NCBI RefSeq assembly: GCF_014879975.1
Contig: NZ_CP062501.1
Span: 124,001 to 188,000, forward strand
DNA from: Vibrio bathopelagicus
GTDB taxonomy: Bacteria; Pseudomonadota; Gammaproteobacteria; Enterobacterales; Vibrionaceae
Reading direction: 5' to 3'
Length of the DNA: 64,000 nucleotides
This document shows positions 1-64,000 of the stretch, in pieces. Each line of letters starts with the position of its first letter. Positions within the stretch are counted from its first letter, which is position 1. A program made the position numbers and the translations under genes. The notes under the pieces are model-generated. The model was not told the origin of the DNA. It did not search any database and was given only the letters and a program-made list of their open reading frames with translations.

Positions 1-164
1 GCTTGTTTGTAGTTCTTAAACTTGAACACCTTCTCAAGCTGCGGGATGCCGTCTCTTTCCATGATCTGCCAATCCGACAATTCCATTAGTAAAGACTGTT
101 GCTCATCTTTACTTAGGGCAATTGCGTCGATACTGCAGGCTTCGCATTTTTGTTCATTCAACAT
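1..164 (-). CDS. phhB: pterin-4a-carbinolamine dehydratase, 5' part only
   Basis: Only the first 54 codons are inside the window; the gene runs off the left edge. The frame reads MLNEQKCEACSIDAIALSKD and continues through a DWQI segment and a KVFKFKNYKQ segment, which is the usual start of PhhB/PCD proteins. The family dehydrates 4a-hydroxytetrahydrobiopterin so that the pterin cofactor used by phenylalanine hydroxylase can be recycled. The start codon overlaps the end of phhA by 11 bp, so the two are co-transcribed and probably translationally coupled. The identification rests on a partial sequence plus the strong phhA context. Confidence 0.88.
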   Translation of the reverse strand, partial: MLNEQKCEACSIDAIALSKDEQQSLLMELSDWQIMERDGIPQLEKVFKFKNYKQ

Positions 165-948
165 GTGTTGGTTCCTTAGGTTCAAAAAGTGGTGGTAGTA
201 ATCCCTCGTCTATCGCGAGATCAGCTTGCTGCAATAGGTTTTCCTGACTGATTTTGAAGAGCTCAGACAGCTCATCAATCACGTAATATTTCGGTTGTAT
301 GATGTCGATGCGATAAGGGGTTCTTAAAACCGTTTGCAGATCGAACCGCTCACGAACGGCCAAATCCCCTTCCAACGCATACATGGTTTCCGCCGGAGAC
401 GAAAGAATGCCACCGCCATAGATTTTCAGTCTATGACCTTCTTTTACTAAACCGAACTCAACCGTAAACCAATACAAACGGGCAAGATACGCGCGCTGTT
501 TAGGTGTGGCTGCTTGGCCTAGTTTTCCGTAGTGCTCAGTGAATGTCGCAAAATCGGCATTGGTGAGCATGGCACAATGGCCGAAAATTTCATGAAAGAA
601 ATCAGGTTCTTGTAAATAATCGAACTCGTCTCGCGTTCTCAAAAATGTCGCAACTGGGAATTTCTTGTTGGCGAGCAAATCAAAGAAACGATCGAAATCG
701 ATCAATGCAGGCACAGGCTGTACCTGCCAACCTGTTGTTTCCATTAGCACTTTGTTTATCTCTGGAAGCTGGGGAACTCTGTCTAATGGCAGATCCAGCA
801 GGGTCAAACCGTGCAAATAAGCATCGCATGCGCGGTCATTAATTACGTCCAATTGCCTTTTCACTAAGTCGTGCCAAATGGCGTCTTCTTCGAGGCTCCA
901 CTCAACCCATCCCTCTTGGCTCACGGGCTTAGAATGATATTGAGTCAT
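154..948 (-). CDS. phhA: phenylalanine-4-hydroxylase
   Basis: This 264-residue protein is the bacterial monomeric phenylalanine hydroxylase, a non-haem iron, tetrahydropterin-dependent enzyme that converts L-phenylalanine to L-tyrosine with O2. The iron ligands are visible: His119 and His124 in FHEIFGHC and Glu164 in YWFTVEFG. The length is typical of the bacterial catalytic-core-only form, with no ACT regulatory domain. The start is supported by an AGGAGG ribosome binding site just upstream. It is followed by the overlapping phhB, and the divergent neighbour is aacS. A TyrR-type box lies in the shared promoter region. It supplies tyrosine to the homogentisate genes encoded at 5.0-9.0 kb. Confidence 0.97.
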   Translation of the reverse strand: MTQYHSKPVSQEGWVEWSLEEDAIWHDLVKRQLDVINDRACDAYLHGLTLLDLPLDRVPQLPEINKVLMETTGWQVQPVPALIDFDRFFDLLANKKFPVATFLRTRDEFDYLQEPDFFHEIFGHCAMLTNADFATFTEHYGKLGQAATPKQRAYLARLYWFTVEFGLVKEGHRLKIYGGGILSSPAETMYALEGDLAVRERFDLQTVLRTPYRIDIIQPKYYVIDELSELFKISQENLLQQADLAIDEGLLPPLFEPKEPTHVE

Positions 949-1036
949 TACACACCTCCTTTCGAATGTCTCCCTTTAAGCCTATCTCCACTCCCTATAT
1001 CCGCCAATTTGCGCGATTTTTCGAAATAAGCGATCG

Positions 1037-1054
1037 TGTAACATTTTATTTACA
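1037..1054. promoter_or_regulatory. TyrR/PhhR-type operator box in the phhA-aacS promoter region
   Basis: The sequence TGTAACATTTTATTTACA matches the TyrR consensus TGTAAA-N6-TTTACA at 11 of 12 fixed positions. It lies 89 bp upstream of the phhA start and 94 bp upstream of aacS. A second, much weaker half-site (TGTAAA) is at 1094. TyrR-family proteins (PhhR in Pseudomonas) activate phhAB in response to aromatic amino acids. A very similar box occurs upstream of hppD at 9123. Functional assignment is by motif only. Confidence 0.7.
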
Positions 1055-1147
1055 CAGTTCAGCCGCTCCCTTATTTTGCTGATCTTTTGACTTTGTAAAA
1101 CCTAAATACCAGACTGAAAACGTTAACTTTTTGTTAAAGGTAAAGGA

Positions 1148-3148
1148 ATGCGCGAAAACAATAAGCCAGTTTGGCAGCCTAGCGAGCAACGCAACGCAGA
1201 CGCCAACTTAACCCAATTCATGAATAGCCTTGATCAGCAGGGCGTACTCGGGCGGGAATTACAAAACTACACGGATCTCCATCAATGGTCTGTAGAACAT
1301 CCAGAGTCGTTTTGGCAAAACGTATGGCAGTTTTGTGGAATGGTCGGCTCGCAAGGGAGTGACATCAAAACGCAAGGTGAAAGCCGCTGGCAGCAGCCTA
1401 AATCGAATCGTGATGCGGTTTGGTTTCCGAATGCGCAAGTAAACTACGCCGAGAACTTACTGCGTTTGGCGCAAACCATGCCTGATGAGCGTGCGATTTG
1501 GTTTGAGAATGAGCGTGGCGAGCAACAAAGTTATACATGGAAAACCTTGTGTGAAGCTGTCTCTAGCGCTCAACAATGGCTTGTTGATAGCGGAGTTCAA
1601 CAAGGTGATGTGGTTGCTGCTTATACGCCTTATCTACCGCAAACCGTTATAGCGATGCTGGCAACCACCAGCTTAGGCGCGATATGGACGTCAACCTCGC
1701 CTGATTTCGGTGTAGAGAGCGTGATTGAGCGGTTTGGCCAAGTGAAACCCAAGGTGTTGTTCACCTGTGATGGCTATACCTTCAATGGCAAAACGTTCGA
1801 TATGACGGACAAGAATAGTGAAATCATCGAGCACTTAAACGCGCTAAAACAGGTGTGTCAGATCGGTTATTTAAAACCAAGAGGTGATTTAGAGAAGAAT
1901 GACTTTGAAAATGATGTGTCGACCCGAAGCTGGCACAGCATCATTAATCACTATCAGCCGAAACCTGTGCAATTTGTGCGTGTCGGCTTCAATGAACCAT
2001 TGTTTATGCTCTACTCTTCCGGCACCACAGGCAAGCCAAAGTGTATTGTCCATTCTGTAGGTGGCACTACCATCAACCACCTAAAAGAGCATCAGCTTCA
2101 TTGCGATATTAAACCGAGAGATCGCGTGTTCTACTACACCACTTGTGGTTGGATGATGTGGAACTGGCACGTATCTGCGCTCGCAAGCGGAGCTTGTTTG
2201 GTGATCTTTGATGGTAGCCCAGTTTACCCGCAACCCAATGTATTGTGGGACTTGGCACAGCGCGCCGATGTATCTCTGTTTGGCACCTCAGCCAAGTATC
2301 TAGAAGCAATTGAAAAGGCAGAGCTCTCGCCAATCGAAAGCCATTCTCTTCCTCACTTAAGAACCCTGTGCTCAACGGGTTCAGTGCTTTACCCTGAGCA
2401 GTTTGATTACGTTTACAAACACATCAAACAAGACCTGCATTTAGCGTCCATTTCTGGCGGCACGGATATTTGTGGATGCTTTGTGTTGGGTAACCCAATC
2501 TCGCCGGTGTATCGCGGTGAGTGCCAACAGGCCGGGCTCGGAGTTGACATCAAGGTGTTCAATTCGTCTGGTCACAAGGTTAATCATGAACGTGGCGAAC
2601 TGGTGTGTACAAATTCCCTACCCAACTTCCCTGTTGGCTTCTGGAATGACACCGGAGAGCGCTACCACAGCACCTATTGGGATAAGTTCGATAATGTGTG
2701 GCATCACGGTGACGAAGTCGCGCAGAGCGTTCATGGCGGCTATCTATTCTATGGACGAGGCGACACCACACTTAACCCCGGTGGCGTACGAATTGGTACT
2801 GCCGAGATCTACCAACAAGTGAACACCATTGAGGGCATCATCGATTCCATCGCCGTTGGTAAAGATGTCGACCGCAATGAGCAGATATGGCTGTTTGTTC
2901 AGTTGCAGCAAGGCATAGCGTTAGATGACCAGTTGGTGACAACAATTAAGAACAAACTCAAGTCATCTTGCTCACCAAGGCATGTGCCGAGCCAAATTTT
3001 TACTATCAGCGATGTGCCAAAAACACGCTCAGGAAAACTGGTGGAATTAGCGGTGAAACAGATAGTAAATGGCAAGGATGTAGAAAACCTCGGAGCAATC
3101 GCTAACGCCGAAATCTTAGAAGAGATAAAACGCGTTGTTTCGCTCTAA
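1148..3148 (+). CDS. aacS: acetoacetyl-CoA synthetase (acetoacetate-CoA ligase)
   Basis: A 666-residue adenylate-forming enzyme of the ANL superfamily that makes acetoacetyl-CoA from acetoacetate, ATP and CoA. The AMP-binding P-loop is seen as LYSSGTTGKPKC near residue 290. A GGTDICGCF segment follows near 440, and the C-terminal catalytic-lysine motif PKTRSGKL is near 620. The N-terminal extension with an FW-W segment typical of acetyl/acetoacetyl-CoA synthetases is present. A short AAAGG ribosome binding site precedes the ATG. It is divergent from phhAB. Acetoacetate is an end product of the homogentisate pathway encoded nearby, so it plausibly salvages that product, although it could also serve polyhydroxybutyrate or leucine metabolism. 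Confidence 0.93.
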   Translation: MRENNKPVWQPSEQRNADANLTQFMNSLDQQGVLGRELQNYTDLHQWSVEHPESFWQNVWQFCGMVGSQGSDIKTQGESRWQQPKSNRDAVWFPNAQVNYAENLLRLAQTMPDERAIWFENERGEQQSYTWKTLCEAVSSAQQWLVDSGVQQGDVVAAYTPYLPQTVIAMLATTSLGAIWTSTSPDFGVESVIERFGQVKPKVLFTCDGYTFNGKTFDMTDKNSEIIEHLNALKQVCQIGYLKPRGDLEKNDFENDVSTRSWHSIINHYQPKPVQFVRVGFNEPLFMLYSSGTTGKPKCIVHSVGGTTINHLKEHQLHCDIKPRDRVFYYTTCGWMMWNWHVSALASGACLVIFDGSPVYPQPNVLWDLAQRADVSLFGTSAKYLEAIEKAELSPIESHSLPHLRTLCSTGSVLYPEQFDYVYKHIKQDLHLASISGGTDICGCFVLGNPISPVYRGECQQAGLGVDIKVFNSSGHKVNHERGELVCTNSLPNFPVGFWNDTGERYHSTYWDKFDNVWHHGDEVAQSVHGGYLFYGRGDTTLNPGGVRIGTAEIYQQVNTIEGIIDSIAVGKDVDRNEQIWLFVQLQQGIALDDQLVTTIKNKLKSSCSPRHVPSQIFTISDVPKTRSGKLVELAVKQIVNGKDVENLGAIANAEILEEIKRVVSL

Positions 3149-3754
3149 CGTTGAGCCTTAGAAAGCGGCTAACTATCTCCAATTTTCTCTTGGCTGTCAG
3201 ATAACATCTGTAGTAAAGGCAGCCGATTGAAAACCGATGACTGAGTTAAGCAATCAACGGGAGAAGTATTAAATACTGAACACTTTAAGCAGCCCTTGAT
3301 TGGCCGATAAAAACCGAATCTAAACGACTATTTAAGCTCGTGAATCCTCGCCTCAGTATGGCCCCCTGCCTTTTCTAAAGATCTTAATGCGATCTGCTCA
3401 TCATATTTAAAACAAAAATAGAAAATTAATCATTTTATAGCCTGAGATAATATTCACTAAAGACGAATCATTTATACAAAAAAAGAGTCCACCACTGGGT
3501 TGTATTCAAGCTTATGGATATTTAATCGAATTATAATAATTTCCGTTTACACAGGCCCATTTCTAGTGAAATGATAATTTGATAGCTATCACATTTAGAA
3601 CAGTTATTTTCCCATACTATCTCGGCATGTTAATTACCTAAGAGTAATTAAAAACCTAGTCATTGTTATTAATAATCTTGAATTCAATTAGAAATAACAA
3701 GCGGTTAACCCCTACGTAAAATAAAATCATTATTAAATGATCGGAGACATTATC
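3149..3754. other. 606-bp intergenic region before arcC
   Basis: No coding frame, RNA gene or repeat could be supported here. The second half becomes strongly AT-rich and holds the candidate FNR-type site at 3579-3592 with a possible -10 element TACTAT at 3615-3620. No clear intrinsic terminator was seen behind aacS. Confidence 0.5.
3579..3592 (+). promoter_or_regulatory. FNR/ANR-type site upstream of arcC
   Basis: TTGATAGCTATCAC matches the FNR consensus TTGAT-N4-ATCAA at 9 of 10 fixed positions. Its centre lies about 31 bp before a -10-like TACTAT (3615-3620), the geometry of a class II FNR-dependent promoter with a start near 3627. That would leave a leader of about 128 nt before arcC. 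Carbamate kinase serves anaerobic ATP formation in the arginine deiminase pathway, and control by FNR/ANR is known in that pathway. The assignment is by motif and spacing only. Confidence 0.6.
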
Positions 3755-4684
3755 ATGCGCATAGTATTAGCTTTAGGCGGTAACGCTCTTTTAGCAAGAG
3801 GCCAAGCATTAACGGCTGAGAATCAACGTGAAAATATAATAAAATCAGCGGCGAGTATTGCCGCAATCGCACGCGAGCATGAGATTGTTATCGTTCATGG
3901 TAATGGCCCGCAAGTAGGCTTATTGATGGAACAAAACGCAGCTTATAGCGAATATTCGCCACAGACGACCCCGTACCCAATGGATGTACTCGGCTCTCAA
4001 ACCTGTGGCATGGTGGGCTACATGTTACAGCAAGAGCTAAGAAACATTGACCCTGAATTAGACGTAGCGACGCTAGTCACACAAACTGAAGTAAGCAAAA
4101 AAGACCCTGCGTTTTCCAATCCGACTAAATTTGTTGGCCCTGTATATACAGAACAACGAGCTAAAGAGTTAATGGCTCAAAGCACAATGCAGTTTAAAGC
4201 TGATGGCGAGTACTACCGTCGCGTTGTGCCTTCTCCTATGCCAAAAAACATTGTTGAAATTCAGCAAATTGAAACACTTCTAGATACAGAAAACCTCGTT
4301 ATAGCTTGTGGCGGCGGCGGTGTTCCCGTGAGTATTGAACAGGGTAAGAGCACTGGCGTAGAGTGCGTAATTGACAAAGATCTTACGGCTGAATTACTGG
4401 CTGAAAAAATCCATGCCGACTTATTTATTATCTTAACCGATGGTTCGATTTTCCGTAACTATGGTAAAGAAGACCAAGCAGAAATGAAGCAAGCAACACC
4501 TGCTGGTTTAGCAGAATTTTCATTCCCTGCTGGTTCTATGGGGCCAAAAATTGATGCCGTTTGTAAATTCGTTGAAGCTGGATTAGGTAATGCGGCGATT
4601 GGTTCATTATTTGATTTAGATAAAATAATTACCAATGAAGCTGGTACTCTGATTACGAAAGGCGAAGGTATTGTTTATTATTAA
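3755..4684 (+). CDS. arcC: carbamate kinase
   Basis: Carbamate kinase of the amino-acid kinase family, which makes ATP and carbamate from carbamoyl phosphate and ADP. The N-terminus MRIVLALGGNALL carries the family nucleotide/phosphate loop. An HGNGPQVG motif near residue 47 and a CGGGGVP segment near 185 are typical. I chose the ATG at 3755 (309 aa) because a GGAGA ribosome binding site sits 7 bp before it; an in-frame ATG at 3737 adds six residues but lacks one. It stands alone, with no arcA (arginine deiminase) or argF (ornithine carbamoyltransferase) within the window, so it either works with genes elsewhere or with another carbamoyl-phosphate source. An FNR-type site lies upstream and a terminator downstream. 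Confidence 0.93.
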   Translation: MRIVLALGGNALLARGQALTAENQRENIIKSAASIAAIAREHEIVIVHGNGPQVGLLMEQNAAYSEYSPQTTPYPMDVLGSQTCGMVGYMLQQELRNIDPELDVATLVTQTEVSKKDPAFSNPTKFVGPVYTEQRAKELMAQSTMQFKADGEYYRRVVPSPMPKNIVEIQQIETLLDTENLVIACGGGGVPVSIEQGKSTGVECVIDKDLTAELLAEKIHADLFIILTDGSIFRNYGKEDQAEMKQATPAGLAEFSFPAGSMGPKIDAVCKFVEAGLGNAAIGSLFDLDKIITNEAGTLITKGEGIVYY

Positions 4685-4726
4685 TATTCTTGAATGAGAA
4701 TTACCTCAAATATAAAACCTTTGGTT

Positions 4727-4757
4727 AAAGCCTATTATTTAATAACGAGGCTTTTTT
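4727..4757 (+). terminator. intrinsic terminator of arcC
   Basis: An AAAGCC stem pairs with GGCTTT, with an inner TTATT/AATAA arm, followed by a T6 run. It ends the arcC transcript 43 bp after the stop codon. Confidence 0.75.
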
Positions 4758-4931
4758 ATTAGGTCCATATTAGTGCTAAACGGGATAAATATTCATACAC
4801 TTACTGCATTTCATATATTTAATTAACATTATAAAAACGAATTTTGTGCTACATATTTGGCAGTTATGAGTACTAAAAGAATAACTTTCCATACCTATAT
4901 TTATTCACTAGTTGCTAATGTTTAATTTTGG

Positions 4932-4957
4932 AAACCGCTTCTTTCAAGAAACGGTTT
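4932..4957 (-). terminator. hairpin at the 3' end of the homogentisate operon
   Basis: AAACCG pairs with CGGTTT and an inner TTCTT pairs with AAGAA. It lies 43 bp beyond the maiA stop on the minus strand. The T-run is weak in either direction, so this is a probable rather than certain terminator. Confidence 0.5.
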
Positions 4958-4999
4958 TGGTAACGCAAGGGACGAGTATTTGCGTTGACATCAGTGAAT

Positions 5000-5689
5000 C
5001 TACATGGGCTCATTCGCATCCGCTTGATTTTCTGGCATCGCATCAATAAAAGCGGGTAACTGATTGCACGCTTCGACAATCGAGTTAATCAACGGATAAG
5101 GTGACATATCAACATCAAAGCGCAACGCATTGTAGACTTGCGGCACTAAGCAAATATCTACGATACATGGCGAATCTGTGAGGCTATACACCGAGTCGCC
5201 GTGCGCTTTTCTGTGCTTCGCTAGCTTCTCTTCTAAAGCATGGAAACCTTGGCTCATCCAATGATGAAGCCAATCCATTTTCGCCTCTTGTTCGCACGAC
5301 AATTCTCTCTCCAAATACTGCAGCACACGCAGATTGTTAAGAGGGTGAATCTCCATCGCAATATCCTGAGCCATCGCCAACGCTTGATAGCGCAGTGGTG
5401 ATTGCTCAGGGATCAACAAGATGTCTGGGCTGCTCTCACACAAATAAGTCTCGTCCAAGTATTGCAAGATCGTCAGCGACTGATTGAGTTGAACATCGCC
5501 ATCCACCAGCACAGGCACTAATTCACTGGCATTGAGCTCGCGATATTGTGGATCATGCTGCTCGCCGCCATTACGTATCAAATGCACCGAATTAGACTCA
5601 TAGCTAAGTTGCTTTAGGTTCAAGCCAATACGGACTCGATAGGCTGCCGAAGAGCGCCAATAACCATAGAGTGTGATCTTCTTGTTCAT
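5000..5689 (-). CDS. maiA: maleylacetoacetate isomerase (zeta-class GST)
   Basis: A 229-residue glutathione S-transferase of the zeta class. It isomerises maleylacetoacetate to fumarylacetoacetate using glutathione, in the cytoplasm. The N-terminal thioredoxin fold carries the zeta signature SSAAYRVRIGLNLK at residues 13-26, and the ELNASELVPVLVDGD segment binds glutathione. The C-terminal helical domain follows from about residue 95. The start is preceded by an AAGGG ribosome binding site. It is the last gene of the hppD-hmgA-fahA-maiA unit, 54 bp after fahA. Confidence 0.93.
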   Translation of the reverse strand: MNKKITLYGYWRSSAAYRVRIGLNLKQLSYESNSVHLIRNGGEQHDPQYRELNASELVPVLVDGDVQLNQSLTILQYLDETYLCESSPDILLIPEQSPLRYQALAMAQDIAMEIHPLNNLRVLQYLERELSCEQEAKMDWLHHWMSQGFHALEEKLAKHRKAHGDSVYSLTDSPCIVDICLVPQVYNALRFDVDMSPYPLINSIVEACNQLPAFIDAMPENQADANEPM

Positions 5690-5743
5690 AAAGAGCCCTT
5701 GTCCATATTATTCCTCTCTGTCGCTTTACTCTTGTCGCTATCA

Positions 5744-6781
5744 CTAGCGTGGTCGATATTGACTGACTTTTTGGTCAATAGCGCCAAAGATCGAGTCACC
5801 ATCGACATCGAACATCTCTAGACGAATCGAATCGCCAAACGACATGAATTGAGTCGACGGCTTACCATCACGAATCGTCTCTATCATGCGTACTTCAGCA
5901 ATGCACGAGTAGCCTACACCACCTTCCGCAATTGAGGTGCCGTGGTCAGTGCCTTGCTTGTTCGATACCGTGCCCGAGCCAATGATCGCACCAGCCGACA
6001 GTGGACGAGTCTTCGCAGCATGGACAATCAGCTCCGCGAAATTGAAGGTCATGTCCACACCGGCATTCGGGCAGCCAAAAGGCGTATCGTTGTAGGTTGA
6101 AGTCAGTGGCAGGTGCACCTTGTTGCCTTTCCACTGTTCACCTAGCTCATCGGGCGTGACGGCAACCGGAGAGAACGCCGAAGAGGGCTTAGATTGGAAG
6201 AAGCCAAAGCCTTTCGCGAGCTCAGCTGGAATCAAACCACGCAGCGACACATCATTCACCAACATCAGCAGACGAATCGAATCATGCGCTTGCTTGGCGC
6301 TGGCTCCCATTGGCACATCTCCGGTGACAACGGCGACTTCGCCCTCGAAATCGATACCCCATTCGTCACTAGCAAATTCGATATTGTCACGAGGGCCGAT
6401 AAAGGCATCTGAGCCGCCTTGATACATGAGAGGATCAACCCAGAAGCTTTCTGGCATTTCAGCTCCACGAGCCTTACGCACCAGTTCAACGTGGTTTACA
6501 TAGGCGCTTCCATCCGCCCATTGATAAGCGCGTGGCAGAGGCGATTCACAATATTGAGGTGCAAACACTTCACTGCCCGTCACATGGCCGGTATTGAGCG
6601 AGGTGTATAGCTCCTCTAACTGAGGTGCAACACTGTCCCAGTTATCCAAGGCTACCTGCATGGTAGGTGCCAGATGCATCGCGTGGAAGATTTCAGTGAC
6701 AGGTACACACTGTTTGAGATCTTTACTCACGACCATCAATAGACCGTCACGAGTACCATTTTTCTTGGTTGCTAATTTCAT
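5744..6781 (-). CDS. fahA: fumarylacetoacetase (FAH family)
   Basis: A 345-residue fumarylacetoacetate hydrolase-family protein, the shorter bacterial type rather than the roughly 420-residue eukaryote-like one. It would split fumarylacetoacetate into fumarate and acetoacetate, the final step of tyrosine degradation. The acidic metal-binding signature DFEGEVAVVTGDVP lies near residues 143-156, with the NDVSLRG segment near 176, as in FAH-fold enzymes. A GSGTVSNKQG segment near 267 is also characteristic. It begins 9 bp after the hmgA stop, with an AAGG ribosome binding site. The family is certain, and the specific substrate follows from operon context. Confidence 0.9.
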   Translation of the reverse strand: MKLATKKNGTRDGLLMVVSKDLKQCVPVTEIFHAMHLAPTMQVALDNWDSVAPQLEELYTSLNTGHVTGSEVFAPQYCESPLPRAYQWADGSAYVNHVELVRKARGAEMPESFWVDPLMYQGGSDAFIGPRDNIEFASDEWGIDFEGEVAVVTGDVPMGASAKQAHDSIRLLMLVNDVSLRGLIPAELAKGFGFFQSKPSSAFSPVAVTPDELGEQWKGNKVHLPLTSTYNDTPFGCPNAGVDMTFNFAELIVHAAKTRPLSAGAIIGSGTVSNKQGTDHGTSIAEGGVGYSCIAEVRMIETIRDGKPSTQFMSFGDSIRLEMFDVDGDSIFGAIDQKVSQYRPR

Positions 6782-6790
6782 CCTTGTCCC

Positions 6791-7921
6791 TTACTTCTCT
6801 TGCCAACTGTAGACATATTCTTTGTTCTCAACGCTATCGAGTTCGTCAGAAAACTGCAGCGCGTGGCGAGTATCGATCATCACGGCGACTTCATCGGTAA
6901 ACTTTTTCTTATGCGCTTGCCCAGCCTTAAAGGCTTTCGGGTGAGGTCCATGAGTGAAGCCCGCAGGGTGGAAAGTCACCATGCCCGCTTCAATATTGTC
7001 GCGGCTAAAGAAGTCACCAGCGTGATAGAACAGCACTTCGTCGTAGTCATCATTGTTGTGATAGAACGGCACTTTCAATGCACCTGGGTCGCTCTCAATC
7101 GGGCGTGGTACAAAGGTGCATACCACAAAGCCTGCGCCAACAAAGGTAGTGTGCGCAGAAGGTGGCAAGTGGTAGCGATGCGACATCAGCGGCCTAATAT
7201 CGCGCCAGTTCACTTTCACTACCGCTAAGTCGCCATGCCAACCAATCGCATCCAATGGATTGAACGGATAGGTGATCACGCTGACTTTGTCGTGGCGTTT
7301 CACCTGAACTTGAGTTTGATCTTCTGAATATTGAGCACGAAATTGATCGTTGATCGATGGGATTTCAAGAACCGCCGGATCAAACACCGCGTGATTGCCG
7401 ACCATACCTTTCTCTGGTAAGGAATAAGCCGCGTCGGTGTTCTCAATCATCAGGATGAACATTGGTTCGCTTGGCTCCAAGCGCCAATTGGTTGAGCGCG
7501 GGATCATCACGTAATCCCCTTCACTCACTTCGAAATGACCATAGTCGCAATAGAGATCAGCCCTGCCTTGGTGAATGAACAGCAGCTCATCGCCATCGGA
7601 ATTACGTACCAAGAAATCCATCTTCTCATCCATACGCCACACACGAATTTTGCAGTCCGCGTTGTGCAAAAGATGAGGCACAGCCCAAGGGGTTATCTGG
7701 CTGGCTTTGTCCACCAGCGTAAAATCAAAAGCACGAGGGCGTAAGTCGCCCTCCCACTCAGACCAACCCGTTGGGGCGTGTTGATGATGAAAGTGAGCCG
7801 CAGGGCCGAAGAAACCACTCCGACCCGCTTCGCGCTCATAAATTGCCTCTTTGGGGAAATCGGCATGCGCTTGTTTAGAGCACACACCCTCCCGATGAGG
7901 AAACGAGATCCATTTATGCAT
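6791..7921 (-). CDS. hmgA: homogentisate 1,2-dioxygenase
   Basis: A 376-residue cupin-fold iron dioxygenase that opens the ring of homogentisate to give maleylacetoacetate. The N-terminus MHKWISFPHREGVCSKQAH and the C-terminal HPAGFTHGPHPKAF segment, rich in conserved histidines that bind iron, identify the family; a nearby glutamate lies in DDYDEVLFYH. It is shorter than the roughly 430-residue Pseudomonas and animal enzymes but typical of the Vibrio and Shewanella form. Its start overlaps the hppD stop by 8 bp, showing tight coupling. Confidence 0.92.
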   Translation of the reverse strand: MHKWISFPHREGVCSKQAHADFPKEAIYEREAGRSGFFGPAAHFHHQHAPTGWSEWEGDLRPRAFDFTLVDKASQITPWAVPHLLHNADCKIRVWRMDEKMDFLVRNSDGDELLFIHQGRADLYCDYGHFEVSEGDYVMIPRSTNWRLEPSEPMFILMIENTDAAYSLPEKGMVGNHAVFDPAVLEIPSINDQFRAQYSEDQTQVQVKRHDKVSVITYPFNPLDAIGWHGDLAVVKVNWRDIRPLMSHRYHLPPSAHTTFVGAGFVVCTFVPRPIESDPGALKVPFYHNNDDYDEVLFYHAGDFFSRDNIEAGMVTFHPAGFTHGPHPKAFKAGQAHKKKFTDEVAVMIDTRHALQFSDELDSVENKEYVYSWQEK

Positions 7922-8987
7922 CGTCTAATACTCCTCGACGAATCTGGTCTTCTTCAATCGATTCGAACAACGCCTTGAAGTTACCTTCGCCAAAGCCTTC
8001 GTTACCTTTACGCTGAATGATTTCAAAGAACACAGGCCCGATTACGGTCTGCGTGAAAATTTGCAGCAAGATGCCGTCTTTGGTCGGCGCACCATCAATC
8101 AGAACGCGTAGCTCGCGCAGCAGATCAGTGTCTTCTCCGTGACCTTTCACACGATCGTCAACTTTCTCGTAATAAGTATCAGGAGTTGGCATAAAGTCCA
8201 TGCCGCGATCACGCAGGGTTTTGACGGTTTTGTAGATGTCATCCGTTGCAAGCGCGATGTGTTGAATGCCTTCACCGTTGTATTCGCGGATGAACTCTTC
8301 AATTTGTGATTTGTCATCTGAAGACTCATTGATAGGAATTCGAATTTTGCCACATGGGGAGGTCATTGCACGGCTCACAAGGCCTGTCAGCTTACCTTCA
8401 ATATCGAAGTATCGAATCTCACGGAAGTTACCAAGACGCTCATAGAACCCAGACCACACATCCATGTTGCCTTGCTTAACGTTGTGCGTCAGATGGTCAA
8501 TTTCATACAAACCAACATTGGCTTCAGCCATGCGCTCCTCTGCATCATCGTAGAATCGGAAATCGACGTCGTAGATGCTCTGCTTGCCATAGCGATCCAC
8601 AAAATAGAGCAGGCTTTCACCGATACCGTAAATAGCAGGAATACTCAGCTCCATCGGCCCGATTTCTGTCTTGTACTCTTCACCACCGCCCTTGAACGCT
8701 TGCTCCATAGCAACGGTTGCTTCGTTGACACGAAAAGCCATGCCACACACCGATGGACCATGCACTTTAGCGAACGCTTCCGCTTGGCTGTGTGGTTGTT
8801 CATTGACGATAAAGTTAATGTCACCTTGTCGATACAGCCAAGCCTCTTTTGAACGGTGCTTGGCGATCTCAGCAAAACCAAGTGACACAAACAGCGCTTT
8901 AAGTTGCTCAATTCCCTTGTGGTCAACGGCCGTGTATTCAACAAACTCGAATCCATCCGTACCAAGCGGGTTGTATGACTCCACCAT
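7914..8987 (-). CDS. hppD: 4-hydroxyphenylpyruvate dioxygenase
   Basis: A 357-residue two-domain vicinal-oxygen-chelate dioxygenase that turns 4-hydroxyphenylpyruvate into homogentisate. The iron ligands of the C-terminal domain fit His in DHLTHNVKQG, His in GIQHIALATDD and Glu in PVFFEIIQRKG. A GGAG ribosome binding site precedes the ATG. It is the first gene of the hppD-hmgA-fahA-maiA operon, and a TyrR-type box lies 136 bp upstream. In Vibrio, homogentisate that builds up can oxidise to brown pyomelanin, so the balance between this gene and hmgA affects pigmentation. No aromatic aminotransferase is encoded nearby, so tyrosine transamination must be done by an enzyme encoded elsewhere. Confidence 0.95.
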   Translation of the reverse strand: MVESYNPLGTDGFEFVEYTAVDHKGIEQLKALFVSLGFAEIAKHRSKEAWLYRQGDINFIVNEQPHSQAEAFAKVHGPSVCGMAFRVNEATVAMEQAFKGGGEEYKTEIGPMELSIPAIYGIGESLLYFVDRYGKQSIYDVDFRFYDDAEERMAEANVGLYEIDHLTHNVKQGNMDVWSGFYERLGNFREIRYFDIEGKLTGLVSRAMTSPCGKIRIPINESSDDKSQIEEFIREYNGEGIQHIALATDDIYKTVKTLRDRGMDFMPTPDTYYEKVDDRVKGHGEDTDLLRELRVLIDGAPTKDGILLQIFTQTVIGPVFFEIIQRKGNEGFGEGNFKALFESIEEDQIRRGVLDDA

Positions 8988-9122
8988 GAACTTTCTCCTT
9001 GTACCTATTGGTTTTGTATTACGTGGTTGTGTGTTTTTTATCCTTAATTAAATTTGGCCCACAAGCGAAGATAATGGAATGCATGAAATAAAATGGACAA
9101 TCACAGTAAAAACCCGTCAATT

Positions 9123-9140
9123 TGTAAAAAAATTGTTACA
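9123..9140. promoter_or_regulatory. TyrR-type operator box upstream of hppD
   Basis: TGTAAAAAAATTGTTACA matches TGTAAA-N6-TTTACA at 11 of 12 fixed positions. On the minus strand it reads TGTAAC-N6-TTTACA, the same half-sites as the phhA box at 1037. It lies in the 367-bp region between hppD and the HAD gene, which otherwise holds only the terminator at 9288-9311 and no supported gene. Confidence 0.68.
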
Positions 9141-9287
9141 CGAGGATAATTAAGGCAAGAAAGTGAGTGCTATCAAGGGATTGAAAGGTGGTGGTTTGAT
9201 TTACAGCTGAGGAATGGATGTTATTGAATTGTTACAGAGGTGCTTTTGTCAGCTAAGGTGATAAATCGAACATTAGACTGATGACGC

Positions 9288-9311
9288 AAAAAAGCCGCTG
9301 TAGTCAGCGGC
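9288..9311 (-). terminator. intrinsic terminator of the phosphonate/phosphodiester operon
   Basis: A seven-pair GC-rich stem, GCCGCTG/CAGCGGC, with a four-base loop is followed on the minus strand by six T residues. It lies 44 bp after the stop of the HAD phosphatase gene. Confidence 0.88.
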
Positions 9312-9354
9312 TTGATGAGTTTTGAAGTAAAGTTATTCCAATCAGGGCGCCGCT

Positions 9355-10014
9355 TTAATCCCAGTTGAGAATCGACCAGTTCGGTTGATCGGCTAACGCT
9401 TTCAAACGCGGGCATGGATTCACCAGATAGGTAAAATCAGCGTGTTCACACAAAGGTAAGTCGTTGATTGAATCCGTATAAAAGTGAATGTCTGAGTAGT
9501 TGGTTTCTTGATTGTCTAACCACTCTTTTAAACGCGTCACTTTGCCTTCACGGTAGCTTGGCACACCTGATATTTGAGACGTGAAACGGCCTTGGTTTTC
9601 GACCAAGTCGATACCGAGTGCGTTCTCAATGCCAATCTTGCGACCGACCGCTTCTACTAAAAAAGTGACGCTAGCTGAGATGATCAACATATCTATATCA
9701 TCATTCTCAAGCAGCTCAATCAAAGGTTTCGACTGCTTGAACTGTTTAGGCAAAATATACTGTTCAACACACTCTTCTACCAAAGCGGTAACTTGCTCTG
9801 TTAGCATATCAGCCAGTGGCTGCATAGCAAACGTGAGGTAATCTTCCATGTTCAGCTTACCTTCCGAATACAGACCCATTAAGCGCTGATCTTCTTCGAT
9901 AAAGTTGGGCGCTGTGGCAATGCCTTTTTCAACCAAAAACTCATTCCAGAGCATCGCTGCATCGGCATTGATCAGCGTTTCGTCCATATCAAATACATAC
10001 AAAGGTTTGAACAT
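9355..10014 (-). CDS. HAD-family phosphatase (PSPase-like, subclass IB)
   Basis: A 219-residue haloacid-dehalogenase-fold hydrolase. Motif I is DMDETL at residues 9-14 with the nucleophilic aspartate, motif II is the serine in LIISAS, and motif IV is YTDSINDLP near residue 180. Subclass IB members include phosphoserine phosphatase and phosphocholine/phosphoethanolamine phosphatases. It is the last gene of an operon with an ABC importer and an NPP-like phosphodiesterase, 1 bp behind the ATPase. A two-step scheme is plausible in which the phosphodiesterase cleaves the imported compound and this enzyme removes the remaining phosphate. The substrate cannot be read from the sequence. Confidence 0.82.
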   Translation of the reverse strand: MFKPLYVFDMDETLINADAAMLWNEFLVEKGIATAPNFIEEDQRLMGLYSEGKLNMEDYLTFAMQPLADMLTEQVTALVEECVEQYILPKQFKQSKPLIELLENDDIDMLIISASVTFLVEAVGRKIGIENALGIDLVENQGRFTSQISGVPSYREGKVTRLKEWLDNQETNYSDIHFYTDSINDLPLCEHADFTYLVNPCPRLKALADQPNWSILNWD

Positions 10015-10015
10015 C

Positions 10016-11035
10016 TTAGGCTCTCACAGGTTGAATTTCATTAAGGTTAAACAGGAGTTCAAGTTGGCTGCCGTTTGCCAACAGTCGTTCAGAGGAACGG
10101 TTAAGTAGATCGACGGTTAATTCACATTCATCAACGTCCACTTGGTAGCGAATCACGTTACCCAGCAGCTGGTGGTTGCGAATCGTGCCCGTTTTCGGCG
10201 CAGAGATATGTTCGCCATATTGTCTACCTTGCTCTTTAACGTAGATAGATTCAGGTCGAATCGCCACTTTCCACTCGGTTTCAATATTGAACAGCTGCTT
10301 GGCTTTGTTCGCTTGCACCAGATTGTAGTGGCCCATGAACCCAGCCACAAATTCATTGGCAGGTTGAGTGTAGATCTCTTCAGGTGTACCAGCTTGCACA
10401 ATTTCGCCTTTATTCATCAAGAAGATACGGTCAGACATGATCATCGCCTCTTCTTGATCGTGGGTCACAAAGATCGTGGTCAGGTTCATCTCTTTTTGGA
10501 TATCTCGGATCTGTTGGCGTAGATGCTTACGGATCTTCGCATCCAGTGCTGACAGCGGTTCATCAAGCAACAAAATACGCGGCTTCACCACCAAGGCTCT
10601 TGCCAAAGCCACACGCTGACGCTGACCACCTGATAGCTGATGCGGATAGAATTTCTCTTTACCAGTCAAGTCCACCAGCCCAATCACTTTCGCCACTTCG
10701 CGATTAATCTCGTCAGCAGCAAGCTTTTTCATCTTCAGGCCAAACGCAATGTTGCCTTCAACCGTCATGTTCGGGAACAGCGCATAAGATTGAAACACCA
10801 TGCCGATGCCACGCTCTTGCGGCACTTGGTGAGTTATCTCTTCACCATTAACCCAAATCTCGCCACCATCGACCGGATTCAAGCCTGCCAAGCTGCGTAA
10901 CAGAGTTGATTTACCACAGCCACTCGGACCAAGCAGCGTGATGAATTCACCCTTCTCGATGGAGAATTCAATGTCTTCAAACACTGTGTTGTCACCAAAA
11001 CGCTTGGTAAGGTTTTTCGCATTTACATAGCTCAT
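10016..11035 (-). CDS. ABC transporter ATP-binding protein (AEP/Fe3+/spermidine-type importer)
   Basis: A 339-residue ABC ATPase of the importer class with a C-terminal TOBE-like regulatory region. Walker A is GPSGCGKST near residue 39, the signature is LSGGQRQR near 134, Walker B is ILLLDEPLSALD near 156, and the H-loop is VTHDQEEA. I place the start at 11035 (MSYVNAKNL), where TAATG joins it to the preceding permease stop and an AGGAA ribosome binding site is present. A longer reading from 11071 adds 12 residues. It resembles PhnT of 2-aminoethylphosphonate uptake and also AfuC/PotA-type ATPases, so the substrate is inferred from neighbours. Confidence 0.9.
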   Translation of the reverse strand: MSYVNAKNLTKRFGDNTVFEDIEFSIEKGEFITLLGPSGCGKSTLLRSLAGLNPVDGGEIWVNGEEITHQVPQERGIGMVFQSYALFPNMTVEGNIAFGLKMKKLAADEINREVAKVIGLVDLTGKEKFYPHQLSGGQRQRVALARALVVKPRILLLDEPLSALDAKIRKHLRQQIRDIQKEMNLTTIFVTHDQEEAMIMSDRIFLMNKGEIVQAGTPEEIYTQPANEFVAGFMGHYNLVQANKAKQLFNIETEWKVAIRPESIYVKEQGRQYGEHISAPKTGTIRNHQLLGNVIRYQVDVDECELTVDLLNRSSERLLANGSQLELLFNLNEIQPVRA

Positions 11036-11820
11036 TATTTGGTTCCTTGGCTGAAACGACTTGCCAACCAAGTCAGTAAGAAAATAAACAGGAAGTACGT
11101 CATCACAAGAGCTGACGTGAAGTGACCGCTGGTTTGGCGCATGTTGTATAGGTAGATTTGCAGTGTCTCGTAGCGTGTACCAACCAAGATGTTGGCAAAT
11201 ACGAACTCGCCCAATAGGAACGAGAACGACAAGAACAACGACGCCATTAAGCCTTTCTTGAGGTTTGGCAGAATAATCAATAAAAACGCCTTAGTAGTGC
11301 TTGCGCCGAGCAGGTGGGCAGCGTCCATCAAGTCGTGCAGATTGATCGCTTCAAAGCTGTTGGCAATCGCGCGATACATGAACGGCAGCGCGATGGTGAA
11401 GTAAGTACCAATCAGAATCCATGGTGTGCCTATCAGTGAGATTTCGCTGTCTGCATACAACTGAAGCAAGCCAACCGACGACACCACAGGTGGCACAGCA
11501 AACGGCAATAAGATCAGAATATTCATCACCTTGTCGAGTTTCGGGAAATAATAAAACACCACGAAAATCGCAGGCAGAACCAACACCACACTCAATGATA
11601 GCGCCGCCACACAAATGAACAGTGAACGACCGAAGGCTTGCAAGAAGCGAGGATCGGTCAACAGGTTGATGTACCAATCCAGAGTAAAACCATCAGGCAG
11701 GATCGTTGCCCCCCATCGAGAAGAGATCGAGTAGATAAAGGTCGCTAAGATCGGGATCATCATGATGCCGACAATCGAATAGACAACCGTTTTATGAAAG
11801 CGAGTATTTACGGTGTTCAT
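11035..11820 (-). CDS. ABC transporter permease (PhnV/PotC-like)
   Basis: An integral inner-membrane permease with about six hydrophobic segments, starting with VVYSIVGIMMIPILATFIY. The binding-protein-dependent transport signature falls in the segment DAAHLLGASTTKAFLLIILP near residue 180, the EAA loop that docks on the ATPase. I set the start at 11820 (MNTVNTRFHK, 261 aa), where a TAATG junction overlaps the previous permease stop and a GGAAGAG ribosome binding site lies upstream. The alternative start at 11859 would overlap the previous gene by 40 bp. It forms the second half of the channel. Confidence 0.88.
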   Translation of the reverse strand: MNTVNTRFHKTVVYSIVGIMMIPILATFIYSISSRWGATILPDGFTLDWYINLLTDPRFLQAFGRSLFICVAALSLSVVLVLPAIFVVFYYFPKLDKVMNILILLPFAVPPVVSSVGLLQLYADSEISLIGTPWILIGTYFTIALPFMYRAIANSFEAINLHDLMDAAHLLGASTTKAFLLIILPNLKKGLMASLFLSFSFLLGEFVFANILVGTRYETLQIYLYNMRQTSGHFTSALVMTYFLFIFLLTWLASRFSQGTK

Positions 11821-12713
11821 TACTTTCTCTTCCCTGCATAGCTTTTGCTGATCAGCCATTGGTTAATCACGGTGATGAAGGCCAGCATCGCCATCAGAAT
11901 CACAGAAATTGCTGCGGCTAAGTTTGGTTCAAGGAACAAGTCGCCCGATACCAAGCTCGCGATTCGAATCGTAATCACGTTGTAGTTACCCGAAGTCAAC
12001 GCATACACGCTCGCATACGCGCCAATTGCATTAGCAATCAAGATGATGAAGGTGCCGAACAAGGCCGGAGATAACACAGGCAACGCTATTTTGGTCCAGT
12101 ATTGCCAAGTTCTCGCACCAAGCAATGCCGAAGCAGCTTGCCAGTCGTCATTCAATGCATCGAACGCTGGATACAGCAACAGCACCGCTAATGGGATCTG
12201 GAAGTAGATGTAAATCGCCAGCAAGCCCCACTTGCCGTACAAGTCGAAGTCCCCCAGCAATCCGTACTGCTTGAGCAATAAGGTGATCGCGCCGTTGGTA
12301 CCCAAGATGATGATGAAGGCGAACGACAGAGGCACACCAGAGAAGTTGCTGCTCATATTAGTAAACGCAATCACTGCATCGCGGATTTTAGAATCAACAC
12401 GGCGCAATGAAGAGACCAACAGAGTCGCAATCGCTAGGCCAACAATGCTCGACCAAATCGACAACCATAAACTGTTGCCAAAGGCCTGCATCATGAAAGC
12501 AGAATCGAATATTTCAGAATAGTTTTCGAGAGAGAGCTCATCGTCGTAAAAGAAGCTGTTGATCAGCACCCAAACCATAGGTGCAAGTTGGAACAGATAG
12601 AAAAATAGGGCGAAAGGCGCAAGCCACAAAGCAGGCTTGAAGCGTTTGAACCAAGATTTGGTTTGAGGTTTAAGCGCAGAGCCATCGCTCTGCGTGATTA
12701 CAGAACTGCTCAT
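11820..12713 (-). CDS. ABC transporter permease (PhnU/PotB-like)
   Basis: A 297-residue permease with about six transmembrane segments; the first is PALWLAPFALFFYLFQLAPMV near residue 27. The EAA-type loop is ASALLGARTWQYWTKIALP near residue 190. The N-terminus is longer than that of its partner. The start overlaps the phosphodiesterase stop by 4 bp (ATGA), so the whole operon is translationally coupled. Confidence 0.88.
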   Translation of the reverse strand: MSSSVITQSDGSALKPQTKSWFKRFKPALWLAPFALFFYLFQLAPMVWVLINSFFYDDELSLENYSEIFDSAFMMQAFGNSLWLSIWSSIVGLAIATLLVSSLRRVDSKIRDAVIAFTNMSSNFSGVPLSFAFIIILGTNGAITLLLKQYGLLGDFDLYGKWGLLAIYIYFQIPLAVLLLYPAFDALNDDWQAASALLGARTWQYWTKIALPVLSPALFGTFIILIANAIGAYASVYALTSGNYNVITIRIASLVSGDLFLEPNLAAAISVILMAMLAFITVINQWLISKSYAGKRK

Positions 12714-13588
12714 AGGGCCAACAATTCCTGAGTGTAAGATTTATCGTGTTCAAGGTTAAGTAACTGACAGACGCTGCCGCAGATGTCGGTCTGTTTCACT
12801 GAACATTCTTGGTGTGTGAACTTATCGCCAATCACAAAGAAAGGCACTTCTCGCTCTTCAGGCAAAATGCCACCGTGAGACAAGTCATTATTCATGCCGT
12901 GGTCACTGGTGATAATCACCTGATAGCCATCATCTACCCATCTCTCAAGGTAGTTCGACAGGTAGATATCTGCGCCACGTGCACTGTTGCGGTATTGGCG
13001 AGAGTCCAACCCATGCTTGTGTCCCATGTCGTCAATGTTCATTGGGTGAATCAGCAAAAAATCAGGCTGATGAGTCACACGCAAGTGCTCGGCATCCAAG
13101 AACAAGGCTTCATCTGGGTAGTGGTCCCAGTGGTAGAAACAACCGTGTTGGATGTTCATGGTTTCATCGTTAGTAAAACGGTCACGTACCGCATCAAATG
13201 GCGCACGGTTATAGAGCTCACTCACCCAATGATACGCCGCGGCAGCCGTCACCTTGTTCTGCGACTTGGCCAGGCTAAAGATCGACTCGTGATTCGATAA
13301 ACGCACGATTTGGTTGTTAACAATACCGCTCTCAACAGGGCGAACACCGGTTAAGATGCACTCATACAGTGGGCGTGACATGGACGGCAGTTCACACTGC
13401 ATTGGGTAAAGTGTGGCGCGCAGCTTGTTTTTTTGCGCGCTCTGCGAAGTGCTCTGTTTATTATGCAAATCGCCTTGGTTGCTTTGCGAATCATTCTGCT
13501 CTAGAAGACCGTTCAGGTAGCCCATGCAATCACGGGCTACCTGATAGTTCAGTCCATCTAGAACAACAAGGATAACCTTATTGCTCAT
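12710..13588 (-). CDS. nucleotide pyrophosphatase/phosphodiesterase-like enzyme (alkaline phosphatase superfamily)
   Basis: A 292-residue alkaline-phosphatase-superfamily hydrolase without a signal peptide, so probably cytoplasmic. Metal-site motifs are LVVLDGL at residues 6-12, a catalytic-loop segment LPSMSRPLYECILTG near 68-82 (the nucleophile would be a serine in place of the usual threonine), DDMGHKHG near 187, ITSDHGMNNDLSHGG near 226, and PFFVIGD. Relatives include NPP phosphodiesterases and phosphonoacetate hydrolase PhnA. Lying inside an ABC import operon and beside a HAD phosphatase, it probably hydrolyses the imported phosphonate or phosphodiester. The central segment rich in Q, S and N (residues 33-53) is a variable insertion. 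Confidence 0.82.
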   Translation of the reverse strand: MSNKVILVVLDGLNYQVARDCMGYLNGLLEQNDSQSNQGDLHNKQSTSQSAQKNKLRATLYPMQCELPSMSRPLYECILTGVRPVESGIVNNQIVRLSNHESIFSLAKSQNKVTAAAAYHWVSELYNRAPFDAVRDRFTNDETMNIQHGCFYHWDHYPDEALFLDAEHLRVTHQPDFLLIHPMNIDDMGHKHGLDSRQYRNSARGADIYLSNYLERWVDDGYQVIITSDHGMNNDLSHGGILPEEREVPFFVIGDKFTHQECSVKQTDICGSVCQLLNLEHDKSYTQELLAL

Positions 13589-13649
13589 GGTCTATTCTCT
13601 ATTGCTTGTTTCTATAAGCCACCTATTAAAGGTGGCGTGTTAAGCGAGG

Positions 13650-14732
13650 TTATTGCTGATGAATCAATACGCTTTCTTGCCATTGGCGTGGCAGGCGACG
13701 TGCTGATTTTTCCCATGCTGAGAAATCAGTCACTGGGTGAACGTTGCTGTATTGCTCGTTCGAGAGCAGCTTATCTTGTACTGATTGAGGTAGCGTAACG
13801 CTGCTACGGATTGGACGTGCGTAACCTTCTGCTAGGTTGATTTGGCCTTGGTCGCTGAAGATGTATTCACGAGCCAACTTCGCCGCGTTCGGGTTTTTCG
13901 CGTATTTGTTGATGATGGTGGTGTAACCAGAGATCACTGAACCGTCTTGTGGAATACTAACGGTAAAGCGCTCGCGGTCGATCTTGTCGCGGTAGTTCAG
14001 TGCGTTGAAATCCCACATGATTGCCACTTCCACTTCGCCTTTCTCAAGGTTCGCGATACTTGGATCTGTGTAAGACAAACGGCCTTGCTTCGCTAGTTCA
14101 CCAAAGAATTTAATCGCTGGTTTTAGATTCGACTCGTCACCACCGTTAGCAAATGCAGCCGCTAGAATTGCGTTGTTTGCTTGTGCTGCTACGCCTACAT
14201 CACCGACTGTTACTTTGTAGTCGCCTTCTAGTAAGTCACTCCAAGATTTTGGTGCGTCTTTAACAAGGTTGTTGTTTGAGATGAACGAGATAGTGCCTGT
14301 GTAAGCCAGAGCCCAGTGACCATCTTTGTCTTTCGCCCAGTCCGGAATATCATTCCAAGTGCTTGGTTTATATGGCTGTGTCACGTCTTTTTTCACTGCG
14401 ACACGTGCAAATGCGAAACCAACATCACCGATATCTGCAGTTGCGTTTCTTTTCTCTGCTTCAAATTTCGAGATCTCTTGTGCCGAGCTCATGTCAGTAT
14501 CCTGATGCTTCAAACCATAGTTTGCTTTCAGATCAGTCCATGTGCCTTTCCAGTTTGCCCAACTGTCTGGCATGCCCACACTGTAAACCGCCCCCTCTTT
14601 TTGAGCGGCTTCAATCAGTGACTCAAGATCAGCATCCTTCGCCATCGCTGGCATTGAAAGTGTTGCCGTTATTAACGTTGCGCCAATCAGTTTGGCTGGC
14701 GATACAGTTGAACGGCTAAGCAAAGTTTTCAT
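13650..14732 (-). CDS. ABC transporter periplasmic substrate-binding protein (2-aminoethylphosphonate/Fe3+ type)
   Basis: A 360-residue type II periplasmic binding protein. Residues 1-31 form a signal peptide ending in MPAMA-K. The body resembles extracellular solute-binding family 1 and PhnS/AfuA proteins, with the segments DIGDVGFAFA near 95 and EVAIMWDFNALNYRDK near 225 in the hinge and ligand region. Its gene is the first of the operon, and the rest follows after a 61-bp gap. Being first and separated, it can be expressed at a higher level than the membrane parts. The ligand is unproven; AEP, another phosphonate or an organophosphodiester fits the neighbours better than iron. Confidence 0.86.
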   Translation of the reverse strand: MKTLLSRSTVSPAKLIGATLITATLSMPAMAKDADLESLIEAAQKEGAVYSVGMPDSWANWKGTWTDLKANYGLKHQDTDMSSAQEISKFEAEKRNATADIGDVGFAFARVAVKKDVTQPYKPSTWNDIPDWAKDKDGHWALAYTGTISFISNNNLVKDAPKSWSDLLEGDYKVTVGDVGVAAQANNAILAAAFANGGDESNLKPAIKFFGELAKQGRLSYTDPSIANLEKGEVEVAIMWDFNALNYRDKIDRERFTVSIPQDGSVISGYTTIINKYAKNPNAAKLAREYIFSDQGQINLAEGYARPIRSSVTLPQSVQDKLLSNEQYSNVHPVTDFSAWEKSARRLPRQWQESVLIHQQ

Positions 14733-14745
14733 TGTCTCTATCCCT

Positions 14746-14759
14746 CTGGACTAGGTCAG
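14746..14759. promoter_or_regulatory. candidate GntR/UTRA operator, copy 1
   Basis: CTGGACTAGGTCAG has the palindromic frame CTG-N2-CTAG-N2-CAG. It lies 13 bp upstream of the binding-protein start. A near-identical copy (one mismatch over 16 bp, TGGACTARRTCAGTAA form) lies at 14928-14941. GntR-family regulators commonly bind such short palindromes near their own gene and the target operon. This is inferred from repetition and position. Confidence 0.6.
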
Positions 14760-14927
14760 TAAGTTCGTTTTGTATGCTATCGCCAGAATATGACGCTTTC
14801 GCGCAACTTATTTGACAGTTCAGATGCATTTCCGTGGCAGTTATATTTCACCTATATGACAGCAAGCCTTTGTTTACTGTCACATTCCTGTTAACTCCGT
14901 GGTTTACCTTATTAAGCACACGAACTT

Positions 14928-14941
14928 ATGGACTAGATCAG
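14928..14941. promoter_or_regulatory. candidate GntR/UTRA operator, copy 2
   Basis: ATGGACTAGATCAG repeats the motif at 14746 and sits immediately before the ATG at 14944. Together the copies flank the divergent promoter region, as expected for a regulator controlling both itself and the transport operon. Confidence 0.58.
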
Positions 14942-14943
14942 TA

Positions 14944-15672
14944 ATGAGAACATTGGCTACAAGGCAATCAGGGACACAGCTAGGCAGAATTAAGGCGAGC
15001 ATTAGAGAACAGCTTCAATCTGGCATCTTTACCGAGGGGCAAAAGTTGCCATCCGAAAGAGAGCTCAGCGAGCTGTTTTCAACCACACGAATCACGCTCA
15101 AAGATGCGTTGGTATCATTAGAAACCGAAGGTTTGATATATAGAGAAGAGCGTCGAGGTTGGTATGTGTCACCCGAACGTATTCGTTATAACCCATTGTC
15201 ACGTTCTCACTTTCATCAAATGATCCGCGAACAACATCGCATAGCAGAAACCAGACTGCTCAGCACCCGCACAGAGATGGCCGCAGGCGATTACGCCAAA
15301 GCACTGGAGATCGAACAAATAACCCCGATACACGTGATTGAGCGATTACGCTTTATTGATGGCAGAGCGGTACTGTTCGTTGAAAACGTCTTGAAAGCGC
15401 CCCTGTTTGAAAAGGTGTTGTCAGAAAACCTCACCATGTCGCTGACGGGAATCTACCGTGAAAAATACGGCTACGAGACCAAACGTTCGCGTTTTGATGT
15501 GATTCCCACCTCCGCCCCTGCGCATGTCGCCAAGGCGCTGAACTTGGCAGAAGGCCAGCCCGTTTTGAAAATTTGCCGAGTGAACTACAAACAAGATGGC
15601 GAGTTGATGGATTGCGAACTGGAATACTGGCGACCAGATTCTGTGGTTATTCATATTGATAGTATTGGCTAG
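14944..15672 (+). CDS. GntR-family transcriptional regulator with UTRA domain
   Basis: A winged-helix GntR regulator with a C-terminal UTRA ligand-binding domain. The HTH covers about residues 10-70 (QLGRIKASIREQLQSG, KLPSERELSELFSTTRITLK) and UTRA spans about 80-240. It resembles PhnR, which controls 2-aminoethylphosphonate uptake genes in enterobacteria. I prefer the ATG at 14944 (242 aa), the usual length. A GTG at 14899 would add 15 residues and place the candidate operator inside the gene, and neither start has a good ribosome binding site. It is divergent from the transport operon and very likely its regulator. Confidence 0.87.
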   Translation: MRTLATRQSGTQLGRIKASIREQLQSGIFTEGQKLPSERELSELFSTTRITLKDALVSLETEGLIYREERRGWYVSPERIRYNPLSRSHFHQMIREQHRIAETRLLSTRTEMAAGDYAKALEIEQITPIHVIERLRFIDGRAVLFVENVLKAPLFEKVLSENLTMSLTGIYREKYGYETKRSRFDVIPTSAPAHVAKALNLAEGQPVLKICRVNYKQDGELMDCELEYWRPDSVVIHIDSIG

Positions 15673-15713
15673 TACATAAGAGGCTATTTAGAAAATAGAA
15701 AGTCAGCACATAC

Positions 15714-15745
15714 AAAAACTCCGACTGATTCAGTCGGAGTTTTGT
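15714..15745. terminator. bidirectional terminator between gntR-type gene and hybrid kinase
   Basis: A long stem, AAAACTCCGACTGA against TTCAGTCGGAGTTTT, followed by T-rich sequence on both strands. It ends both convergent genes. Confidence 0.88.
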
Positions 15746-15774
15746 TTTAACAATTACGTTTGATGAGGCACTAG

Positions 15775-18189
15775 CTAAACAATCTTTTGCTCATCTTCTT
15801 CTTTGGCCGAGTCGGTTTCTTTAGATAAAAAACTCTCAACTATCTCTCTCAGCTTTCCTTGATTAACCGGCTTTGGTAAAAACTCATCCATACCCACATC
15901 AAAACACAAATGCTTGTCTCTCTGCACAACGTTGGCCGTTAGCGCGACAATAGGAATATGTTTTGAAGAGCCCTCTTCTAACGCTCTAATCTGTTTAGTG
16001 GCTTCGAAACCGTCGAGAACAGGCATCTGGCAATCCATAAAGATCATCACATAGTCATTGGCCTTAAACTTCTCAACGCCAATTTCTCCGTTGTCGGCGA
16101 TATCAACCTCAAGACCAAGCTTCTTAAGCATCATCTTAGCTACTTGTTGATTCACTCTTGAATCTTCAACCACCAACACTTTGCCGCTAAAAGAGGCGGT
16201 GACTACCGCAGGTTTTGGTTCTTCTTTTAAAGCAGTTTTCTCAGGTTCTGCTGGTTTAGCAACAGCTGCAGGTTTGGTTACTGGTGCAGGCTCATTGTCT
16301 TTGAACGCAACCTCGCCTCGATTTGAGTAGGTGAAGGTCGAAGTATCCGCCGCTCTCGCTAACACCTCACTGATGGTCCATTTAAGCTGATTATCTTGAT
16401 ATGGACGAGCAATGTAGGCGACAAAGCCAACTTGCTTGGCTCGGATTTCATCCTGCTTTCTTGGGTCTGCAGAAATCATCACCAACTTAGGGCAATCTTT
16501 CTCAAAGCGTTCAATCAAGCTTCTAGCTAATTGGAAACCATCGATCGATGGCATCACTTTGTCTATCAGCACTAAATCATAAGGCGTCGATTGAGCAATG
16601 GAGTCAGCCACCAACTCTAATGCTCTAGCGCCGGTCTCACAACATTCCGATGTCACTCCAAAGGACTGCAGTTGCGTCGAAGTAATCCGCATGTTGAGTT
16701 GGCTATCATCAACCAACAGCACTGAGATCTTGTTGAAGTCGATACGGCTCTCTTCCACTTCCAAGCACGGATCAAAGTCAGCGGTGAAATAGAATGAACT
16801 CCCCTGCCCTTGCACACTGGTGAGCTCAAGCTTGCTGCCCATTAGGGTAACGATTTTATCGCATATCGTTAAACCAAGCCCTGTACCGCCATAGATACGA
16901 GTTGTGCTGCCGTCGGCTTGTTGGAACTTATCAAACACCGATTGTTGTTTGTCTTCCGCAATGCCGATGCCGCTATCTTTCACCTCGAATCTGACTCTCA
17001 GCTTTTGCTCAGGCTCGGTGATTTCTTCCAAGCGAAGTGAAAGGGTGACATGGCCATGCTCAGTGAACTTGATGGCGTTGCCCACTAGGTTATTCAGAAC
17101 CTGTCTTAACTGGGTGCCATCACCGATGACCATGGTTGGAATCTTAGGATCAATGGCCAGTTGGAACCTGAGCCCTTTTTGTTCGGCTTTCACTCTGAAG
17201 GTCGACTCAACATCGGCTGCAATGCCCATCATTTTCATTGGTTCTTGCTGAAGCTCAAGCCTGCCCGCTTCAATCTTCGAGTAATCGAGAATGTCATTGA
17301 TCAGATCAAGCAGCGTAAGCGAAGAGGTATTTAGCATGTCGACATACTCTTTTTGCTCTTTCGGCATGTCCATTTCAGAAAGTAGAGACGATAACCCGAT
17401 GATGCCATTCATTGGAGTCCGGATCTCGTGACTCATGTTGGCAAGGAATTCACTCTTGTTGCGGTTGGCAACCTCTGCGGTGTCTTTGGCTTTTTCCAAT
17501 TCTTGGTATTGTTGGCGAATACGTTCAATAGACTGGTTATAGCTCGACTCTAGCGTCGAAATCTCATCTTGATAGGTGCATTCAGTTGGCGTGAGAAAAC
17601 GTGGCTTGTTGTCTTCCACTTGTTGCTGGTTAATTTGAGAAGACATAATCATCAAACGTTTAACGACTAAACGATAGACGATAGTTAGACACACCAGAGA
17701 GAGTAAAAATATTTTCACGGCTTCGAAGGCGAGTAACAGTAGCACTCGTTCTTCAAAGTCATTGAGGATCATGCTCAAGTCTGATTGCACTGTAAGTGTC
17801 GCCAATTGGAAATCTGTGCTGCCCATCTGGTGCACCATTTCCCAAGACTGAGAATAAGACTGGCCTTCGGTTTTTTGACCTAACTCTAGAATTTTTTCAT
17901 CGGGGCTTTCAATGAGAAGGTAACTGACCGAGGGAAGGCGGGAGATACCTTCGGCTTGCACAAACAATTGCTCTCTATCTTCAACCCACAAACTGGCCGT
18001 TAAACCAGAAAGGTAGCCAGCCTTGACCTGTTCGATCTGAGAACTGATAAAAGAAACTCGACTTTGGTACTCTACATACAACCCGAGACCTGTCACTATA
18101 ACTGTGAATAAGGTACTGATCGCTATTATCGTCCCAATCAACTGTCGGGAGAGTCCAATGTAGCGTTTTCCTTTTGTCACCATACACAA
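15775..18189 (-). CDS. hybrid sensor histidine kinase with two receiver domains
   Basis: An 804-residue membrane kinase. A transmembrane helix lies at about residues 17-39, followed by a periplasmic segment to about 148, a second helix at about 150-173 and a cytoplasmic linker. The phosphorylation site is His254 in [12 protein letters not shown], followed by an HATPase domain with DSGIGI and GGTGLGL boxes. Receiver 1 has LIDKVMP and receiver 2 has FMDCQMP, each with the aspartate. An alanine/proline-rich linker separates the receivers. No Hpt domain is present, so a separate Hpt protein is needed. The codon at 18189 is a TTG, and the ATG at 18183 is equally possible. The neighbour is a divergent solute-binding protein, which may be its sensory partner. 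Confidence 0.92.
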
Positions 18190-18271
18190 ATTACCATTAT
18201 TGTTATCCTAGCAAACTACCATTACTCAACTAGTATAATAGTAGTCATTCATCAAATAACTAGGGAAGGTT

Positions 18272-19030
18272 ATGAAAAAACATCTTATCTTTGCATCCAT
18301 AGTCAGTTTGTTTTCAAGCAGTTATGCTTTTGCAAGCGAACCTCTTCACTACTACATTATTGCGAGCCAAGCGCAACCTTTTCAGATCGAAACTGACGGG
18401 TCATCTCACAGAGGCATGGTTTCAGATATTGTGGAAGCCGTATTCGATGACAGCCAGTATGAGATCAACTACCACACCTACCCTTTTAACCGAATGATCG
18501 ACAAGCTCGATGCTCGAGAAAACCCAAACTGGGTAACTTACGGCAGCCCAAGTTGGGGGAATATCCAGTCGGTTAACCTGTCTAAAGATCCGATTTACAA
18601 TGTAAAACACGTATTACTCAGCAGCGGTAAAAAGCCGTTTGAGTTCAATACAATCGACGATCTAGACGGAAAAGCCGTGGTATTGCTGGTGGGGTTTGAG
18701 TATCCGAACCTAGAGCCATACATCCAACAAGGCAAGCTTAACGAGATTCGAGTGAAAGATTACACGGCTGCGTTTCGAGTCCTGAACCGTACGCCCGGCG
18801 ACACCGTGTTTGTGGAAATGGAATCCCGAATCAAATACAACCTAAATGAGCAGAAGTTGAGTATTGATGACTACCAGATGCAAGAGTTTGGTTCAGTCAT
18901 CAATAACTACCCTATTCATTTGGCGTTTGACCCTGAGATGGAGCCTAAACTGCAAACCTTCATCGACCAACGCTTAGACCAAATGAAAGACGATGGGCAG
19001 CTCGACGACATCGTACAGAGTTACTTATAG
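18272..19030 (+). CDS. periplasmic solute-binding protein, family 3 type
   Basis: A 252-residue protein with a signal peptide (residues 1-21, ending YAFA-S). The rest has the layout of an amino-acid-type periplasmic binding domain, including the segment PFQIETDGSSHRGMVSDIVEAVF where these proteins contact the ligand. No ABC permease or ATPase lies near, so it is not an obvious transporter part. It is transcribed divergently from the hybrid kinase over an 82-bp gap, and may feed ligand information to that kinase. A strong terminator follows. Confidence 0.82.
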   Translation: MKKHLIFASIVSLFSSSYAFASEPLHYYIIASQAQPFQIETDGSSHRGMVSDIVEAVFDDSQYEINYHTYPFNRMIDKLDARENPNWVTYGSPSWGNIQSVNLSKDPIYNVKHVLLSSGKKPFEFNTIDDLDGKAVVLLVGFEYPNLEPYIQQGKLNEIRVKDYTAAFRVLNRTPGDTVFVEMESRIKYNLNEQKLSIDDYQMQEFGSVINNYPIHLAFDPEMEPKLQTFIDQRLDQMKDDGQLDDIVQSYL

Positions 19031-19114
19031 CACCAACGTAATGTAGAGCTTGGTTTGGTATTAAATAGCTTGGTAACGCTCTTTAGCTGTTGATACCTAA
19101 CTCTCTAAAACCTC

Positions 19115-19161
19115 AAAGGCCGCCCTGCTTAGCTTAATACTAAATGGCAGGGCGGCCTTTT
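19115..19161 (+). terminator. intrinsic terminator after the binding-protein gene
   Basis: A 13-14 bp GC-rich stem, AAAGGCCGCCCTGC against GCAGGGCGGCCTTT, with an 18-base loop and a short T-run. It can also stop minus-strand transcription. Confidence 0.85.
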
Positions 19162-19225
19162 AAATGCGGCTTTTAAATGCAGATAGCCGAACGCGAATAA
19201 ATCAGTGCGAAGCGATCAAATGCAG

Positions 19226-19687
19226 CTACTGAGTACGAAGCTGTTGTCGCACCGTCATCAGAATCTCACCCAGTCGATTCTCCCCTGTCCCATCACCGCC
19301 ATCTCCCCAAAAGTGATCTTTGTGAGAATGTTCTTTGATAACGCAATCTCCGGTGTTGGTGAGAAAGAAGGCAAATTGCGGATTCTGTTTAAATTTCTCG
19401 GTCACAATGAATCGCATCACTTCCACGCGGATGTCATACCAATCTTCACGTACTTGGTCTTCATAACGACGACTCAACGAAAATGCTTCAGCAGGCGAAC
19501 AGGCCTCCAAAATAGTATTGCGCAGTTCTTGAGAGGCGAACTTCATCGCTTGATAATAATGTTCACTGGTAGCCCACACTTGGTCATCGACCTTAATGGG
19601 GCAAGCCGCAAAATTTGAAAGGTATCCGTTTGGATCTTCAGGTTCATAAAACAACACTTCTTTGGCTTGAGCCACAGAATTAGACAT
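19226..19687 (-). CDS. NADAR-family protein (YbiA-like N-glycosidase)
   Basis: A 153-residue NADAR-domain protein. Characteristic segments are FYEPEDPNGYLSNFAACPI, VWATSEHYYQAMKF and the C-terminal HFWGDGGDGTGENRLGEILM. Enterobacterial YbiA acts as an N-glycosidase on early, reactive riboflavin intermediates (damage pre-emption), and other NADAR proteins act on ADP-ribosylated or NAD-derived substrates. I chose the start at 19687 because AAGGAGAAG lies directly upstream; the frame is open to 19762. It stands alone between two intergenic gaps. Confidence 0.88.
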   Translation of the reverse strand: MSNSVAQAKEVLFYEPEDPNGYLSNFAACPIKVDDQVWATSEHYYQAMKFASQELRNTILEACSPAEAFSLSRRYEDQVREDWYDIRVEVMRFIVTEKFKQNPQFAFFLTNTGDCVIKEHSHKDHFWGDGGDGTGENRLGEILMTVRQQLRTQ

Positions 19688-19950
19688 AGTCTTCTCCTTA
19701 CCAACGACATCGCATATTTTTGCTTTAACTTTAAAATTAGTGGCGTTGCATATTGCTGTCAAACAACTTAGTTCAAGAGTAAGCCATCAGCGCATTTTTA
19801 GCAGGAAAGGGAAGTGAGTTGAGGAGTTAAGTGAAATTTTATTGACTAAGAAAAGAACGGTATGTGTTTTTTTAAATTGCAGTTAACGAAATAAAATCTA
19901 TATAAATCAAAGGGTGGTAAGTAACCACCCTTGAAATACAGTTGGAAATT

Positions 19951-20145
19951 TTAGTGAATCAAGCCGAGATCTCTCGCTTCTTCCAGACTAAAACCGCTTT
20001 CTCTAATTTCTCTTAGAGTCTCGATACGACGACGAGCTTCAGCAGATTTCATTTTCTTTTCTGGTTTGAAAGATACTTCTTCTTCAGCATCCCACTTGTT
20101 TGCAATATTTGTCATTTCGTCATGGTTGATAGAATTAATGGACAT
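19951..20145 (-). CDS. small conserved charged protein, 64 aa, function unknown
   Basis: A 64-residue soluble protein starting MSINSINHDEMTNIANKWDA, with a basic, coiled-coil-prone second half (KSAEARRRIETLREIRESG) and the C-terminus LEEARDLGLIH. The strong GGAGG ribosome binding site at good spacing makes it a real gene despite its size. It loosely recalls the PA3496-type family of small proteins with an ARRRIE segment, but I cannot assign it. It is monocistronic and divergent from the Fur-controlled ABC genes. Confidence 0.7.
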   Translation of the reverse strand: MSINSINHDEMTNIANKWDAEEEVSFKPEKKMKSAEARRRIETLREIRESGFSLEEARDLGLIH

Positions 20146-20470
20146 GTTTTCCTCCGAAAAGCACCATGTAATGGACAGCTAATCTGTAGCAAAAGCTAAA
20201 TCACTTGTTAAGATATTCTGTACTGAAATGTGATGATTCCGACGCTTCACAAAGCTAATTAATAAATGCCTCATTTAAACTTTGCCAAAGCCAATTTCTG
20301 CAATTACATTTACAAGATTCCCCACTAGAAATGTGGTTTGATCTAACTCTCATTTTCTCCATTCTCAATCTTGCTTTTCCACTGAAATCTCATGAAATAA
20401 CCCTAGATTAATTTCGAGGCACTTCATTCTTTTTGTGCTCACTGCTTTTACTTAATTTACTTCATGCTAA

Positions 20471-20485
20471 TGATAATGGTTATCA
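20471..20485. promoter_or_regulatory. Fur box upstream of the ABC ATPase pair
   Basis: TGATAATGGTTATCA matches the 7-1-7 Fur consensus TGATAAT-N-ATTATCA at 13 of 14 fixed positions. It lies 22 bp before the start codon at 20508, a place where bound Fur-Fe2+ would block transcription. The region 20146-20470 shows no other gene or repeat. Confidence 0.75.
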
Positions 20486-20507
20486 ATATCATAACTGAGT
20501 ATTTAAT

Positions 20508-21332
20508 ATGTCTAGTGACCATTCAGAGACACCACTTCTCGAAGTGAAGAATTTATGTGTCGATTACATTACCGATAACGGCGATTTTAATGCCGTCAAA
20601 TCGGTAAGCTTTAACATCAATCAAGGGGAGATTTTCGGTTTGGCCGGCGAATCTGGGTGCGGAAAAAGTACCATCGCGTTTGCCATTAACCGTTTACACA
20701 AGCCGCCCGCTTTCATCTCGGGTGGAAAGATTATATTCAACGGGCAAGATCTGCTCAGTTTGTCTGACGACCACTTGAACACTTTGCGTTGGAGCGAAAT
20801 CGCCATGGTTTTCCAAAGTGCGATGAACTCACTCAATCCCGTCCTTCCTATTCAAGAGCAATTCGCTGATGTTTTGCGTCATCACAAAGGGATGACAGAC
20901 GAACAAGCTAAAGACCGCGCAGAGAAGCTCCTCGACCTTGTAAACATCCCTCGTAACCGTCTCACCGAATATCCACATCAATTCAGTGGTGGGATGCGTC
21001 AACGCTTAGTGATAGCCATCGCACTTGCCCTCAATCCCAAGTTGATCATCATGGACGAGCCGACAACGGCGCTGGATGTGGTTGTACAACGCGAGATTCT
21101 GCAGCAAATACACCAGCTCAGAGAAGAGTTTGGTTTCTCAATATTGTTCATCACCCACGACCTCGCCCTAATGAGCCAATTGTGTGATCGCATTGCCATC
21201 ATGCGTCACGGCCAAATAGTTGAAGTTAATCAAGCCCATGAGATCCGTAACAACCCTCAGCACTCCTACACCCAAAAACTTTGGAGTTCTTTCCCTAATA
21301 TTCACCAACAAGCTCACGCGACCGCGTGCTAG
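20508..21332 (+). CDS. ABC transporter ATP-binding protein, oligopeptide/dipeptide type (OppD/DppD-like)
   Basis: A 274-residue ABC ATPase of the peptide/nickel class. Walker A is GESGCGKST near residue 47, the Q-loop is AMVFQSAMNSLNP, the signature is FSGGMRQR near 158, and Walker B is LIIMDEPTTALD near 178. A typical C-terminal NPQHSYTQKLWSSFP segment follows. It overlaps nothing upstream and is the first gene behind a Fur box, so it is likely induced when iron is scarce. The absence of permease and binding-protein genes is odd for this class. Siderophore, nickel or peptide uptake are all possible. Confidence 0.9.
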   Translation: MSSDHSETPLLEVKNLCVDYITDNGDFNAVKSVSFNINQGEIFGLAGESGCGKSTIAFAINRLHKPPAFISGGKIIFNGQDLLSLSDDHLNTLRWSEIAMVFQSAMNSLNPVLPIQEQFADVLRHHKGMTDEQAKDRAEKLLDLVNIPRNRLTEYPHQFSGGMRQRLVIAIALALNPKLIIMDEPTTALDVVVQREILQQIHQLREEFGFSILFITHDLALMSQLCDRIAIMRHGQIVEVNQAHEIRNNPQHSYTQKLWSSFPNIHQQAHATAC

Positions 21333-21340
21333 GAGGCTCC

Positions 21341-22273
21341 ATGACACAACCAATTATCCAAGTAAAAAACCTGGTCAAAGAGTTCGCCGTGGGTGGCGGC
21401 TTTGGTAAAGAAGACATATTTAGAGCACTACATGGCGTGAGTTTCGATATCTATGCCGGAAAAACGTTGGCTCTGGTTGGGGAGTCAGGCTGCGGCAAAA
21501 GCACTTGTGCTCGATTGATGACCAAGGTCTACCCTGCTACCGAAGGGGAGATTCTGTTCAACGGCAAAGACATCTCGACGCTCAACAGCCGTAAAGATAT
21601 CTTGGATTACCGCAGCCGCGTACAAATGATATTTCAAGACCCATTTGGCTCACTTAATCCAACTCACACCATTGAGCACCACTTAACGCGCCCGCTAAAA
21701 ATCCATAAGCAAGTCGCCAATAAAGAGGCGCTAGTCGCTCGTCTAAAAGAATTATTAGCGCTGGTGGAGTTACCCCTAGATACACTCTCTAAATACCCTC
21801 ACGAGCTCAGTGGTGGCCAAAGACAGCGCGTTAACCTAGCAAGAGCACTCGCCGTTGGCGCAGAAGTCATCTTAGCTGACGAACCGACCTCAATGTTGGA
21901 TGTATCGATAAGGCTTGGGGTGCTTAATCTTATGCAGAGAATGAAGAAAGAACTTGGCATCGGATTTTTGTATATTACTCATGATCTTGCGACTGCTCAT
22001 TACATCGCCGAAGAGACGGCTGTTATGTACAAAGGCCAGATCGTCGAATGGGGATCAACCCAGTCGATCTTAACCAATCCGCAACACCCATATACGAAAC
22101 TGTTGATCTCAGCGGTACCGGATCCTGATCTGCCATTTGGCGAACTTGTCAAAAATGAACCAAACTATTCAGTGAACGCTGATCGAATACGAGAGCAGAG
22201 CAGTGAAATACAGCATGAAATCAAACAAGTTTCTGATAATCACTTTGTAAAACAGTGGGATAATGTTGCATGA
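21341..22273 (+). CDS. ABC transporter ATP-binding protein, oligopeptide/dipeptide type (OppF/DppF-like)
   Basis: A 310-residue partner ATPase. Walker A is GESGCGKST near residue 52, the Q-loop is QMIFQDPFGSLNP, the signature is LSGGQRQR near 151, and Walker B is VILADEPTSMLD near 171. The start at 21341 follows an AGGAGG ribosome binding site that overlaps the end of the first ATPase gene; a GTG at 21326 would add five residues. It likely forms a heterodimer with the preceding protein. The C-terminal extension after residue 265 is unusually long and polar. Confidence 0.9.
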   Translation: MTQPIIQVKNLVKEFAVGGGFGKEDIFRALHGVSFDIYAGKTLALVGESGCGKSTCARLMTKVYPATEGEILFNGKDISTLNSRKDILDYRSRVQMIFQDPFGSLNPTHTIEHHLTRPLKIHKQVANKEALVARLKELLALVELPLDTLSKYPHELSGGQRQRVNLARALAVGAEVILADEPTSMLDVSIRLGVLNLMQRMKKELGIGFLYITHDLATAHYIAEETAVMYKGQIVEWGSTQSILTNPQHPYTKLLISAVPDPDLPFGELVKNEPNYSVNADRIREQSSEIQHEIKQVSDNHFVKQWDNVA

Positions 22274-22746
22274 ATGAACTAGACACTTGGTTAGAGCGGA
22301 TCGGAGATTGGTACAAAGACCGAAAGCATGATCAAGTGGACCGGTTAGAACCTTTGATCTTAACGCCTCCAGATGCACTCTGGGGGCCATTGATCACGGA
22401 TGAGCAAAGCAAAGGCATCGCATGTTGGTTAGACGGGTGCCTGCGAATCTTCGACCATTCACGCTACGATTCACCAAATAAGGCATACCAATTCTTACAG
22501 CTTGCCTACGGTAAGCTGCAACAAGTGGTGTCTAATCCAGCCAGCGAAATGGAACTTAAAGATTGGTGTATGAAACGAATGCAGCACCTTGCGGTACTAA
22601 GCCTGGAGTTTTGCAACCAGCAAAGTCATAGCGGTTGGCAAGAGCAGTCCCATCAACTAATTAATGCCCATGTCCAGTTTATGGCTGCGCATGCTTGGAA
22701 TGAACCTCGGAACAATGATCAAGGAGCTTGGATTGCTTCACATTAA
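22270..22746 (+). CDS. conserved hypothetical protein, 158 aa, in Fur-controlled ABC operon
   Basis: The start overlaps the stop of the second ATPase by 4 bp (ATGA), so this gene belongs to the same Fur-controlled unit. The protein is soluble and predicted helical, rich in Trp, Gln and His, without a signal peptide, membrane segment or recognised domain; a Cys is found in IACWLDGC and another in LEFCNQQ. Because it is translationally coupled to iron-regulated ABC ATPases, a role connected with that transporter or its cargo is likely. I do not recognise the family. Confidence 0.75.
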   Translation: MNELDTWLERIGDWYKDRKHDQVDRLEPLILTPPDALWGPLITDEQSKGIACWLDGCLRIFDHSRYDSPNKAYQFLQLAYGKLQQVVSNPASEMELKDWCMKRMQHLAVLSLEFCNQQSHSGWQEQSHQLINAHVQFMAAHAWNEPRNNDQGAWIASH

Positions 22747-22768
22747 GATCTACCCAAGCACCCAATAC

Positions 22769-22797
22769 GCCCTCAAACCAGTTTGAAATATGAGGGC
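22769..22797. terminator. hairpin after the Fur-controlled operon
   Basis: GCCCTCA pairs with TGAGGGC, with AAAC/GTTT extending inside the loop. It lies 22 bp after the stop of the 158-aa gene and just before the convergent lipoprotein gene. There is no T-run, so termination strength is uncertain. Confidence 0.5.
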
Positions 22798-22815
22798 ACA
22801 AACTTAAGCTTTGTA

Positions 22816-24372
22816 TCAGATATCAATATCCGCCACATACTTAAAGTCAGAAGTATTTAGGCATGTAGTATCTAAGGTGAGCATATTCTCGGGCTCATTG
22901 ATCGAGCTAAGAATCAAATTTTTCAGGCAAGGAACCCAATCTTGGGCATCCGTCAAAATACCATGAGAACCTTGATCGTAGGTCAAGCTAAGCATATTCG
23001 AGAATTTCTTAGCAGAAACATCAGCTAATCTAGGTGGAGTAATACCGTCATTCGCACCGTTGAGAACGAGTACGGGATAATCAACCTTCTCCATAGAAGC
23101 ATAAGAGCTGCTAGATACTGGCTCAATATCCAAAGCTTGGCACGCTTCAAGAGTCAACCCAAAATGAGTACTATTATCTACTACATTTTGTACATCCGTT
23201 CCCCACTTTGCACGACTCTCATGATAGCTTGTGTAGTACTTCTGTTTAACTGGCTCCTCTGCACAAATATTTGCTAACCCCATGGCTGCAAATTGGCTTG
23301 GATTAGAGGGGTCATAAGCATTGGCCTTAAGAGCAATCAATGCGTCTAACCCTGTTTCTATTTCTTCTTTAGTTAATTTTACCAATTCAACTGGGTTGAA
23401 TTTACCAGCTGCGGGTATACTGTCATCGCGACGCATGCTTCTTGTGGTCAAGTAGCTAACAAAAAAATCATGGTACTTCTCATCAATCTGAGCAAATTTT
23501 GTATTTAAGTCAGATTTAAATTTCGTTTCATCGCAGTACCCAGTACTACGCGCGCACACTTCTAGGACCCTATCTAGCGCTTCATAGTTTGACCAAGGCA
23601 TATCCTTAATGCCATTCATTTCGATGGGGAATACGCCGTCTAGTACCATCATTTGAATTGTATTGGATGCCTGATACCCTGCTTTAATCTGTTTTTGCTC
23701 TTCACGAGCCATTGTCATAGCTAGACGGGTTCCATATGACACACCATAAAGCTTCCACCCACCGTCTATTTCTTTAACTTCAGAGAGTTTCTTCTCTAGC
23801 AACAGTAAGTCTAATGCATTGTTTATATTAGCATATTGGTTAAAATCCACGCCGTCGTTGACATATTTATCCTTGCAACCTTTAATCTGCTGAGCAGTAC
23901 CAGAGTCTTCAAATTCACAGCTCAAAGAGGGAGTAGAATACCCGGTACCACGTTGATCAACAAAATAGATGTCATGATTAGCCGATAAAACGGAAAGATC
24001 ATTTTCAATTTCTTGAGCCCAATCAATAGACATACCGCCTGGCCCACCATTAAGGTGTAAGAAGGCGCCTTTTTTTGGTCCCAGCGAAAGAGTTTTAGCA
24101 ACCGCAACTTTAATTTTTTTCCCCTCTGGCTGCATGTAGTCTTCCGGCACCTCTAGAAGCCAACAACTATCAACCGTCTTGGGCTTAACATAGTTCTTGC
24201 CAACCAATTGTAGTTGATTACATTGCACCGTCTGCAGTTGAACCGACACATTTGATAGCGTTGATAAGTTTACTAGGCTAGTACCGGTTACTGATGGAGT
24301 ACTGCCTTCATCCCCTCCTCCACATCCAGCAATAGCTGTTGCAATCACTAATACTGCTAATTTCCTATTCAT
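22816..24372 (-). CDS. secreted alpha/beta hydrolase lipoprotein (prolyl/tripeptidyl aminopeptidase-like)
   Basis: A 518-residue protein with a lipoprotein signal peptide (AIAGC, acylated Cys17) followed by a Gly/Ser linker, so it is anchored in the envelope. The body is an alpha/beta hydrolase: oxyanion-region HLNGGPGG near 107-114, VDQRGTGYS near 138-146, and nucleophile Ser212 in YGVSYG. The Asp is in NGANDGITPP near residue 445 and the His is in DQGSHGIL. The layout with a C-terminal TAP-like segment is that of proline iminopeptidase and tripeptidyl aminopeptidase relatives, so peptide-bond cleavage is the best guess; an esterase is the alternative. Confidence 0.85.
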   Translation of the reverse strand: MNRKLAVLVIATAIAGCGGGDEGSTPSVTGTSLVNLSTLSNVSVQLQTVQCNQLQLVGKNYVKPKTVDSCWLLEVPEDYMQPEGKKIKVAVAKTLSLGPKKGAFLHLNGGPGGMSIDWAQEIENDLSVLSANHDIYFVDQRGTGYSTPSLSCEFEDSGTAQQIKGCKDKYVNDGVDFNQYANINNALDLLLLEKKLSEVKEIDGGWKLYGVSYGTRLAMTMAREEQKQIKAGYQASNTIQMMVLDGVFPIEMNGIKDMPWSNYEALDRVLEVCARSTGYCDETKFKSDLNTKFAQIDEKYHDFFVSYLTTRSMRRDDSIPAAGKFNPVELVKLTKEEIETGLDALIALKANAYDPSNPSQFAAMGLANICAEEPVKQKYYTSYHESRAKWGTDVQNVVDNSTHFGLTLEACQALDIEPVSSSSYASMEKVDYPVLVLNGANDGITPPRLADVSAKKFSNMLSLTYDQGSHGILTDAQDWVPCLKNLILSSINEPENMLTLDTTCLNTSDFKYVADIDI

Positions 24373-24492
24373 CTACTAAACATCCCTACAAAAATATAAT
24401 TAGGGGAGAGTATTATTGATTTTTACAATTAAACATGAAAAGAATGGACTTGATAATTGCACCTTTTATATTTTAAGAAGCAATAAATACGG

Positions 24493-24527
24493 AACGACGA
24501 TCAAGGGGCGATGCCTTGATCATCGTT
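24493..24527. repeat. long inverted repeat containing an RctB-like motif
   Basis: Arms AACGACGATCAAGG and CCTTGATCATCGTT pair at 13 of 14 positions around a seven-base loop. The right arm read on the minus strand gives CGATGATCAAGG, close to the RctB 12-mer core found in the origin (ACGATGATCA). Confidence 0.6.
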
Positions 24528-24561
24528 ACGGGGTGAGTATGTTATTCGATGGATTTCAGGC

Positions 24562-24591
24562 AAAAAAAAAGCGAGTCCCTTGGGAACTCGC
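24562..24591 (-). terminator. intrinsic terminator downstream of rctB
   Basis: Arms GCGAGT/ACTCGC, extended inside by CCC/GGG, are followed on the minus strand by nine T residues. It lies 200 bp beyond the rctB stop and is the first strong terminator for rctB transcripts. Confidence 0.82.
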
Positions 24592-24717
24592 GAAAATCTA
24601 TTCAGTATGATGTAACAAAATATGAGCCAATCTATTAATCATAAGAAAGGACAAAGGTTGTCTATTCGGGATAAATAATAATCAACTAGGTGCTCTATAT
24701 TGTCATCACATTGTCAG

Positions 24718-24748
24718 CATTAGGTGCGGTTATTATCAGCACCTAATG
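24718..24748. repeat. perfect 10-bp inverted repeat just downstream of rctB
   Basis: CATTAGGTGC and GCACCTAATG flank an 11-base spacer, 43 bp beyond the rctB stop. There is no T-run, so it may be an RNA hairpin protecting the mRNA end or a protein site rather than a terminator. A partial copy, CTAGGTGC, lies at 24686. Confidence 0.55.
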
Positions 24749-24790
24749 ATGTTCAGATCATCCATTCAGCGACGACTATAGGACTCAAGG

Positions 24791-26770
24791 TTAGTGGCCA
24801 ATCGCCATTTCATCGAGCGCTAAGAACACATTCTCATCCAAGTGGCCTTCATGAACTTGCTTGCATACCTTGCGACGCACGGCCAAGCCAGAAATAAGAC
24901 GCTCAATTGAAAGGTGTCGATTACTGGTACTATCACGGTCATTGTAGAGTTCGATCAGCTTACTCAATGTTTCGTAAGGAATCACATCCTCTCCAACTCT
25001 TAACCAGTCAAGCTTCTCAATGAGCTCTGAGCACTCTTCCTTGATTGAGGCATGCGAGTGCCCGGTCATTGCTGATAAAGCCGTTATACTGCGTTCTAAA
25101 GCCTCTGAAGAGGTATATTTAGATAGGGTTATCATGATTTCGTCAGCATTGATCTCAACAGAGTGCTTACGTTGTTTTACTCTGCGCCCTAGCTTGCCTC
25201 TTGGTGAAGGGGCTTTGCGCTGAATAGGTTCAAATTCGCCATCAATGATTTCAGATAACTCTTCCAGCTTTTGCTTGGACACCATTTCATTGCGCAGTGG
25301 GTTCGGCAATGTTGGCGCCATATTTCGCTTACCAGCGTTGGTGGTGCGCGCTCTTGAGTAACGCAGCACTTCTTCAACGTTACATTTGATATCGACCTGA
25401 TAATCGGTGGTCTTGCCTTTTTCGATCAACGCAGTGATCGTCAGGTGGTAACCCCACAGGTTGACGAGGAAGGTATCTTCTTGCTCCCCTACCTCACCCA
25501 GTTTTCTCAGTTCGCGGATCAGATCCATCGAAAAACGACGCCAATCAATGTTACGCGCCAATTTTTGATTCAATTCGCTCAATAGCATGCAATCAGAGTG
25601 ACGACGCGCCATACGGCTTCTGAAGTAAGAATACATTTGGAAGACCAAGGTATGCTGCTTCAGGATCTCTGGTGGGAACAGGAAGAAATAATCGCGCGTG
25701 AGCAGCTCTTCATAGAACGATGGCTCCCATACCAAGATGTATAGGTTCGGTTTAATGCGAATTTCGCCGTCAGAGCCCTCTGTAGGCGCTTCTTCCGATG
25801 CAGTGATGGTTCTAGCTAAGAATCGGAAACGGTCGCTCTTAAAGCCTTCTGGCATGTTCTCACTAAGCCAACGGCCAGTAAGCTCATGCAACTGAAAATC
25901 AGTAAACTCAATGCGGTCAATGCTGTCTCGGATAGAGTCACGAGCCGGGCCGCTGTCTTTCTTGCCACGTAAGGAAAGAATATCCGTGATGTAGAGCGGT
26001 GTTTTGTTTGGTGTGTGCTTCGCATCTAGATGGTAATCGTCTTGATGATGATCGTGGTATTGAACTGTCAACGTGAATAACGCGAATAACGTCATCAGAT
26101 CATCAACGGTCATAATGTTTTTTGAAGATCGTGTTTCGATCACCGCTCGAGTTCCCGAGATCGAAACCATCGATTTCTGGTAGCTCTTACGTGTTCTAGG
26201 AGGCGCCAACGCTTGATCGATAATCCCAGCCCAATTGGTTGGTGAGACAATGAATTGATCCGCTTCATCTTTCATCGTCGGTGGAGTATTAAGACCGTGT
26301 TCATTCAATAAACGTTTGTTTACTTTGGTTTGAGCGAGGGCTTTAGAACGCTTTTGCTTTTCGTTTTGTTTCACACTTTCAGTCACTAAGCTGGTGGCAC
26401 CTAGCACTGATATCAACTGATTGGGATTAACAAAGCGATGTAGCATGGTTTTACCCGCAAGGCCTTCTTCAAAGCGAACTGGGATTTGCTTGAAAAGTCC
26501 GATACTTACAGCAGCTCTGAGTCTTTGTTGCAAGGCAGCACGTGTAACTTGTCCATCGGTTGATTCGATAATTTCAGTAGTTGAAACGTATCCATCTTTG
26601 CTGCTAAATCCGCGAAGTGAAATTAGGTTGAGAAGTTCAACGATGCTTTTCGTGACCCCTTTGAAGTGTTGATATTGTTCTATCCATTCAACGGCTGTTT
26701 CAGATACCTCAAATAAATGACCATCTTTGTGGCTTCGTGCCTTAATTAACAATTTCTCTTCTGGTTTCAT
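24791..26770 (-). CDS. rctB: chromosome II replication initiator RctB
   Basis: A 659-residue protein matching the length and sequence character of Vibrio RctB, the initiator specific to the second chromosome. The N-terminus MKPEEKLLIKARSHKDGHLF, winged-helix-rich central parts and the basic C-terminal linker PRGKLGRRVKQRKHS fit. RctB binds 12-mer iterons to unwind the origin and 39-mer sites that inhibit initiation, and it represses its own promoter. The gene faces away from the origin array, with the regulatory region at 26771-26960. It is found only in Vibrionaceae, which fixes the replicon identity. Confidence 0.97.
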   Translation of the reverse strand: MKPEEKLLIKARSHKDGHLFEVSETAVEWIEQYQHFKGVTKSIVELLNLISLRGFSSKDGYVSTTEIIESTDGQVTRAALQQRLRAAVSIGLFKQIPVRFEEGLAGKTMLHRFVNPNQLISVLGATSLVTESVKQNEKQKRSKALAQTKVNKRLLNEHGLNTPPTMKDEADQFIVSPTNWAGIIDQALAPPRTRKSYQKSMVSISGTRAVIETRSSKNIMTVDDLMTLFALFTLTVQYHDHHQDDYHLDAKHTPNKTPLYITDILSLRGKKDSGPARDSIRDSIDRIEFTDFQLHELTGRWLSENMPEGFKSDRFRFLARTITASEEAPTEGSDGEIRIKPNLYILVWEPSFYEELLTRDYFFLFPPEILKQHTLVFQMYSYFRSRMARRHSDCMLLSELNQKLARNIDWRRFSMDLIRELRKLGEVGEQEDTFLVNLWGYHLTITALIEKGKTTDYQVDIKCNVEEVLRYSRARTTNAGKRNMAPTLPNPLRNEMVSKQKLEELSEIIDGEFEPIQRKAPSPRGKLGRRVKQRKHSVEINADEIMITLSKYTSSEALERSITALSAMTGHSHASIKEECSELIEKLDWLRVGEDVIPYETLSKLIELYNDRDSTSNRHLSIERLISGLAVRRKVCKQVHEGHLDENVFLALDEMAIGH

Positions 26771-26880
26771 TTTTGATCCGTATCACACTAACCGTAATTT
26801 CACTATAGTTCCTGAATGATAAAGAAAGAATGATCATAAATAAAGAGAATTTATTGGCTTTTAAATAACTGATCTTTCTG

Positions 26881-26934
26881 ATTAATATGATCTTAAATGA
26901 TTAAGTGATCTAATGATCCGGGCGATCATTTGCT
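26881..26934. promoter_or_regulatory. GATC-rich rctB promoter/autoregulation region
   Basis: Four GATC sites lie within about 40 bp (ATGATCT, GTGATCT, ATGATCC, CGATCAT). The CTAATGATCCGGGCGATCATT segment recalls a shortened long-type RctB site. In V. cholerae a truncated 39-mer in the rctB promoter mediates autorepression, and Dam methylation of the GATCs is required for RctB binding. A further ATGATCAT is at 26830. Confidence 0.6.
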
Positions 26935-26981
26935 TTTAACTCACTGAATTTAAAGTATTAAAAAAAATCCGTTTGGAAAGC

Positions 26982-27103
26982 ATGATCATAAAGATAGCGA
27001 AACGATGATCATAAAAGATAAGAAAGCATGATCACAGAACATCAGAACGATGATCATTAAGTCATTGTAAGCATGATCATTATTGGTTCGAAAGCATGAT
27101 CAT
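26982..27103. repeat. array of six RctB iterons (12-mers)
   Basis: ATGATCA occurs at 26982, 27005, 27028, 27050, 27073 and 27096, a spacing of 23, 23, 22, 23 and 23 bp. This is about two helical turns, so all copies face the same side. Each is preceded by AGC or ACG. Every copy contains a Dam site. V. cholerae oriCII-min also has six 12-mers next to a DnaA box. Confidence 0.95.
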
Positions 27104-27117
27104 TATACTTATACAGC

Positions 27118-27126
27118 TTATCCACA
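27118..27126 (+). promoter_or_regulatory. DnaA box of oriCII
   Basis: TTATCCACA is a perfect DnaA consensus site, 15 bp after the last iteron. An inverted 8-of-9 match (TGTGGATAT) lies at 27161-27169. Confidence 0.9.
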
Positions 27127-27183
27127 GTCCAGAATTGATCGACGAGTTCTAAATCATCAATGTGGATATTTTCGTTAGGTATT

Positions 27184-27203
27184 CTATCGGAACAATGATC
27201 AAG
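27184..27203 (-). promoter_or_regulatory. RctB 39-mer-type site, copy 1 (reverse)
   Basis: On the minus strand it reads CTTGATCATTGTTCCGATAG, which aligns with the copies at 27463 and 50144 over the core CTTGATCAT-YTTCCG. Such long sites inhibit initiation in V. cholerae by handcuffing with iterons. Confidence 0.7.
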
Positions 27204-27462
27204 TAATGGGGCTTTTATATCGTTCCTCCCCTTTTATGTTCAAAATTTAGTCGAGATTGGTTACACAGCCAATGGTTGGGCACTTTTAACTCGCAACACA
27301 ATAAATCAGGAAGCATGATCATGAAATTGTCATGTTTCTGCATTTCCATTCCGTGTCGATTGAATTTTCAATCAATCAGGCCTTATAGAGCTTGAATCCC
27401 CATTGTAAAAGCATTTGTCCGTAAGTTAGCTCCAAATTTATATGCTTCCGGAACGATATTTA

Positions 27463-27490
27463 CTTGATCATTTTTCCGGAAGTTGATCAT
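27463..27490 (+). promoter_or_regulatory. RctB 39-mer-type site, copy 2
   Basis: The core CTTGATCATTTTTCCGGAAG (27463-27482) is followed by a second TTGATCAT. A mirrored TTCCGGAAC lies upstream at 27446, so the element is partly palindromic. It sits in the rctA-type segment. Confidence 0.75.
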
Positions 27491-27587
27491 TTCGAACGGG
27501 CATTCATGTGGATCAATATTGATGAGTTGACACCTTGATCATGCTTCATAATATGGACTTATCAATTTTCTGACGAGCTATGTGTCC

Positions 27588-27607
27588 CATGATCATTCTT
27601 CCGGTTG
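27588..27607 (+). promoter_or_regulatory. RctB 39-mer-type site, copy 3
   Basis: CCATGATCATTCTTCCGGTT shares the TGATCAT-N-CTTCCGG core with the other copies. Confidence 0.7.
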
Positions 27608-27785
27608 AGGCTCAATTCTCTGTTGTTTAGTGACGTTTCATCTTCGCTTTGTTTTTTATTGAACAAGCGATTTTCTAGGTTTTACTCTTTGTCGGTTGAA
27701 AATCTGTCAATTTCGAATGCAAATCACACGAACCGTAATCTATGCTTGTATTTCAATCGTTCCGAAGTTTTTTCTTTGAAATTCT

Positions 27786-27800
27786 ATTTACATTGTAAAT
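27786..27800. promoter_or_regulatory. parS2 centromere site upstream of parA2
   Basis: ATTTACATTGTAAAT fits the Vibrio chromosome II parS consensus NTTTACANTGTAAAN at every fixed position. It lies 219 bp before parA2. Confidence 0.92.
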
Positions 27801-28019
27801 AAGTGATGCTGTAACATTTTAAATGTAAGGCAGAAATAGCACTGTTATACATGATAAAAAAGGTCACTTTTGTGTTTGTCTTGGCCGTTATTTCATCAAA
27901 CTGTAAAAATACAGTCTATTTTATGTGATTTTACTCATAAATGTATGTTCATGTTTTTGTTGTGTTTGTTGTTAATCGCTGTACAATTTGTACTTAGTTA
28001 ATCATTACGGAAACTGGCA

Positions 28020-29237
28020 ATGAAAAGAGAACAAACGATTGATAAGCTCTATCAGCTGGCCGAACAAACTCAACAAGTTCAGGCTGACCGAATTGAGATT
28101 ATTCTGGAAGAGCGAAGTGATGAGCATTTCCCTCCAATGTCTAAAGCTATGATGGAGACACGTTCAGGCTTAACTCGTCGAAAATTGGATGAGGCGATCA
28201 ACAAGCTTGAAGCAGATGGTCATCAATTTACAAAGAACAACGCCAATCATTACTCGATTTCATTGACCGAAGCTCACATGCTGATGGATGCGGCTGAAGT
28301 GCCAAAGTTCCACCAACGTAAGCAGCATGTCGACAATAAACCATGGGTTATCAACGTACAGAACCAAAAGGGTGGTACGGGTAAATCAATGACAGCGGTT
28401 CATCTAGCGGCTTGTTTGTCTCTGAATTTAGATAAGCGCTACCGTATCTGCTTGATTGACTTGGATCCACAAGGTTCTTTGCGTCTGTTCTTAAACCCAC
28501 AAATCAGTGGTGCAGAGCACGACAGCATCTATTCTGCAGTCGATATCATGTTGGACAACGTACCAGAAGGCCAAGATGTTGATCTTGAATTCCTTCGCAA
28601 GAATGTACTATTACCAACACAATATCCTAATCTCAAGACGATTTCGGCGTTCCCTGAAGACGCGATGTTTAACGCTGAAGCGTGGCAAAGCCTGTCTCAA
28701 GATCAGTCACTTGATATCGTTCGTCTTCTTAAAGAGAAGCTTATCGACAAAATCGCTGATGATTTTGATGTGATTATGATCGATACCGGTCCGCACGTTG
28801 ACCCGCTAGTGTGGAACGCGATGTACGCGTCTAATGCACTTCTTATCCCATGTGCTGCAAAGCGTTTGGACTGGGCTTCAACGGTTAACTTCTTCCAACA
28901 CTTACCAACCGTGTATGAGATGTTCCCAGATGACTGGAAAGGGCTTGAGTTTGTTCGCCTGATGCCAACGATGTTTGAAGACGATAACAAGAAGCAGGTA
29001 TCAGTGTTAACTGAGATGAATTACCTGTTGAATGACCAAGTCATGATGGCAACCATTCCAAGAAGCCGTGCCTTTGAAACTTGTGCAGATACTTACAGCA
29101 CGGTTTTCGACCTGACGGTTAGCGACTTTGAGGGGGGGAAGAAAACCCTAGCAGTTGCTCAAGACGCGGTACAAAAAAGTGCTCTAGAATTAGAGCGAGT
29201 ATTACATAGCAACTGGCCTTCACTTAATCAGGGATAA
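28020..29237 (+). CDS. parA2: chromosome II partition ATPase ParA2
   Basis: A 405-residue ParA of the larger plasmid-like (type Ia) class. An N-terminal winged-helix-type region of about 105 residues precedes the ATPase domain. The deviant Walker A motif is NQKGGTGKSMT near residue 114, the A' motif is ICLIDLDPQGSL near 142, and Walker B is VIMIDTGPHV near 255. It forms filaments or gradients on DNA that move ParB2-parS2 complexes and so position chromosome II. The parB2 gene follows after 5 bp. The class differs from the short ParA1 of chromosome I. Confidence 0.96.
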   Translation: MKREQTIDKLYQLAEQTQQVQADRIEIILEERSDEHFPPMSKAMMETRSGLTRRKLDEAINKLEADGHQFTKNNANHYSISLTEAHMLMDAAEVPKFHQRKQHVDNKPWVINVQNQKGGTGKSMTAVHLAACLSLNLDKRYRICLIDLDPQGSLRLFLNPQISGAEHDSIYSAVDIMLDNVPEGQDVDLEFLRKNVLLPTQYPNLKTISAFPEDAMFNAEAWQSLSQDQSLDIVRLLKEKLIDKIADDFDVIMIDTGPHVDPLVWNAMYASNALLIPCAAKRLDWASTVNFFQHLPTVYEMFPDDWKGLEFVRLMPTMFEDDNKKQVSVLTEMNYLLNDQVMMATIPRSRAFETCADTYSTVFDLTVSDFEGGKKTLAVAQDAVQKSALELERVLHSNWPSLNQG

Positions 29238-29242
29238 CAAAA

Positions 29243-30217
29243 ATGGCAATTAAAACATCTGACTTAAATGCAAAGCTATTTGGTAAAGCAAACAAACGCC
29301 GCGTAGCAACGCCACAAGAAGCGCAAACAGCAGCAAAAGAACAGGCTCAAGTGATTGAACTTTCTGTTGCGGGCGAAGAGCTGGTTTCATTTGAATTGGT
29401 TCGAATTCCTGCGGCTGATGTTGCGACTCGAACGGTTGTTTTTGAAGAGAATGCTCGTGAGCAATCTTTCTTAAACGAACATGCTCTTTCTGATGTTCTG
29501 ACTACGTTAAAGGAACGCGGTCAGCAATATCCAGCGGTTGGTCGCAAGAATAAAGACGGCAAGATTGAAGTTCTTGATGGTAGCCGTCGTCGCATGTCAT
29601 GTATTTTAGCGGACAAAGAGTTCCTAATTTACGTAGCGGAAAACATTAACGGCGAACATGCTAAGTTCTTATCTGACGTTGCTAACGCTCATAAGCCGCT
29701 TTCTCTTTACGAGAAGGGTAAAGAGATGCAAGCGAAACTGGATAAAGGCGAAGCTGAAGACCAAAAAGCACTCGCGAAAATGTTCCAGTGCAGTGAAGCT
29801 TTGGTGAGTGGTGCATTAAAAGCGGCGGCTTTACCACTTGAATTACTTCAAGCTTACCCAAATGTGAGCGACCTTGGTCGTCCGACGATTGTTAAACTGC
29901 ACAAACAATTTGGCGGTTTAACGGGTGAGCAGCAACAAACATTACTGACCAAGTGTGATGCTTCTGAAGGTTTTGTATGGCAGCGTAGCGAAGCGCAAGG
30001 TGTTACGCGTTTAACGAAAGACGTGACCGAAACATTGGAAGGTTGGATTCTTGAACTGGCTCCTGCGCCAGCGAAGAAAGTATCTCCAAAAGTTGAGCTT
30101 ATCAAAGGTCGTGCTTCTTATAGCCGTAAAGGTTCAAACTTAGCTTTGAATCTTAAAAAAGTGGATGATGCGACGATGCAAGAAATCTTAAACTTCGTTC
30201 AATCAAAACTCGATTAA
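29243..30217 (+). CDS. parB2: chromosome II partition protein ParB2
   Basis: A 324-residue ParB. The CTPase fold carries a ParB/Srx arginine motif, here DGSRRRMSC near residue 112. The HTH region is around QKALAKMFQCSEALVSGALKAA near residue 175, and a C-terminal dimerisation region lies beyond about 270. It binds the parS2 palindromes, six of which are in this window. It is transcribed with parA2 and ended by a terminator 24 bp after the stop. Confidence 0.96.
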   Translation: MAIKTSDLNAKLFGKANKRRVATPQEAQTAAKEQAQVIELSVAGEELVSFELVRIPAADVATRTVVFEENAREQSFLNEHALSDVLTTLKERGQQYPAVGRKNKDGKIEVLDGSRRRMSCILADKEFLIYVAENINGEHAKFLSDVANAHKPLSLYEKGKEMQAKLDKGEAEDQKALAKMFQCSEALVSGALKAAALPLELLQAYPNVSDLGRPTIVKLHKQFGGLTGEQQQTLLTKCDASEGFVWQRSEAQGVTRLTKDVTETLEGWILELAPAPAKKVSPKVELIKGRASYSRKGSNLALNLKKVDDATMQEILNFVQSKLD

Positions 30218-30241
30218 GCTAACAAACTATCGAATGACTCT

Positions 30242-30265
30242 AAAGCCGCTTTATGCGGCTTTTTA
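30242..30265 (+). terminator. intrinsic terminator of parA2-parB2
   Basis: AAGCCGC pairs with GCGGCTT around a five-base loop, followed by a T-rich tail. Confidence 0.88.
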
Positions 30266-30309
30266 TTTGGCTGTGATAAACTGTGTTTAGATGAATCTGG
30301 ACGCTAATT

Positions 30310-32520
30310 ATGACGAACCCAACTAATACCTTTCTACAGACTCTTTCCCAAACCGCCGAGCATAATCATCACCGTTATGGTGTTGTATTTTCTGGTGATA
30401 GTGATTGGCAAGACGCTACGATTCAACGCTTTCTTGATGCCTCTTCAGCACAAACAACTTTCCAGATTGGTGGTTCGCCATTTAATTCAGTGGCGCACAT
30501 TCCGGTTAAAAAGGGGCAACAACTTCTCGGTCGAGAATGCCAACTTCTTGTTTGTGATTTTAGAGAGCAGTTTGATGCCAACAGTTTTAGTGCTGCACTG
30601 GGTGCGTTAGTTGGTGGCGGCTTGTTGTTGGTTATCCCGCCCAAATCAGATGAATCTGAAGAGGGTTTGAATTCTACTTTTGGACAACGTTGGTTAGCAT
30701 CCAACTTCGCCAAACTGTTTTCTGTTTCACAAGACGATGAACAGCTAACGCAACTCTATACTCGTAATCCGTTGCCTGAAGAATTAACCCAACCAAATTC
30801 GTTCGATAGATTTGAGCAACAAAAGACGGCTGTAGAGTTAGTTAAGAGAGTCGTCTCTGGACATCGAAAGCGTCCCTTAATTCTCACTGCAGACAGAGGT
30901 CGCGGCAAGAGTTCGACATTAGGTATCGCGGCAGCGGAGCTTTTGGTTGAGCGTCACGGGCTTAATATCATTGTCACCGCACCTTCTGTTAAAGCGGTTG
31001 AGCCGGTATTTGCTCACGCAAGCCAACAACTCGACCCTTGTGAAGTTATCAATGCAACTCACATCCGCCATCAAGGAGGCAGCCTTAGATTTGTCGCACC
31101 GGATGAATTGCTTCAATCTAAGCCTGATTGCGATTTATTATTGGTTGATGAAGCAGCTGCCATTCCAATCCCGATGCTTAAATCAATGGTCGGCAGTTAT
31201 CACCGTATGGTTTTTTCAACCACCGTTCACGGATACGAGGGAAGTGGGCGAGGGTTTGGAATTAAATTTGAGGCTTGGCTTTCTGAGCATCGCTCTGGAT
31301 GGAAAGGCTATAAGCTTGAGCAACCAATCCGTTGGAATAACCACGACCCTCTAGAGCGTTGGTTGTTTGATTGCTTCCTTCTGAGTGGTGAGGTTTTATC
31401 GAGTGGTTCTGTTGTTGATGAGGATGGTGATTTTTCTGACGAGATGATCAGCCAACTTAACCTGGTCGAGCTATCTAAAACAGAGTGTCTAGAGAACCCT
31501 GAAAAGCTTCAGCAATGTTTCTCTCTCTTAGTTGATGCTCATTACCAGACATCGCCCAATGATTTAATGCAGTTCCTCAACAACTCAGCAATTCATTTGT
31601 ACGCAGCTTGGCATCAAGGTGTCTGTTTGGGCTGCATGCTGGTGACGGAGGAGGGCGGTTTAGATAAAGATTTAATTGCTCAGATTCAAATAGGAATGCG
31701 CAGACCCCAAGGACATCTTGCTCCAGTGTTGTTAGCGAATCAACTCGGCTCTATTGAAGCGGCAACAAACCGTTGTATGCGCGTGATGAGAATTGCGGTT
31801 TCAATTGAGCATCAAGGTTTAGGCTTAGGAAGTTGGATGCTTGACCAGTTATCGAAGCAAGTCTCCGATATGGATTATCTGGCAACGAGTTTTGGTGCTA
31901 CCAGCGAGTTGGTTTCTTTCTGGCGACGTAACCAATTTGCTCCCGTGCATATTGGGCATCAAAGAGATCAAGCGAGTGGTTGTCATTCGTTGTTGATGGT
32001 GAAGCCACTTGGCGTTAGAGCTAACAATTGGATTGCTCAGGTGCAGTATCAGTTTGAGCAAAGCTTCGGCTTTCTCGTTTCTGGTTCTTTAACTTCTCTT
32101 GAGGTTGATATGGTTCGTGCCTTGTTACCAAGCAACTCATTTCTGACCAACGGTCTATTATCAAACAGGCAGACAACCAAGTTTGAGTCAGTCAGTGATT
32201 TGGAAATCAACTTGCTAAGTAATTATGTAGAGGGCGGAAACAGTTATGACAGTATCGGTTTTATTACGTTGAAATTAATTCTAGCGAGCCATATTCAACT
32301 GTCGAGTGAGTCTTCATCTACTGGGCCGTCAGTTAGTTCTGAACGACAACATCGTGATGCTGGTTGTTCGGCGATATCTGATTTGTTGATTGCTAAAGTG
32401 GTGCAGCAAAAAGGGTGGGGGACTTGTGTTGAACAGTTCAACCTTGTCGGGCGTAAGCAAGCAGAAGTTCAACTTCGACAAGATATCTCGTTCTTGCTGT
32501 CCAATTTACAGTGTAAATAG
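30310..32520 (+). CDS. tmcA: tRNA(Met) cytidine acetyltransferase TmcA
   Basis: A 736-residue enzyme that acetylates the wobble cytidine (ac4C34) of elongator tRNA-Met using acetyl-CoA and ATP or GTP. An N-terminal DUF1726-like domain is followed by a RecD-like helicase domain with Walker A TADRGRGKSS near residue 200 and the DEAA box LLVDEAAAIP near 280. A GNAT domain with RIAVSIEHQGLGLGSWML near 500 and a C-terminal tRNA-binding tail complete it. It is somewhat longer than the E. coli protein (about 670 aa), with a serine-rich insert near residue 655. The first parS2 of a triple cluster overlaps its 3' end. Confidence 0.94.
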   Translation: MTNPTNTFLQTLSQTAEHNHHRYGVVFSGDSDWQDATIQRFLDASSAQTTFQIGGSPFNSVAHIPVKKGQQLLGRECQLLVCDFREQFDANSFSAALGALVGGGLLLVIPPKSDESEEGLNSTFGQRWLASNFAKLFSVSQDDEQLTQLYTRNPLPEELTQPNSFDRFEQQKTAVELVKRVVSGHRKRPLILTADRGRGKSSTLGIAAAELLVERHGLNIIVTAPSVKAVEPVFAHASQQLDPCEVINATHIRHQGGSLRFVAPDELLQSKPDCDLLLVDEAAAIPIPMLKSMVGSYHRMVFSTTVHGYEGSGRGFGIKFEAWLSEHRSGWKGYKLEQPIRWNNHDPLERWLFDCFLLSGEVLSSGSVVDEDGDFSDEMISQLNLVELSKTECLENPEKLQQCFSLLVDAHYQTSPNDLMQFLNNSAIHLYAAWHQGVCLGCMLVTEEGGLDKDLIAQIQIGMRRPQGHLAPVLLANQLGSIEAATNRCMRVMRIAVSIEHQGLGLGSWMLDQLSKQVSDMDYLATSFGATSELVSFWRRNQFAPVHIGHQRDQASGCHSLLMVKPLGVRANNWIAQVQYQFEQSFGFLVSGSLTSLEVDMVRALLPSNSFLTNGLLSNRQTTKFESVSDLEINLLSNYVEGGNSYDSIGFITLKLILASHIQLSSESSSTGPSVSSERQHRDAGCSAISDLLIAKVVQQKGWGTCVEQFNLVGRKQAEVQLRQDISFLLSNLQCK
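32504..32518. promoter_or_regulatory. parS2 site, cluster copy 1 (inside tmcA 3' end)
   Basis: ATTTACAGTGTAAAT is a full consensus match lying inside the last codons of tmcA, so the coding sequence accommodates it. Confidence 0.93.
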
Positions 32521-32541
32521 AAAGAGATAGTTTCTAGTTTA

Positions 32542-32556
32542 ATTTACAGTGTAAAT
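32542..32556. promoter_or_regulatory. parS2 site, cluster copy 2
   Basis: ATTTACAGTGTAAAT, identical to copy 1, 38 bp further on. Confidence 0.93.
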
Positions 32557-32567
32557 CCGAAATGTCG

Positions 32568-32582
32568 ATTTACACTGTAAAC
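32568..32582. promoter_or_regulatory. parS2 site, cluster copy 3
   Basis: ATTTACACTGTAAAC, a full consensus match 26 bp after copy 2. Confidence 0.92.
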
Positions 32583-33134
32583 TGAAGTATGTTTATTGAT
32601 TGTCTTCTTCTTCGGTTACACTCTTCTCAAACTATCCTTAAACTTTTTAGTTTTCCCTCAATATTTGTAGCGCCCCACAAATCCCAAAACTGGAAACTCT
32701 AATCTAAGGGTTTTTAGCTAGTTGGCTTGAACGCTGGTCTACTCGATTAAGACCAACCGAATTTAAATTAGCCCTACTGAATTCAATGCCAATCAACTGA
32801 TTTGCGTTTCATTAAAGACTTTCATCATCACTCTGTCGAGTTATTGTCTGGTGTATTCATCTCAGTCTTCCATAACGGGGAAATTAAACGGCGGTAATGC
32901 TCTGTTTCCGATTGTCCGCTTCTAGAGTTCTATTCCAAAATTTCTCCAAAAAATCGCTGATTATGATTGTAAAGGTGAGCCCGCTCATAAAATGCATGTG
33001 TCTTATTTCTGAGTCATGTTTGCATAATCGAAAGTAAGTGATGTGACGCTGATTATTCTAATGTGGTGATTCTAAGCTCAGAACGAATTATATAGACTGA
33101 ATAACAACTGAGTCATTAGGGATACTCGATTCGA
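32583..33134. other. intergenic region after the parS2 cluster
   Basis: I see no supported gene, RNA, strong hairpin or repeat in these 552 bp. The promoter of the DUF342 gene should lie in the last part. Confidence 0.5.
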
Positions 33135-34805
33135 ATGTGGGATAACATTGTTACATTGTCAGAAGATAAGCTGCAGGTGGTCGCGCGTTTGCCATCTGGA
33201 TTTGTGGTCGACGCAAGCTTTGATAACAAGACATTGCCACCAGCCTTGGAAGCTTTAAATGCATCTAACTATTTTCTTTTTGAAGAAGAGGTGCTGCGCT
33301 TTGTCACTCTGGCTAAAGAAGGTAAGGGTGAAGCTTATGAGGGAGTCTTGATTGCTGAAGTTCGCAATGCGAGTGTCGCGGTCGAACTGTCTGATGATGA
33401 GATGCTTGCGAGTCTAGTTGTTACTGGCCCGTACAATGGACATCCGCTGCGTGGTAGCGACATCATTCACTGTTTGGCTCAAGCCCACATTACCAAAGGC
33501 ATTAATAAGTTAGCGCTCAGAAAAGTACTGATGATGAGTGGCAAGCTCAAGCCCGGTGAAAAGTTTACTCAGCCCGTCGCGCAAGGTACACAGCCCGTAA
33601 AGGGAAAGGACGCGAAGTTTGCCGCCTTGGTTGAAGATATTACTCGCCAAGTATTGAAGCCTCGCAGCAAAGACGCAGGCAAGATTGATATGCGAGATTT
33701 GGGTGAAACTATTACCGTTGGTCAAAATGATCACTTGATGAAGCGTACTCCCGCGACTAAAGGCATTGCCGGTTTTACCGTGCAAGGTCGGATCATCCCA
33801 CCACTTCCTGGACAAGACAGTTTAATCAAGCCTGGCAAGGGCACCTACATTTCTCCTGACGACCCTAATTTACTTCTCGCTTCATGCCCCGGCTTACCGA
33901 TCATTAAAGAACGCAGTATCGAAGTGGATGATGCCTTGTGTGTGAGCAACGTTGATGTGTCTACTGGCCACGTTAAATTTAAAGGTAATGTGTTCGTCTC
34001 TGGAAACATTGAACCGGGGATGATTGTTAAGGCGACAGGATGCATTACGGTTGGCGGTTTTATTGAGTCGGCCGAGGTTCAAGCGCAAGGGGATATCAAA
34101 GTCTCGAAGGGGATTATTGGTCACACCACGAAAGAGGGCGAACCCAAGAGTTGCAAGGTATTCACTAAAGGCTCTATTACTGCGAGCTATGCACAAAATG
34201 CAGAGTTACAAACGGGAACCGATCTTCGTCTTGGTGTGCACAGCATGGGGAACGAGATTCGTTGTGGGCATGACCTTATCGTGATGGACACAATGAAGAA
34301 ACATGGCACGCTCAGTGGCGGTGAAGCTAAGGTGGGTGGCAAAGTGGAATGTGTTTTCTTGGGTGTTGAAGGAGATACTGCTACTAAGGTTCACGGTTTT
34401 GCGCGTTACGATGGTTACCGACAAAAGATTGCTGAACTGAAAGAAACGTATAAACAAACTCAAGAAAAGACGATGGATGTCATTCGTCAGGAATTAGAAT
34501 TTAAAAAGCAGCCCAAGGCTCAAAGAAGTGAAGAACAAGCCTTGTTGATTGAACAACAAAGAGAAAAGAACAATCTAGCAATCGAGAACACCAAATCGCA
34601 ATTGGACATGTTAGAGAACGAATTTGAAACGCACCTTGCTGAGTGCACGGTAGAGGCCCATGAAAAGGTTTATACCCGAGTCACGATTCAGTTTGGTGAT
34701 GAGACAGTGACGACCAAGCGTACTCATGGCGGCAGTGTTTTCTCGTTCAATCAATATGAGATTCAATGTTCGTTCAAGATGGAACAAGAAGATATCGCTT
34801 TGTAG
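33135..34805 (+). CDS. FapA-family (DUF342) polymerisation-domain protein
   Basis: A 556-residue cytoplasmic DUF342/FapA-type protein. The middle part (about residues 200-430) is a right-handed beta-helix-like region rich in Gly and Val with repeats such as GNVFVSGNIEPG, GCITVGGFIES and GSITASYAQNAEL. A long coiled coil follows (about 435-510: KQTQEKTMDVIRQELEFKKQ and onward). Relatives include bactofilin-like assemblies, and V. vulnificus FapA connects glucose-PTS signalling to flagellation. The specific role here is not readable. It is followed by a bidirectional terminator shared with the Lap operon. Confidence 0.85.
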   Translation: MWDNIVTLSEDKLQVVARLPSGFVVDASFDNKTLPPALEALNASNYFLFEEEVLRFVTLAKEGKGEAYEGVLIAEVRNASVAVELSDDEMLASLVVTGPYNGHPLRGSDIIHCLAQAHITKGINKLALRKVLMMSGKLKPGEKFTQPVAQGTQPVKGKDAKFAALVEDITRQVLKPRSKDAGKIDMRDLGETITVGQNDHLMKRTPATKGIAGFTVQGRIIPPLPGQDSLIKPGKGTYISPDDPNLLLASCPGLPIIKERSIEVDDALCVSNVDVSTGHVKFKGNVFVSGNIEPGMIVKATGCITVGGFIESAEVQAQGDIKVSKGIIGHTTKEGEPKSCKVFTKGSITASYAQNAELQTGTDLRLGVHSMGNEIRCGHDLIVMDTMKKHGTLSGGEAKVGGKVECVFLGVEGDTATKVHGFARYDGYRQKIAELKETYKQTQEKTMDVIRQELEFKKQPKAQRSEEQALLIEQQREKNNLAIENTKSQLDMLENEFETHLAECTVEAHEKVYTRVTIQFGDETVTTKRTHGGSVFSFNQYEIQCSFKMEQEDIAL

Positions 34806-34900
34806 GCTGCCTGTTGAAGTCGGTTTACTGCCGGTCGCTTATTACAATAGCTTATTGAAGGCCAGCGATGTCACGGCATAGATACCAATATTTGAAGATA

Positions 34901-34935
34901 AAAAAGGGGAGCTGATGCTCCCCTTTCGGTTTTTA
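34901..34935. terminator. bidirectional terminator between DUF342 gene and lap operon
   Basis: AAAGGGGAGC pairs with GCTCCCCTTT around a TGAT loop, with a T-rich tail on the plus strand and A-run/T-run on the other. Confidence 0.85.
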
Positions 34936-34995
34936 TAGTTCTAGCTGTTCTGGTCTGACGGTTTTGATTTAACGACTTAGCTTCAAGGGATTGTA

Positions 34996-37110
34996 CTAGC
35001 TTGCTGCTCTTACTCGACCTTGCTTAAGATCAGACAGAACCTGTGCTTTTGGACCGTCGGCAATAATGCTGCCTTTCTCCATCACAATCACTCGATCAAC
35101 AATGTCTAGCATCGAAGTCTTGTGCGTGATCAGAATTAGCGTCTCGCTAGGCAACAGTTGGCTAAGCTGATGCTTGATGTGCATTTCAGAACGGTTATCC
35201 ATGGCACTGGTTGGTTCATCCATCAATAGCACTGGTGGACGACCTAGGAAGGCTCTAGCAATCGCGATCGCCTGACGTTGACCACCCGATAGTAAACCAC
35301 CCCCTTCACCGACTTGGCGCTCTAAGCCCGCTGGATCTTGCTGAGTGAAAGCAGTAACGCCTGCGCGGTTAGCGGCATCCATAACATCGCGGTCATCGAC
35401 CAATGGACGACCTAATGTGATGTTGTCTCTCACTGAACCGTAGAACAAGTTACTGTCTTGCGGTACACAGCCTATATTGCGTCGTACGTCGACATGGTGA
35501 AGTTGCTCCATGTCGGTGTCATCAATACGTACATGACCTTCTGTGGGCTTGTAGAGGCCCATTATCAAGCGTTCTAATGTCGTTTTACCTGAACCAATAC
35601 GGCCGATAATCGCCACTTTTTCACCTGGTGTAATTGTTAGGCTCAAATCTCTGACTGATGCGACCGGAGAATCAGGGTAATGGAAGGTTACTTTATCCAG
35701 TGCAATGCGACCTTGGATGATCGGGCGGTGGATATAACGCTTTCCTTCTTCCTGCTCGTCAGGCATCGACATCACTTGTTCGATTAAGGTCATCGAAGAT
35801 TTTGCCTGATTGTAACGCGTCGAAAGCAATGACAGTTGAACAAGAGGTCCAATCGCACGACCACTCAACATGGTTGCAGCAATCAAGCCACCCATCGTAA
35901 GTTCGCCCTCAGCAATCAAATACACGCCAAAAATGATCATACCGACGTTGGTACTTTGCTGAACAAAACCTGCGGTGTTTTGGATGCTGTCAGTAATGCG
36001 ACGACTTTTGATGTTCCAATTCGCCATATGCGCTACCGCTTCTTCCCAACGAAATTGGAATTGGCTTTGAGCGCTGAAAAGTTTAACGGTTTCTAAACCT
36101 GCCAGACTCTCAATTAAGTTCGCGTATTTCTGAGAAGCGAGGCGTGAACCTTCTTCAATGGTTCGACGTAGCGGGCCTTGGATTAACAATGCATAGATGA
36201 TCAGAACGACAACACCGACCACAGGAACAAACACCAGATTCCCTGCCATTAACCAAATTAGAGCCAGGAACATTAGGGCAAATGGTAAATCGATTAACGA
36301 GCCAATCGTCGCAGAGGTAAAGAACTCACGAATCGATTCGAATTCTTGGAGGTTTTTCGCAAAAGCACCTACTGATGCTGGTTTTGCTTCCATACGAATC
36401 CCGAGTACTTTGCTGAAAAGTTTGGATGAAATCAGAATGTCCGACTTTTTACCCGCGACATCAATAAAGTAGCTTCTCATCAATTTCAAAAGCAGATCGA
36501 AAAGGAAGACAACGAAGATCCCGCTCGCCAACACCCATAAGGTTTCAAACGCGAGGTTGGGTACTACTTTGTCGTACACCAATCGAGTAAACATCGGTGC
36601 CGCGATGGCGAAGATATTGATCAAGATGGATGCGATCAGCACGTCTCGATAGATGTTCTTCGATTCCCAAATCGTGCTCCAGAACCAGTGACCTTGACGT
36701 GTTTTTAGAATCTCAGGTGAGCGTTCATCGTAACGAAACTGTTTTTTGACCAAGAAATAGCGGCCAATAAACTGTTCTTTCAGTTCATCGACTGGAATGA
36801 CGATCGGTACCATTCCGCTTTCCGCGGTGATGATCTCTGCTTCTTGTTTTTCTAAATCGATACTATTAAGAACACATGCCTCGCCCTGCTTGAGAAGTAA
36901 AACAGCAGGTAAAATAAGATGAGGGATGCTTTCTAAGTCGGAACGGTTTTCTTTCGCCACTAATCCCGCACGCTCAGCAGAGCGAGGGAATAGGAAAGGG
37001 GTCAGCTTTCCATCGGATAGTGGCAGCCCATTGATCAACGCTTCGGGCGAGTTAGCTAACCCGTAATATCGGCTAACGTAGATCAGTGAGTTCAATAGTG
37101 GATCTTGCAT
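34996..37110 (-). CDS. lapB: type I secretion ATPase/permease LapB
   Basis: A 704-residue inner-membrane exporter of the RTX/adhesin type. Residues 1-130 form a C39-peptidase-like domain in which the expected catalytic Cys is replaced (SLIYVSRYYGL), so it binds but does not cleave the substrate. About five to six membrane helices span 155-420. The ATPase has Walker A IIGRIGSGKTT near 500, signature LLSGGQRQ near 610 and Walker B VLLMDEPTSAMD near 630. With LapC and an outer-membrane TolC-type protein encoded elsewhere, it exports a giant adhesin. It is the last gene of the lapC-lapG-lapD-lapB order. Confidence 0.9.
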   Translation of the reverse strand: MQDPLLNSLIYVSRYYGLANSPEALINGLPLSDGKLTPFLFPRSAERAGLVAKENRSDLESIPHLILPAVLLLKQGEACVLNSIDLEKQEAEIITAESGMVPIVIPVDELKEQFIGRYFLVKKQFRYDERSPEILKTRQGHWFWSTIWESKNIYRDVLIASILINIFAIAAPMFTRLVYDKVVPNLAFETLWVLASGIFVVFLFDLLLKLMRSYFIDVAGKKSDILISSKLFSKVLGIRMEAKPASVGAFAKNLQEFESIREFFTSATIGSLIDLPFALMFLALIWLMAGNLVFVPVVGVVVLIIYALLIQGPLRRTIEEGSRLASQKYANLIESLAGLETVKLFSAQSQFQFRWEEAVAHMANWNIKSRRITDSIQNTAGFVQQSTNVGMIIFGVYLIAEGELTMGGLIAATMLSGRAIGPLVQLSLLSTRYNQAKSSMTLIEQVMSMPDEQEEGKRYIHRPIIQGRIALDKVTFHYPDSPVASVRDLSLTITPGEKVAIIGRIGSGKTTLERLIMGLYKPTEGHVRIDDTDMEQLHHVDVRRNIGCVPQDSNLFYGSVRDNITLGRPLVDDRDVMDAANRAGVTAFTQQDPAGLERQVGEGGGLLSGGQRQAIAIARAFLGRPPVLLMDEPTSAMDNRSEMHIKHQLSQLLPSETLILITHKTSMLDIVDRVIVMEKGSIIADGPKAQVLSDLKQGRVRAAS

Positions 37111-37127
37111 GCGATATAACCTTACAA

Positions 37128-39038
37128 CTATTTATCAACAATGAAGCCTTGGAACACTTCTACGTAGTTATCAGACAAAATATCAAGCTGAGTCTGAGTT
37201 TCAATTCGTGACGCAATGGTAGTCACGCCAAGGTTATGAGCCGTTCTTGAGATTGACGTTAATGTGAATTTTTGTTTTTCATCATCAAGGTTATGAGTAA
37301 ACAGATAATCCAGCTTCACATAGCTCGGGCGGTATTCGTTGATGTAATCCAATGATTGGAAGTTACGTCCGTAGTTGTCGACACCGAACACTGCGTCAGC
37401 GTTGCGAATGGTGTTACACAGCAGCGCGGTGTAGTGCGGAACATTGATAAAACAGTTTTCTGGAATCTCAAAGTGGAGTAGGTGAGCGATTGAGGTATTT
37501 TGCTCAAGGGTTTTACCAATCCAACGGATGAAACTTGGCTGAGAAATACTGCTTGGTGAGATATTGATAGCAACAGGGCTCGTTACTTCTTTTGCATTTA
37601 GTTTTTCAATCATCTTCTCGATAACGTATTGGTCGAGAATATGGCTCATTTCAAGCTGCTCTAATGCGTACAGGTATTGGTTAGCACCGTAACGAACACC
37701 GTCTTTCTCAATCGCAGAGAACACCTCTTGGTGATACGTTTTGCCAAAGGCATTGTTTGCAGCCTGAAGACGGAACGTGATTAGGTCGTTGATGATCGCT
37801 TCTTCAACCAACATACGCCATTGTTGTTTACCCATCACAGCGCCATGATCGTCGGCTGTTACGTAGCCATAATTAAGTTCACGGTTCGCTTTGGCACTTG
37901 AGAGAGCGTTATCCACCAGCGACATGATTTCAGTACTGGTTTTACGTTTGTTGCTGTATGTGACACCAAGCGCAATGTGTGGATTCGCCATACCGGTTGG
38001 ATCTGAACCTAGGTTTTGGATGCAGTTTACAATGCTGCTTGCGACGAGTTTAAGTTCGCTCTCATCAATGTTTGGCATAATGAAGCCAAACTCGTCACTC
38101 GAAATACGAGCAATGGTGATATCTGGTGATGAAATTGACGCCTGTAACTGTTCAGCCAGTTGGTGAACTAAGGCATCGCCTTCTTGGTAGCCTTTTTCAT
38201 CGTACTCTTCACTAATAAATTCGGCTTTTAGTACCGCTAAACCACCTAAACTTGACTCTTCTAACCACTGAGTTAACTGAGACATGTAGTAAGCACGGTT
38301 ACCCAATTGTGATACCGGATCAATATAAGCGCGTTCACGTAGCTTCTGAGCTTCTTTGGCTTGGTTTTTAAACGCCAATTCAACTTGAGTAGACATGTGG
38401 TTAATACCATCAACCACTAAGATCAAATCTTTTGTTTTCGGACGAACCAGTGGTTCACCAAACTGATTCTTGGCGATCTGATCCATTTTGGTAATGATCA
38501 ATGAGAGAGGACGCAGTGCACGTTTAAGGATCCATGAGATAGAGATCAAACCCAATAAGAAGATCGATCCAAAGATGGTCAGTAAGCGGGTAAATGCTTG
38601 CCATAGTTGGTCATAAGCAGGACCTGGGTGACTCACGATCTCAACTTCTGCCAGTTGCATCCAGCCACTGGTGATTACGCGGCGGTCATGAACAGGTTCA
38701 AATAGATTTAAACTCGTAAACCATTCCGGCACTCCCGTGGACTTCACAGGGTAAGAGCGAAGAATATCGTCTCCGGTGTCTAGAAAAATCAATCGAACGA
38801 CGGAGTAAGAACTGCCATCAAACAGGGCGTTGATAACAGACTCTACTGCCACCTTGTCCTTTTCTTCTAGGTAAGGGGCGAGAGCCAGTCCAACAGTATT
38901 AATGGTATTACTTACCTCAGAGCGTTGCTGCTCCTCTAAGTATCCACGGGTGGTATTGAATTCGATCATAAAAACTGACGTCATCAGCAGTATGAACACC
39001 GCAACCATCCCGACCACAAGCTGTTTATATAAAGTCAT
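37128..39038 (-). CDS. lapD: c-di-GMP receptor LapD (degenerate GGDEF-EAL)
   Basis: A 636-residue inner-membrane protein: helix 1 at about 8-25, periplasmic LapD/MoxY domain to about 150, helix 2 near 150-170, HAMP to about 230, then GGDEF-like and EAL-like domains. The GGDEF motif reads SSDEF and the EAL position reads EVF, while the DDFG loop reads VDNYG. It should therefore neither make nor degrade c-di-GMP but bind it through the EAL fold. In Pseudomonas, c-di-GMP-bound LapD holds the protease LapG away from the surface adhesin. It lies directly downstream of lapG, supporting the pairing. Confidence 0.92.
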   Translation of the reverse strand: MTLYKQLVVGMVAVFILLMTSVFMIEFNTTRGYLEEQQRSEVSNTINTVGLALAPYLEEKDKVAVESVINALFDGSSYSVVRLIFLDTGDDILRSYPVKSTGVPEWFTSLNLFEPVHDRRVITSGWMQLAEVEIVSHPGPAYDQLWQAFTRLLTIFGSIFLLGLISISWILKRALRPLSLIITKMDQIAKNQFGEPLVRPKTKDLILVVDGINHMSTQVELAFKNQAKEAQKLRERAYIDPVSQLGNRAYYMSQLTQWLEESSLGGLAVLKAEFISEEYDEKGYQEGDALVHQLAEQLQASISSPDITIARISSDEFGFIMPNIDESELKLVASSIVNCIQNLGSDPTGMANPHIALGVTYSNKRKTSTEIMSLVDNALSSAKANRELNYGYVTADDHGAVMGKQQWRMLVEEAIINDLITFRLQAANNAFGKTYHQEVFSAIEKDGVRYGANQYLYALEQLEMSHILDQYVIEKMIEKLNAKEVTSPVAINISPSSISQPSFIRWIGKTLEQNTSIAHLLHFEIPENCFINVPHYTALLCNTIRNADAVFGVDNYGRNFQSLDYINEYRPSYVKLDYLFTHNLDDEKQKFTLTSISRTAHNLGVTTIASRIETQTQLDILSDNYVEVFQGFIVDK

Positions 39039-39043
39039 TGTAC

Positions 39044-39742
39044 CTACTCATCGTAATTGATAATGGGTTTGTTTAATTTTAGAGAGCGCTCACGAGAACG
39101 TAAGTCGTTCCATAAGCTCAATCTTGAAGATTTCCCTGCTAGCTTACCGCTGCCTGCTGCCGACTTGATTAACCAAAGGTTTTTACCATTGAAACTGTAA
39201 ATTGGTCGCAGATCGCCGCGCTTGGAACCGCGTTTTATCTCAGGGTTTAAGTTGTCCAAAATTAGTGGTTCTGCACTTGGTTTCGAGTAGTACGCTAACA
39301 CCATATGGAATTGGTTTAACTCGAGTGCTTTTACATACACCAATCTTAATTTTTTGTCTGGCACGCCCAGTTCGAGTAAAGAGAAGTACTTCGCGATGGT
39401 GAAATCTTCACAGTCACCCGCGTTACTGCCTAAGAACTCCAGTGGTGTTGCCCAGTAATCGTTCTTTCCCCAAAGTATGCTGTCATCGACAAAGTACATT
39501 TGGTTGAAGAATTGATTAATGGATTCGAGTTTTTCCCTTTCACTCAATCCACCATAGGTCGCAATATTTGAGCGCCATGTGGTGACTCGCTTAGCGGCTC
39601 TCTCTCCATAGGTTTCGGATACAGCATCAATCCAACGTTGGTCACTCTTATTGAGTGCCGAAGAAGTAAAAGAGGTGAGGACCAACAGCAAAAGCGAGAG
39701 CCGAGATTTCATAGCCTTCGCTCTTGGGGTTGGATTGCGCAT
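39044..39742 (-). CDS. lapG: periplasmic adhesin-releasing cysteine protease LapG
   Basis: A 232-residue transglutaminase-like cysteine protease (BTLCP/DUF920). A signal sequence, MKSRLSLLLLVLTSFTSSAL, starts at residue 11. The catalytic triad is visible as Cys in NAGDCEDFT, His in NQFHMVLAYY and Asp in LILDNLNPE. The conserved SILWGKNDYWATP segment precedes it. LapG cleaves an N-terminal TAAG-type site of the giant adhesin when LapD is free of c-di-GMP, causing biofilm dispersal. The start could also be the ATG at 39712; neither has a good ribosome binding site. Confidence 0.92.
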   Translation of the reverse strand: MRNPTPRAKAMKSRLSLLLLVLTSFTSSALNKSDQRWIDAVSETYGERAAKRVTTWRSNIATYGGLSEREKLESINQFFNQMYFVDDSILWGKNDYWATPLEFLGSNAGDCEDFTIAKYFSLLELGVPDKKLRLVYVKALELNQFHMVLAYYSKPSAEPLILDNLNPEIKRGSKRGDLRPIYSFNGKNLWLIKSAAGSGKLAGKSSRLSLWNDLRSRERSLKLNKPIINYDE

Positions 39743-39771
39743 TGAATCGCAGTGTTAAGCATCAAGCGTCC

Positions 39772-41163
39772 TTACTCTTTCAGCGCATTGTTCTGAGCGC
39801 TAAGTATTGGTTTCAACATGTACTCAAGAACGGTTCTCTTACCTGTGATGATATCCACTGAAGCCGTCATACCTGGAATGATCGGCAACTCTTCGTTTTG
39901 TCCAAAATTGTGCTTTTCGGTGCGAACACGCACGATGTAGAAGCTGTTGCCTTCTTCATCTTGAGTGGTATCGGCACTGATGTGCTCTAACACGCCTTCT
40001 AGACCGCCGTATTTAGTGAAGTCATAGGCACTAAATTTAACGATGGCAGTCAATTCTGGACGTAGGAAAGCGATATCTTGCGGGGCGATTTTCGCTTCAA
40101 CCAATAGAGAGTCTTCTGTCGGTACAATCTCAACGATGTCCATACCCGGTTGGATAACACCACCGACGGTATTTATACCAAGTGTTTTAACGGTGCCGGT
40201 TACTGGAGAAACCACCACAGTACGGTTTACTCGGTCTTCAAGGCCGACTGCGGATTCTGTTAATGCAGAAAGTTTGTCTTGTGCTTGGTTGAGCTTTTCT
40301 TGTTGCTCTGAGCGGAAGTTCAACGCGGCATCAATACGGCTGAGCATGGATTCTTTAATGGCAGAACGTAGAAGAGGAACTTTGAGCTCACTTGAGGTCA
40401 TTTCTCGGCGAGTGTCGTTAACTTGTCTTTGCAGCTTAAGTAATTCAATTCTTGGTACCACGCCTTCGTCCGCAAGCGGTTTGGTAATGTCCAGTTCTTG
40501 GCGTGCAAATTGGTAGCTCTGTTTTAGGTTACGAACACGCGCTTTAATCTCAATTAGGTCTTGTTGTTTCTGTTCAACCTGTTGATCAAAAACAGAAAGT
40601 TGGTTTTTAAGGTTATTCAGATCTTGACGATATTCTGCTTTCTGGCGATTCACCAATTTTGGTTGAAGCTCGTAGAATTTTGGAGGGAAGGCCAGTTTAC
40701 CGTAGTCGAGTAAGACACTTTTTTTCCACTCTGCTACAGAGAACTCTTCGTCGATAACAACACTGGTTAATGAGGCTGAAAGCATCAATACGTTGGCGGT
40801 TAAGTTGGCAACTTGCTGTTCGCGTTCTCGGAAGTCGGAACGAAAACGAGTGTCATCGATCAACAGTAGTTGCTGACCTTTTTGAACTCGTTGGCCTTCT
40901 CTAACCAATATCTCTTTGACTAAGCCACCCTCAAGGTTTTGAACCACTTGGATTTGAGAGGAAGGGATGACCTTGCCTTGGCCTACGGTGACTTTGTCTA
41001 TTTCAGCCCAATTCGCCCATGCAATAGCAGCAACAAAAAACAGAATGATTACCCACAACATTATACGCGCGCTGGTTGGCGTATTGAGTAGCAGTGCCGC
41101 TGTTTTATCATCGACGTACTCAAGTTCGGTATCGTTCAATTTGCTGAAATTTTTCTGACTCAT
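39772..41163 (-). CDS. lapC: type I secretion membrane-fusion protein LapC (HlyD family)
   Basis: A 463-residue HlyD-type adaptor. One transmembrane helix lies near residues 33-52 (ARIMLWVIILFFVAAIAWANW). Next come the first lipoyl half (GKVIPSSQIQVVQNLEGGLVKEILV), a long coiled-coil hairpin (about 110-310), the second lipoyl half (RTVVVSPVTGTVKTL) and a beta-barrel domain ending in PGMTASVDIITGKRTVLEYMLKP, the HlyD signature. It links LapB to the outer-membrane channel. It is the first gene of the operon, 112 bp behind the upstream regulator gene on the same strand. Confidence 0.93.
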   Translation of the reverse strand: MSQKNFSKLNDTELEYVDDKTAALLLNTPTSARIMLWVIILFFVAAIAWANWAEIDKVTVGQGKVIPSSQIQVVQNLEGGLVKEILVREGQRVQKGQQLLLIDDTRFRSDFREREQQVANLTANVLMLSASLTSVVIDEEFSVAEWKKSVLLDYGKLAFPPKFYELQPKLVNRQKAEYRQDLNNLKNQLSVFDQQVEQKQQDLIEIKARVRNLKQSYQFARQELDITKPLADEGVVPRIELLKLQRQVNDTRREMTSSELKVPLLRSAIKESMLSRIDAALNFRSEQQEKLNQAQDKLSALTESAVGLEDRVNRTVVVSPVTGTVKTLGINTVGGVIQPGMDIVEIVPTEDSLLVEAKIAPQDIAFLRPELTAIVKFSAYDFTKYGGLEGVLEHISADTTQDEEGNSFYIVRVRTEKHNFGQNEELPIIPGMTASVDIITGKRTVLEYMLKPILSAQNNALKE

Positions 41164-41275
41164 AACAGTCCTTGTGTGCTGAATAAAGGTGCAAGCCTAT
41201 TGAGTGTATTCTTAGTTCTAAGAAATGTTAAGAATTTGTTCGTTTAAATCTTTGAATTTATATAATTTTTAAGAG

Positions 41276-42598
41276 TTATCGGTTTTTGAAATCTGTCTTA
41301 TCGAGTTGGTGTTTCCTCAGCTTGTCATACAACGTCTTTCGAGAGACTTGGAGCTCTTGTTGCACCTCTTTCAATCGCCCTTGATGGCGATGTAACGCCT
41401 CGATTAAGATTATTTGTTCAAAGCTATCAGTACGTTGGCTTAATGATTGTTGCTGCTCTTCAAGGCTCATATCACGCTGGTTTTTGTCGTTTTGCTCATT
41501 ATCGTCACTGTCGAGAGATGGTTGCTTTACTTGAGTCAGCACTCTGAGCTCAGCATGTTGGCGCAGCTGTCGAATGTTTTCGCTCCAATGGGTTGCGATC
41601 AACCGCTGAATCTCTTTTTCTGTGATAACGGGCGGCGGTAACTGATATCGACTGGCTGCACCACGAGCAAAATGCTTGAACAAAGAGCCAATATCTTCCG
41701 TTCTTTGCGCCAAGGGTAGTAAATTAAATCGGCGCAGTTCACCTGTAATTGTAGTAGGAACTACTGTAGTTGCGATAATGATACAAGTTGCATTGGTCTT
41801 GCATGAGTTTTCACGAAGTAAAGTGGGTTTTAGAGCCGCTAACCATAACCATTGTTCTGACGTTAATGCTTCTGTTTCATGGATATAAAGTGTTCCGCCC
41901 TGATGTTTTAGGAATAATTGCAGAACAAACTGATCAAACGTAGCTTGGTCATTGCGTGGCAAATTGAATGCTGCGACAGGACAAAGCTCAGCAGTTTGAT
42001 GGCTGTGTAAATCGTGCGTGTACTGGGCTGTGATTCTTTTTCCTGTTCCTAAATCCCCAACAAACAACAATAGCGGGTTGGCTTTGGTATCTAAGGTGAT
42101 TAATTCCCGACGTAGGGTTTGCATCGAAGGAGATTGCCCGATCAGTTTTGGCCCCACTTGATTTTGCATCGCCAGTTCTTTTCTCAGCAGGTTGTTCTCT
42201 TCAACTAGGGCCAGTTTGTCAGCTGCTTTTTTTACTGCTGTGAGTAAAGCATCGACAACAAATGGCTTCTCTAAGAAGTCGTAAGCGCCAGATTTCATCG
42301 CTGATACGGCGGTCTGCACATCACCATGTCCGGTGAGCACAATCACTTGAAAATGGGGATTATGGCTGAGCAACTGTTGCGTAAGTTGAATACCATCCAT
42401 CACTGGCATGTGAATATCGGTGATCACAATTCCGGCTTGAGCAACGTTGATCTTCTTCAGTGCCTCAATGGCATTGGGAAAGCAGACAATATCGATGCCT
42501 TCAATAAGCATGGCTTGTTCTACTGAGTCTCGAATTGCTGGCTCATCGTCAACAAAATAGAGTTTGGGCATAGATTGCAAAAGCGGTGTCCTTAGCAT
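41276..42598 (-). CDS. DctD-like response regulator with degenerate AAA+ domain
   Basis: A 440-residue NtrC-family regulator. The receiver has phospho-acceptor Asp in VITDIHMPVMDG near residue 60 and a C-terminal Fis-type HTH (LKEVQQELQVSRKTLYDKLRKH) near 410. The AAA+ domain is degenerate: Walker A is GDLGTGKRI, the GAFTGA loop that contacts sigma-54 is missing, and the Walker B region reads GGTLYIHETEAL instead of GGTLFLDEI. So it probably acts as a DNA-binding regulator without sigma-54 remodelling. An alternative start at 42571 (MPKLYFVDDE) fits the receiver edge better. It is paired with the kinase immediately upstream. Confidence 0.85.
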   Translation of the reverse strand: MLRTPLLQSMPKLYFVDDEPAIRDSVEQAMLIEGIDIVCFPNAIEALKKINVAQAGIVITDIHMPVMDGIQLTQQLLSHNPHFQVIVLTGHGDVQTAVSAMKSGAYDFLEKPFVVDALLTAVKKAADKLALVEENNLLRKELAMQNQVGPKLIGQSPSMQTLRRELITLDTKANPLLLFVGDLGTGKRITAQYTHDLHSHQTAELCPVAAFNLPRNDQATFDQFVLQLFLKHQGGTLYIHETEALTSEQWLWLAALKPTLLRENSCKTNATCIIIATTVVPTTITGELRRFNLLPLAQRTEDIGSLFKHFARGAASRYQLPPPVITEKEIQRLIATHWSENIRQLRQHAELRVLTQVKQPSLDSDDNEQNDKNQRDMSLEEQQQSLSQRTDSFEQIILIEALHRHQGRLKEVQQELQVSRKTLYDKLRKHQLDKTDFKNR

Positions 42599-42636
42599 TT
42601 ACAGTTAAATAAAATTTTCATAACAGGGGATTAGCC

Positions 42637-44538
42637 CTAATTCTGATAAAGCGGAATATCGAGCGTGAACATCATTCCCGATGGTTGGTGCTGACTCGCA
42701 GTAATGGTGCCGTTATACGCTTCGATAATGCGTTTTGATATCGACAGCCCTAATCCTAAGCCTTCGGGTTTGGTGGTGAAAAATGGGTCGAACAGTTGAT
42801 TCAGCTTGTCGTCAGCCATTCCTATCCCGTTATCCCAAACCGTAATTTTGCAGGTATCGTTTTGCAATTGCCATTCGATTCCAATCTGCGGGCTCGCTTG
42901 GTGATCTAAAGATTGCTGCTCTATCGTTTGCTGTTGCAGATCTTGTTGCTGAAGTGCCTGCTGTTGAAGCGCTTGAGTGGCGTTGTGAATCAGATTCACT
43001 AACACTTGTTCGAGCTCGGTTGGGTGAATCGCGATATTGAGATCATCCGGTATGGTACTTAATCGGAGCGTGATGCCTTGCTTGATCATGACTGCGCTCA
43101 GAATACTGGTCGAGTTATTGACTGCTTGGTGCAGGTTGGCGACGTGATGTTCTTGTTTGGTGACCTTGCGAGTAAAGACTCTGAGCCGCGAGATGATGTC
43201 GGTAATGGTGCTGTTGAGACCAATCATTTTCTCAAGGTTGCTTTTAACCAGGTCTGAACGTTCCATCTCAAGCAGTTTAAGGCTGTTTTCACTGTAGGTT
43301 CTCAGCGCCGCAAGCGGTTGATTGATTTCGTGGTTGATGCTGGCTGATAACTCCCCAAGCACGGCTAGCTTGGCAGTTTGCGTCAGCTCTTGCTCTGTCT
43401 GCTTAAGCTTCAGCTGAGATTCTTGATATTGGTAGATCGTCTGTTGAAGTTGGTCGTTAGACTGCTTTAAATAGTGAGTTCGCTTATCAACGGTTTGCTC
43501 TAAGTTTTGGTTCAATTGTGTTAAGGCGACCTTCGCGAGATAAGTTTGACGCCAAGACCAAGCAATGAGCACGACTAAGCTGTAGATAACCAGAAAGGTG
43601 GCGTCTATCTGCAAGACTTTACGTAACTCGGCCTTGGTTTCTTTTAAGGCAACCACTTGGTATTGATTATTGCTGGTTGAGGCAGGGTAAAGCTTAAAGC
43701 TGCCTAACCTGTTGAGCTGATTCGTTGCCAGTTGTGTTTGATTGTTTGTCGACGGGTTGCTGCGGTTACTGTTAGTCACTGATGAAGCTTGAAAGGCGTC
43801 AATGATCGATATTTGGCTTTGACCGTATTGGCGGTTGCGCGCAATTTCTTGTTGTTGTGCTTGAGTTAAAGGCAGCAGTGACTGGTAAAGCCAGCCGTGT
43901 TGGCTAGAAAGAAAGACCACTTGGTTTGAATCGAGTACCACGATCTCAAAGTCATCGCTGGTGAGGATATTTTCAAGGTTTTCTAAACTGACTTTAACGG
44001 TAATGACCCCAACTATGTTGTCGGAGAGATACAGCGGTGACGATAAAAAGTACCCCCTGACATTTGAACGCGCACCAAGGGCGACATAATGGGTTTTATC
44101 GCCTTTAATAGCAGACGCAAAGTAGGGACGAAATGAGAAATTTTCACCTACAAAGGTACGCGGTTTTTGGTAGTTACTCGAGGCGACGACTGTGCCACTT
44201 TGATCATGAATGTAGATGGTGTCAGCTTGGCTCTGATTCGACCAATCAAACAGCAACCTATTGAGTTCCATAGTCGTGATTTTGTTTGATAGAGCTTTAT
44301 CATTAAAATATGAGAGCAAGCGTGGATCGTGGCTGAGTAAGTCAGGAATTTGTTTGAATTTTTCGAGTTCAGAATCGATTTGTAGATTGGCTTTGTTGGC
44401 TGCTTCATTAAGCTGCTGCGCGACGATTTTTTCTTGATACTGCACGGCCACAAAGTGGGTTGCACTCAGCCCTGCTATGCCTAACAACAATGAGAATAAA
44501 ACAAAGGGTGTTAGAAGGTTAGGCCGTTTTTTAGTCAC
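42637..44538 (-). CDS. DctB-like sensor histidine kinase
   Basis: A 633-residue kinase. Helix 1 lies near 10-30, and a large periplasmic dCache-type domain spans about 35-305 with the segment TIYIHDQSGTVVASSNY. A second helix lies near 310-330 and a coiled coil near 345-400. The H-box is ELSASINHEINQPLAALRTY near 405, identical in style to DctB, followed by the N-box LVNLIHNATQAL, G1 VWDNGIGM and G2 GLGLGLSISKRI. A Gln-rich insertion of about 20 residues sits between the N and G1 boxes. It is followed by its DctD-like partner 38 bp away. The DctB family senses C4-dicarboxylates, but no dicarboxylate transporter is nearby. Confidence 0.87.
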   Translation of the reverse strand: MTKKRPNLLTPFVLFSLLLGIAGLSATHFVAVQYQEKIVAQQLNEAANKANLQIDSELEKFKQIPDLLSHDPRLLSYFNDKALSNKITTMELNRLLFDWSNQSQADTIYIHDQSGTVVASSNYQKPRTFVGENFSFRPYFASAIKGDKTHYVALGARSNVRGYFLSSPLYLSDNIVGVITVKVSLENLENILTSDDFEIVVLDSNQVVFLSSQHGWLYQSLLPLTQAQQQEIARNRQYGQSQISIIDAFQASSVTNSNRSNPSTNNQTQLATNQLNRLGSFKLYPASTSNNQYQVVALKETKAELRKVLQIDATFLVIYSLVVLIAWSWRQTYLAKVALTQLNQNLEQTVDKRTHYLKQSNDQLQQTIYQYQESQLKLKQTEQELTQTAKLAVLGELSASINHEINQPLAALRTYSENSLKLLEMERSDLVKSNLEKMIGLNSTITDIISRLRVFTRKVTKQEHHVANLHQAVNNSTSILSAVMIKQGITLRLSTIPDDLNIAIHPTELEQVLVNLIHNATQALQQQALQQQDLQQQTIEQQSLDHQASPQIGIEWQLQNDTCKITVWDNGIGMADDKLNQLFDPFFTTKPEGLGLGLSISKRIIEAYNGTITASQHQPSGMMFTLDIPLYQN

Positions 44539-44704
44539 TGGTATCTCAGCTTATGATCCGTTTATATATAGACTATCAATATGATGGTTTGAGTACCGAG
44601 ATCTTGTTAACACCGAACGCTTTCTGTAAGACAAAACCACGGCTTAGACTTGTGTTTCAAAGGATTACAGCGCAGAATCACAAAAAATTAAAAGGAGCAA
44701 CGAA

Positions 44705-45340
44705 ATGGAACTGACAGATATTCGTCGTGAATACGCTAAGGGTGGACTGAGACGTAAAGACTTAGCCGCAGACCCTATTGAGCAATTCAATCTATGGTTA
44801 GAACAAGCCATCGAAGCTAAGATGACTGACCCTACTGCCATGACCGTTGCCACGGTTGATGAAAATGGTCAGCCATTCCAACGAATTGTTTTGTTGAAGA
44901 ATGTTGATAAAGACGGTTTCGTTTTTTACACCAACTTGGGTAGCCGTAAAGCGCACCAACTTGAGCACAACAGTAAGATCAGCCTGCATTTCCCTTGGCA
45001 CCCACTTGAGCGACAAGTTCATATTACTGGCACCGCTGAAAAGCTGACAGCAATGGAAAACATGAAGTACTTCTCATCTCGCCCGAAAGAGAGTCAGTTG
45101 GCTGCCATCGCGAGTAAGCAAAGTAGCCGTATTTCTGCGCGTGGGATCTTGGAAGGTAAGTATTTAGAGCTTAAACAGAAGTTCGCGAAGGGAGAGATCC
45201 CTGTGCCTTCTTTCTGGGGTGGCTTCCGAGTACGTGTTGATAGCATTGAGTTCTGGCAAGGTGGTGAACACCGTCTGCATGACCGCTTTTTGTTTTCACG
45301 CCAGGACAATAGCTGGGATATCGATCGCCTAGCGCCTTAG
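44705..45340 (+). CDS. pdxH: pyridoxamine 5'-phosphate oxidase
   Basis: A 211-residue FMN-dependent oxidase that makes pyridoxal 5'-phosphate from pyridoxamine or pyridoxine phosphate. Characteristic features are the FMN-binding segments [11 protein letters not shown] and [11 protein letters not shown], and the C-terminal signature [17 protein letters not shown] near residues 183-199. Length is typical. A GGAG ribosome binding site precedes the ATG. It is monocistronic, divergent from the sensor kinase and followed by a strong terminator. Confidence 0.97.
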
Positions 45341-45370
45341 TCTTCTTAACATTAATCGGCTAACAGATAT

Positions 45371-45420
45371 AAAAATACCGTTGATTTGGAGCTTAGACTC
45401 ATTAAATCAACGGTATTTTT
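45371..45420. terminator. terminator of pdxH
   Basis: A perfect stem of about 17 bp, with arms AAAAATACCGTTGATTT and AAATCAACGGTATTTTT and a 16-base loop, with T-runs on both strands. Confidence 0.9.
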
Positions 45421-45492
45421 TTGTCTGTATTTTGGTCTTGCCAATAACGAATCGGCCATTTAGTTAATGAACCATGAACCATCTACTAATGG

Positions 45493-46443
45493 CTAATCAC
45501 TGTGTAGAACAACTGAGATCTGTTTTTTGAGCAGAGTCTCTGGAATCACCGAACCTAGCCCTGAATCCAATGCAAATTCAATCAATTGGCTTTTACTGCG
45601 AGCATCGAACTTCTGCTTCAATCTCGCGACATGGCCTTCGACGGTCTTGATTGAGATATTTAACGTCAGTGCGATGTATTGGGGTTTCTTACCGAACAGC
45701 AATAAGAACAACACTTCTGATTCTCGTGCAGTCAGCTTCTTTTGCAGCTTAGACACTCGCGGTTTTGAGCCTGCTATCGATGCCTGATTTCCTTTCTCAC
45801 ACGTCGCCTGACACACCCAATGGCCAACCTCTAAAATGGCGGTATCAGTGAGCTCTTGACCATAGAAGATAGTGCCTTGGACATTGTCATTGTCATCAAG
45901 CCAAGGGGTCTTGGTAAAGATATGTGCGTGCCAACGCCCGTCTGGATAAGGATGAATATCGAGGATCTTGAGCGTGCAGCGCGTGTCCATCACATGTTTA
46001 TCTTGAGCTCTAAAATCCTGCGCACATTCGGTTGTTTGGCTCGGCATATCGAAATCGGTTAAGCCAGTACAACTTTCTCCCGGCATCAACCCAATCAATT
46101 GGTTGTAAGCGAGATTCGCGTATACGAAAACGGACTCAGTATCTTTACAGCCCCAGCAGCCTGGAAGTTGTTCAAATAAAGAGCGATGTATGGAGTTGAG
46201 AGGTTCTGGCAAAGTTTTATCTCGTAAGCTGCGACACAATGATGATATCAGTTTCTTATTGAGCTGCAATGCCAATTCGGGGCTGAATGACGAGCACGTC
46301 GAAGAGGCTGAACAGCCATTAAACGGATCGTTGATTAAGTGTCTGCCTTGAGGGGGATAGCTGAACGGAAAGGGGGATAAATAGGCAAAAAAAAGCCAGC
46401 CTGAAGAAGGGCTGGCTAAAGACAAGATATGCCTTGTCGACAT
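45493..46443 (-). CDS. LuxR-type HTH regulator with PAS-like sensor domain
   Basis: The frame encodes up to 316 residues. A PAS-like domain covers about 88-205 (FEQLPGCWGCKDTESVFVYANLAYNQLIGL) and a LuxR/GerE HTH covers 235-295 (LTARESEVLFLLLFGKKPQYIALTLNISIKTVEGHVARLKQKF, read in parts). The protein is Cys-rich in the N-terminal half. The first 30 or so codons encode low-complexity, hydrophobic residues and contain a terminator-like hairpin, so the real start may lie further in, though no ATG with a ribosome binding site is evident there. The ligand and targets are unknown. Confidence 0.8.
   Translation of the reverse strand: MSTRHILSLASPSSGWLFFAYLSPFPFSYPPQGRHLINDPFNGCSASSTCSSFSPELALQLNKKLISSLCRSLRDKTLPEPLNSIHRSLFEQLPGCWGCKDTESVFVYANLAYNQLIGLMPGESCTGLTDFDMPSQTTECAQDFRAQDKHVMDTRCTLKILDIHPYPDGRWHAHIFTKTPWLDDNDNVQGTIFYGQELTDTAILEVGHWVCQATCEKGNQASIAGSKPRVSKLQKKLTARESEVLFLLLFGKKPQYIALTLNISIKTVEGHVARLKQKFDARSKSQLIEFALDSGLGSVIPETLLKKQISVVLHSD
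46387..46417 (-). terminator. terminator-like hairpin inside the 5' end of the LuxR-type gene
   Basis: AGCCAGCC pairs with GGCTGGCT around an eight-base loop and is followed on the minus strand by eight T residues. It lies about 27 nt into the predicted coding frame and 235 nt beyond the stop of the upstream PEGA gene on the same strand. It either terminates that gene or acts as an attenuator for the regulator. Confidence 0.7.
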
Positions 46444-46651
46444 GTAGAAGATTTTCAGATCAATTCGCGAGGGTCGTGCAAATTAACCTGAGGCATCAGT
46501 TAGATACCCAGAGTGACTTACTACTCTATCGATGAATCTACTCCTAGGAGTGCTTATGCATAAGGGGGGAATTCCCCTATAAACGCCGCTCAATGTGAGA
46601 ATTGAGAACCTAGAGTAAATATTTCAAAATCTTGAGCAAGTAATCGAGCGC

Positions 46652-48481
46652 TTATAGCTCTCGTACTACTCGGAATCCTAGGTAATTGGCTGCGGTTGAA
46701 GGCGCGACATACAGTTCATTAAAGACCTTAGCTTCTTCAGGTGAGAAGCTCCACGCTCCGCCTTTTGCTAAACCTTTCTGAGAGACTGTCCATTCCCATA
46801 CGTTGCCAACCATATCGTAGAAGCCCGTTGGCGTTGGTAAGAACGACTTAACTGGTGAAGTGCTGACGTTTGACCAAGGTGTGCCAGCCCAGCCTGTATT
46901 CGCTTTGCCAGACTTGAATTCGTTGCCCCACCAGAAGTTAGTATCTTGGCCTGCTCTTGCCGCCGCTTCCCACTCTTGTGGTGTTGGTAGACGATAAGTG
47001 AAGCCGGTGTTTTTAGACAACCAACGCGTATAAGCTTTGGCATCATTCTGGCTAACACAAACAACGGGAGAGTCGTCTTGTTGTTTAAAGCCTGGGTTTT
47101 GCCAATGCTTGTCCGATACTGAGGTTATTTCTGCATTTGTAAAGGTGTCGCAGGTATTCATTAACTCTGCGTCTGTCTCGTAGCCTGTGCTTTCTGCAAA
47201 CGCTTTAAAATCTCGTACTCGTATTGGTGTCGCTGCAAGAGCGAAAGGCTTCTTAATGGTGACTTGTTGTGCGTTGTTTTCACCTAACAAGTAACGACCT
47301 GAACCTACCACAATCATTTCTGGGCTTTGAGCGTTGGCTTTTATTGGATCAGCGAACTTGGTGCCAACATTCAATGAGTTTTGTTTCGCTCGCAACACCG
47401 CTCTGAGGTTGTGGTCGCGAGCGATTTTCAATTCTTGATGGAAAGAAAGGTAGCCTTCTTTCTCGATGGTGATCATGTGCTGACCAGTAGGTAACATTAC
47501 CTCAACGGGTGTGCTGCCATATTTCACGCCGTTGATAGAAACCTTGTCGTTGTATTGGTTTGAACGAACCACCAAGTTAACCCAAGCGACTTCTTTTTGC
47601 TGGTCGTTGGCTTGTTGCTCGCTTTGTGTGAAACAGTTTGATGACTGAATACCCAACAGGCGACAAGGTGTATTTTTGTCTGGGCGAGTTTCTAGGTTCG
47701 CTGCAATTACTGCTCGGTAACGGTTATCTTCAGAGAAGCCAGAGGATTTCACTTTGTGTTGCAGGACGTGAATATTCAACGAAGCTGACGCTAGGTGCTC
47801 TTTCACGGCTTTTGATTCAGTCGCGTTGTCTACGAGGCTATGTTGGAATTGTTTTACGGCTTTTTGAAGTGCCAAGGTCACGGTTTGGTCTGAACACTGC
47901 GCTAGTGTCATGTCGCTGCTACAACGATTGGTAAAGCTGACCGTCTGTTCTTCCGTCTGAGTGAGCTCGTTTCTTAGTCGCTCGGCTCTTGCTCTTAGCT
48001 TGTCTTGATTGAGGTGTGCGATTGAAGCTTCTGCTGCCGCTTTCTCTGCTTGAATAGCCTCGAGTTCCATCACCAAGCCTTGCTGTTTCTGTTCAGAGTC
48101 AGACATCGCAAGCTTGTTCTCTTTTACGGTTTTCCAAGCCCCTTGGAAAGCGTTTTGAGCAAGTGAAATATCAAAGTCAGGTTCATCAATCATACGAGCA
48201 TAATCTTGCTCTAGGTTCACTTTCGCTTTTGCTAGGTCTTGTTCTGCTTTAGCGGTCAGCTTTGCTACACGCGCAGATTGCTGTGCATGGTTATCGACTT
48301 GATTTTGTTTGTCTGCGAGCTTTTTCTCGATAGCCGTTAAGTCGGCATGCTTTTCGAAAAGCGCGCTTTCAATGTCGGTGACAGATGACGTGATCGCTGG
48401 TGGTGTTGCTTCAGCGAAAACAGCGGGTGTCATTAAGCAGGGAGCAAGTGCAAATAGTAGAGCTGGAAAACCTTGGCGCAT
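46652..48481 (-). CDS. PEGA-domain protein with C-terminal formylglycine-generating-enzyme-like domain
   Basis: A 609-residue exported protein with signal peptide MRQGFPALLFALAPCLMTPAVFA. Coiled coils span about 35-180, a Cys-containing middle domain follows, and the PEGA domain (VSINGVKYGSTPVEVMLPTGQHMITIEKEGY) lies near 310-350. An FGE-sulfatase/SUMF1-fold domain spans about 395-609 with YRLPTPQEWEAAARAG and GFYDMVGNVWEW. The paired cysteines used by true formylglycine-generating enzymes are absent from the C-terminal GGAWSFSPEEAK region, so it is probably a binding rather than catalytic domain. It is paralogous to the protein at 48698-49813. Confidence 0.84.
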   Translation of the reverse strand: MRQGFPALLFALAPCLMTPAVFAEATPPAITSSVTDIESALFEKHADLTAIEKKLADKQNQVDNHAQQSARVAKLTAKAEQDLAKAKVNLEQDYARMIDEPDFDISLAQNAFQGAWKTVKENKLAMSDSEQKQQGLVMELEAIQAEKAAAEASIAHLNQDKLRARAERLRNELTQTEEQTVSFTNRCSSDMTLAQCSDQTVTLALQKAVKQFQHSLVDNATESKAVKEHLASASLNIHVLQHKVKSSGFSEDNRYRAVIAANLETRPDKNTPCRLLGIQSSNCFTQSEQQANDQQKEVAWVNLVVRSNQYNDKVSINGVKYGSTPVEVMLPTGQHMITIEKEGYLSFHQELKIARDHNLRAVLRAKQNSLNVGTKFADPIKANAQSPEMIVVGSGRYLLGENNAQQVTIKKPFALAATPIRVRDFKAFAESTGYETDAELMNTCDTFTNAEITSVSDKHWQNPGFKQQDDSPVVCVSQNDAKAYTRWLSKNTGFTYRLPTPQEWEAAARAGQDTNFWWGNEFKSGKANTGWAGTPWSNVSTSPVKSFLPTPTGFYDMVGNVWEWTVSQKGLAKGGAWSFSPEEAKVFNELYVAPSTAANYLGFRVVREL

Positions 48482-48697
48482 GATGGGCTACTTCAATCGT
48501 AATTTAGGTTAGTCAAATATTCTAAACGAAAACGCCATTTCGTCTGAAGCTATTGTTTATAACGACCATCAGTTTATAACGATCATACAGTTTATAACTA
48601 TCAACAAAATGGCGAGTATTCATTCAGCTTTGTGAAACAGGCACGGCTATTTCAATCTCAACGGGCTTAGCTGTTTATAGCAGATTTAATACCCGAC

Positions 48698-49813
48698 TTA
48701 GCTTTGCTTACTAGGAAGAAGCTTAACCCAGATGGTATCGCTGCCATTGATGGTTACAGAGCGGTTGTAAGATTCGTAACCCTGTTTTGAAATGGTTACT
48801 TGGTGACGTCCGCTTGGTAGTGCAACCTCAATTGGTGTGCTGCCATACTTGATGCCGTTAATGGTGACTGAATCATTGTACTGATCAGAACGTACCGTCA
48901 CGTTAGCCCACTGCTTGTCATTTTTCTTAACGACAGCGGCTTGGCTGCCTGTTAGACAGTAGCGCGTAGACACATTCAATAGGTTACAAGCGGCAATGGC
49001 TTCTGGTTTCGCTTGAAGCTGAGCTTGTATCTGCATGAAGTACGCGTTGTTGCCAGAGAAACCACTCTTAATTGCTTGGCTGTCTTGAACATGAATGTTC
49101 AGTTGAACACCCTGCAAGTTTTGCTTCGCTAGTGTGCTTTCTGTGAGCTGCTCAAGTAATTGGCTCTTGAACGTTTGAACGGCTTTTTGGTTCGTTAGGT
49201 GTTTGCCTTGAGATGTACATTCACCGAGTGTCATTGTTGATGCACAAGTAGTGGTGTAGCTGGTTTCAAGAACCGCACTTTCACGAAGCTCTGTTGCGAT
49301 ACGCTTAACGCGCGCTTCAACTTTTGACTCTCTCAAGTTAGCCAGCTCATTATTAAGACGCGCTTGCTTTTGCTTGATTTGAGAAAGGTGAATTTCACCC
49401 TCGTTCATCGCTTGTTGATTATCTAGTTGAGACGATTGATTCTCTTTAACGGCCGCCCAAGCATCTTGGTAGCTTTTCTGGAAAGAGACCAAATCAGTTT
49501 CTGGATCTTCAAGTAAGCGACTGTACTGTTTGTCTAGTACAGACTTAGCTCTGTTACGTTTTGCCTTAAGTTCTTCACCTTCGCGCAACAACTTACTATT
49601 TTTGTTTTGTAGTTGTTTTAGGTTTTCAGTCGCCGATACTTTGGTTGCTGAAATACGCTCAATATCTGAGTTTTTCTCTGTTAGCTTTGCATCGATAGCT
49701 GAAACAGGATCGACTTGATTCAGTTCTTCAGCGGATACCGATGCAGATACCCAAAGTGGGGATAGCGCGAGTAAAAGCGCTGAAATTCGAAAGTTAGTCA
49801 TAGGTCCCTGCAA
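48698..49813 (-). CDS. PEGA-domain periplasmic protein (paralogue of the downstream gene)
   Basis: A 371-residue exported protein with a signal peptide (LLLALSPLWVSASVSA), long coiled coils over about 30-170, a conserved TTCASTMTLGECTSQG segment and a C-terminal PEGA domain (VTINGIKYGSTPIEVALPSGRHQVTISKQGY). Its domain order equals the first 370 residues of the next gene, which shows segments such as CSSDMTLAQCSDQTV and NGVKYGSTPVEV in the same order. The pair arose by tandem duplication, with loss or gain of the FGE-like domain. PEGA domains occur in surface and cell-wall-associated proteins. Confidence 0.82.
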   Translation of the reverse strand: MQGPMTNFRISALLLALSPLWVSASVSAEELNQVDPVSAIDAKLTEKNSDIERISATKVSATENLKQLQNKNSKLLREGEELKAKRNRAKSVLDKQYSRLLEDPETDLVSFQKSYQDAWAAVKENQSSQLDNQQAMNEGEIHLSQIKQKQARLNNELANLRESKVEARVKRIATELRESAVLETSYTTTCASTMTLGECTSQGKHLTNQKAVQTFKSQLLEQLTESTLAKQNLQGVQLNIHVQDSQAIKSGFSGNNAYFMQIQAQLQAKPEAIAACNLLNVSTRYCLTGSQAAVVKKNDKQWANVTVRSDQYNDSVTINGIKYGSTPIEVALPSGRHQVTISKQGYESYNRSVTINGSDTIWVKLLPSKQS

Positions 49814-50294
49814 CTTGTAGATTGAAAATTGGCTCGTTAATAAAGTGTCTACTTCCTAGTTGTGAGTCACTAGTTATTAGCAATTAACACAGTACCCGTC
49901 TTTATACCGTTTTATTGCTATCCAATCTACTCAAAAGCCAAGTTTCGGTACTTCGGATACACTTTTTGCAGGTTTATCGCCAATTATTTGAGCTATATAA
50001 GAAAATTTATTCATTATGTTGGGGCGATAAAGTATTTATTGGTGACATGGTTTTTCGTGCTGGTGTGCTTGCTTGTATGAGTGCTTGTAAGCCCCTAAAT
50101 TCGTCGGAACGATTGGTTTTACAATGGCCGTAGTTTGTACACTCTTGATCATCTTTCCGGAGGCATGATCAAGAGGATCGCAACGATGATCATGTCTCTG
50201 GGGTGGGAAATAGCTCACATGATCATTTACAAATTCATCTTATGCAGATTTCAGAGTATTATTCTTAGTATGTCGACCTGAGTATTTTGCTGTT
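49814..50294. other. intergenic region with RctB-site cluster
   Basis: No supported gene lies in these 481 bp; a 72-codon frame at 49915-50133 has no ribosome binding site. The right half carries the RctB-like cluster at 50144-50226. Confidence 0.6.
50144..50226. repeat. distal RctB-binding-site cluster (39-mer-type plus iterons)
   Basis: CTTGATCATCTTTCCGGAGG (50144-50163) matches the oriCII copy at 27463 at 17 of 20 positions. It is followed by ATGATCA at 50165, 50186 and 50219, in contexts GC-, CG- and AC-ATGATCA like the origin iterons. The cluster is about 23 kb from the origin array on the parAB side. Distal RctB sites on chromosome II are known to tune initiation in V. cholerae. Confidence 0.8.
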
Positions 50295-51119
50295 ATGCCA
50301 AAACCTTTACTTTTTCCAAATCTAGACCTGTCCCCGCTAGGCCTTACTGGCCCTCGCCCCGCAGAGATCATTACGCTGCCATCGCATATGGATTGTCATG
50401 AACACCACTATTCTCAGGTGGTGATAGGTTTAAAAGGTCAGGCGGAATTTGAAGTAAGTGGTAAAGGCAATCTGGTTGGGCCCGGACAGGGTTGTGTGGT
50501 TACTGCTAGCTCTGATCATGCTTTCGGTGGTGTAGTCGGTCAGTCGGATATCTTGGTGCTTAATCTGCCAATGCCAAGTGACGATGACCCTTTGATGTTA
50601 GAGAAGATAAACCAACTGGCATCATCCAACATCTACTTCCAATTAGATGCGCAAATTCAAAAGCTTATTCATATGTTGGTGCAAGAGATGCAGGCGAGCC
50701 CTGATGATCTGTTATTGAGTCGCGCGTGTAATGATACGGTGGTTGCGCTGCTGCAGAGACATATCTCGGCATTTGAAACCTCGATTAAAGACTCTCGTTT
50801 TGATCTAGAAGCGTTGGATCGTTATATCGAGCTCCATTTAGCAAACAAGATATCAGTTGCACAATTGGCGGGCAGTGTGTTCTTGGGTGAAAGCCAGTTC
50901 CACATGCTTTTCAAAGATCAAATGGGCATTACCCCTCACCAGTATGTTTTAGGAAAGCGTATCGACCGCTCTCGACGCCTTATTGAACAAGGGAATCTTA
51001 GCCTTGGTCAGGTCGCTGAACTGGCTGGTTTCTCCGGTCAATCGTCCTTTACTCACACCTTTTCTCGCCTTCAAGGCATGTCACCATCTCAATACAAAAA
51101 GCAAATTTCTGTTAAATAA
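50295..51119 (+). CDS. AraC-family transcriptional regulator, probably of proline utilisation
   Basis: A 274-residue regulator with an N-terminal cupin (HMDCHEHHYSQVVIGLKGQAEFEVSGKG near 32-58) and a C-terminal double HTH (NKISVAQLAGSVFLGESQFHMLFKDQMGITPHQYV and LGQVAELAGFSGQSSFTHTFSRLQGMSPSQYKKQ, in parts). The divergence-free position directly before putA, and the lack of the DNA-binding domain in this PutA, suggest it activates putA and putP. The ligand would be proline or a derivative. Its promoter region contains the RctB-site cluster. Confidence 0.88.
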   Translation: MPKPLLFPNLDLSPLGLTGPRPAEIITLPSHMDCHEHHYSQVVIGLKGQAEFEVSGKGNLVGPGQGCVVTASSDHAFGGVVGQSDILVLNLPMPSDDDPLMLEKINQLASSNIYFQLDAQIQKLIHMLVQEMQASPDDLLLSRACNDTVVALLQRHISAFETSIKDSRFDLEALDRYIELHLANKISVAQLAGSVFLGESQFHMLFKDQMGITPHQYVLGKRIDRSRRLIEQGNLSLGQVAELAGFSGQSSFTHTFSRLQGMSPSQYKKQISVK

Positions 51120-51197
51120 AAAAACAAAACGGCATATTATATTAAAGTTTCATATGTGACCTTGTGTTTGTTTTGTTAATAAAGCGAGTTTTTAGCA

Positions 51198-51214
51198 AAA
51201 AACTCGGAGTTTTT
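51198..51214 (+). terminator. palindrome between the AraC gene and putA
   Basis: AAAAACTC-G-GAGTTTTT is a perfect palindrome. An alternative stem, CGAGTTTTT (51185) against AAAAACTCG (51198), competes with it. It may terminate the regulator transcript just before the putA promoter. Confidence 0.55.
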
Positions 51215-51242
51215 GACAAGTAATCCTTATATACTCTAAATA
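51213..51242 (+). promoter_or_regulatory. candidate putA promoter
   Basis: A consensus -35 TTGACA (51213-51218) is followed after 18 bp by TAAATA (51237-51242). The predicted start near 51249 gives a leader of about 50 nt that contains a small CCCGAA/TTCGGG hairpin at 51264-51280, before the AAGGA ribosome binding site. Confidence 0.55.
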
Positions 51243-51300
51243 CACTGCAGCCATTGTAGAGATCCCGAACTCTTTTCGGGTGTGAGATTAAGGAAAACGC

Positions 51301-54300
51301 ATGTTTACAGCTACTGATGTGTTAAAGCCAGAATTCAACGAGCAGTCGCTTGATGATCTTTGGACGCTTATCTCACCATTATATATGGTGGATGAAACCC
51401 AATGGCTAGAGCAACTTCTGCCGCTAGCTACCCCTTCTGAGTCTGAAAAGCAGCAAATTACAGACAAAACGACGTCGTTGATTGAGTCTATCCGTGCGGA
51501 TAAAACATCTATTCAAATGATCGACGCTTTGTTGCTTGAATACAGTTTAGATACTCAAGAAGGCATCTTGCTAATGTGTCTGGCGGAAGCCTTGATGCGT
51601 ATTCCTGATTCGGCAACGGCTGATGCACTGATTCGCGACAAACTTAGCGTTGCGGATTGGAAATCTCACCTGAAGAATTCTGACTCGGTTTTTGTTAACG
51701 CATCAACTTGGGGCCTAATGCTAACAGGCAAGGTGGTTGGACTTTCATCTAACGAGCAGAGTGCAGGTCAAGCAGTTAACCGCTTAGTGAACAAGCTTTC
51801 TGAGCCAGTGATTCGTAAAGCGATGCATCAAGCAATGAAGGTGATGGGTCACCAATTTGTTCTTGGCCGCAGCATTGCTGAAGCGCAAAAGAACGGTAAG
51901 TCTATGCGTGACAAAGGTTTTACCTACTCATATGACATGCTAGGTGAAGCGGCACTGACCACTGCAGACGCAAACAAATACTTCAAAGATTACCTAATGG
52001 CGATTGAAGCCGTAGGTCGAGACACGTATGTTTCTTCAACATCGAGCCCTGCACCGTCTGTTTCTATTAAGCTTTCTGCGCTTCACCCACGTTACGAAGT
52101 AGCGAATGAAGAACGCGTATTGACGGAACTGTGCGACACGCTAGAGCAGCTATTGCGCCGAGCAGTAGAGCTTGATGTTGCAATTACGATTGATGCTGAA
52201 GAAGCGGATCGCCTAGAGCTTTCTCTTAAATTATTCGAAAAACTGTACCGTACCGATCTTGTAAAAGGTTGGGGTAAATTTGGTCTGGTTATTCAAGCTT
52301 ACTCAAAGCGTGCACTACCAGTTCTAGTATGGCTAAACCGCTTAGCGAAAGAGCAGGGTGATTTGATCCCGCTTCGTTTGGTGAAAGGCGCTTACTGGGA
52401 TAGCGAAATTAAATGGTCGCAACAAGCTGGCTTTACTGATTACCCAGTTTACACACGCAAAGAAGCGACAGACGTAGCTTACCTTGCATGTGCGCGTTAC
52501 CTGTTGAGCCCAAGTGTTCGTGGCAATATCTTCCCGCAGTTTGCGAGTCACAATGCCCATACGGTTTCTGCTATTGCAGTGATGACTGAGCACAAAGACT
52601 TTGAATTCCAACGCTTACACGGCATGGGTGATTCTCTTTACAACCATGCGATGGAAGCGTACCAACAGTCAGTACGTATCTACGCACCGGTTGGCAGCCA
52701 TAAAGACCTTCTGCCATACCTAGTACGTCGCTTGCTAGAAAATGGCGCAAACAGTTCGTTTGTACACCGTCTAGTGGATGCACGTTGCCCTGTGGCAGAA
52801 CTGACTCAACACCCAGTCGATATGCTTCTGGCATTCGATACATTACATAACACCAAGATTCCATTACCACCGGCTGTATTCCCTGAGCGTAAAAACTCTT
52901 ACGGTGTGAACATTGATATCGAGAGTGAAGCGCATCAGTTTGAAGCACAGGTAAAAACATTCCTTAACAATCAATGGACTGCTGGCCCTGTGATCAACGG
53001 TGAATCTCTTGCCGAAAGCATGATCAAGGCTGATCAGAACGTTGAGCAAGTAACCGCACCTTACGATCGTCGTATTAATGTGGGTCAGGTGGCTTTCGCT
53101 AACCTTGATCATGTTTCCGCAGCGATCACTGGCGCAGACGCGGCATATGCTGATTGGAACGCGACTTCAGTGGAAACCAAAGCGGCTGCACTTGATAAGC
53201 TGGCTGACCTGATGGAAGACAACCTGGCTGAGCTGGTGGCGATTTGTCATCAAGAAGCGGGTAAGACAATTCACGATAGTGTTGATGAAGTACGTGAAGC
53301 GGTCGACTTCTGTCGTTACTACGCAAAACAAGCTGACAACCTACAAGGTTTCGAACTAAAAGGTTTTGATGGCCAAACACGAATCGCTTCTCGACAAGGT
53401 CGTGGTGTGTTCGTTTGTATCAGCCCTTGGAACTTCCCTTTAGCCATCTTCCTTGGCCAAATTACAGCGGCATTGGTTGCAGGTAACACGGTTGTGGCGA
53501 AGCCTGCCGAGCAAACAAGCTTGATTGCAGCTCGCGCGGTTGAACTGATGAATGAAGCGGGCTTCCCTGCTGGCACTATTCAGTTATTACCAGGTCGTGG
53601 TGCTGAGATCGGCAGTGCACTAACCAGCCATGATGCGATTGCTGGCGTTGCCTTTACTGGCTCAACACCAACAGCGCAACGTATCAACGTGTCACTGGCA
53701 AGCCGTAACGCTAAGCCTGTTCCGTTTATCGCGGAAACTGGTGGTCAGAACGCAATGATCGTCGACAGTACAGCACTACCTGAACAGGTGGTTCGTGATG
53801 TGATTCGTTCTGCGTTTGCTTCTGCAGGCCAGCGTTGTTCTGCACTGCGTGTGCTTTACATCCAAGAAGACATTGCAGATCGCGTAGTTGGATTGATTCA
53901 CGGTGCAATGGATGAACTGAGTGTAGGTATCCCACATCTTCATAAAACGGATGTTGGTCCGGTTATCGACCAAAATGCGAAACAGAAGTTGTTGGCTCAC
54001 TTAGAAAACATGACTAATACCCAGAAGAAGGTGGCGCAACTTTCTTTAGGTTCTGATTGTGAACATGGTGACTTTGTTCCACCAAGTGCGTTTGAAATAG
54101 ATGACATTAGCTGTTTGAAAGAAGAGCAGTTTGGCCCTGTGCTGCACATTGTTCGCTTCAAAGCGAGTGAGTTGGCGCAAGTGGTAGACCAAATTAACCA
54201 AACGGGCTTTGGCTTAACCATGGGTATTCACAGCCGCAACGAGACAACTTACCGTTGGATCGAAAAGCACGTGCGCGTGGGTAACTGCTACATCAACCGT

Positions 54301-54438
54301 GACCAAGTGGGCGCTGTTGTTGGTGTTCAACCATTTGGCGGTCAAGGTTTGTCGGGTACAGGCCCTAAAGCGGGTGGTCCTCACTACCTATATCGCTTTA
54401 CTGATGTTCATTTTTCTCAATCACAAGACAAGGCATAA
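51301..54438 (+). CDS. putA: bifunctional proline dehydrogenase / L-glutamate gamma-semialdehyde dehydrogenase
   Basis: A 1045-residue enzyme that oxidises proline to glutamate. The FAD-dependent PRODH barrel spans about 130-480 (SIKLSALHPRYEVAN, LRLVKGAYWDSEIK, ASHNAHTVSAI). The NAD-dependent ALDH domain spans about 560-1040, with FVCISPWNFPLAIFLGQ near 705, VAFTGSTPTAQ near 780, Glu in PFIAETGGQNAMIVDS near 810, and the catalytic Cys in SAGQRCSALRVLYIQ near 845. The N-terminal ribbon-helix-helix repressor domain of enteric PutA is missing, as usual in Vibrio. FAD-linked PRODH passes electrons to quinones at the membrane. Confidence 0.97.
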   Translation: MFTATDVLKPEFNEQSLDDLWTLISPLYMVDETQWLEQLLPLATPSESEKQQITDKTTSLIESIRADKTSIQMIDALLLEYSLDTQEGILLMCLAEALMRIPDSATADALIRDKLSVADWKSHLKNSDSVFVNASTWGLMLTGKVVGLSSNEQSAGQAVNRLVNKLSEPVIRKAMHQAMKVMGHQFVLGRSIAEAQKNGKSMRDKGFTYSYDMLGEAALTTADANKYFKDYLMAIEAVGRDTYVSSTSSPAPSVSIKLSALHPRYEVANEERVLTELCDTLEQLLRRAVELDVAITIDAEEADRLELSLKLFEKLYRTDLVKGWGKFGLVIQAYSKRALPVLVWLNRLAKEQGDLIPLRLVKGAYWDSEIKWSQQAGFTDYPVYTRKEATDVAYLACARYLLSPSVRGNIFPQFASHNAHTVSAIAVMTEHKDFEFQRLHGMGDSLYNHAMEAYQQSVRIYAPVGSHKDLLPYLVRRLLENGANSSFVHRLVDARCPVAELTQHPVDMLLAFDTLHNTKIPLPPAVFPERKNSYGVNIDIESEAHQFEAQVKTFLNNQWTAGPVINGESLAESMIKADQNVEQVTAPYDRRINVGQVAFANLDHVSAAITGADAAYADWNATSVETKAAALDKLADLMEDNLAELVAICHQEAGKTIHDSVDEVREAVDFCRYYAKQADNLQGFELKGFDGQTRIASRQGRGVFVCISPWNFPLAIFLGQITAALVAGNTVVAKPAEQTSLIAARAVELMNEAGFPAGTIQLLPGRGAEIGSALTSHDAIAGVAFTGSTPTAQRINVSLASRNAKPVPFIAETGGQNAMIVDSTALPEQVVRDVIRSAFASAGQRCSALRVLYIQEDIADRVVGLIHGAMDELSVGIPHLHKTDVGPVIDQNAKQKLLAHLENMTNTQKKVAQLSLGSDCEHGDFVPPSAFEIDDISCLKEEQFGPVLHIVRFKASELAQVVDQINQTGFGLTMGIHSRNETTYRWIEKHVRVGNCYINRDQVGAVVGVQPFGGQGLSGTGPKAGGPHYLYRFTDVHFSQSQDKA

Positions 54439-54449
54439 GGAGCAGTATC

Positions 54450-55154
54450 ATGGTTCATCAAGTGACAGGTTTTTCTGATGCTTTGTTAGCGTGGGAACAA
54501 TGGAATCTTACCGACTTTGATCATAAGAGTGCTCAGGTACTTTCATTTAAATCAGAGATCGAGAGTCAATCTAAGCCTTTGGCGGCGGTGGCGACTTATC
54601 ACCTAGAGCAAGCGTCTGCACTGCTTTCTGAACAACATCTAATGGCTGGCCCTACGGGCGAAACCAATGAGCTGTATGCCGCTGGTCGTGGTGTGGCTTT
54701 AGTGATTGTTGATGATTGTGAAGAGAAAGTGCCCGCACTGCAAACCGCAATGGCAATGATTACCGCTGCACTACTGGCTGGTAACAGTGTTCAATTGTGC
54801 AGTGATGACGTGCAGTTCAACACATTAATTGCAGATGCCGCGAAACAAGCGAATCTGCCAACGAACTTGGTGCAAGTTGCCTCGTATGACGCTGCTCAAC
54901 AGCTGCTGTCTTGCGATGTACGAAGCGCAGGTTACGTTGGTAATTCACAAACGGCTCAAGCTATCAATTTACAACTTGCTAAGCGTGACGGTGCAATCGT
55001 CGGTTTAGTAGCTGAAACGGATCTGACCGCAATGAATGTTGCTAATGATCCACACCTATCGCTGCGCTTCATTACCGAGCGTACGCGAACTATAAATATA
55101 ACAGCCGTGGGCGGTAATGCGACCTTGCTCGAACTTGGAAGCGAAGCTCACTAA
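54450..55154 (+). CDS. stand-alone ALDH-superfamily-like domain protein downstream of putA
   Basis: A 234-residue protein in the putA operon, 11 bp behind putA, with an AAGGAG ribosome binding site. The middle part (AAGRGVALVIVDDCEEKVPALQTAMAMITAALLAGNSVQLCSDD) resembles the Rossmann part of aldehyde dehydrogenases. The catalytic Cys and Glu motifs are absent, so it is not an active ALDH. Long PutA proteins of other bacteria carry a C-terminal inactive ALDH-like domain that closes the substrate-channelling cavity. This gene looks like that domain encoded separately. It is often annotated loosely as a pyrroline-5-carboxylate dehydrogenase. Confidence 0.72.
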   Translation: MVHQVTGFSDALLAWEQWNLTDFDHKSAQVLSFKSEIESQSKPLAAVATYHLEQASALLSEQHLMAGPTGETNELYAAGRGVALVIVDDCEEKVPALQTAMAMITAALLAGNSVQLCSDDVQFNTLIADAAKQANLPTNLVQVASYDAAQQLLSCDVRSAGYVGNSQTAQAINLQLAKRDGAIVGLVAETDLTAMNVANDPHLSLRFITERTRTINITAVGGNATLLELGSEAH

Positions 55155-55320
55155 CCTTCAGTAAATCTGGCTCTAAAGACTTTTGGTTTTTTCCATTTTG
55201 GGAGTTATCCATTGGTATTTGGGGCCATAATCCCTAATTCAATGTATTCGCTTACCTTTACGGTGAGTGCATTGCATCGAATTAGGCATGGAAGGCTTTC
55301 TACAAAATGAGGACTATCAA

Positions 55321-56814
55321 ATGATAGAAAACAGTTTTGCAATAACGACGACGTTCATTGCGTATCTAATTATGATGCTAGCGATCGGTGTTATTGCTTA
55401 CAAACGTACATCTAACTCAACTGACTACTTTCTAGGTGGTCGTTCGTTAGGCCCATGGCCTGCTGCACTTTCTGCTGGTGCATCAGACATGAGTGGCTGG
55501 TTGCTACTAGGTCTGCCTGGTTACGCTTACGCTGCTGGCTTTGAAGCATTCTGGCTTGCTGGTGGTCTACTTGTGGGTACTTGGGCAAACTGGTTAATCA
55601 GTGCTAAACGTCTACGTACTTACAGTATTACGACTGAATCACTGACTCTGCCTGAGTTCTTATCTCGCCGCTTTAATGACAATTCAAAGCTGATACAAAC
55701 AATTTCTGCTTTCTTTATCCTTTTATTCTTCCTTTTCTACACAAGTTCAGGCTTGGTAGCAGGTGGTAAATTGTTTGAAACAGTATTCGGCCTAGATTAC
55801 ACAACAGCGGTAATCATCGGTACTGTATGTGTGGTTTCTTACACCTTGTTTGGTGGCTTCTTAGCGGTATCTTGGACGGATTTGGTTCAAGGTCTACTGA
55901 TGTCTGCAGCACTATTGATTGTACCAATTGCTGCAATGGACGGTGGCCTAGGTCAGCTTTCTACTGACTTACACAACATCAACCCAGAGCTATTAACGCT
56001 ATGGAATGATGCGAAGGGTGAGCCGCTTTCTGCTATTGCGATCATCTCTCTAGCGGCATGGGGTTTAGGTTACTTCGGTCAACCACACATCTTGGCTCGT
56101 TTTAAAGCAACTCGTTCAAACAAAGATCTTGTGACAGCACGCCGCATTGCGGTTATCTGGACTGCTCTTTCTATGATTGGTGCAATGCTAGTGGGTCTTG
56201 TTGGTCTAATTTACGTGACTAACTCTGGCGCACCTAAGCTAGACGATGGCGAGAAGATCTTCATGCTTCTTGTTAACGCGATGTTCCACCCAGTAATCGC
56301 AGGTATCCTACTTGCTGCAATCCTAGCGGCAATCATGAGTACTGCGGATTCACAACTTCTTGTTTCTTCATCTGCAATGGCAGAAGATCTGTACAAGCAA
56401 GTTCTGAAGAAAGACGCAACGTCAGAAGAGATTGTTCGTGTGGGTCGCTTTGCGGTAATCCTAATCTCTCTTATCGCGCTATTCTTAGCGATGACACCAG
56501 ACAGCTCAGTACTTGGCCTTGTATCTTACGCATGGGCTGGTTTTGGTGCTGCGTTTGGTCCAGCTATCGTGTTGAGCCTTTACTGGTCTCGTATGAACCG
56601 TAACGGCGCTCTAGCGGGTATCGTGGTTGGTGGTGTTACGATTGTACTTTGGAAGCAGTTCACAGGCGGTTGGTTCGATGTGTACGAAATCGTACCAGGA
56701 ATCATCCTATCGACTCTTTCTATCGTTATCGTGAGCCTAATTACGGGCGAGCCAGAAGACGAAGTGAAGAAGCAACACGCTGAATTCGAGAAGAATCTGG
56801 TAGAACTAGATTAG
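55321..56814 (+). CDS. putP: sodium/proline symporter PutP
   Basis: A 497-residue sodium:solute symporter with about 13 membrane helices. Family signatures include the segments DYFLGGRSLGPWPAALSAGASDMSGWLLLG near 35-65 (Na+ and proline site) and SWTDLVQGLLM near 185, and AAIMSTADSQLLVSSSA near 335. I start it at 55321 (MIENSFAITT), where GAGGA lies 7 bp upstream; an open frame extends to 55267 but adds a non-membrane leader with no ribosome binding site. It imports the proline oxidised by PutA. A terminator and a parS2 site follow. Confidence 0.96.
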   Translation: MIENSFAITTTFIAYLIMMLAIGVIAYKRTSNSTDYFLGGRSLGPWPAALSAGASDMSGWLLLGLPGYAYAAGFEAFWLAGGLLVGTWANWLISAKRLRTYSITTESLTLPEFLSRRFNDNSKLIQTISAFFILLFFLFYTSSGLVAGGKLFETVFGLDYTTAVIIGTVCVVSYTLFGGFLAVSWTDLVQGLLMSAALLIVPIAAMDGGLGQLSTDLHNINPELLTLWNDAKGEPLSAIAIISLAAWGLGYFGQPHILARFKATRSNKDLVTARRIAVIWTALSMIGAMLVGLVGLIYVTNSGAPKLDDGEKIFMLLVNAMFHPVIAGILLAAILAAIMSTADSQLLVSSSAMAEDLYKQVLKKDATSEEIVRVGRFAVILISLIALFLAMTPDSSVLGLVSYAWAGFGAAFGPAIVLSLYWSRMNRNGALAGIVVGGVTIVLWKQFTGGWFDVYEIVPGIILSTLSIVIVSLITGEPEDEVKKQHAEFEKNLVELD

Positions 56815-56850
56815 TTTTATTGTTATTCGTCTAGGTGAAAAACTAGGCGA

Positions 56851-56865
56851 ATTTACATTGTAAAA
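56851..56865. promoter_or_regulatory. parS2 site after putP
   Basis: ATTTACATTGTAAAA fits NTTTACANTGTAAAN at all fixed positions; 36 bp after the putP stop. Confidence 0.88.
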
Positions 56866-56912
56866 CTCTGATGATGTAGTAAAGAACATCAGTGAAAATA
56901 ATTGCAAAAAGT

Positions 56913-56943
56913 AATAGAGTCACTTCGGTGGCTCTATTTTTTT
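56913..56943 (+). terminator. terminator of putP
   Basis: AATAGAGTCAC pairs with GTGGCTCTATT around a TTCG tetraloop, followed by a T-run. It overlaps the 3' end of the convergent merR-type gene. Confidence 0.88.
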
Positions 56944-57455
56944 GACCATTCCCTAATGCTTTCGACCTCTTTCTGGTCGATATTCAATGACTCCAAGAAC
57001 TCTTGGTGGGCCGTCGGCTCCATCTTCTCAAACTGCTTGTGCCAGTTTTTCATGTCCTCTTCGCTGAACCCTGCATTCTCCATCACACGAACCCAACGTT
57101 CTTTCGTCAGTAATTTTTGCTCTAACAATTCTGGCTGTTCCAACAGCATCACAATCGCTTTTTGTTGCTGGCGAAGGTTCTGAATTTCTTTCTCTAGTGC
57201 ATTGAACTGGTTTACTAAGGTTTGCTCTTGTTTTACGTCGTCTTTGCGATCAAGCAGCGCTGTGATTTCTTGGATAGATAAACCGAAAGAGCGGTAGGAA
57301 ATGATGCTCTCCAAACGAGCCTGTTCCTTTTCACCATACCAGCGGTAGCCATTGTCGGAACGACAGTGAGGGAGAAGCAGTCCTGCACGTTCGTAGTAAA
57401 GAATGGTGGTGCGAGAGATGTTATAAGCCTTGGCAATTTGAGTAACAGTGAGCAT
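56934..57455 (-). CDS. MerR-family transcriptional regulator
   Basis: A 173-residue regulator. The N-terminal winged HTH (TVTQIAKAYNISRTTILYYERAGLLLPHCRSDNGYRWY, in parts) and the dimerisation coiled coil (about 75-115) are standard. The C-terminal 60 residues form a small helical domain with FSEEDMKNWHKQFEKMEP, as in MerR proteins that bind organic ligands (TipA-like) rather than metals; no metal-binding Cys are present. It converges on putP and stands alone, so its target is unknown. Confidence 0.86.
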   Translation of the reverse strand: MLTVTQIAKAYNISRTTILYYERAGLLLPHCRSDNGYRWYGEKEQARLESIISYRSFGLSIQEITALLDRKDDVKQEQTLVNQFNALEKEIQNLRQQQKAIVMLLEQPELLEQKLLTKERWVRVMENAGFSEEDMKNWHKQFEKMEPTAHQEFLESLNIDQKEVESIREWSKK

Positions 57456-57680
57456 CTTCGGCCTCTTTGGTCGTCTTAGATGAATAGAAACATCAAGGAG
57501 TGGCGTATTCTAATCGCGCCTAGTTAAGGTGTATAGCAAGTAATCTGGTTGAGGTTGATACCTGCCCCTCTAACTCCTGACCATGCTTGAGTCGTGTTTC
57601 TGGTACTGAGAACATTTTAGTTTTCGTTGAGATACATTACAGTGATAAATGGCGATGTAGGAAGCTAAAGGAATATCGAA

Positions 57681-58574
57681 GTGTCACAAGCGATCCCCAA
57701 TGTTGGATTTAATCACGAAAAAACGGCACAGGCTGAGTTAGAACTGATTCCGCTGTCTAGGCTTTATTCTGATAGCAACATCGACCACGATCCTCAATTG
57801 CCACATCGTGTCCGTTTCTTCTTAATTCTGTTTATTGAGCAAGGCTCAGGCACGCATATGGTCGACTTTGAAGACTACCCGTTTAGCCAAGGAAGCGTCG
57901 TGTTCATTCAAAGGGAGCAAGTACACGCCTTTGATTTTAGTAACCAGCCTCAAGGTACTGCGGTTTTGTTTACTCAGGCTTTCCTCGACAGTGTTCACGC
58001 TAATATGCGCTTGCCTAACTATACGCCAACCCACTTGAACAAGGCGCACTCTGCGCTGTTGTCATTGGACGAATCTCATCAAGATAGAACGCAGAGCCTG
58101 TTACAGCAAATTACGATGGAACTGAATCAACCCGAATCTGATCCCTTGATCGTGATGTATCTGTTCTCGGCATTGGCGTTGATTCTTCATCGTCTGCGAC
58201 CGGAAGTGAAGCAAGATGCCTTGAGCTTGCAGCAGAATATCAAGTTTGCTCGCTACTTCGAGTTGCTTCAAGACAACTACCTGCGCGTTCGTGATGCTAA
58301 CTGGTATGCGAATCAAATTAACACCACCTACAAGACGCTGAATCAAGTGTGTAAGGTCGCGACTGGATTAACGGCAAAGCAGATCATCGATTCATTTACC
58401 GTGTTAGAGATGAAGCGTCAGCTGGTTGTTAGCAATATTACCTCACAAAAAATGGCATCAGATTTTGGATTTGAAGACGCGAGTAATTTCGTTAAGTACT
58501 TTAAAAATCATACCCAAATGACCCCTAGTGAGTTTCAAAAGAAATATTCAAAGCCGTCGCTCTCTGAATCGTGA
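57681..58574 (+). CDS. AraC-family transcriptional regulator
   Basis: A 297-residue regulator with a GTG start and an AAAGGA ribosome binding site. A cupin-type sensor domain (HRVRFFLILFIEQGSGTHMVDF, VVFIQREQVHAFDF) covers about 35-110, and the HTH pair at about 195-290 includes TTYKTLNQVCKVATGLTAKQIID and MASDFGFEDASNFVKYFKNHTQMTPSEFQKKY, in parts. It precedes the secreted NTF2-like gene on the same strand by 114 bp, so it may control it. Confidence 0.87.
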   Translation: MSQAIPNVGFNHEKTAQAELELIPLSRLYSDSNIDHDPQLPHRVRFFLILFIEQGSGTHMVDFEDYPFSQGSVVFIQREQVHAFDFSNQPQGTAVLFTQAFLDSVHANMRLPNYTPTHLNKAHSALLSLDESHQDRTQSLLQQITMELNQPESDPLIVMYLFSALALILHRLRPEVKQDALSLQQNIKFARYFELLQDNYLRVRDANWYANQINTTYKTLNQVCKVATGLTAKQIIDSFTVLEMKRQLVVSNITSQKMASDFGFEDASNFVKYFKNHTQMTPSEFQKKYSKPSLSES

Positions 58575-58688
58575 GTCGACACCAATCATCTAAGGTTCGA
58601 TATCTACCATTTTTCCGCCTAAATACACTCTGCCGTGAGTCGCCCTCGTTGACTAATATAGTTTCCAAGCCAACGAGAGGACTTAAAA

Positions 58689-59543
58689 ATGAAAACAATA
58701 ACTAAATCTACATTACTAGCGGCAAGCGTATTGAGTGCTTCTACTTACGCAACCGCTGCTACTGCTCAAGAGCTTTCTATTAAAGAGAAAGGCGTTGCGG
58801 TGATTTCAAGTATTGAGACGGGAGATGCGAAAGCAGTGAGCTACATCAACCCTGAAAAATACATTCAACATAATCTGGCGGTCGGCGATGGCTTAGCGGG
58901 ATTTGGTGAAGTGCTACAAATGCTGCCAGAAGGCTCAGCGAAAGCACAAGTTAAGCGCTCATTTCAAGATGGTGACTTCGTCGTAACGCACACCGAATAT
59001 AACTTTTTTGGCCCTAAAGTCGGCTTCGATGTGTTTCGTTTTGAAGATGGGTTGATCGTTGAACACTGGGATAACCTACAAGACATTGCTAAACCAAACG
59101 CAAGTGGACGCACTCAATTAGATGGCACGACTAAAGTCGTAGACCTTGAGAAAACGGGTCAAAACAAACAGCTAATCAGTGGTTTCGTCAAAGACATTTT
59201 GATTAGCGGCGATATGTCTAAAATTAATCAATATATCGACAACGAAGACAGTGCTTACTTACAGCACAACCCAGGCGTAGCCGACGGTTTGAGCGGGTTG
59301 GGTGAGGCATTGGGTGCGCTAGCAGAAGCAGGCATGCCAATGGTTTATACCGCCAACCATAAGATTTTAGGCCAAGGTAACTTTGTGTTATCGATCAGTG
59401 AAGGCCAGTTCATGAATAACCACGTTGCTTTTTATGATCTATTCCGTATTGATGACGGAAAAATTGTTGAGCACTGGGACACCATCGAAACCATTCCTGC
59501 ACGTTCAGAGTGGAAAAACGACAACGGCAAATTTGGCTTTTAA
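58689..59543 (+). CDS. secreted protein with two NTF2/SnoaL-like domains
   Basis: A 284-residue exported protein (signal peptide near residues 1-27, ending in ATAATA-Q). It contains two similar SnoaL/NTF2-like repeats of about 125 residues. The parallels are YIQHNLAVGDGLAGFGEVLQML and YLQHNPGVADGLSGLGEALGAL, then DVFRFEDGLIVEHWDNLQ and DLFRIDDGKIVEHWDTIE. Family members form small cone-shaped barrels used as isomerases, hydrolases or binding proteins. The substrate is unknown. It follows an AraC regulator and ends at a strong terminator. Confidence 0.83.
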   Translation: MKTITKSTLLAASVLSASTYATAATAQELSIKEKGVAVISSIETGDAKAVSYINPEKYIQHNLAVGDGLAGFGEVLQMLPEGSAKAQVKRSFQDGDFVVTHTEYNFFGPKVGFDVFRFEDGLIVEHWDNLQDIAKPNASGRTQLDGTTKVVDLEKTGQNKQLISGFVKDILISGDMSKINQYIDNEDSAYLQHNPGVADGLSGLGEALGALAEAGMPMVYTANHKILGQGNFVLSISEGQFMNNHVAFYDLFRIDDGKIVEHWDTIETIPARSEWKNDNGKFGF

Positions 59544-59575
59544 GTTTGAGCTAAATTGAACCTAAAATAACGATT

Positions 59576-59610
59576 AAAGCGGTGCTTTCTTAGGTGAAGT
59601 GCCGCTTTTT
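59576..59610 (+). terminator. terminator of the NTF2-like gene
   Basis: AAAGCGGTGCTT pairs with AAGTGCCGCTTT (two wobble pairs), followed by six T residues. Confidence 0.86.
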
Positions 59611-59659
59611 TATGTGTGAATTTGATGACAGTTTCGGGCGAAGTACTGTCGTTAAGGGG

Positions 59660-59674
59660 TTTTACAATGTAAAT
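59660..59674. promoter_or_regulatory. parS2 site after the NTF2-like gene
   Basis: TTTTACAATGTAAAT fits NTTTACANTGTAAAN at all fixed positions. It lies in the 326-bp gap 59544-59869, which otherwise shows only the terminator and no supported gene. Confidence 0.88.
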
Positions 59675-59869
59675 CGAAACCGAGTGATGGAGGGCAATAA
59701 AGTAAAACTGAGTGAGATCGATGACGTTTGATGTCAAAAAATGGAAGAGAAAAATGGTTGTTTTTTGAACTTGGCGCTCACTTTTGTGATTAGCTCGGTG
59801 AATTGTGGAACCGAATTGGACATGATGTGTCAATTGTCAGTAACCACTAAAGACCTATAGGACAAAGGT

Positions 59870-60094
59870 ATGCCTGATCTCTATTGCAAAGGATGTAAAA
59901 AAACAACACTACATAAGTCTATAATGAAACGTTGTGAATCAGAGCCTGGGACGACTTCTGGCCGCATGTTGCAATGGACATCTAAGCTTTTTAGTGGCAA
60001 CCAGTACTACGATATGGAAACACAACATTTTTGCCGAACGTGTAATTGCCGTTGCGAAGCTGGGAGTATCGTCCCACAAGTGGGCTTAGCTTAG
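59870..60094 (+). CDS. small zinc-ribbon-like protein, 74 aa
   Basis: A 74-residue protein with CKGC near residues 6-9 and CRTC-NCRC near 55-61, the spacing of a zinc-ribbon. It is basic in between (KKTTLHKSIMKRCE), with a C-terminus GSIVPQVGLA. An AGGACAAAGG ribosome binding region lies upstream. Function is unknown; DNA or RNA binding is possible. It converges with the 56-aa gene on a shared terminator. Confidence 0.68.
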   Translation: MPDLYCKGCKKTTLHKSIMKRCESEPGTTSGRMLQWTSKLFSGNQYYDMETQHFCRTCNCRCEAGSIVPQVGLA

Positions 60095-60126
60095 CCAATA
60101 GTAAGTACTTACTTATTTAGATCAAA

Positions 60127-60152
60127 AAAAACCTCCGCCTTGGAGGTTTTTT
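60127..60152. terminator. bidirectional terminator between two small genes
   Basis: AACCTCC pairs with GGAGGTT around a five-base loop, with an A-run before and a T-run after. Confidence 0.87.
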
Positions 60153-60157
60153 CATTT

Positions 60158-60328
60158 TTATGCGGCTTGTAACGCTAGCTCTGCTTCAATGGAGTTACCA
60201 TCAATTTTCACGTCCCATCCGTAGTTGGAGTACTCATTTGCCAGTGCTTGAGCGACGTCTTTTGATACGGTTACGTGTGTCCATGAGCCAATGCTATACG
60301 GCTTGTATGCGAGTTCCTGCGTTTTCAT
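60158..60328 (-). CDS. very small protein, 56 aa, function unknown
   Basis: This frame encodes 56 residues, beginning MKTQELAYKPYSIGSWTHVT and ending AELALQAA. It is supported by an AAGGA ribosome binding site about 12 bp before the ATG, a stop placed 6 bp before a bidirectional terminator, and a composition typical of a soluble alpha/beta protein. It has no membrane segment or cysteine. I do not recognise a family. Confidence 0.62.
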   Translation of the reverse strand: MKTQELAYKPYSIGSWTHVTVSKDVAQALANEYSNYGWDVKIDGNSIEAELALQAA

Positions 60329-60607
60329 AATAGAGTCATCCTTTCTCTTTGATAATTCTATTATTCACTTTGGTCTATATCCTTTCTTTCGTTTCTGGCT
60401 CAACTTATTTGTTATTTGGGTCAATTTTATAATAATTTGTTAATAACTAGAAGATGATTTATAAGGCATGTTATCAGTTTGTGTTGATTTATATTCCATA
60501 TGAATGTTGACTGCGCATTTAGTTTTTTAAATGTGTGAGCGGGGTTTTGCTCCATTTTGATCACTATGGAATATACTGAGCCGAATTTAGAATGTTTAAG
60601 GAATGTT

Positions 60608-61096
60608 ATGTCTCAGCATCAACTCGATCGTATCGATAAAGAGATACTAAGAATTCTGCATATGAAAGGGCGTTTGCCCGTTGTTGAGTTGGCAAAACAA
60701 GTCAACTTAACCACTTCTCCATGTTCCGATCGGCTCAAACGATTGGAAAAAGATGGCTACATCACCGGCTATCATGCTGAGCTGTGTTCAGAGAAGTTAG
60801 GGCTCGATGTTCAAGTCTTTATCCATATTCGACTCGACCAAACGAGCTTCTCTATTTTTGATAAGTTTGCACAGGCTGTTGAGTTGATGCCGGAAGTGGA
60901 GGAGTGTTACTCCCTCTCGGGTGACTTTGACACCATGATCAAGGTTCGAGTGAAAGACATGAAGGCATACCAAGCGTTTATGGCAACCAAGCTGGGTACA
61001 TTACCGGGCGTGATCCAGACTCGCAGCGAAGTGGTGATTGAAGAGCACAAGAAGGGCTTTGGCGTGAATCCTGAGTTGCTGGCAACCTTAAAGTAG
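60608..61096 (+). CDS. Lrp/AsnC-family transcriptional regulator
   Basis: A 162-residue feast/famine regulator. The HTH is at about residues 5-60 (LDRIDKEILRILHMKGRLPVVELAKQVNLTTSPCSDRLKRLEKDGYI, in parts), followed by the RAM ligand domain (VEECYSLSGDFDTMIKVRVKDM). I chose 60608 because AAGGA lies 7 bp upstream and the length then equals that of Lrp-type proteins; the frame is open from 60557. The ligand is probably an amino acid. A strong terminator follows. Confidence 0.88.
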   Translation: MSQHQLDRIDKEILRILHMKGRLPVVELAKQVNLTTSPCSDRLKRLEKDGYITGYHAELCSEKLGLDVQVFIHIRLDQTSFSIFDKFAQAVELMPEVEECYSLSGDFDTMIKVRVKDMKAYQAFMATKLGTLPGVIQTRSEVVIEEHKKGFGVNPELLATLK

Positions 61097-61118
61097 GGCT
61101 GCCTCTTATGTTGGACAT

Positions 61119-61149
61119 AAAAAATGGAAGCTAATAAGCTTCCATTTTT
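61119..61149. terminator. terminator between lrp-type gene and DUF445 gene
   Basis: AAAATGGAAGCT pairs with AGCTTCCATTTT around an AATA loop, with T-runs on both strands. Confidence 0.9.
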
Positions 61150-61191
61150 GTTGAACGTTAGATAAAGAGCAATCCGATAAACTTGTCCAGT

Positions 61192-61896
61192 TTACAGCGT
61201 AATTGCCGCAGAGATTAAGCCAATCACACCACCGAATACACCGCCCCAAACCACTAGCCAACCAAGGTGCTTCTTGATCATGGTCTGAACCATCTCTTTC
61301 ACGAGTTTTGGTGTTAACTCATTCAAACGCTGGTCGATGATCGCTTCAATGTTCTCTTTGATTTCATCCATCATGGCAGGCGATTCAAGTTCATCCTTGA
61401 TGGCATTTTTTACCGAATCACTCTTGCTGATTTCAATCACAGACTCTTGCATCTTCTCCACAAAGGGCGCTTTCATCGGCTGTAGTGCTTCTGTTCCGCC
61501 AACCATTGCCAACATGCCACCAAACTGAGAGTTCTCGATAACATGAACCAGTGAATCGAATGCAGGGTTAAAGTCAATCTTCTTAATCACGGGCTCTAGA
61601 TTGAGCGATTTTCCGGTCATCTCACTACTAAGGAAGCGGTCGATGTTACTTTCAGTAAAGAACTGTTCCATCATTAGTTGCTTAATAGCGGCCTTGAACT
61701 CTTCAAAACGAGCTGGAATGACACCAGAACCGTATAAGCCGGGTACTTTTTCGAACAACATGTGAATCGCAAGCCAGTTGGTGATGGCACCTGAAAAGGC
61801 GAATAGGCCTGCATAAAGCAAGTATTGGTTTGCTGTCGCATAGCCGCCAGCAAGCAGTGCTAACGCAATAACGTTAGTTAAGACACTTTTGTTCAT
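61192..61896 (-). CDS. DUF445-family membrane protein
   Basis: A 234-residue inner-membrane protein. Helices lie near residues 4-20 and 25-45 (YLLYAGLFAFSGAITNWLAIHMLFEKVPGLYGSGVIP, in parts; the NWLAI...F-P-G-GVIP pattern marks DUF445). A charged central region follows, and a C-terminal helix (VVWGGVFGGVIGLISAAIT) ends the protein. The biochemical function of DUF445 is unknown. It is monocistronic. Confidence 0.85.
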   Translation of the reverse strand: MNKSVLTNVIALALLAGGYATANQYLLYAGLFAFSGAITNWLAIHMLFEKVPGLYGSGVIPARFEEFKAAIKQLMMEQFFTESNIDRFLSSEMTGKSLNLEPVIKKIDFNPAFDSLVHVIENSQFGGMLAMVGGTEALQPMKAPFVEKMQESVIEISKSDSVKNAIKDELESPAMMDEIKENIEAIIDQRLNELTPKLVKEMVQTMIKKHLGWLVVWGGVFGGVIGLISAAITL

Positions 61897-62022
61897 GGTT
61901 GATCTCTAGAAAGAATACTGCGCGCATTTTAAGAAAAAAACGCCAAGAAAAAAACAAAAGGATCGATGAAGTTTATGGGACAGACGAAAACAGATGAGAA
62001 AGGGGCGAAGATTGACAGGCAT

Positions 62023-62056
62023 AAAAAAGGCTAGCCTCCCCCCGAAGTCTAGCCTT
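62023..62056 (-). terminator. terminator of the ABC exporter gene
   Basis: AAGGCTAG pairs with CTAGCCTT over a 14-base loop, followed by T residues on the minus strand. It lies 140 bp after the exporter stop. Confidence 0.75.
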
Positions 62057-62195
62057 ATTCCAGAACGCGCAAGCGAAGCGTCTTGATCTGTTATCGCTAT
62101 TATATAATTACGACATAACATTCTGCCACGTGTAATTTACCAGCAGTTAACAATTTGGTGTGAAACACGCCGCACTATTTAAAATAGCACATAAA

Positions 62196-64000
62196 TTAAG
62201 CACTCGTTTTGTGTTCAAGGTCGTCAGCGATGAAGCCGCCGGTTTGATGATTCCACAATTGAGCGTAGATACCGTTTTGGCTAATGAGCTCTTGGTGCGT
62301 GCCTTCTTCAACGATATTACCTTGGTCAAGTACGATCAAACGGTCCATTGCTGCAATGGTCGATAGACGGTGTGCAATCGCGATTACTGTCTTGCCTTCC
62401 ATCAACTCAATTAAACTCTCTTGAATCGCAGCTTCAACCTCTGAATCGAGTGCTGATGTTGCTTCATCCAGCACCAACAGCGGTGCATTCTTCAGAAGTA
62501 CCCGCGAGATAGCCACACGTTGACGTTGACCACCAGAAAGCTTAACGCCTCGCTCACCTACTTGAGCATCGTAACCAATGTTGCCAAACGGGTCGGTTAG
62601 CGTTTCGATAAACTCATGAGCGTGTGCCTGTTTGGTTGCGGCATACACTTCTTCATCTGATGCATCAGGACGACCGTAAAGAATGTTTTCTTTGATCGAA
62701 CGGTGCAGCAGTGAGGTATCTTGAGTCACCATGCCGATATTGCTGCGCAGTGAGTCTTGTGTCACCGCTGAGATCTCTTGGCCATCAATTAAAATTCGAC
62801 CATTTTCTACATCGTGGAAGCGCAATAGCAAGTTAACTAATGTCGATTTACCTGCCCCTGAACGGCCAACCAAGCCCACTTTTTCGCCTGGCTTGATATT
62901 GAGGTTCAGGTTGTTAATCACGCCCTTATTCTCACCGTAGTTGAAGCTCACGTTGTCGAAGTTGATGCCACCTTGTGGCACTTTTAGTGGTTCAGCGCCT
63001 TTCTTGTCTTCGATAGCGATTGGCTTAGACAGGGTTTTAATGCCATCAATCACGGTGCCTAGGTTTTCAAACAGGCCGCCGATTTCCCACATGATCCATT
63101 TCGACATGCCGTTAATGCGCAGAGCCAAGCTGACTGCAATGGCTATCGCACCGACCGTGATTGCGTTATCTAGCCATAGGTAGATAGAGATACCGGCAAT
63201 ACTGAACACCAACAGGTAGTTCGCGAATTCAACACAGATGTTGAAGCCTGTTACCAAACGCATTTGGCGATGGACTGTGTCAAGGAAGCCTTCCATGCCT
63301 TCTTCGGCGTATTCGGTTTCTCTTTTACTGTGCGAGAACAATTTGACCGTTGCGATGTTGGTGTAGCTATCAACAATACGTCCTGTCATCAGTGAGCGTG
63401 CATCCGCTTGCTCTGAAGAGACATCTTTCAGCTTTGGCACGAAGTGCAGTTGAATACCGACGTAAATGAATAACCAAATCAACATTGGAGCCATTAAGCG
63501 CCAATCCGACTCGGCAAGCATGAACAGCATCGCTGTAAAGTAAACCGTCACGTAAACAAACACATCAACCATTTTGGTCACGGTTTCACGCACTGCGAGC
63601 GATGTTTGCATCACTTTAGTCGCAACGCGTCCGGCAAAATCATCTTGATAGAACGACAAGCTCTGCTTCAAAAGATAGCGGTGCGCCAACCAACGAATCG
63701 ACATTGGATAGTTGCCTAGCAAAGTTTGGTGAAGCAATAGCGAATAAACACTGATCAAGATTGGCATCACGACCAGTAACAGGATACCGAGCCCCATCAG
63801 AGTAGATTGGTTGTCTGCTAAGAAGGTGTCTGGGTTGCTTGTTGATAGCCAGTCAACCAGTTGTCCCATGTAACCGAACAGCGCGACTTCGATGATCGCG
63901 ATGGTCATGCTCATCAAGCCGAGCAAGATCAACGGCTTTTCAAAACCTCGTGTGTAATGGCGGCAGAATGCCAGTATTCCAGTAGGAGGTTGTATCGGCT
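62196..64000 (-). CDS. ABC transporter, fused permease-ATPase exporter, 5' end beyond the window
   Basis: The C-terminal 601 residues are present; the frame stays open to the right edge, with upstream codons reading TGILAFCRHYTRGFEKPL, so the true start is outside. The internal TTG at 63932 is not the start. The membrane domain covers the first 300 or so residues seen, with about six helices. The ATPase has Walker A GLVGRSGAGKST, Q-loop GMVTQDTSLLHRS, signature KLSGGQRQR, Walker B LLVLDEATSALD and H-loop AHRLSTI. It is a half-size homodimeric (or heterodimeric) exporter of the MsbA/multidrug type; the substrate is unknown. Confidence 0.9.
   Translation of the reverse strand, partial: PIQPPTGILAFCRHYTRGFEKPLILLGLMSMTIAIIEVALFGYMGQLVDWLSTSNPDTFLADNQSTLMGLGILLLVVMPILISVYSLLLHQTLLGNYPMSIRWLAHRYLLKQSLSFYQDDFAGRVATKVMQTSLAVRETVTKMVDVFVYVTVYFTAMLFMLAESDWRLMAPMLIWLFIYVGIQLHFVPKLKDVSSEQADARSLMTGRIVDSYTNIATVKLFSHSKRETEYAEEGMEGFLDTVHRQMRLVTGFNICVEFANYLLVFSIAGISIYLWLDNAITVGAIAIAVSLALRINGMSKWIMWEIGGLFENLGTVIDGIKTLSKPIAIEDKKGAEPLKVPQGGINFDNVSFNYGENKGVINNLNLNIKPGEKVGLVGRSGAGKSTLVNLLLRFHDVENGRILIDGQEISAVTQDSLRSNIGMVTQDTSLLHRSIKENILYGRPDASDEEVYAATKQAHAHEFIETLTDPFGNIGYDAQVGERGVKLSGGQRQRVAISRVLLKNAPLLVLDEATSALDSEVEAAIQESLIELMEGKTVIAIAHRLSTIAAMDRLIVLDQGNIVEEGTHQELISQNGIYAQLWNHQTGGFIADDLEHKTSA

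Follow-up and report, generated by a model that had tools for sequence, protein, structure and literature searches.

RctB-binding sites on chromosome 2 (Chr2) of Vibrio cholerae have been reported by ChIP-chip (Baek and Chattoraj 2014, PMC3937223), and the same paper describes in vivo and in vitro binding of RctB to these sites as well as their inhibition of copy number. Among the iterons, only a hexamer is fully conserved (PMC3937223). The site chrII-10, located between 1027995 and 1028034 of N16961, lies within a ChIP-chip peak region, was bound by RctB in EMSA with and without methylation (the unmethylated form being a PCR fragment), and was the strongest copy-number inhibitor, an inhibition that extra RctB did not overcome. 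Deletion of chrII-10 gave no growth phenotype; its effect on oriII/terII is opposite in Fig. 5B and is called without significant effect in the Discussion (PMC3937223). A fragment of the 1025 kb region of V. cholerae showed no origin activity when assayed (PMC3937223). In a literature text search, the name chrII-10 was found in no paper other than PMC3937223, and the main-text parts of that paper hold no mention of putA, other species, a coding location or conservation. RctB loops between 39-mer-type sites have been seen in ori2 (PMC11711613), and the 29-mer is described as a 39-mer minus 10 nt of its centre (review PMC6090056). By ChIP-seq in 2025, six Chr2 regions were reported, crtS was the only strong enhancer, and mutation of three Chr1 sites had minimal effects, one of them weak but significant (PMC11711613). 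A literature search including PMC5854411, PMC8826520 and PMC11711613, which covered main texts and few subscription journals, found no report on the conservation of extra-origin RctB sites. What is known is the mapping of RctB sites in V. cholerae, and what is new here is that a composite RctB-type site is kept in most of the genus, also where AraC, or AraC together with putA, has gone from the locus, and that two more sites inside putA are under synonymous constraint, one of them encoding a peptide absent from PutA outside the family.

The DNA analysed here, referred to as the window, is the whole 64-kb stretch C2:124001-188000 of a two-contig 5.67 Mb genome, and covers ori2 and its surroundings on the second chromosome of a Vibrio. 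The Chr2 replication initiator gene rctB (24791..26770, minus strand) was recognised by PF11826 and PF18622, and upstream of it lies a 29-mer (26786..26814, plus strand) of the form CCGTAA-N10-GTTCC, like the V. cholerae 29-mer in PMC11711613; its arms span 26792-26812 and stand 10 bp closer together than those of a 39-mer. Six ori2 iterons with a spacing of 22-23 bp were found by motif search at 26982..27103 (plus strand), and the ori2 iterons in the window include GAAAGC and GAAACG forms. An ori2 39-mer (27727..27765, plus strand; CCGTAA-N20-GTTCC) has its arms at 27733-27763, with the same 20-bp interior as at the put element described below. A ParA-type partition gene (28020-29237) is adjoined by a gene that we take, by its position, to be parB2. 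The gene for an AraC-family regulator (50295..51119, plus strand; Pfam HTH_18, HTH_AraC and AraC_binding), which finds its closest named relatives, at 99% identity, in V. sp. 14G-20 and V. lentus, is followed on the same strand by putA (51301..54438; bifunctional proline dehydrogenase, NCBIfam NF008869, 1627 bits, cut-off 747) and putP (55267..56814; sodium/proline symporter, TIGR02121, 710 bits, cut-off 515.5). In other genomes, distant RctB-family matches (35-93 bits) were also found on other contigs, at G258:C26:1443-2189, G321:C5:29094-29741 and G156:C3:329101-329631, and are possibly plasmid initiators.

The presence of an RctB-type site cluster beside and inside putA was confirmed. Upstream of the AraC gene, a 39-mer with a nested iteron occupies 50122..50160 on the plus strand, in which CCGTAG (50128-50133) and TTTCC (50154-50158) are separated by 20 bp and form a CCGTAG-N20-TTTCC frame (50128-50158) enclosing the first TGATCA, an iteron core and Dam site (50146..50151, no strand assigned). 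Three further iterons follow, ATGATCA at 50165..50171 (plus strand) and ATGATCAT at 50186..50193 and 50219..50226 (no strand assigned), which are 20, 41 and 74 bp past the nested one, respectively. The original prediction had indeed placed three iteron-like ATGATCA sites behind a core; they start at 50165, 50186 and 50219. It had given the extent of the cluster as 50144..50226, a start that is too late, since the conserved element begins at ~50122. It had also matched CTTGATCATCTTTCCGGAGG at 50144-50163 to 27463-27482 at 17 of 20 positions; the site exists and the correct count is 18 of 20. The sequence at 27463, which had been taken for a 39-mer-type core, resembles instead the short GATC-bearing iterons of ori2, the clear 39-mer of ori2 being that at 27727-27765.

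ATGATCA is over-represented in the window (49 found versus 11.6 expected), and 49 was reached in 0 out of 100 shuffles. Across the 5.67 Mb genome, triple TGATCA with gaps of 14-32 bp is confined to two places, namely the iteron array of ori2 and the put cluster, and the reversed control of this pattern had 0 matches genome-wide. Four of the Dam-site TGATCA are in the upstream cluster and three in the putA stretch 53021-53111. Compared with the GAAAGC/GAAACG-ATGATCA of ori2, the flank of the putA site agrees (GAAAGCATGATCA), that at 50186 is close (GCAACGATGATCA) and that at 50219 is poor (CTCACATGATCA). The cluster was rejected as the Chr2 origin, the regular iteron array beside rctB being at 26982-27103 and not at the cluster. 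The composite in the window is identical to the ori2 39-mer at 20 of 39 positions. The bare frame CCGTAR-N21-TTCC is unspecific, with 13 genome hits versus 10 and 11 in reversed controls, and was rejected as a genome-wide finder. The 39-mer assignment would be weak from the window by itself, and is based on comparison between species.

For this comparison, 67 named Vibrio(nales) loci were aligned over 300 bp surrounding each extrapolated AraC start, with the Motilimonas locus (L101) left out. The best 39-column window, ACATTGACCGTAATTTATGTGCACTTGATCATTGTTCCG, which corresponds to the 39-mer at 50122..50160, has 1.38 bits per column versus at most 0.64 in the 183 windows free of overlap with it, and every column of the nested TGATCA is 99-100% conserved in the 67 loci. 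The exact composite is present upstream of AraC in 65 of the 67 loci within 270 bp and in 66 within 700 bp; the sole exception (L074) carries TGGTCA instead of TGATCA. Among 66 loci, an additional TGATCA follows the nested one by 18 to 22 bp in 34, by 36 to 44 bp in 9 and by 66 to 80 bp in 13, and three or more of them, as in the window, occur only in the loci of V. lentus and V. sp. 14G-20. Because these extra iterons are clade-restricted, the local site density reflects an expansion, within one lineage, of a site that is much older. Loss of the motif beside conserved flanking genes, which would have counted against the original prediction, is contradicted for the core (66 of 67 loci) and does apply to the three downstream iterons.

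As a 32-bp pattern, the composite is exact in 173 out of 227 Vibrio genomes, in a single copy each (reversed control, 0), and 43 of the 54 remaining genomes match at two or fewer mismatches. Neighbouring genes were examined in 30 of the 173 genomes with an exact match, all 30 of which have it beside put genes. Among 30 inexact-match loci that were fetched, 24 adjoin AraC or putA and six are ori2 39-mers. With these 24 and 12 others assigned by nearness to AraC/putA coordinates (36 inexact matches at the put locus, G209 excluded), the composite is present at the put locus in about 209 out of 227 Vibrio genomes (173 exact and 36 within two mismatches). Two more genomes (G220 and G144) carry a three-mismatch form. 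Upstream of putA in G148 (L263) and G190 (L267), the 39-mer arms are intact but not the nested TGATCA, which is replaced, as though the composite could lose its two functions separately, and three genomes (G066, G170 and G180) have no upstream site within 1.5 kb of putA and keep both putA sites. At the family level, 177 out of 325 genomes match, from 2 of 13 genera, namely Vibrio (g1) and a Photobacterium-like genus (g8), labels that were inferred from named relatives; the latter has exact matches in 6 of 52 sampled genomes. In a third genus (G237), the frame is found 197 bp upstream of putA if the last base of the pattern is omitted. At the order level, 27 out of 394 genomes match, all of them Vibrio; none of the 360 genomes that were sampled from the order beyond the family has a match.

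The original prediction regarded the cluster as an equivalent of the distal RctB sites of V. cholerae, which is supported by coordinates. The genome G089 has a 1,074,151-bp replicon and the exact V. cholerae 29-mer of PMC11711613, and its composite upstream of AraC was set equal to chrII-10. An iteron of G089 at -2752 bp (ori2 side) is then predicted at 1,030,767, versus the published outermost site at 1,030,773, and the putA iteron at +3036 is predicted at 1,024,979, versus a region around 1025 kb (its centre) with two published iterons. The fourth coordinate was unmatched: the nearest predicted TGATCA to the published far end (956,828) is at 956,572, 256 bp off over 71 kb, an offset that strain indels could explain. 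With three coordinates in agreement and the fourth off, the put-upstream site is by its position the counterpart of chrII-10. In V. cholerae, VCA1073 is putA (PMC9201469). In the V. cholerae group (L091, L188, L189 and G089:C2:763711), one more GAAAGCATGATCA is located ~2.75 kb toward ori2; no GAAAGCATGATCA was found at this ori2-side position in the window, where the nearest TGATCA (47470) is unconstrained.

Inside putA, the iteron GAAAGCATGATCAAG (53014..53028, plus strand), which encodes ESMIK, falls on a synonymous-constraint peak (z 5.0), and CTTGATCATGTTTCCG (53104..53119, plus strand), an iteron with TTCCG that resembles the composite 39-mer in its right half, falls on the highest peak of putA (z 5.5). 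A second TGATCA (53031..53036, no strand assigned) is present 10 bp after the putA iteron in some clades only (19 of 56 putA), and the V. cholerae-type genome G089 has the same pair. The scan covered 1036 nine-codon windows in 56 aligned putA sequences (the window, 54 further Vibrionales loci and Motilimonas); 13 of the 68 fetched loci gave no putA owing to a contig end, an incomplete match or an internal stop. The top two peaks, at 53098 and 53005, had z values of 5.5 and 5.0 when the scan was repeated without Motilimonas. Among the sequences with the respective residue, Ser is encoded by AGC in 54/54, Ile by ATC in 53/53 and Lys by AAG in 53/53, and AGCATGATCA and TGATCATGTTTCCG are intact in 53 and 44 of the 56 putA, respectively. 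As a control, none of 10 TGATCA in eight further genes of this region exceeded a z of 1.6, by which a generic constraint on TGATCA in these genes was rejected, and another TGATCA in putA (52991) had a z of 2.1; gene 45493 was dropped from the constraint scan (3 sequences). A peak as strong as those of the putA sites (z 5.3) was also observed in the first nine codons (42572-42598) of gene 41276-42598, which are without TGATCA.

The peptide encoded by the putA iteron is itself restricted in distribution. ESMIK is absent from 30/30 PutA proteins of the order outside the family (30 fetched from 37 matching genomes among 40 searched), in 27 of which the loop is shorter and in three of which (L282, L285 and L286) it has other residues; TGATCA occurs nearby in 2 of these 30 genes, without iteron context, and at the second site in none. 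In the solved PutA structure 5kf6, the ESMIK stretch aligns opposite a gap. When Vibrio outliers are included, the peptides are ESMIK, ETMIK, GTMIK and GSMIK, for which the codons before ATGATCAAG are GAAAGC, GAAACG/GAAACA, GGAACT and GGAAGT/GGAAGC, respectively. Variable flanking codons support the view that the DNA site would drive the peptide of PutA. Exceptions are two loci without the putA iteron (L059 and L077), two genomes without both putA sites (G203 and G013), and the Photobacterium-like genus, in which both internal sites are missing from 8/8 putA examined. One of the PutA proteins from another family (L282, G364:C67:178887-182015) is 81% identical to that of the window, above some Vibrio proteins, and is a candidate for transfer.

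The put region and the rctB flank keep their synteny, and the element is at the 5' end of put genes in every locus examined. AraC is absent from the locus in G126 (exact match) and in G156, G107 and G083 (two mismatches), where the element precedes putA, and both AraC and putA are absent in G054 and G149 (both exact), where it precedes putP. AraC alone does not explain the retention of the element because it persists in these six genomes, and an AraC operator was accordingly rejected as the sole cause of conservation. Control of put transcription could still play a part because the element precedes a put gene in every locus examined. Distances to rctB were obtained for 109 rctB-element pairs (103 from Vibrio and six from genus g8), counting only pairs on one contig and in linear coordinates. 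Of these, 94 are within 63 kb, comprising 83 on the parAB side, 13-62 kb apart with a median of 23.6 kb, and 11 on the other side of rctB within 57 kb. The other 15 pairs are 131-435 kb apart, the element staying with the put locus, so that nearness to ori2 is not essential, and a constant distance from ori2 was rejected as proof of a replication role. In G132:C1 (L253 and L254), a contig of 4.07 Mb in a genome of 4.8 Mb, the order of rctB, parAB and the put element is the usual one and the element is kept, so that the two chromosomes may be fused there.

Taken together, we consider it probable that the upstream element is an extra-origin RctB-binding locus of Chr2 that restrains ori2 as an ori2-linked sink or bridging site. 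The locus stands on the parAB side of ori2 at a distance of 23 kb, with two more sites 2.9 kb away inside putA. RctB would bind the 39-mer regardless of methylation, and the nested and neighbouring iterons when these are Dam-methylated. By taking up RctB, the locus would be a negative element for ori2, and since RctB bound at a 39-mer can bridge to other sites, the locus may tie RctB to ori2 (handcuffing). Being near ori2, the locus would be doubled soon after initiation, and the sink would thus grow when re-initiation must be prevented, in the manner of datA for DnaA in E. coli. By analogy, we infer that the activity in V. cholerae would hold in V. bathopelagicus, and we suppose in the same way the timing logic of the growing sink and the bridging from the put locus to ori2. 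The little effect of deleting one site of many in V. cholerae fits redundancy, and is also the main weakness of the sink reading.

The upstream element might instead be mainly an operator at which bound RctB controls AraC/put transcription, coupling proline use to the RctB level or to replication of the locus, with replication effects being side effects of any RctB site. We regard this explanation as unlikely. The original prediction had likewise suggested a coupling of regulator expression to RctB, on which the present data are neutral. It is favoured by gene order, as AraC (35 loci) or putP (one locus) is directly downstream in all 36 fetched exact-match loci and AraC or putA accompanies the 24 of 30 inexact ones that are not ori2 sites, as well as by the shift of the element to the put gene that comes next in loci lacking AraC, or both AraC and putA, and by its remaining beside put even at loci distant from rctB. 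In addition, RctB represses the PrctA and PrctB promoters via iterons and the 29-mer (PMC3937223). However, the element is 14-470 bp from the extrapolated first start, unlike a fixed operator, and the putA-internal sites are 1.7-1.8 kb into the coding region. Moreover, RctB did not significantly affect VC1042 and had a weak positive effect on VC1803, and according to PMC11711613 it appears to regulate only its own gene, but put is not among the genes named there. No sigma-70-like match was detected within 49750-50350.

That the AraC regulator, CRP or another factor binds the block, its likeness to an RctB site being incidental, is very unlikely. The block is upstream of a regulator gene, and its inner part, which reads TTATGTGCACTTGATCA in many species, looks like a candidate weak CRP site. 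Nevertheless, the block is kept where AraC is missing from the locus, the splendidus and harveyi groups have not retained the inner TGTGCAC, and putA contains the same cores again. In Motilimonas, which possesses both AraC and putA, the 600 bp preceding AraC are free of TGATCA and both putA sites are missing. Purified RctB binds the V. cholerae counterpart (PMC3937223). We attach still less weight to ParB2, rather than RctB, as the main ligand of a secondary segregation site: ParB2 competes with RctB at the ori2 39-mers (PMC11711613, PMC3688505), but a ParB2 scheme leaves the nested TGATCA and the iterons of putA without a role, and it was with RctB that ChIP-chip and EMSA recovered chrII-10 (PMC3937223). 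Chance clustering of TGATCA in GATC-rich DNA was rejected as having a negligible probability, for although single sites are common, with ~1000 TGATCA hexamers in the V. cholerae genome (Baek and Chattoraj, PMC3937223), triple clusters occur at only two places in the 5.67 Mb genome and the core is conserved genus-wide, exactly in 173/227 genomes.

Returning to the extra-origin RctB locus that restrains ori2, a broader proposal, to which we give about even chances, is that Chr2 replication control has, after ori2 and crtS, a third conserved cis element in the AraC-putA stretch. It would be a distributed RctB sink made of one 39-mer/iteron composite and two coding-embedded sites, in which selection for initiator sites has shaped PutA, the five residues of a variable loop (ESMIK, ETMIK, GTMIK or GSMIK) spelling the iteron and its variants, so that a replication element would be maintained via protein sequence across the genus. 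The occurrence of the composite in about 209 of the 227 Vibrio genomes, together with initiator sites inside an unrelated enzyme, suggests that the sites matter for fitness and that the enzyme keeps them at the cost of its own sequence freedom. The three sites offer a defined target for studying what keeps Chr2 from re-initiating and whether its timing is set by sites outside ori2. They also carry a warning that conserved codons and loops in origin-near genes can belong to replication and not to the protein.

The locus can be compared with several known systems. As in the DnaA titration locus datA of Escherichia coli, a comparison made by the V. cholerae authors (PMC3937223), origin-proximal initiator-binding sites would lower initiation, whereas DnaA and RctB are unrelated initiators; datA is reported to promote DnaA-ATP hydrolysis (a reference title in PMC6090056), an activity not claimed for the put locus. 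Like crtS, it is a conserved RctB-binding site outside ori2 in Vibrionaceae, predicted in our case, but crtS is on Chr1, is unlike iterons or 39-mers, and stimulates ori2. With the 39-mers, 29-mer and iterons of ori2, the put cluster shares the CCGTAR-N20-KTTCC frame (N10 in the 29-mer) and iterons of the GAAAGCATGATCA type, but has neither the six-iteron regular array nor an origin layout. Compared with the chrII-5/chrII-6 iterons of the 1025 kb region (PMC3937223), putA of the window has the same TGATCA pair 10 bp apart and a site 85 bp further on, giving three TGATCA versus two published iterons. In relation to chrII-10, the window differs in having three further iterons within 80 bp and in its distance from the rctB domain match (~24 kb versus ~41 kb); the two flanking iteron sites of V. 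cholerae are present in G089, and the ori2-side one is missing from the window. Both have a 39-mer with a nested iteron, and by the coordinates of G089 both occupy the same locus next to putA.
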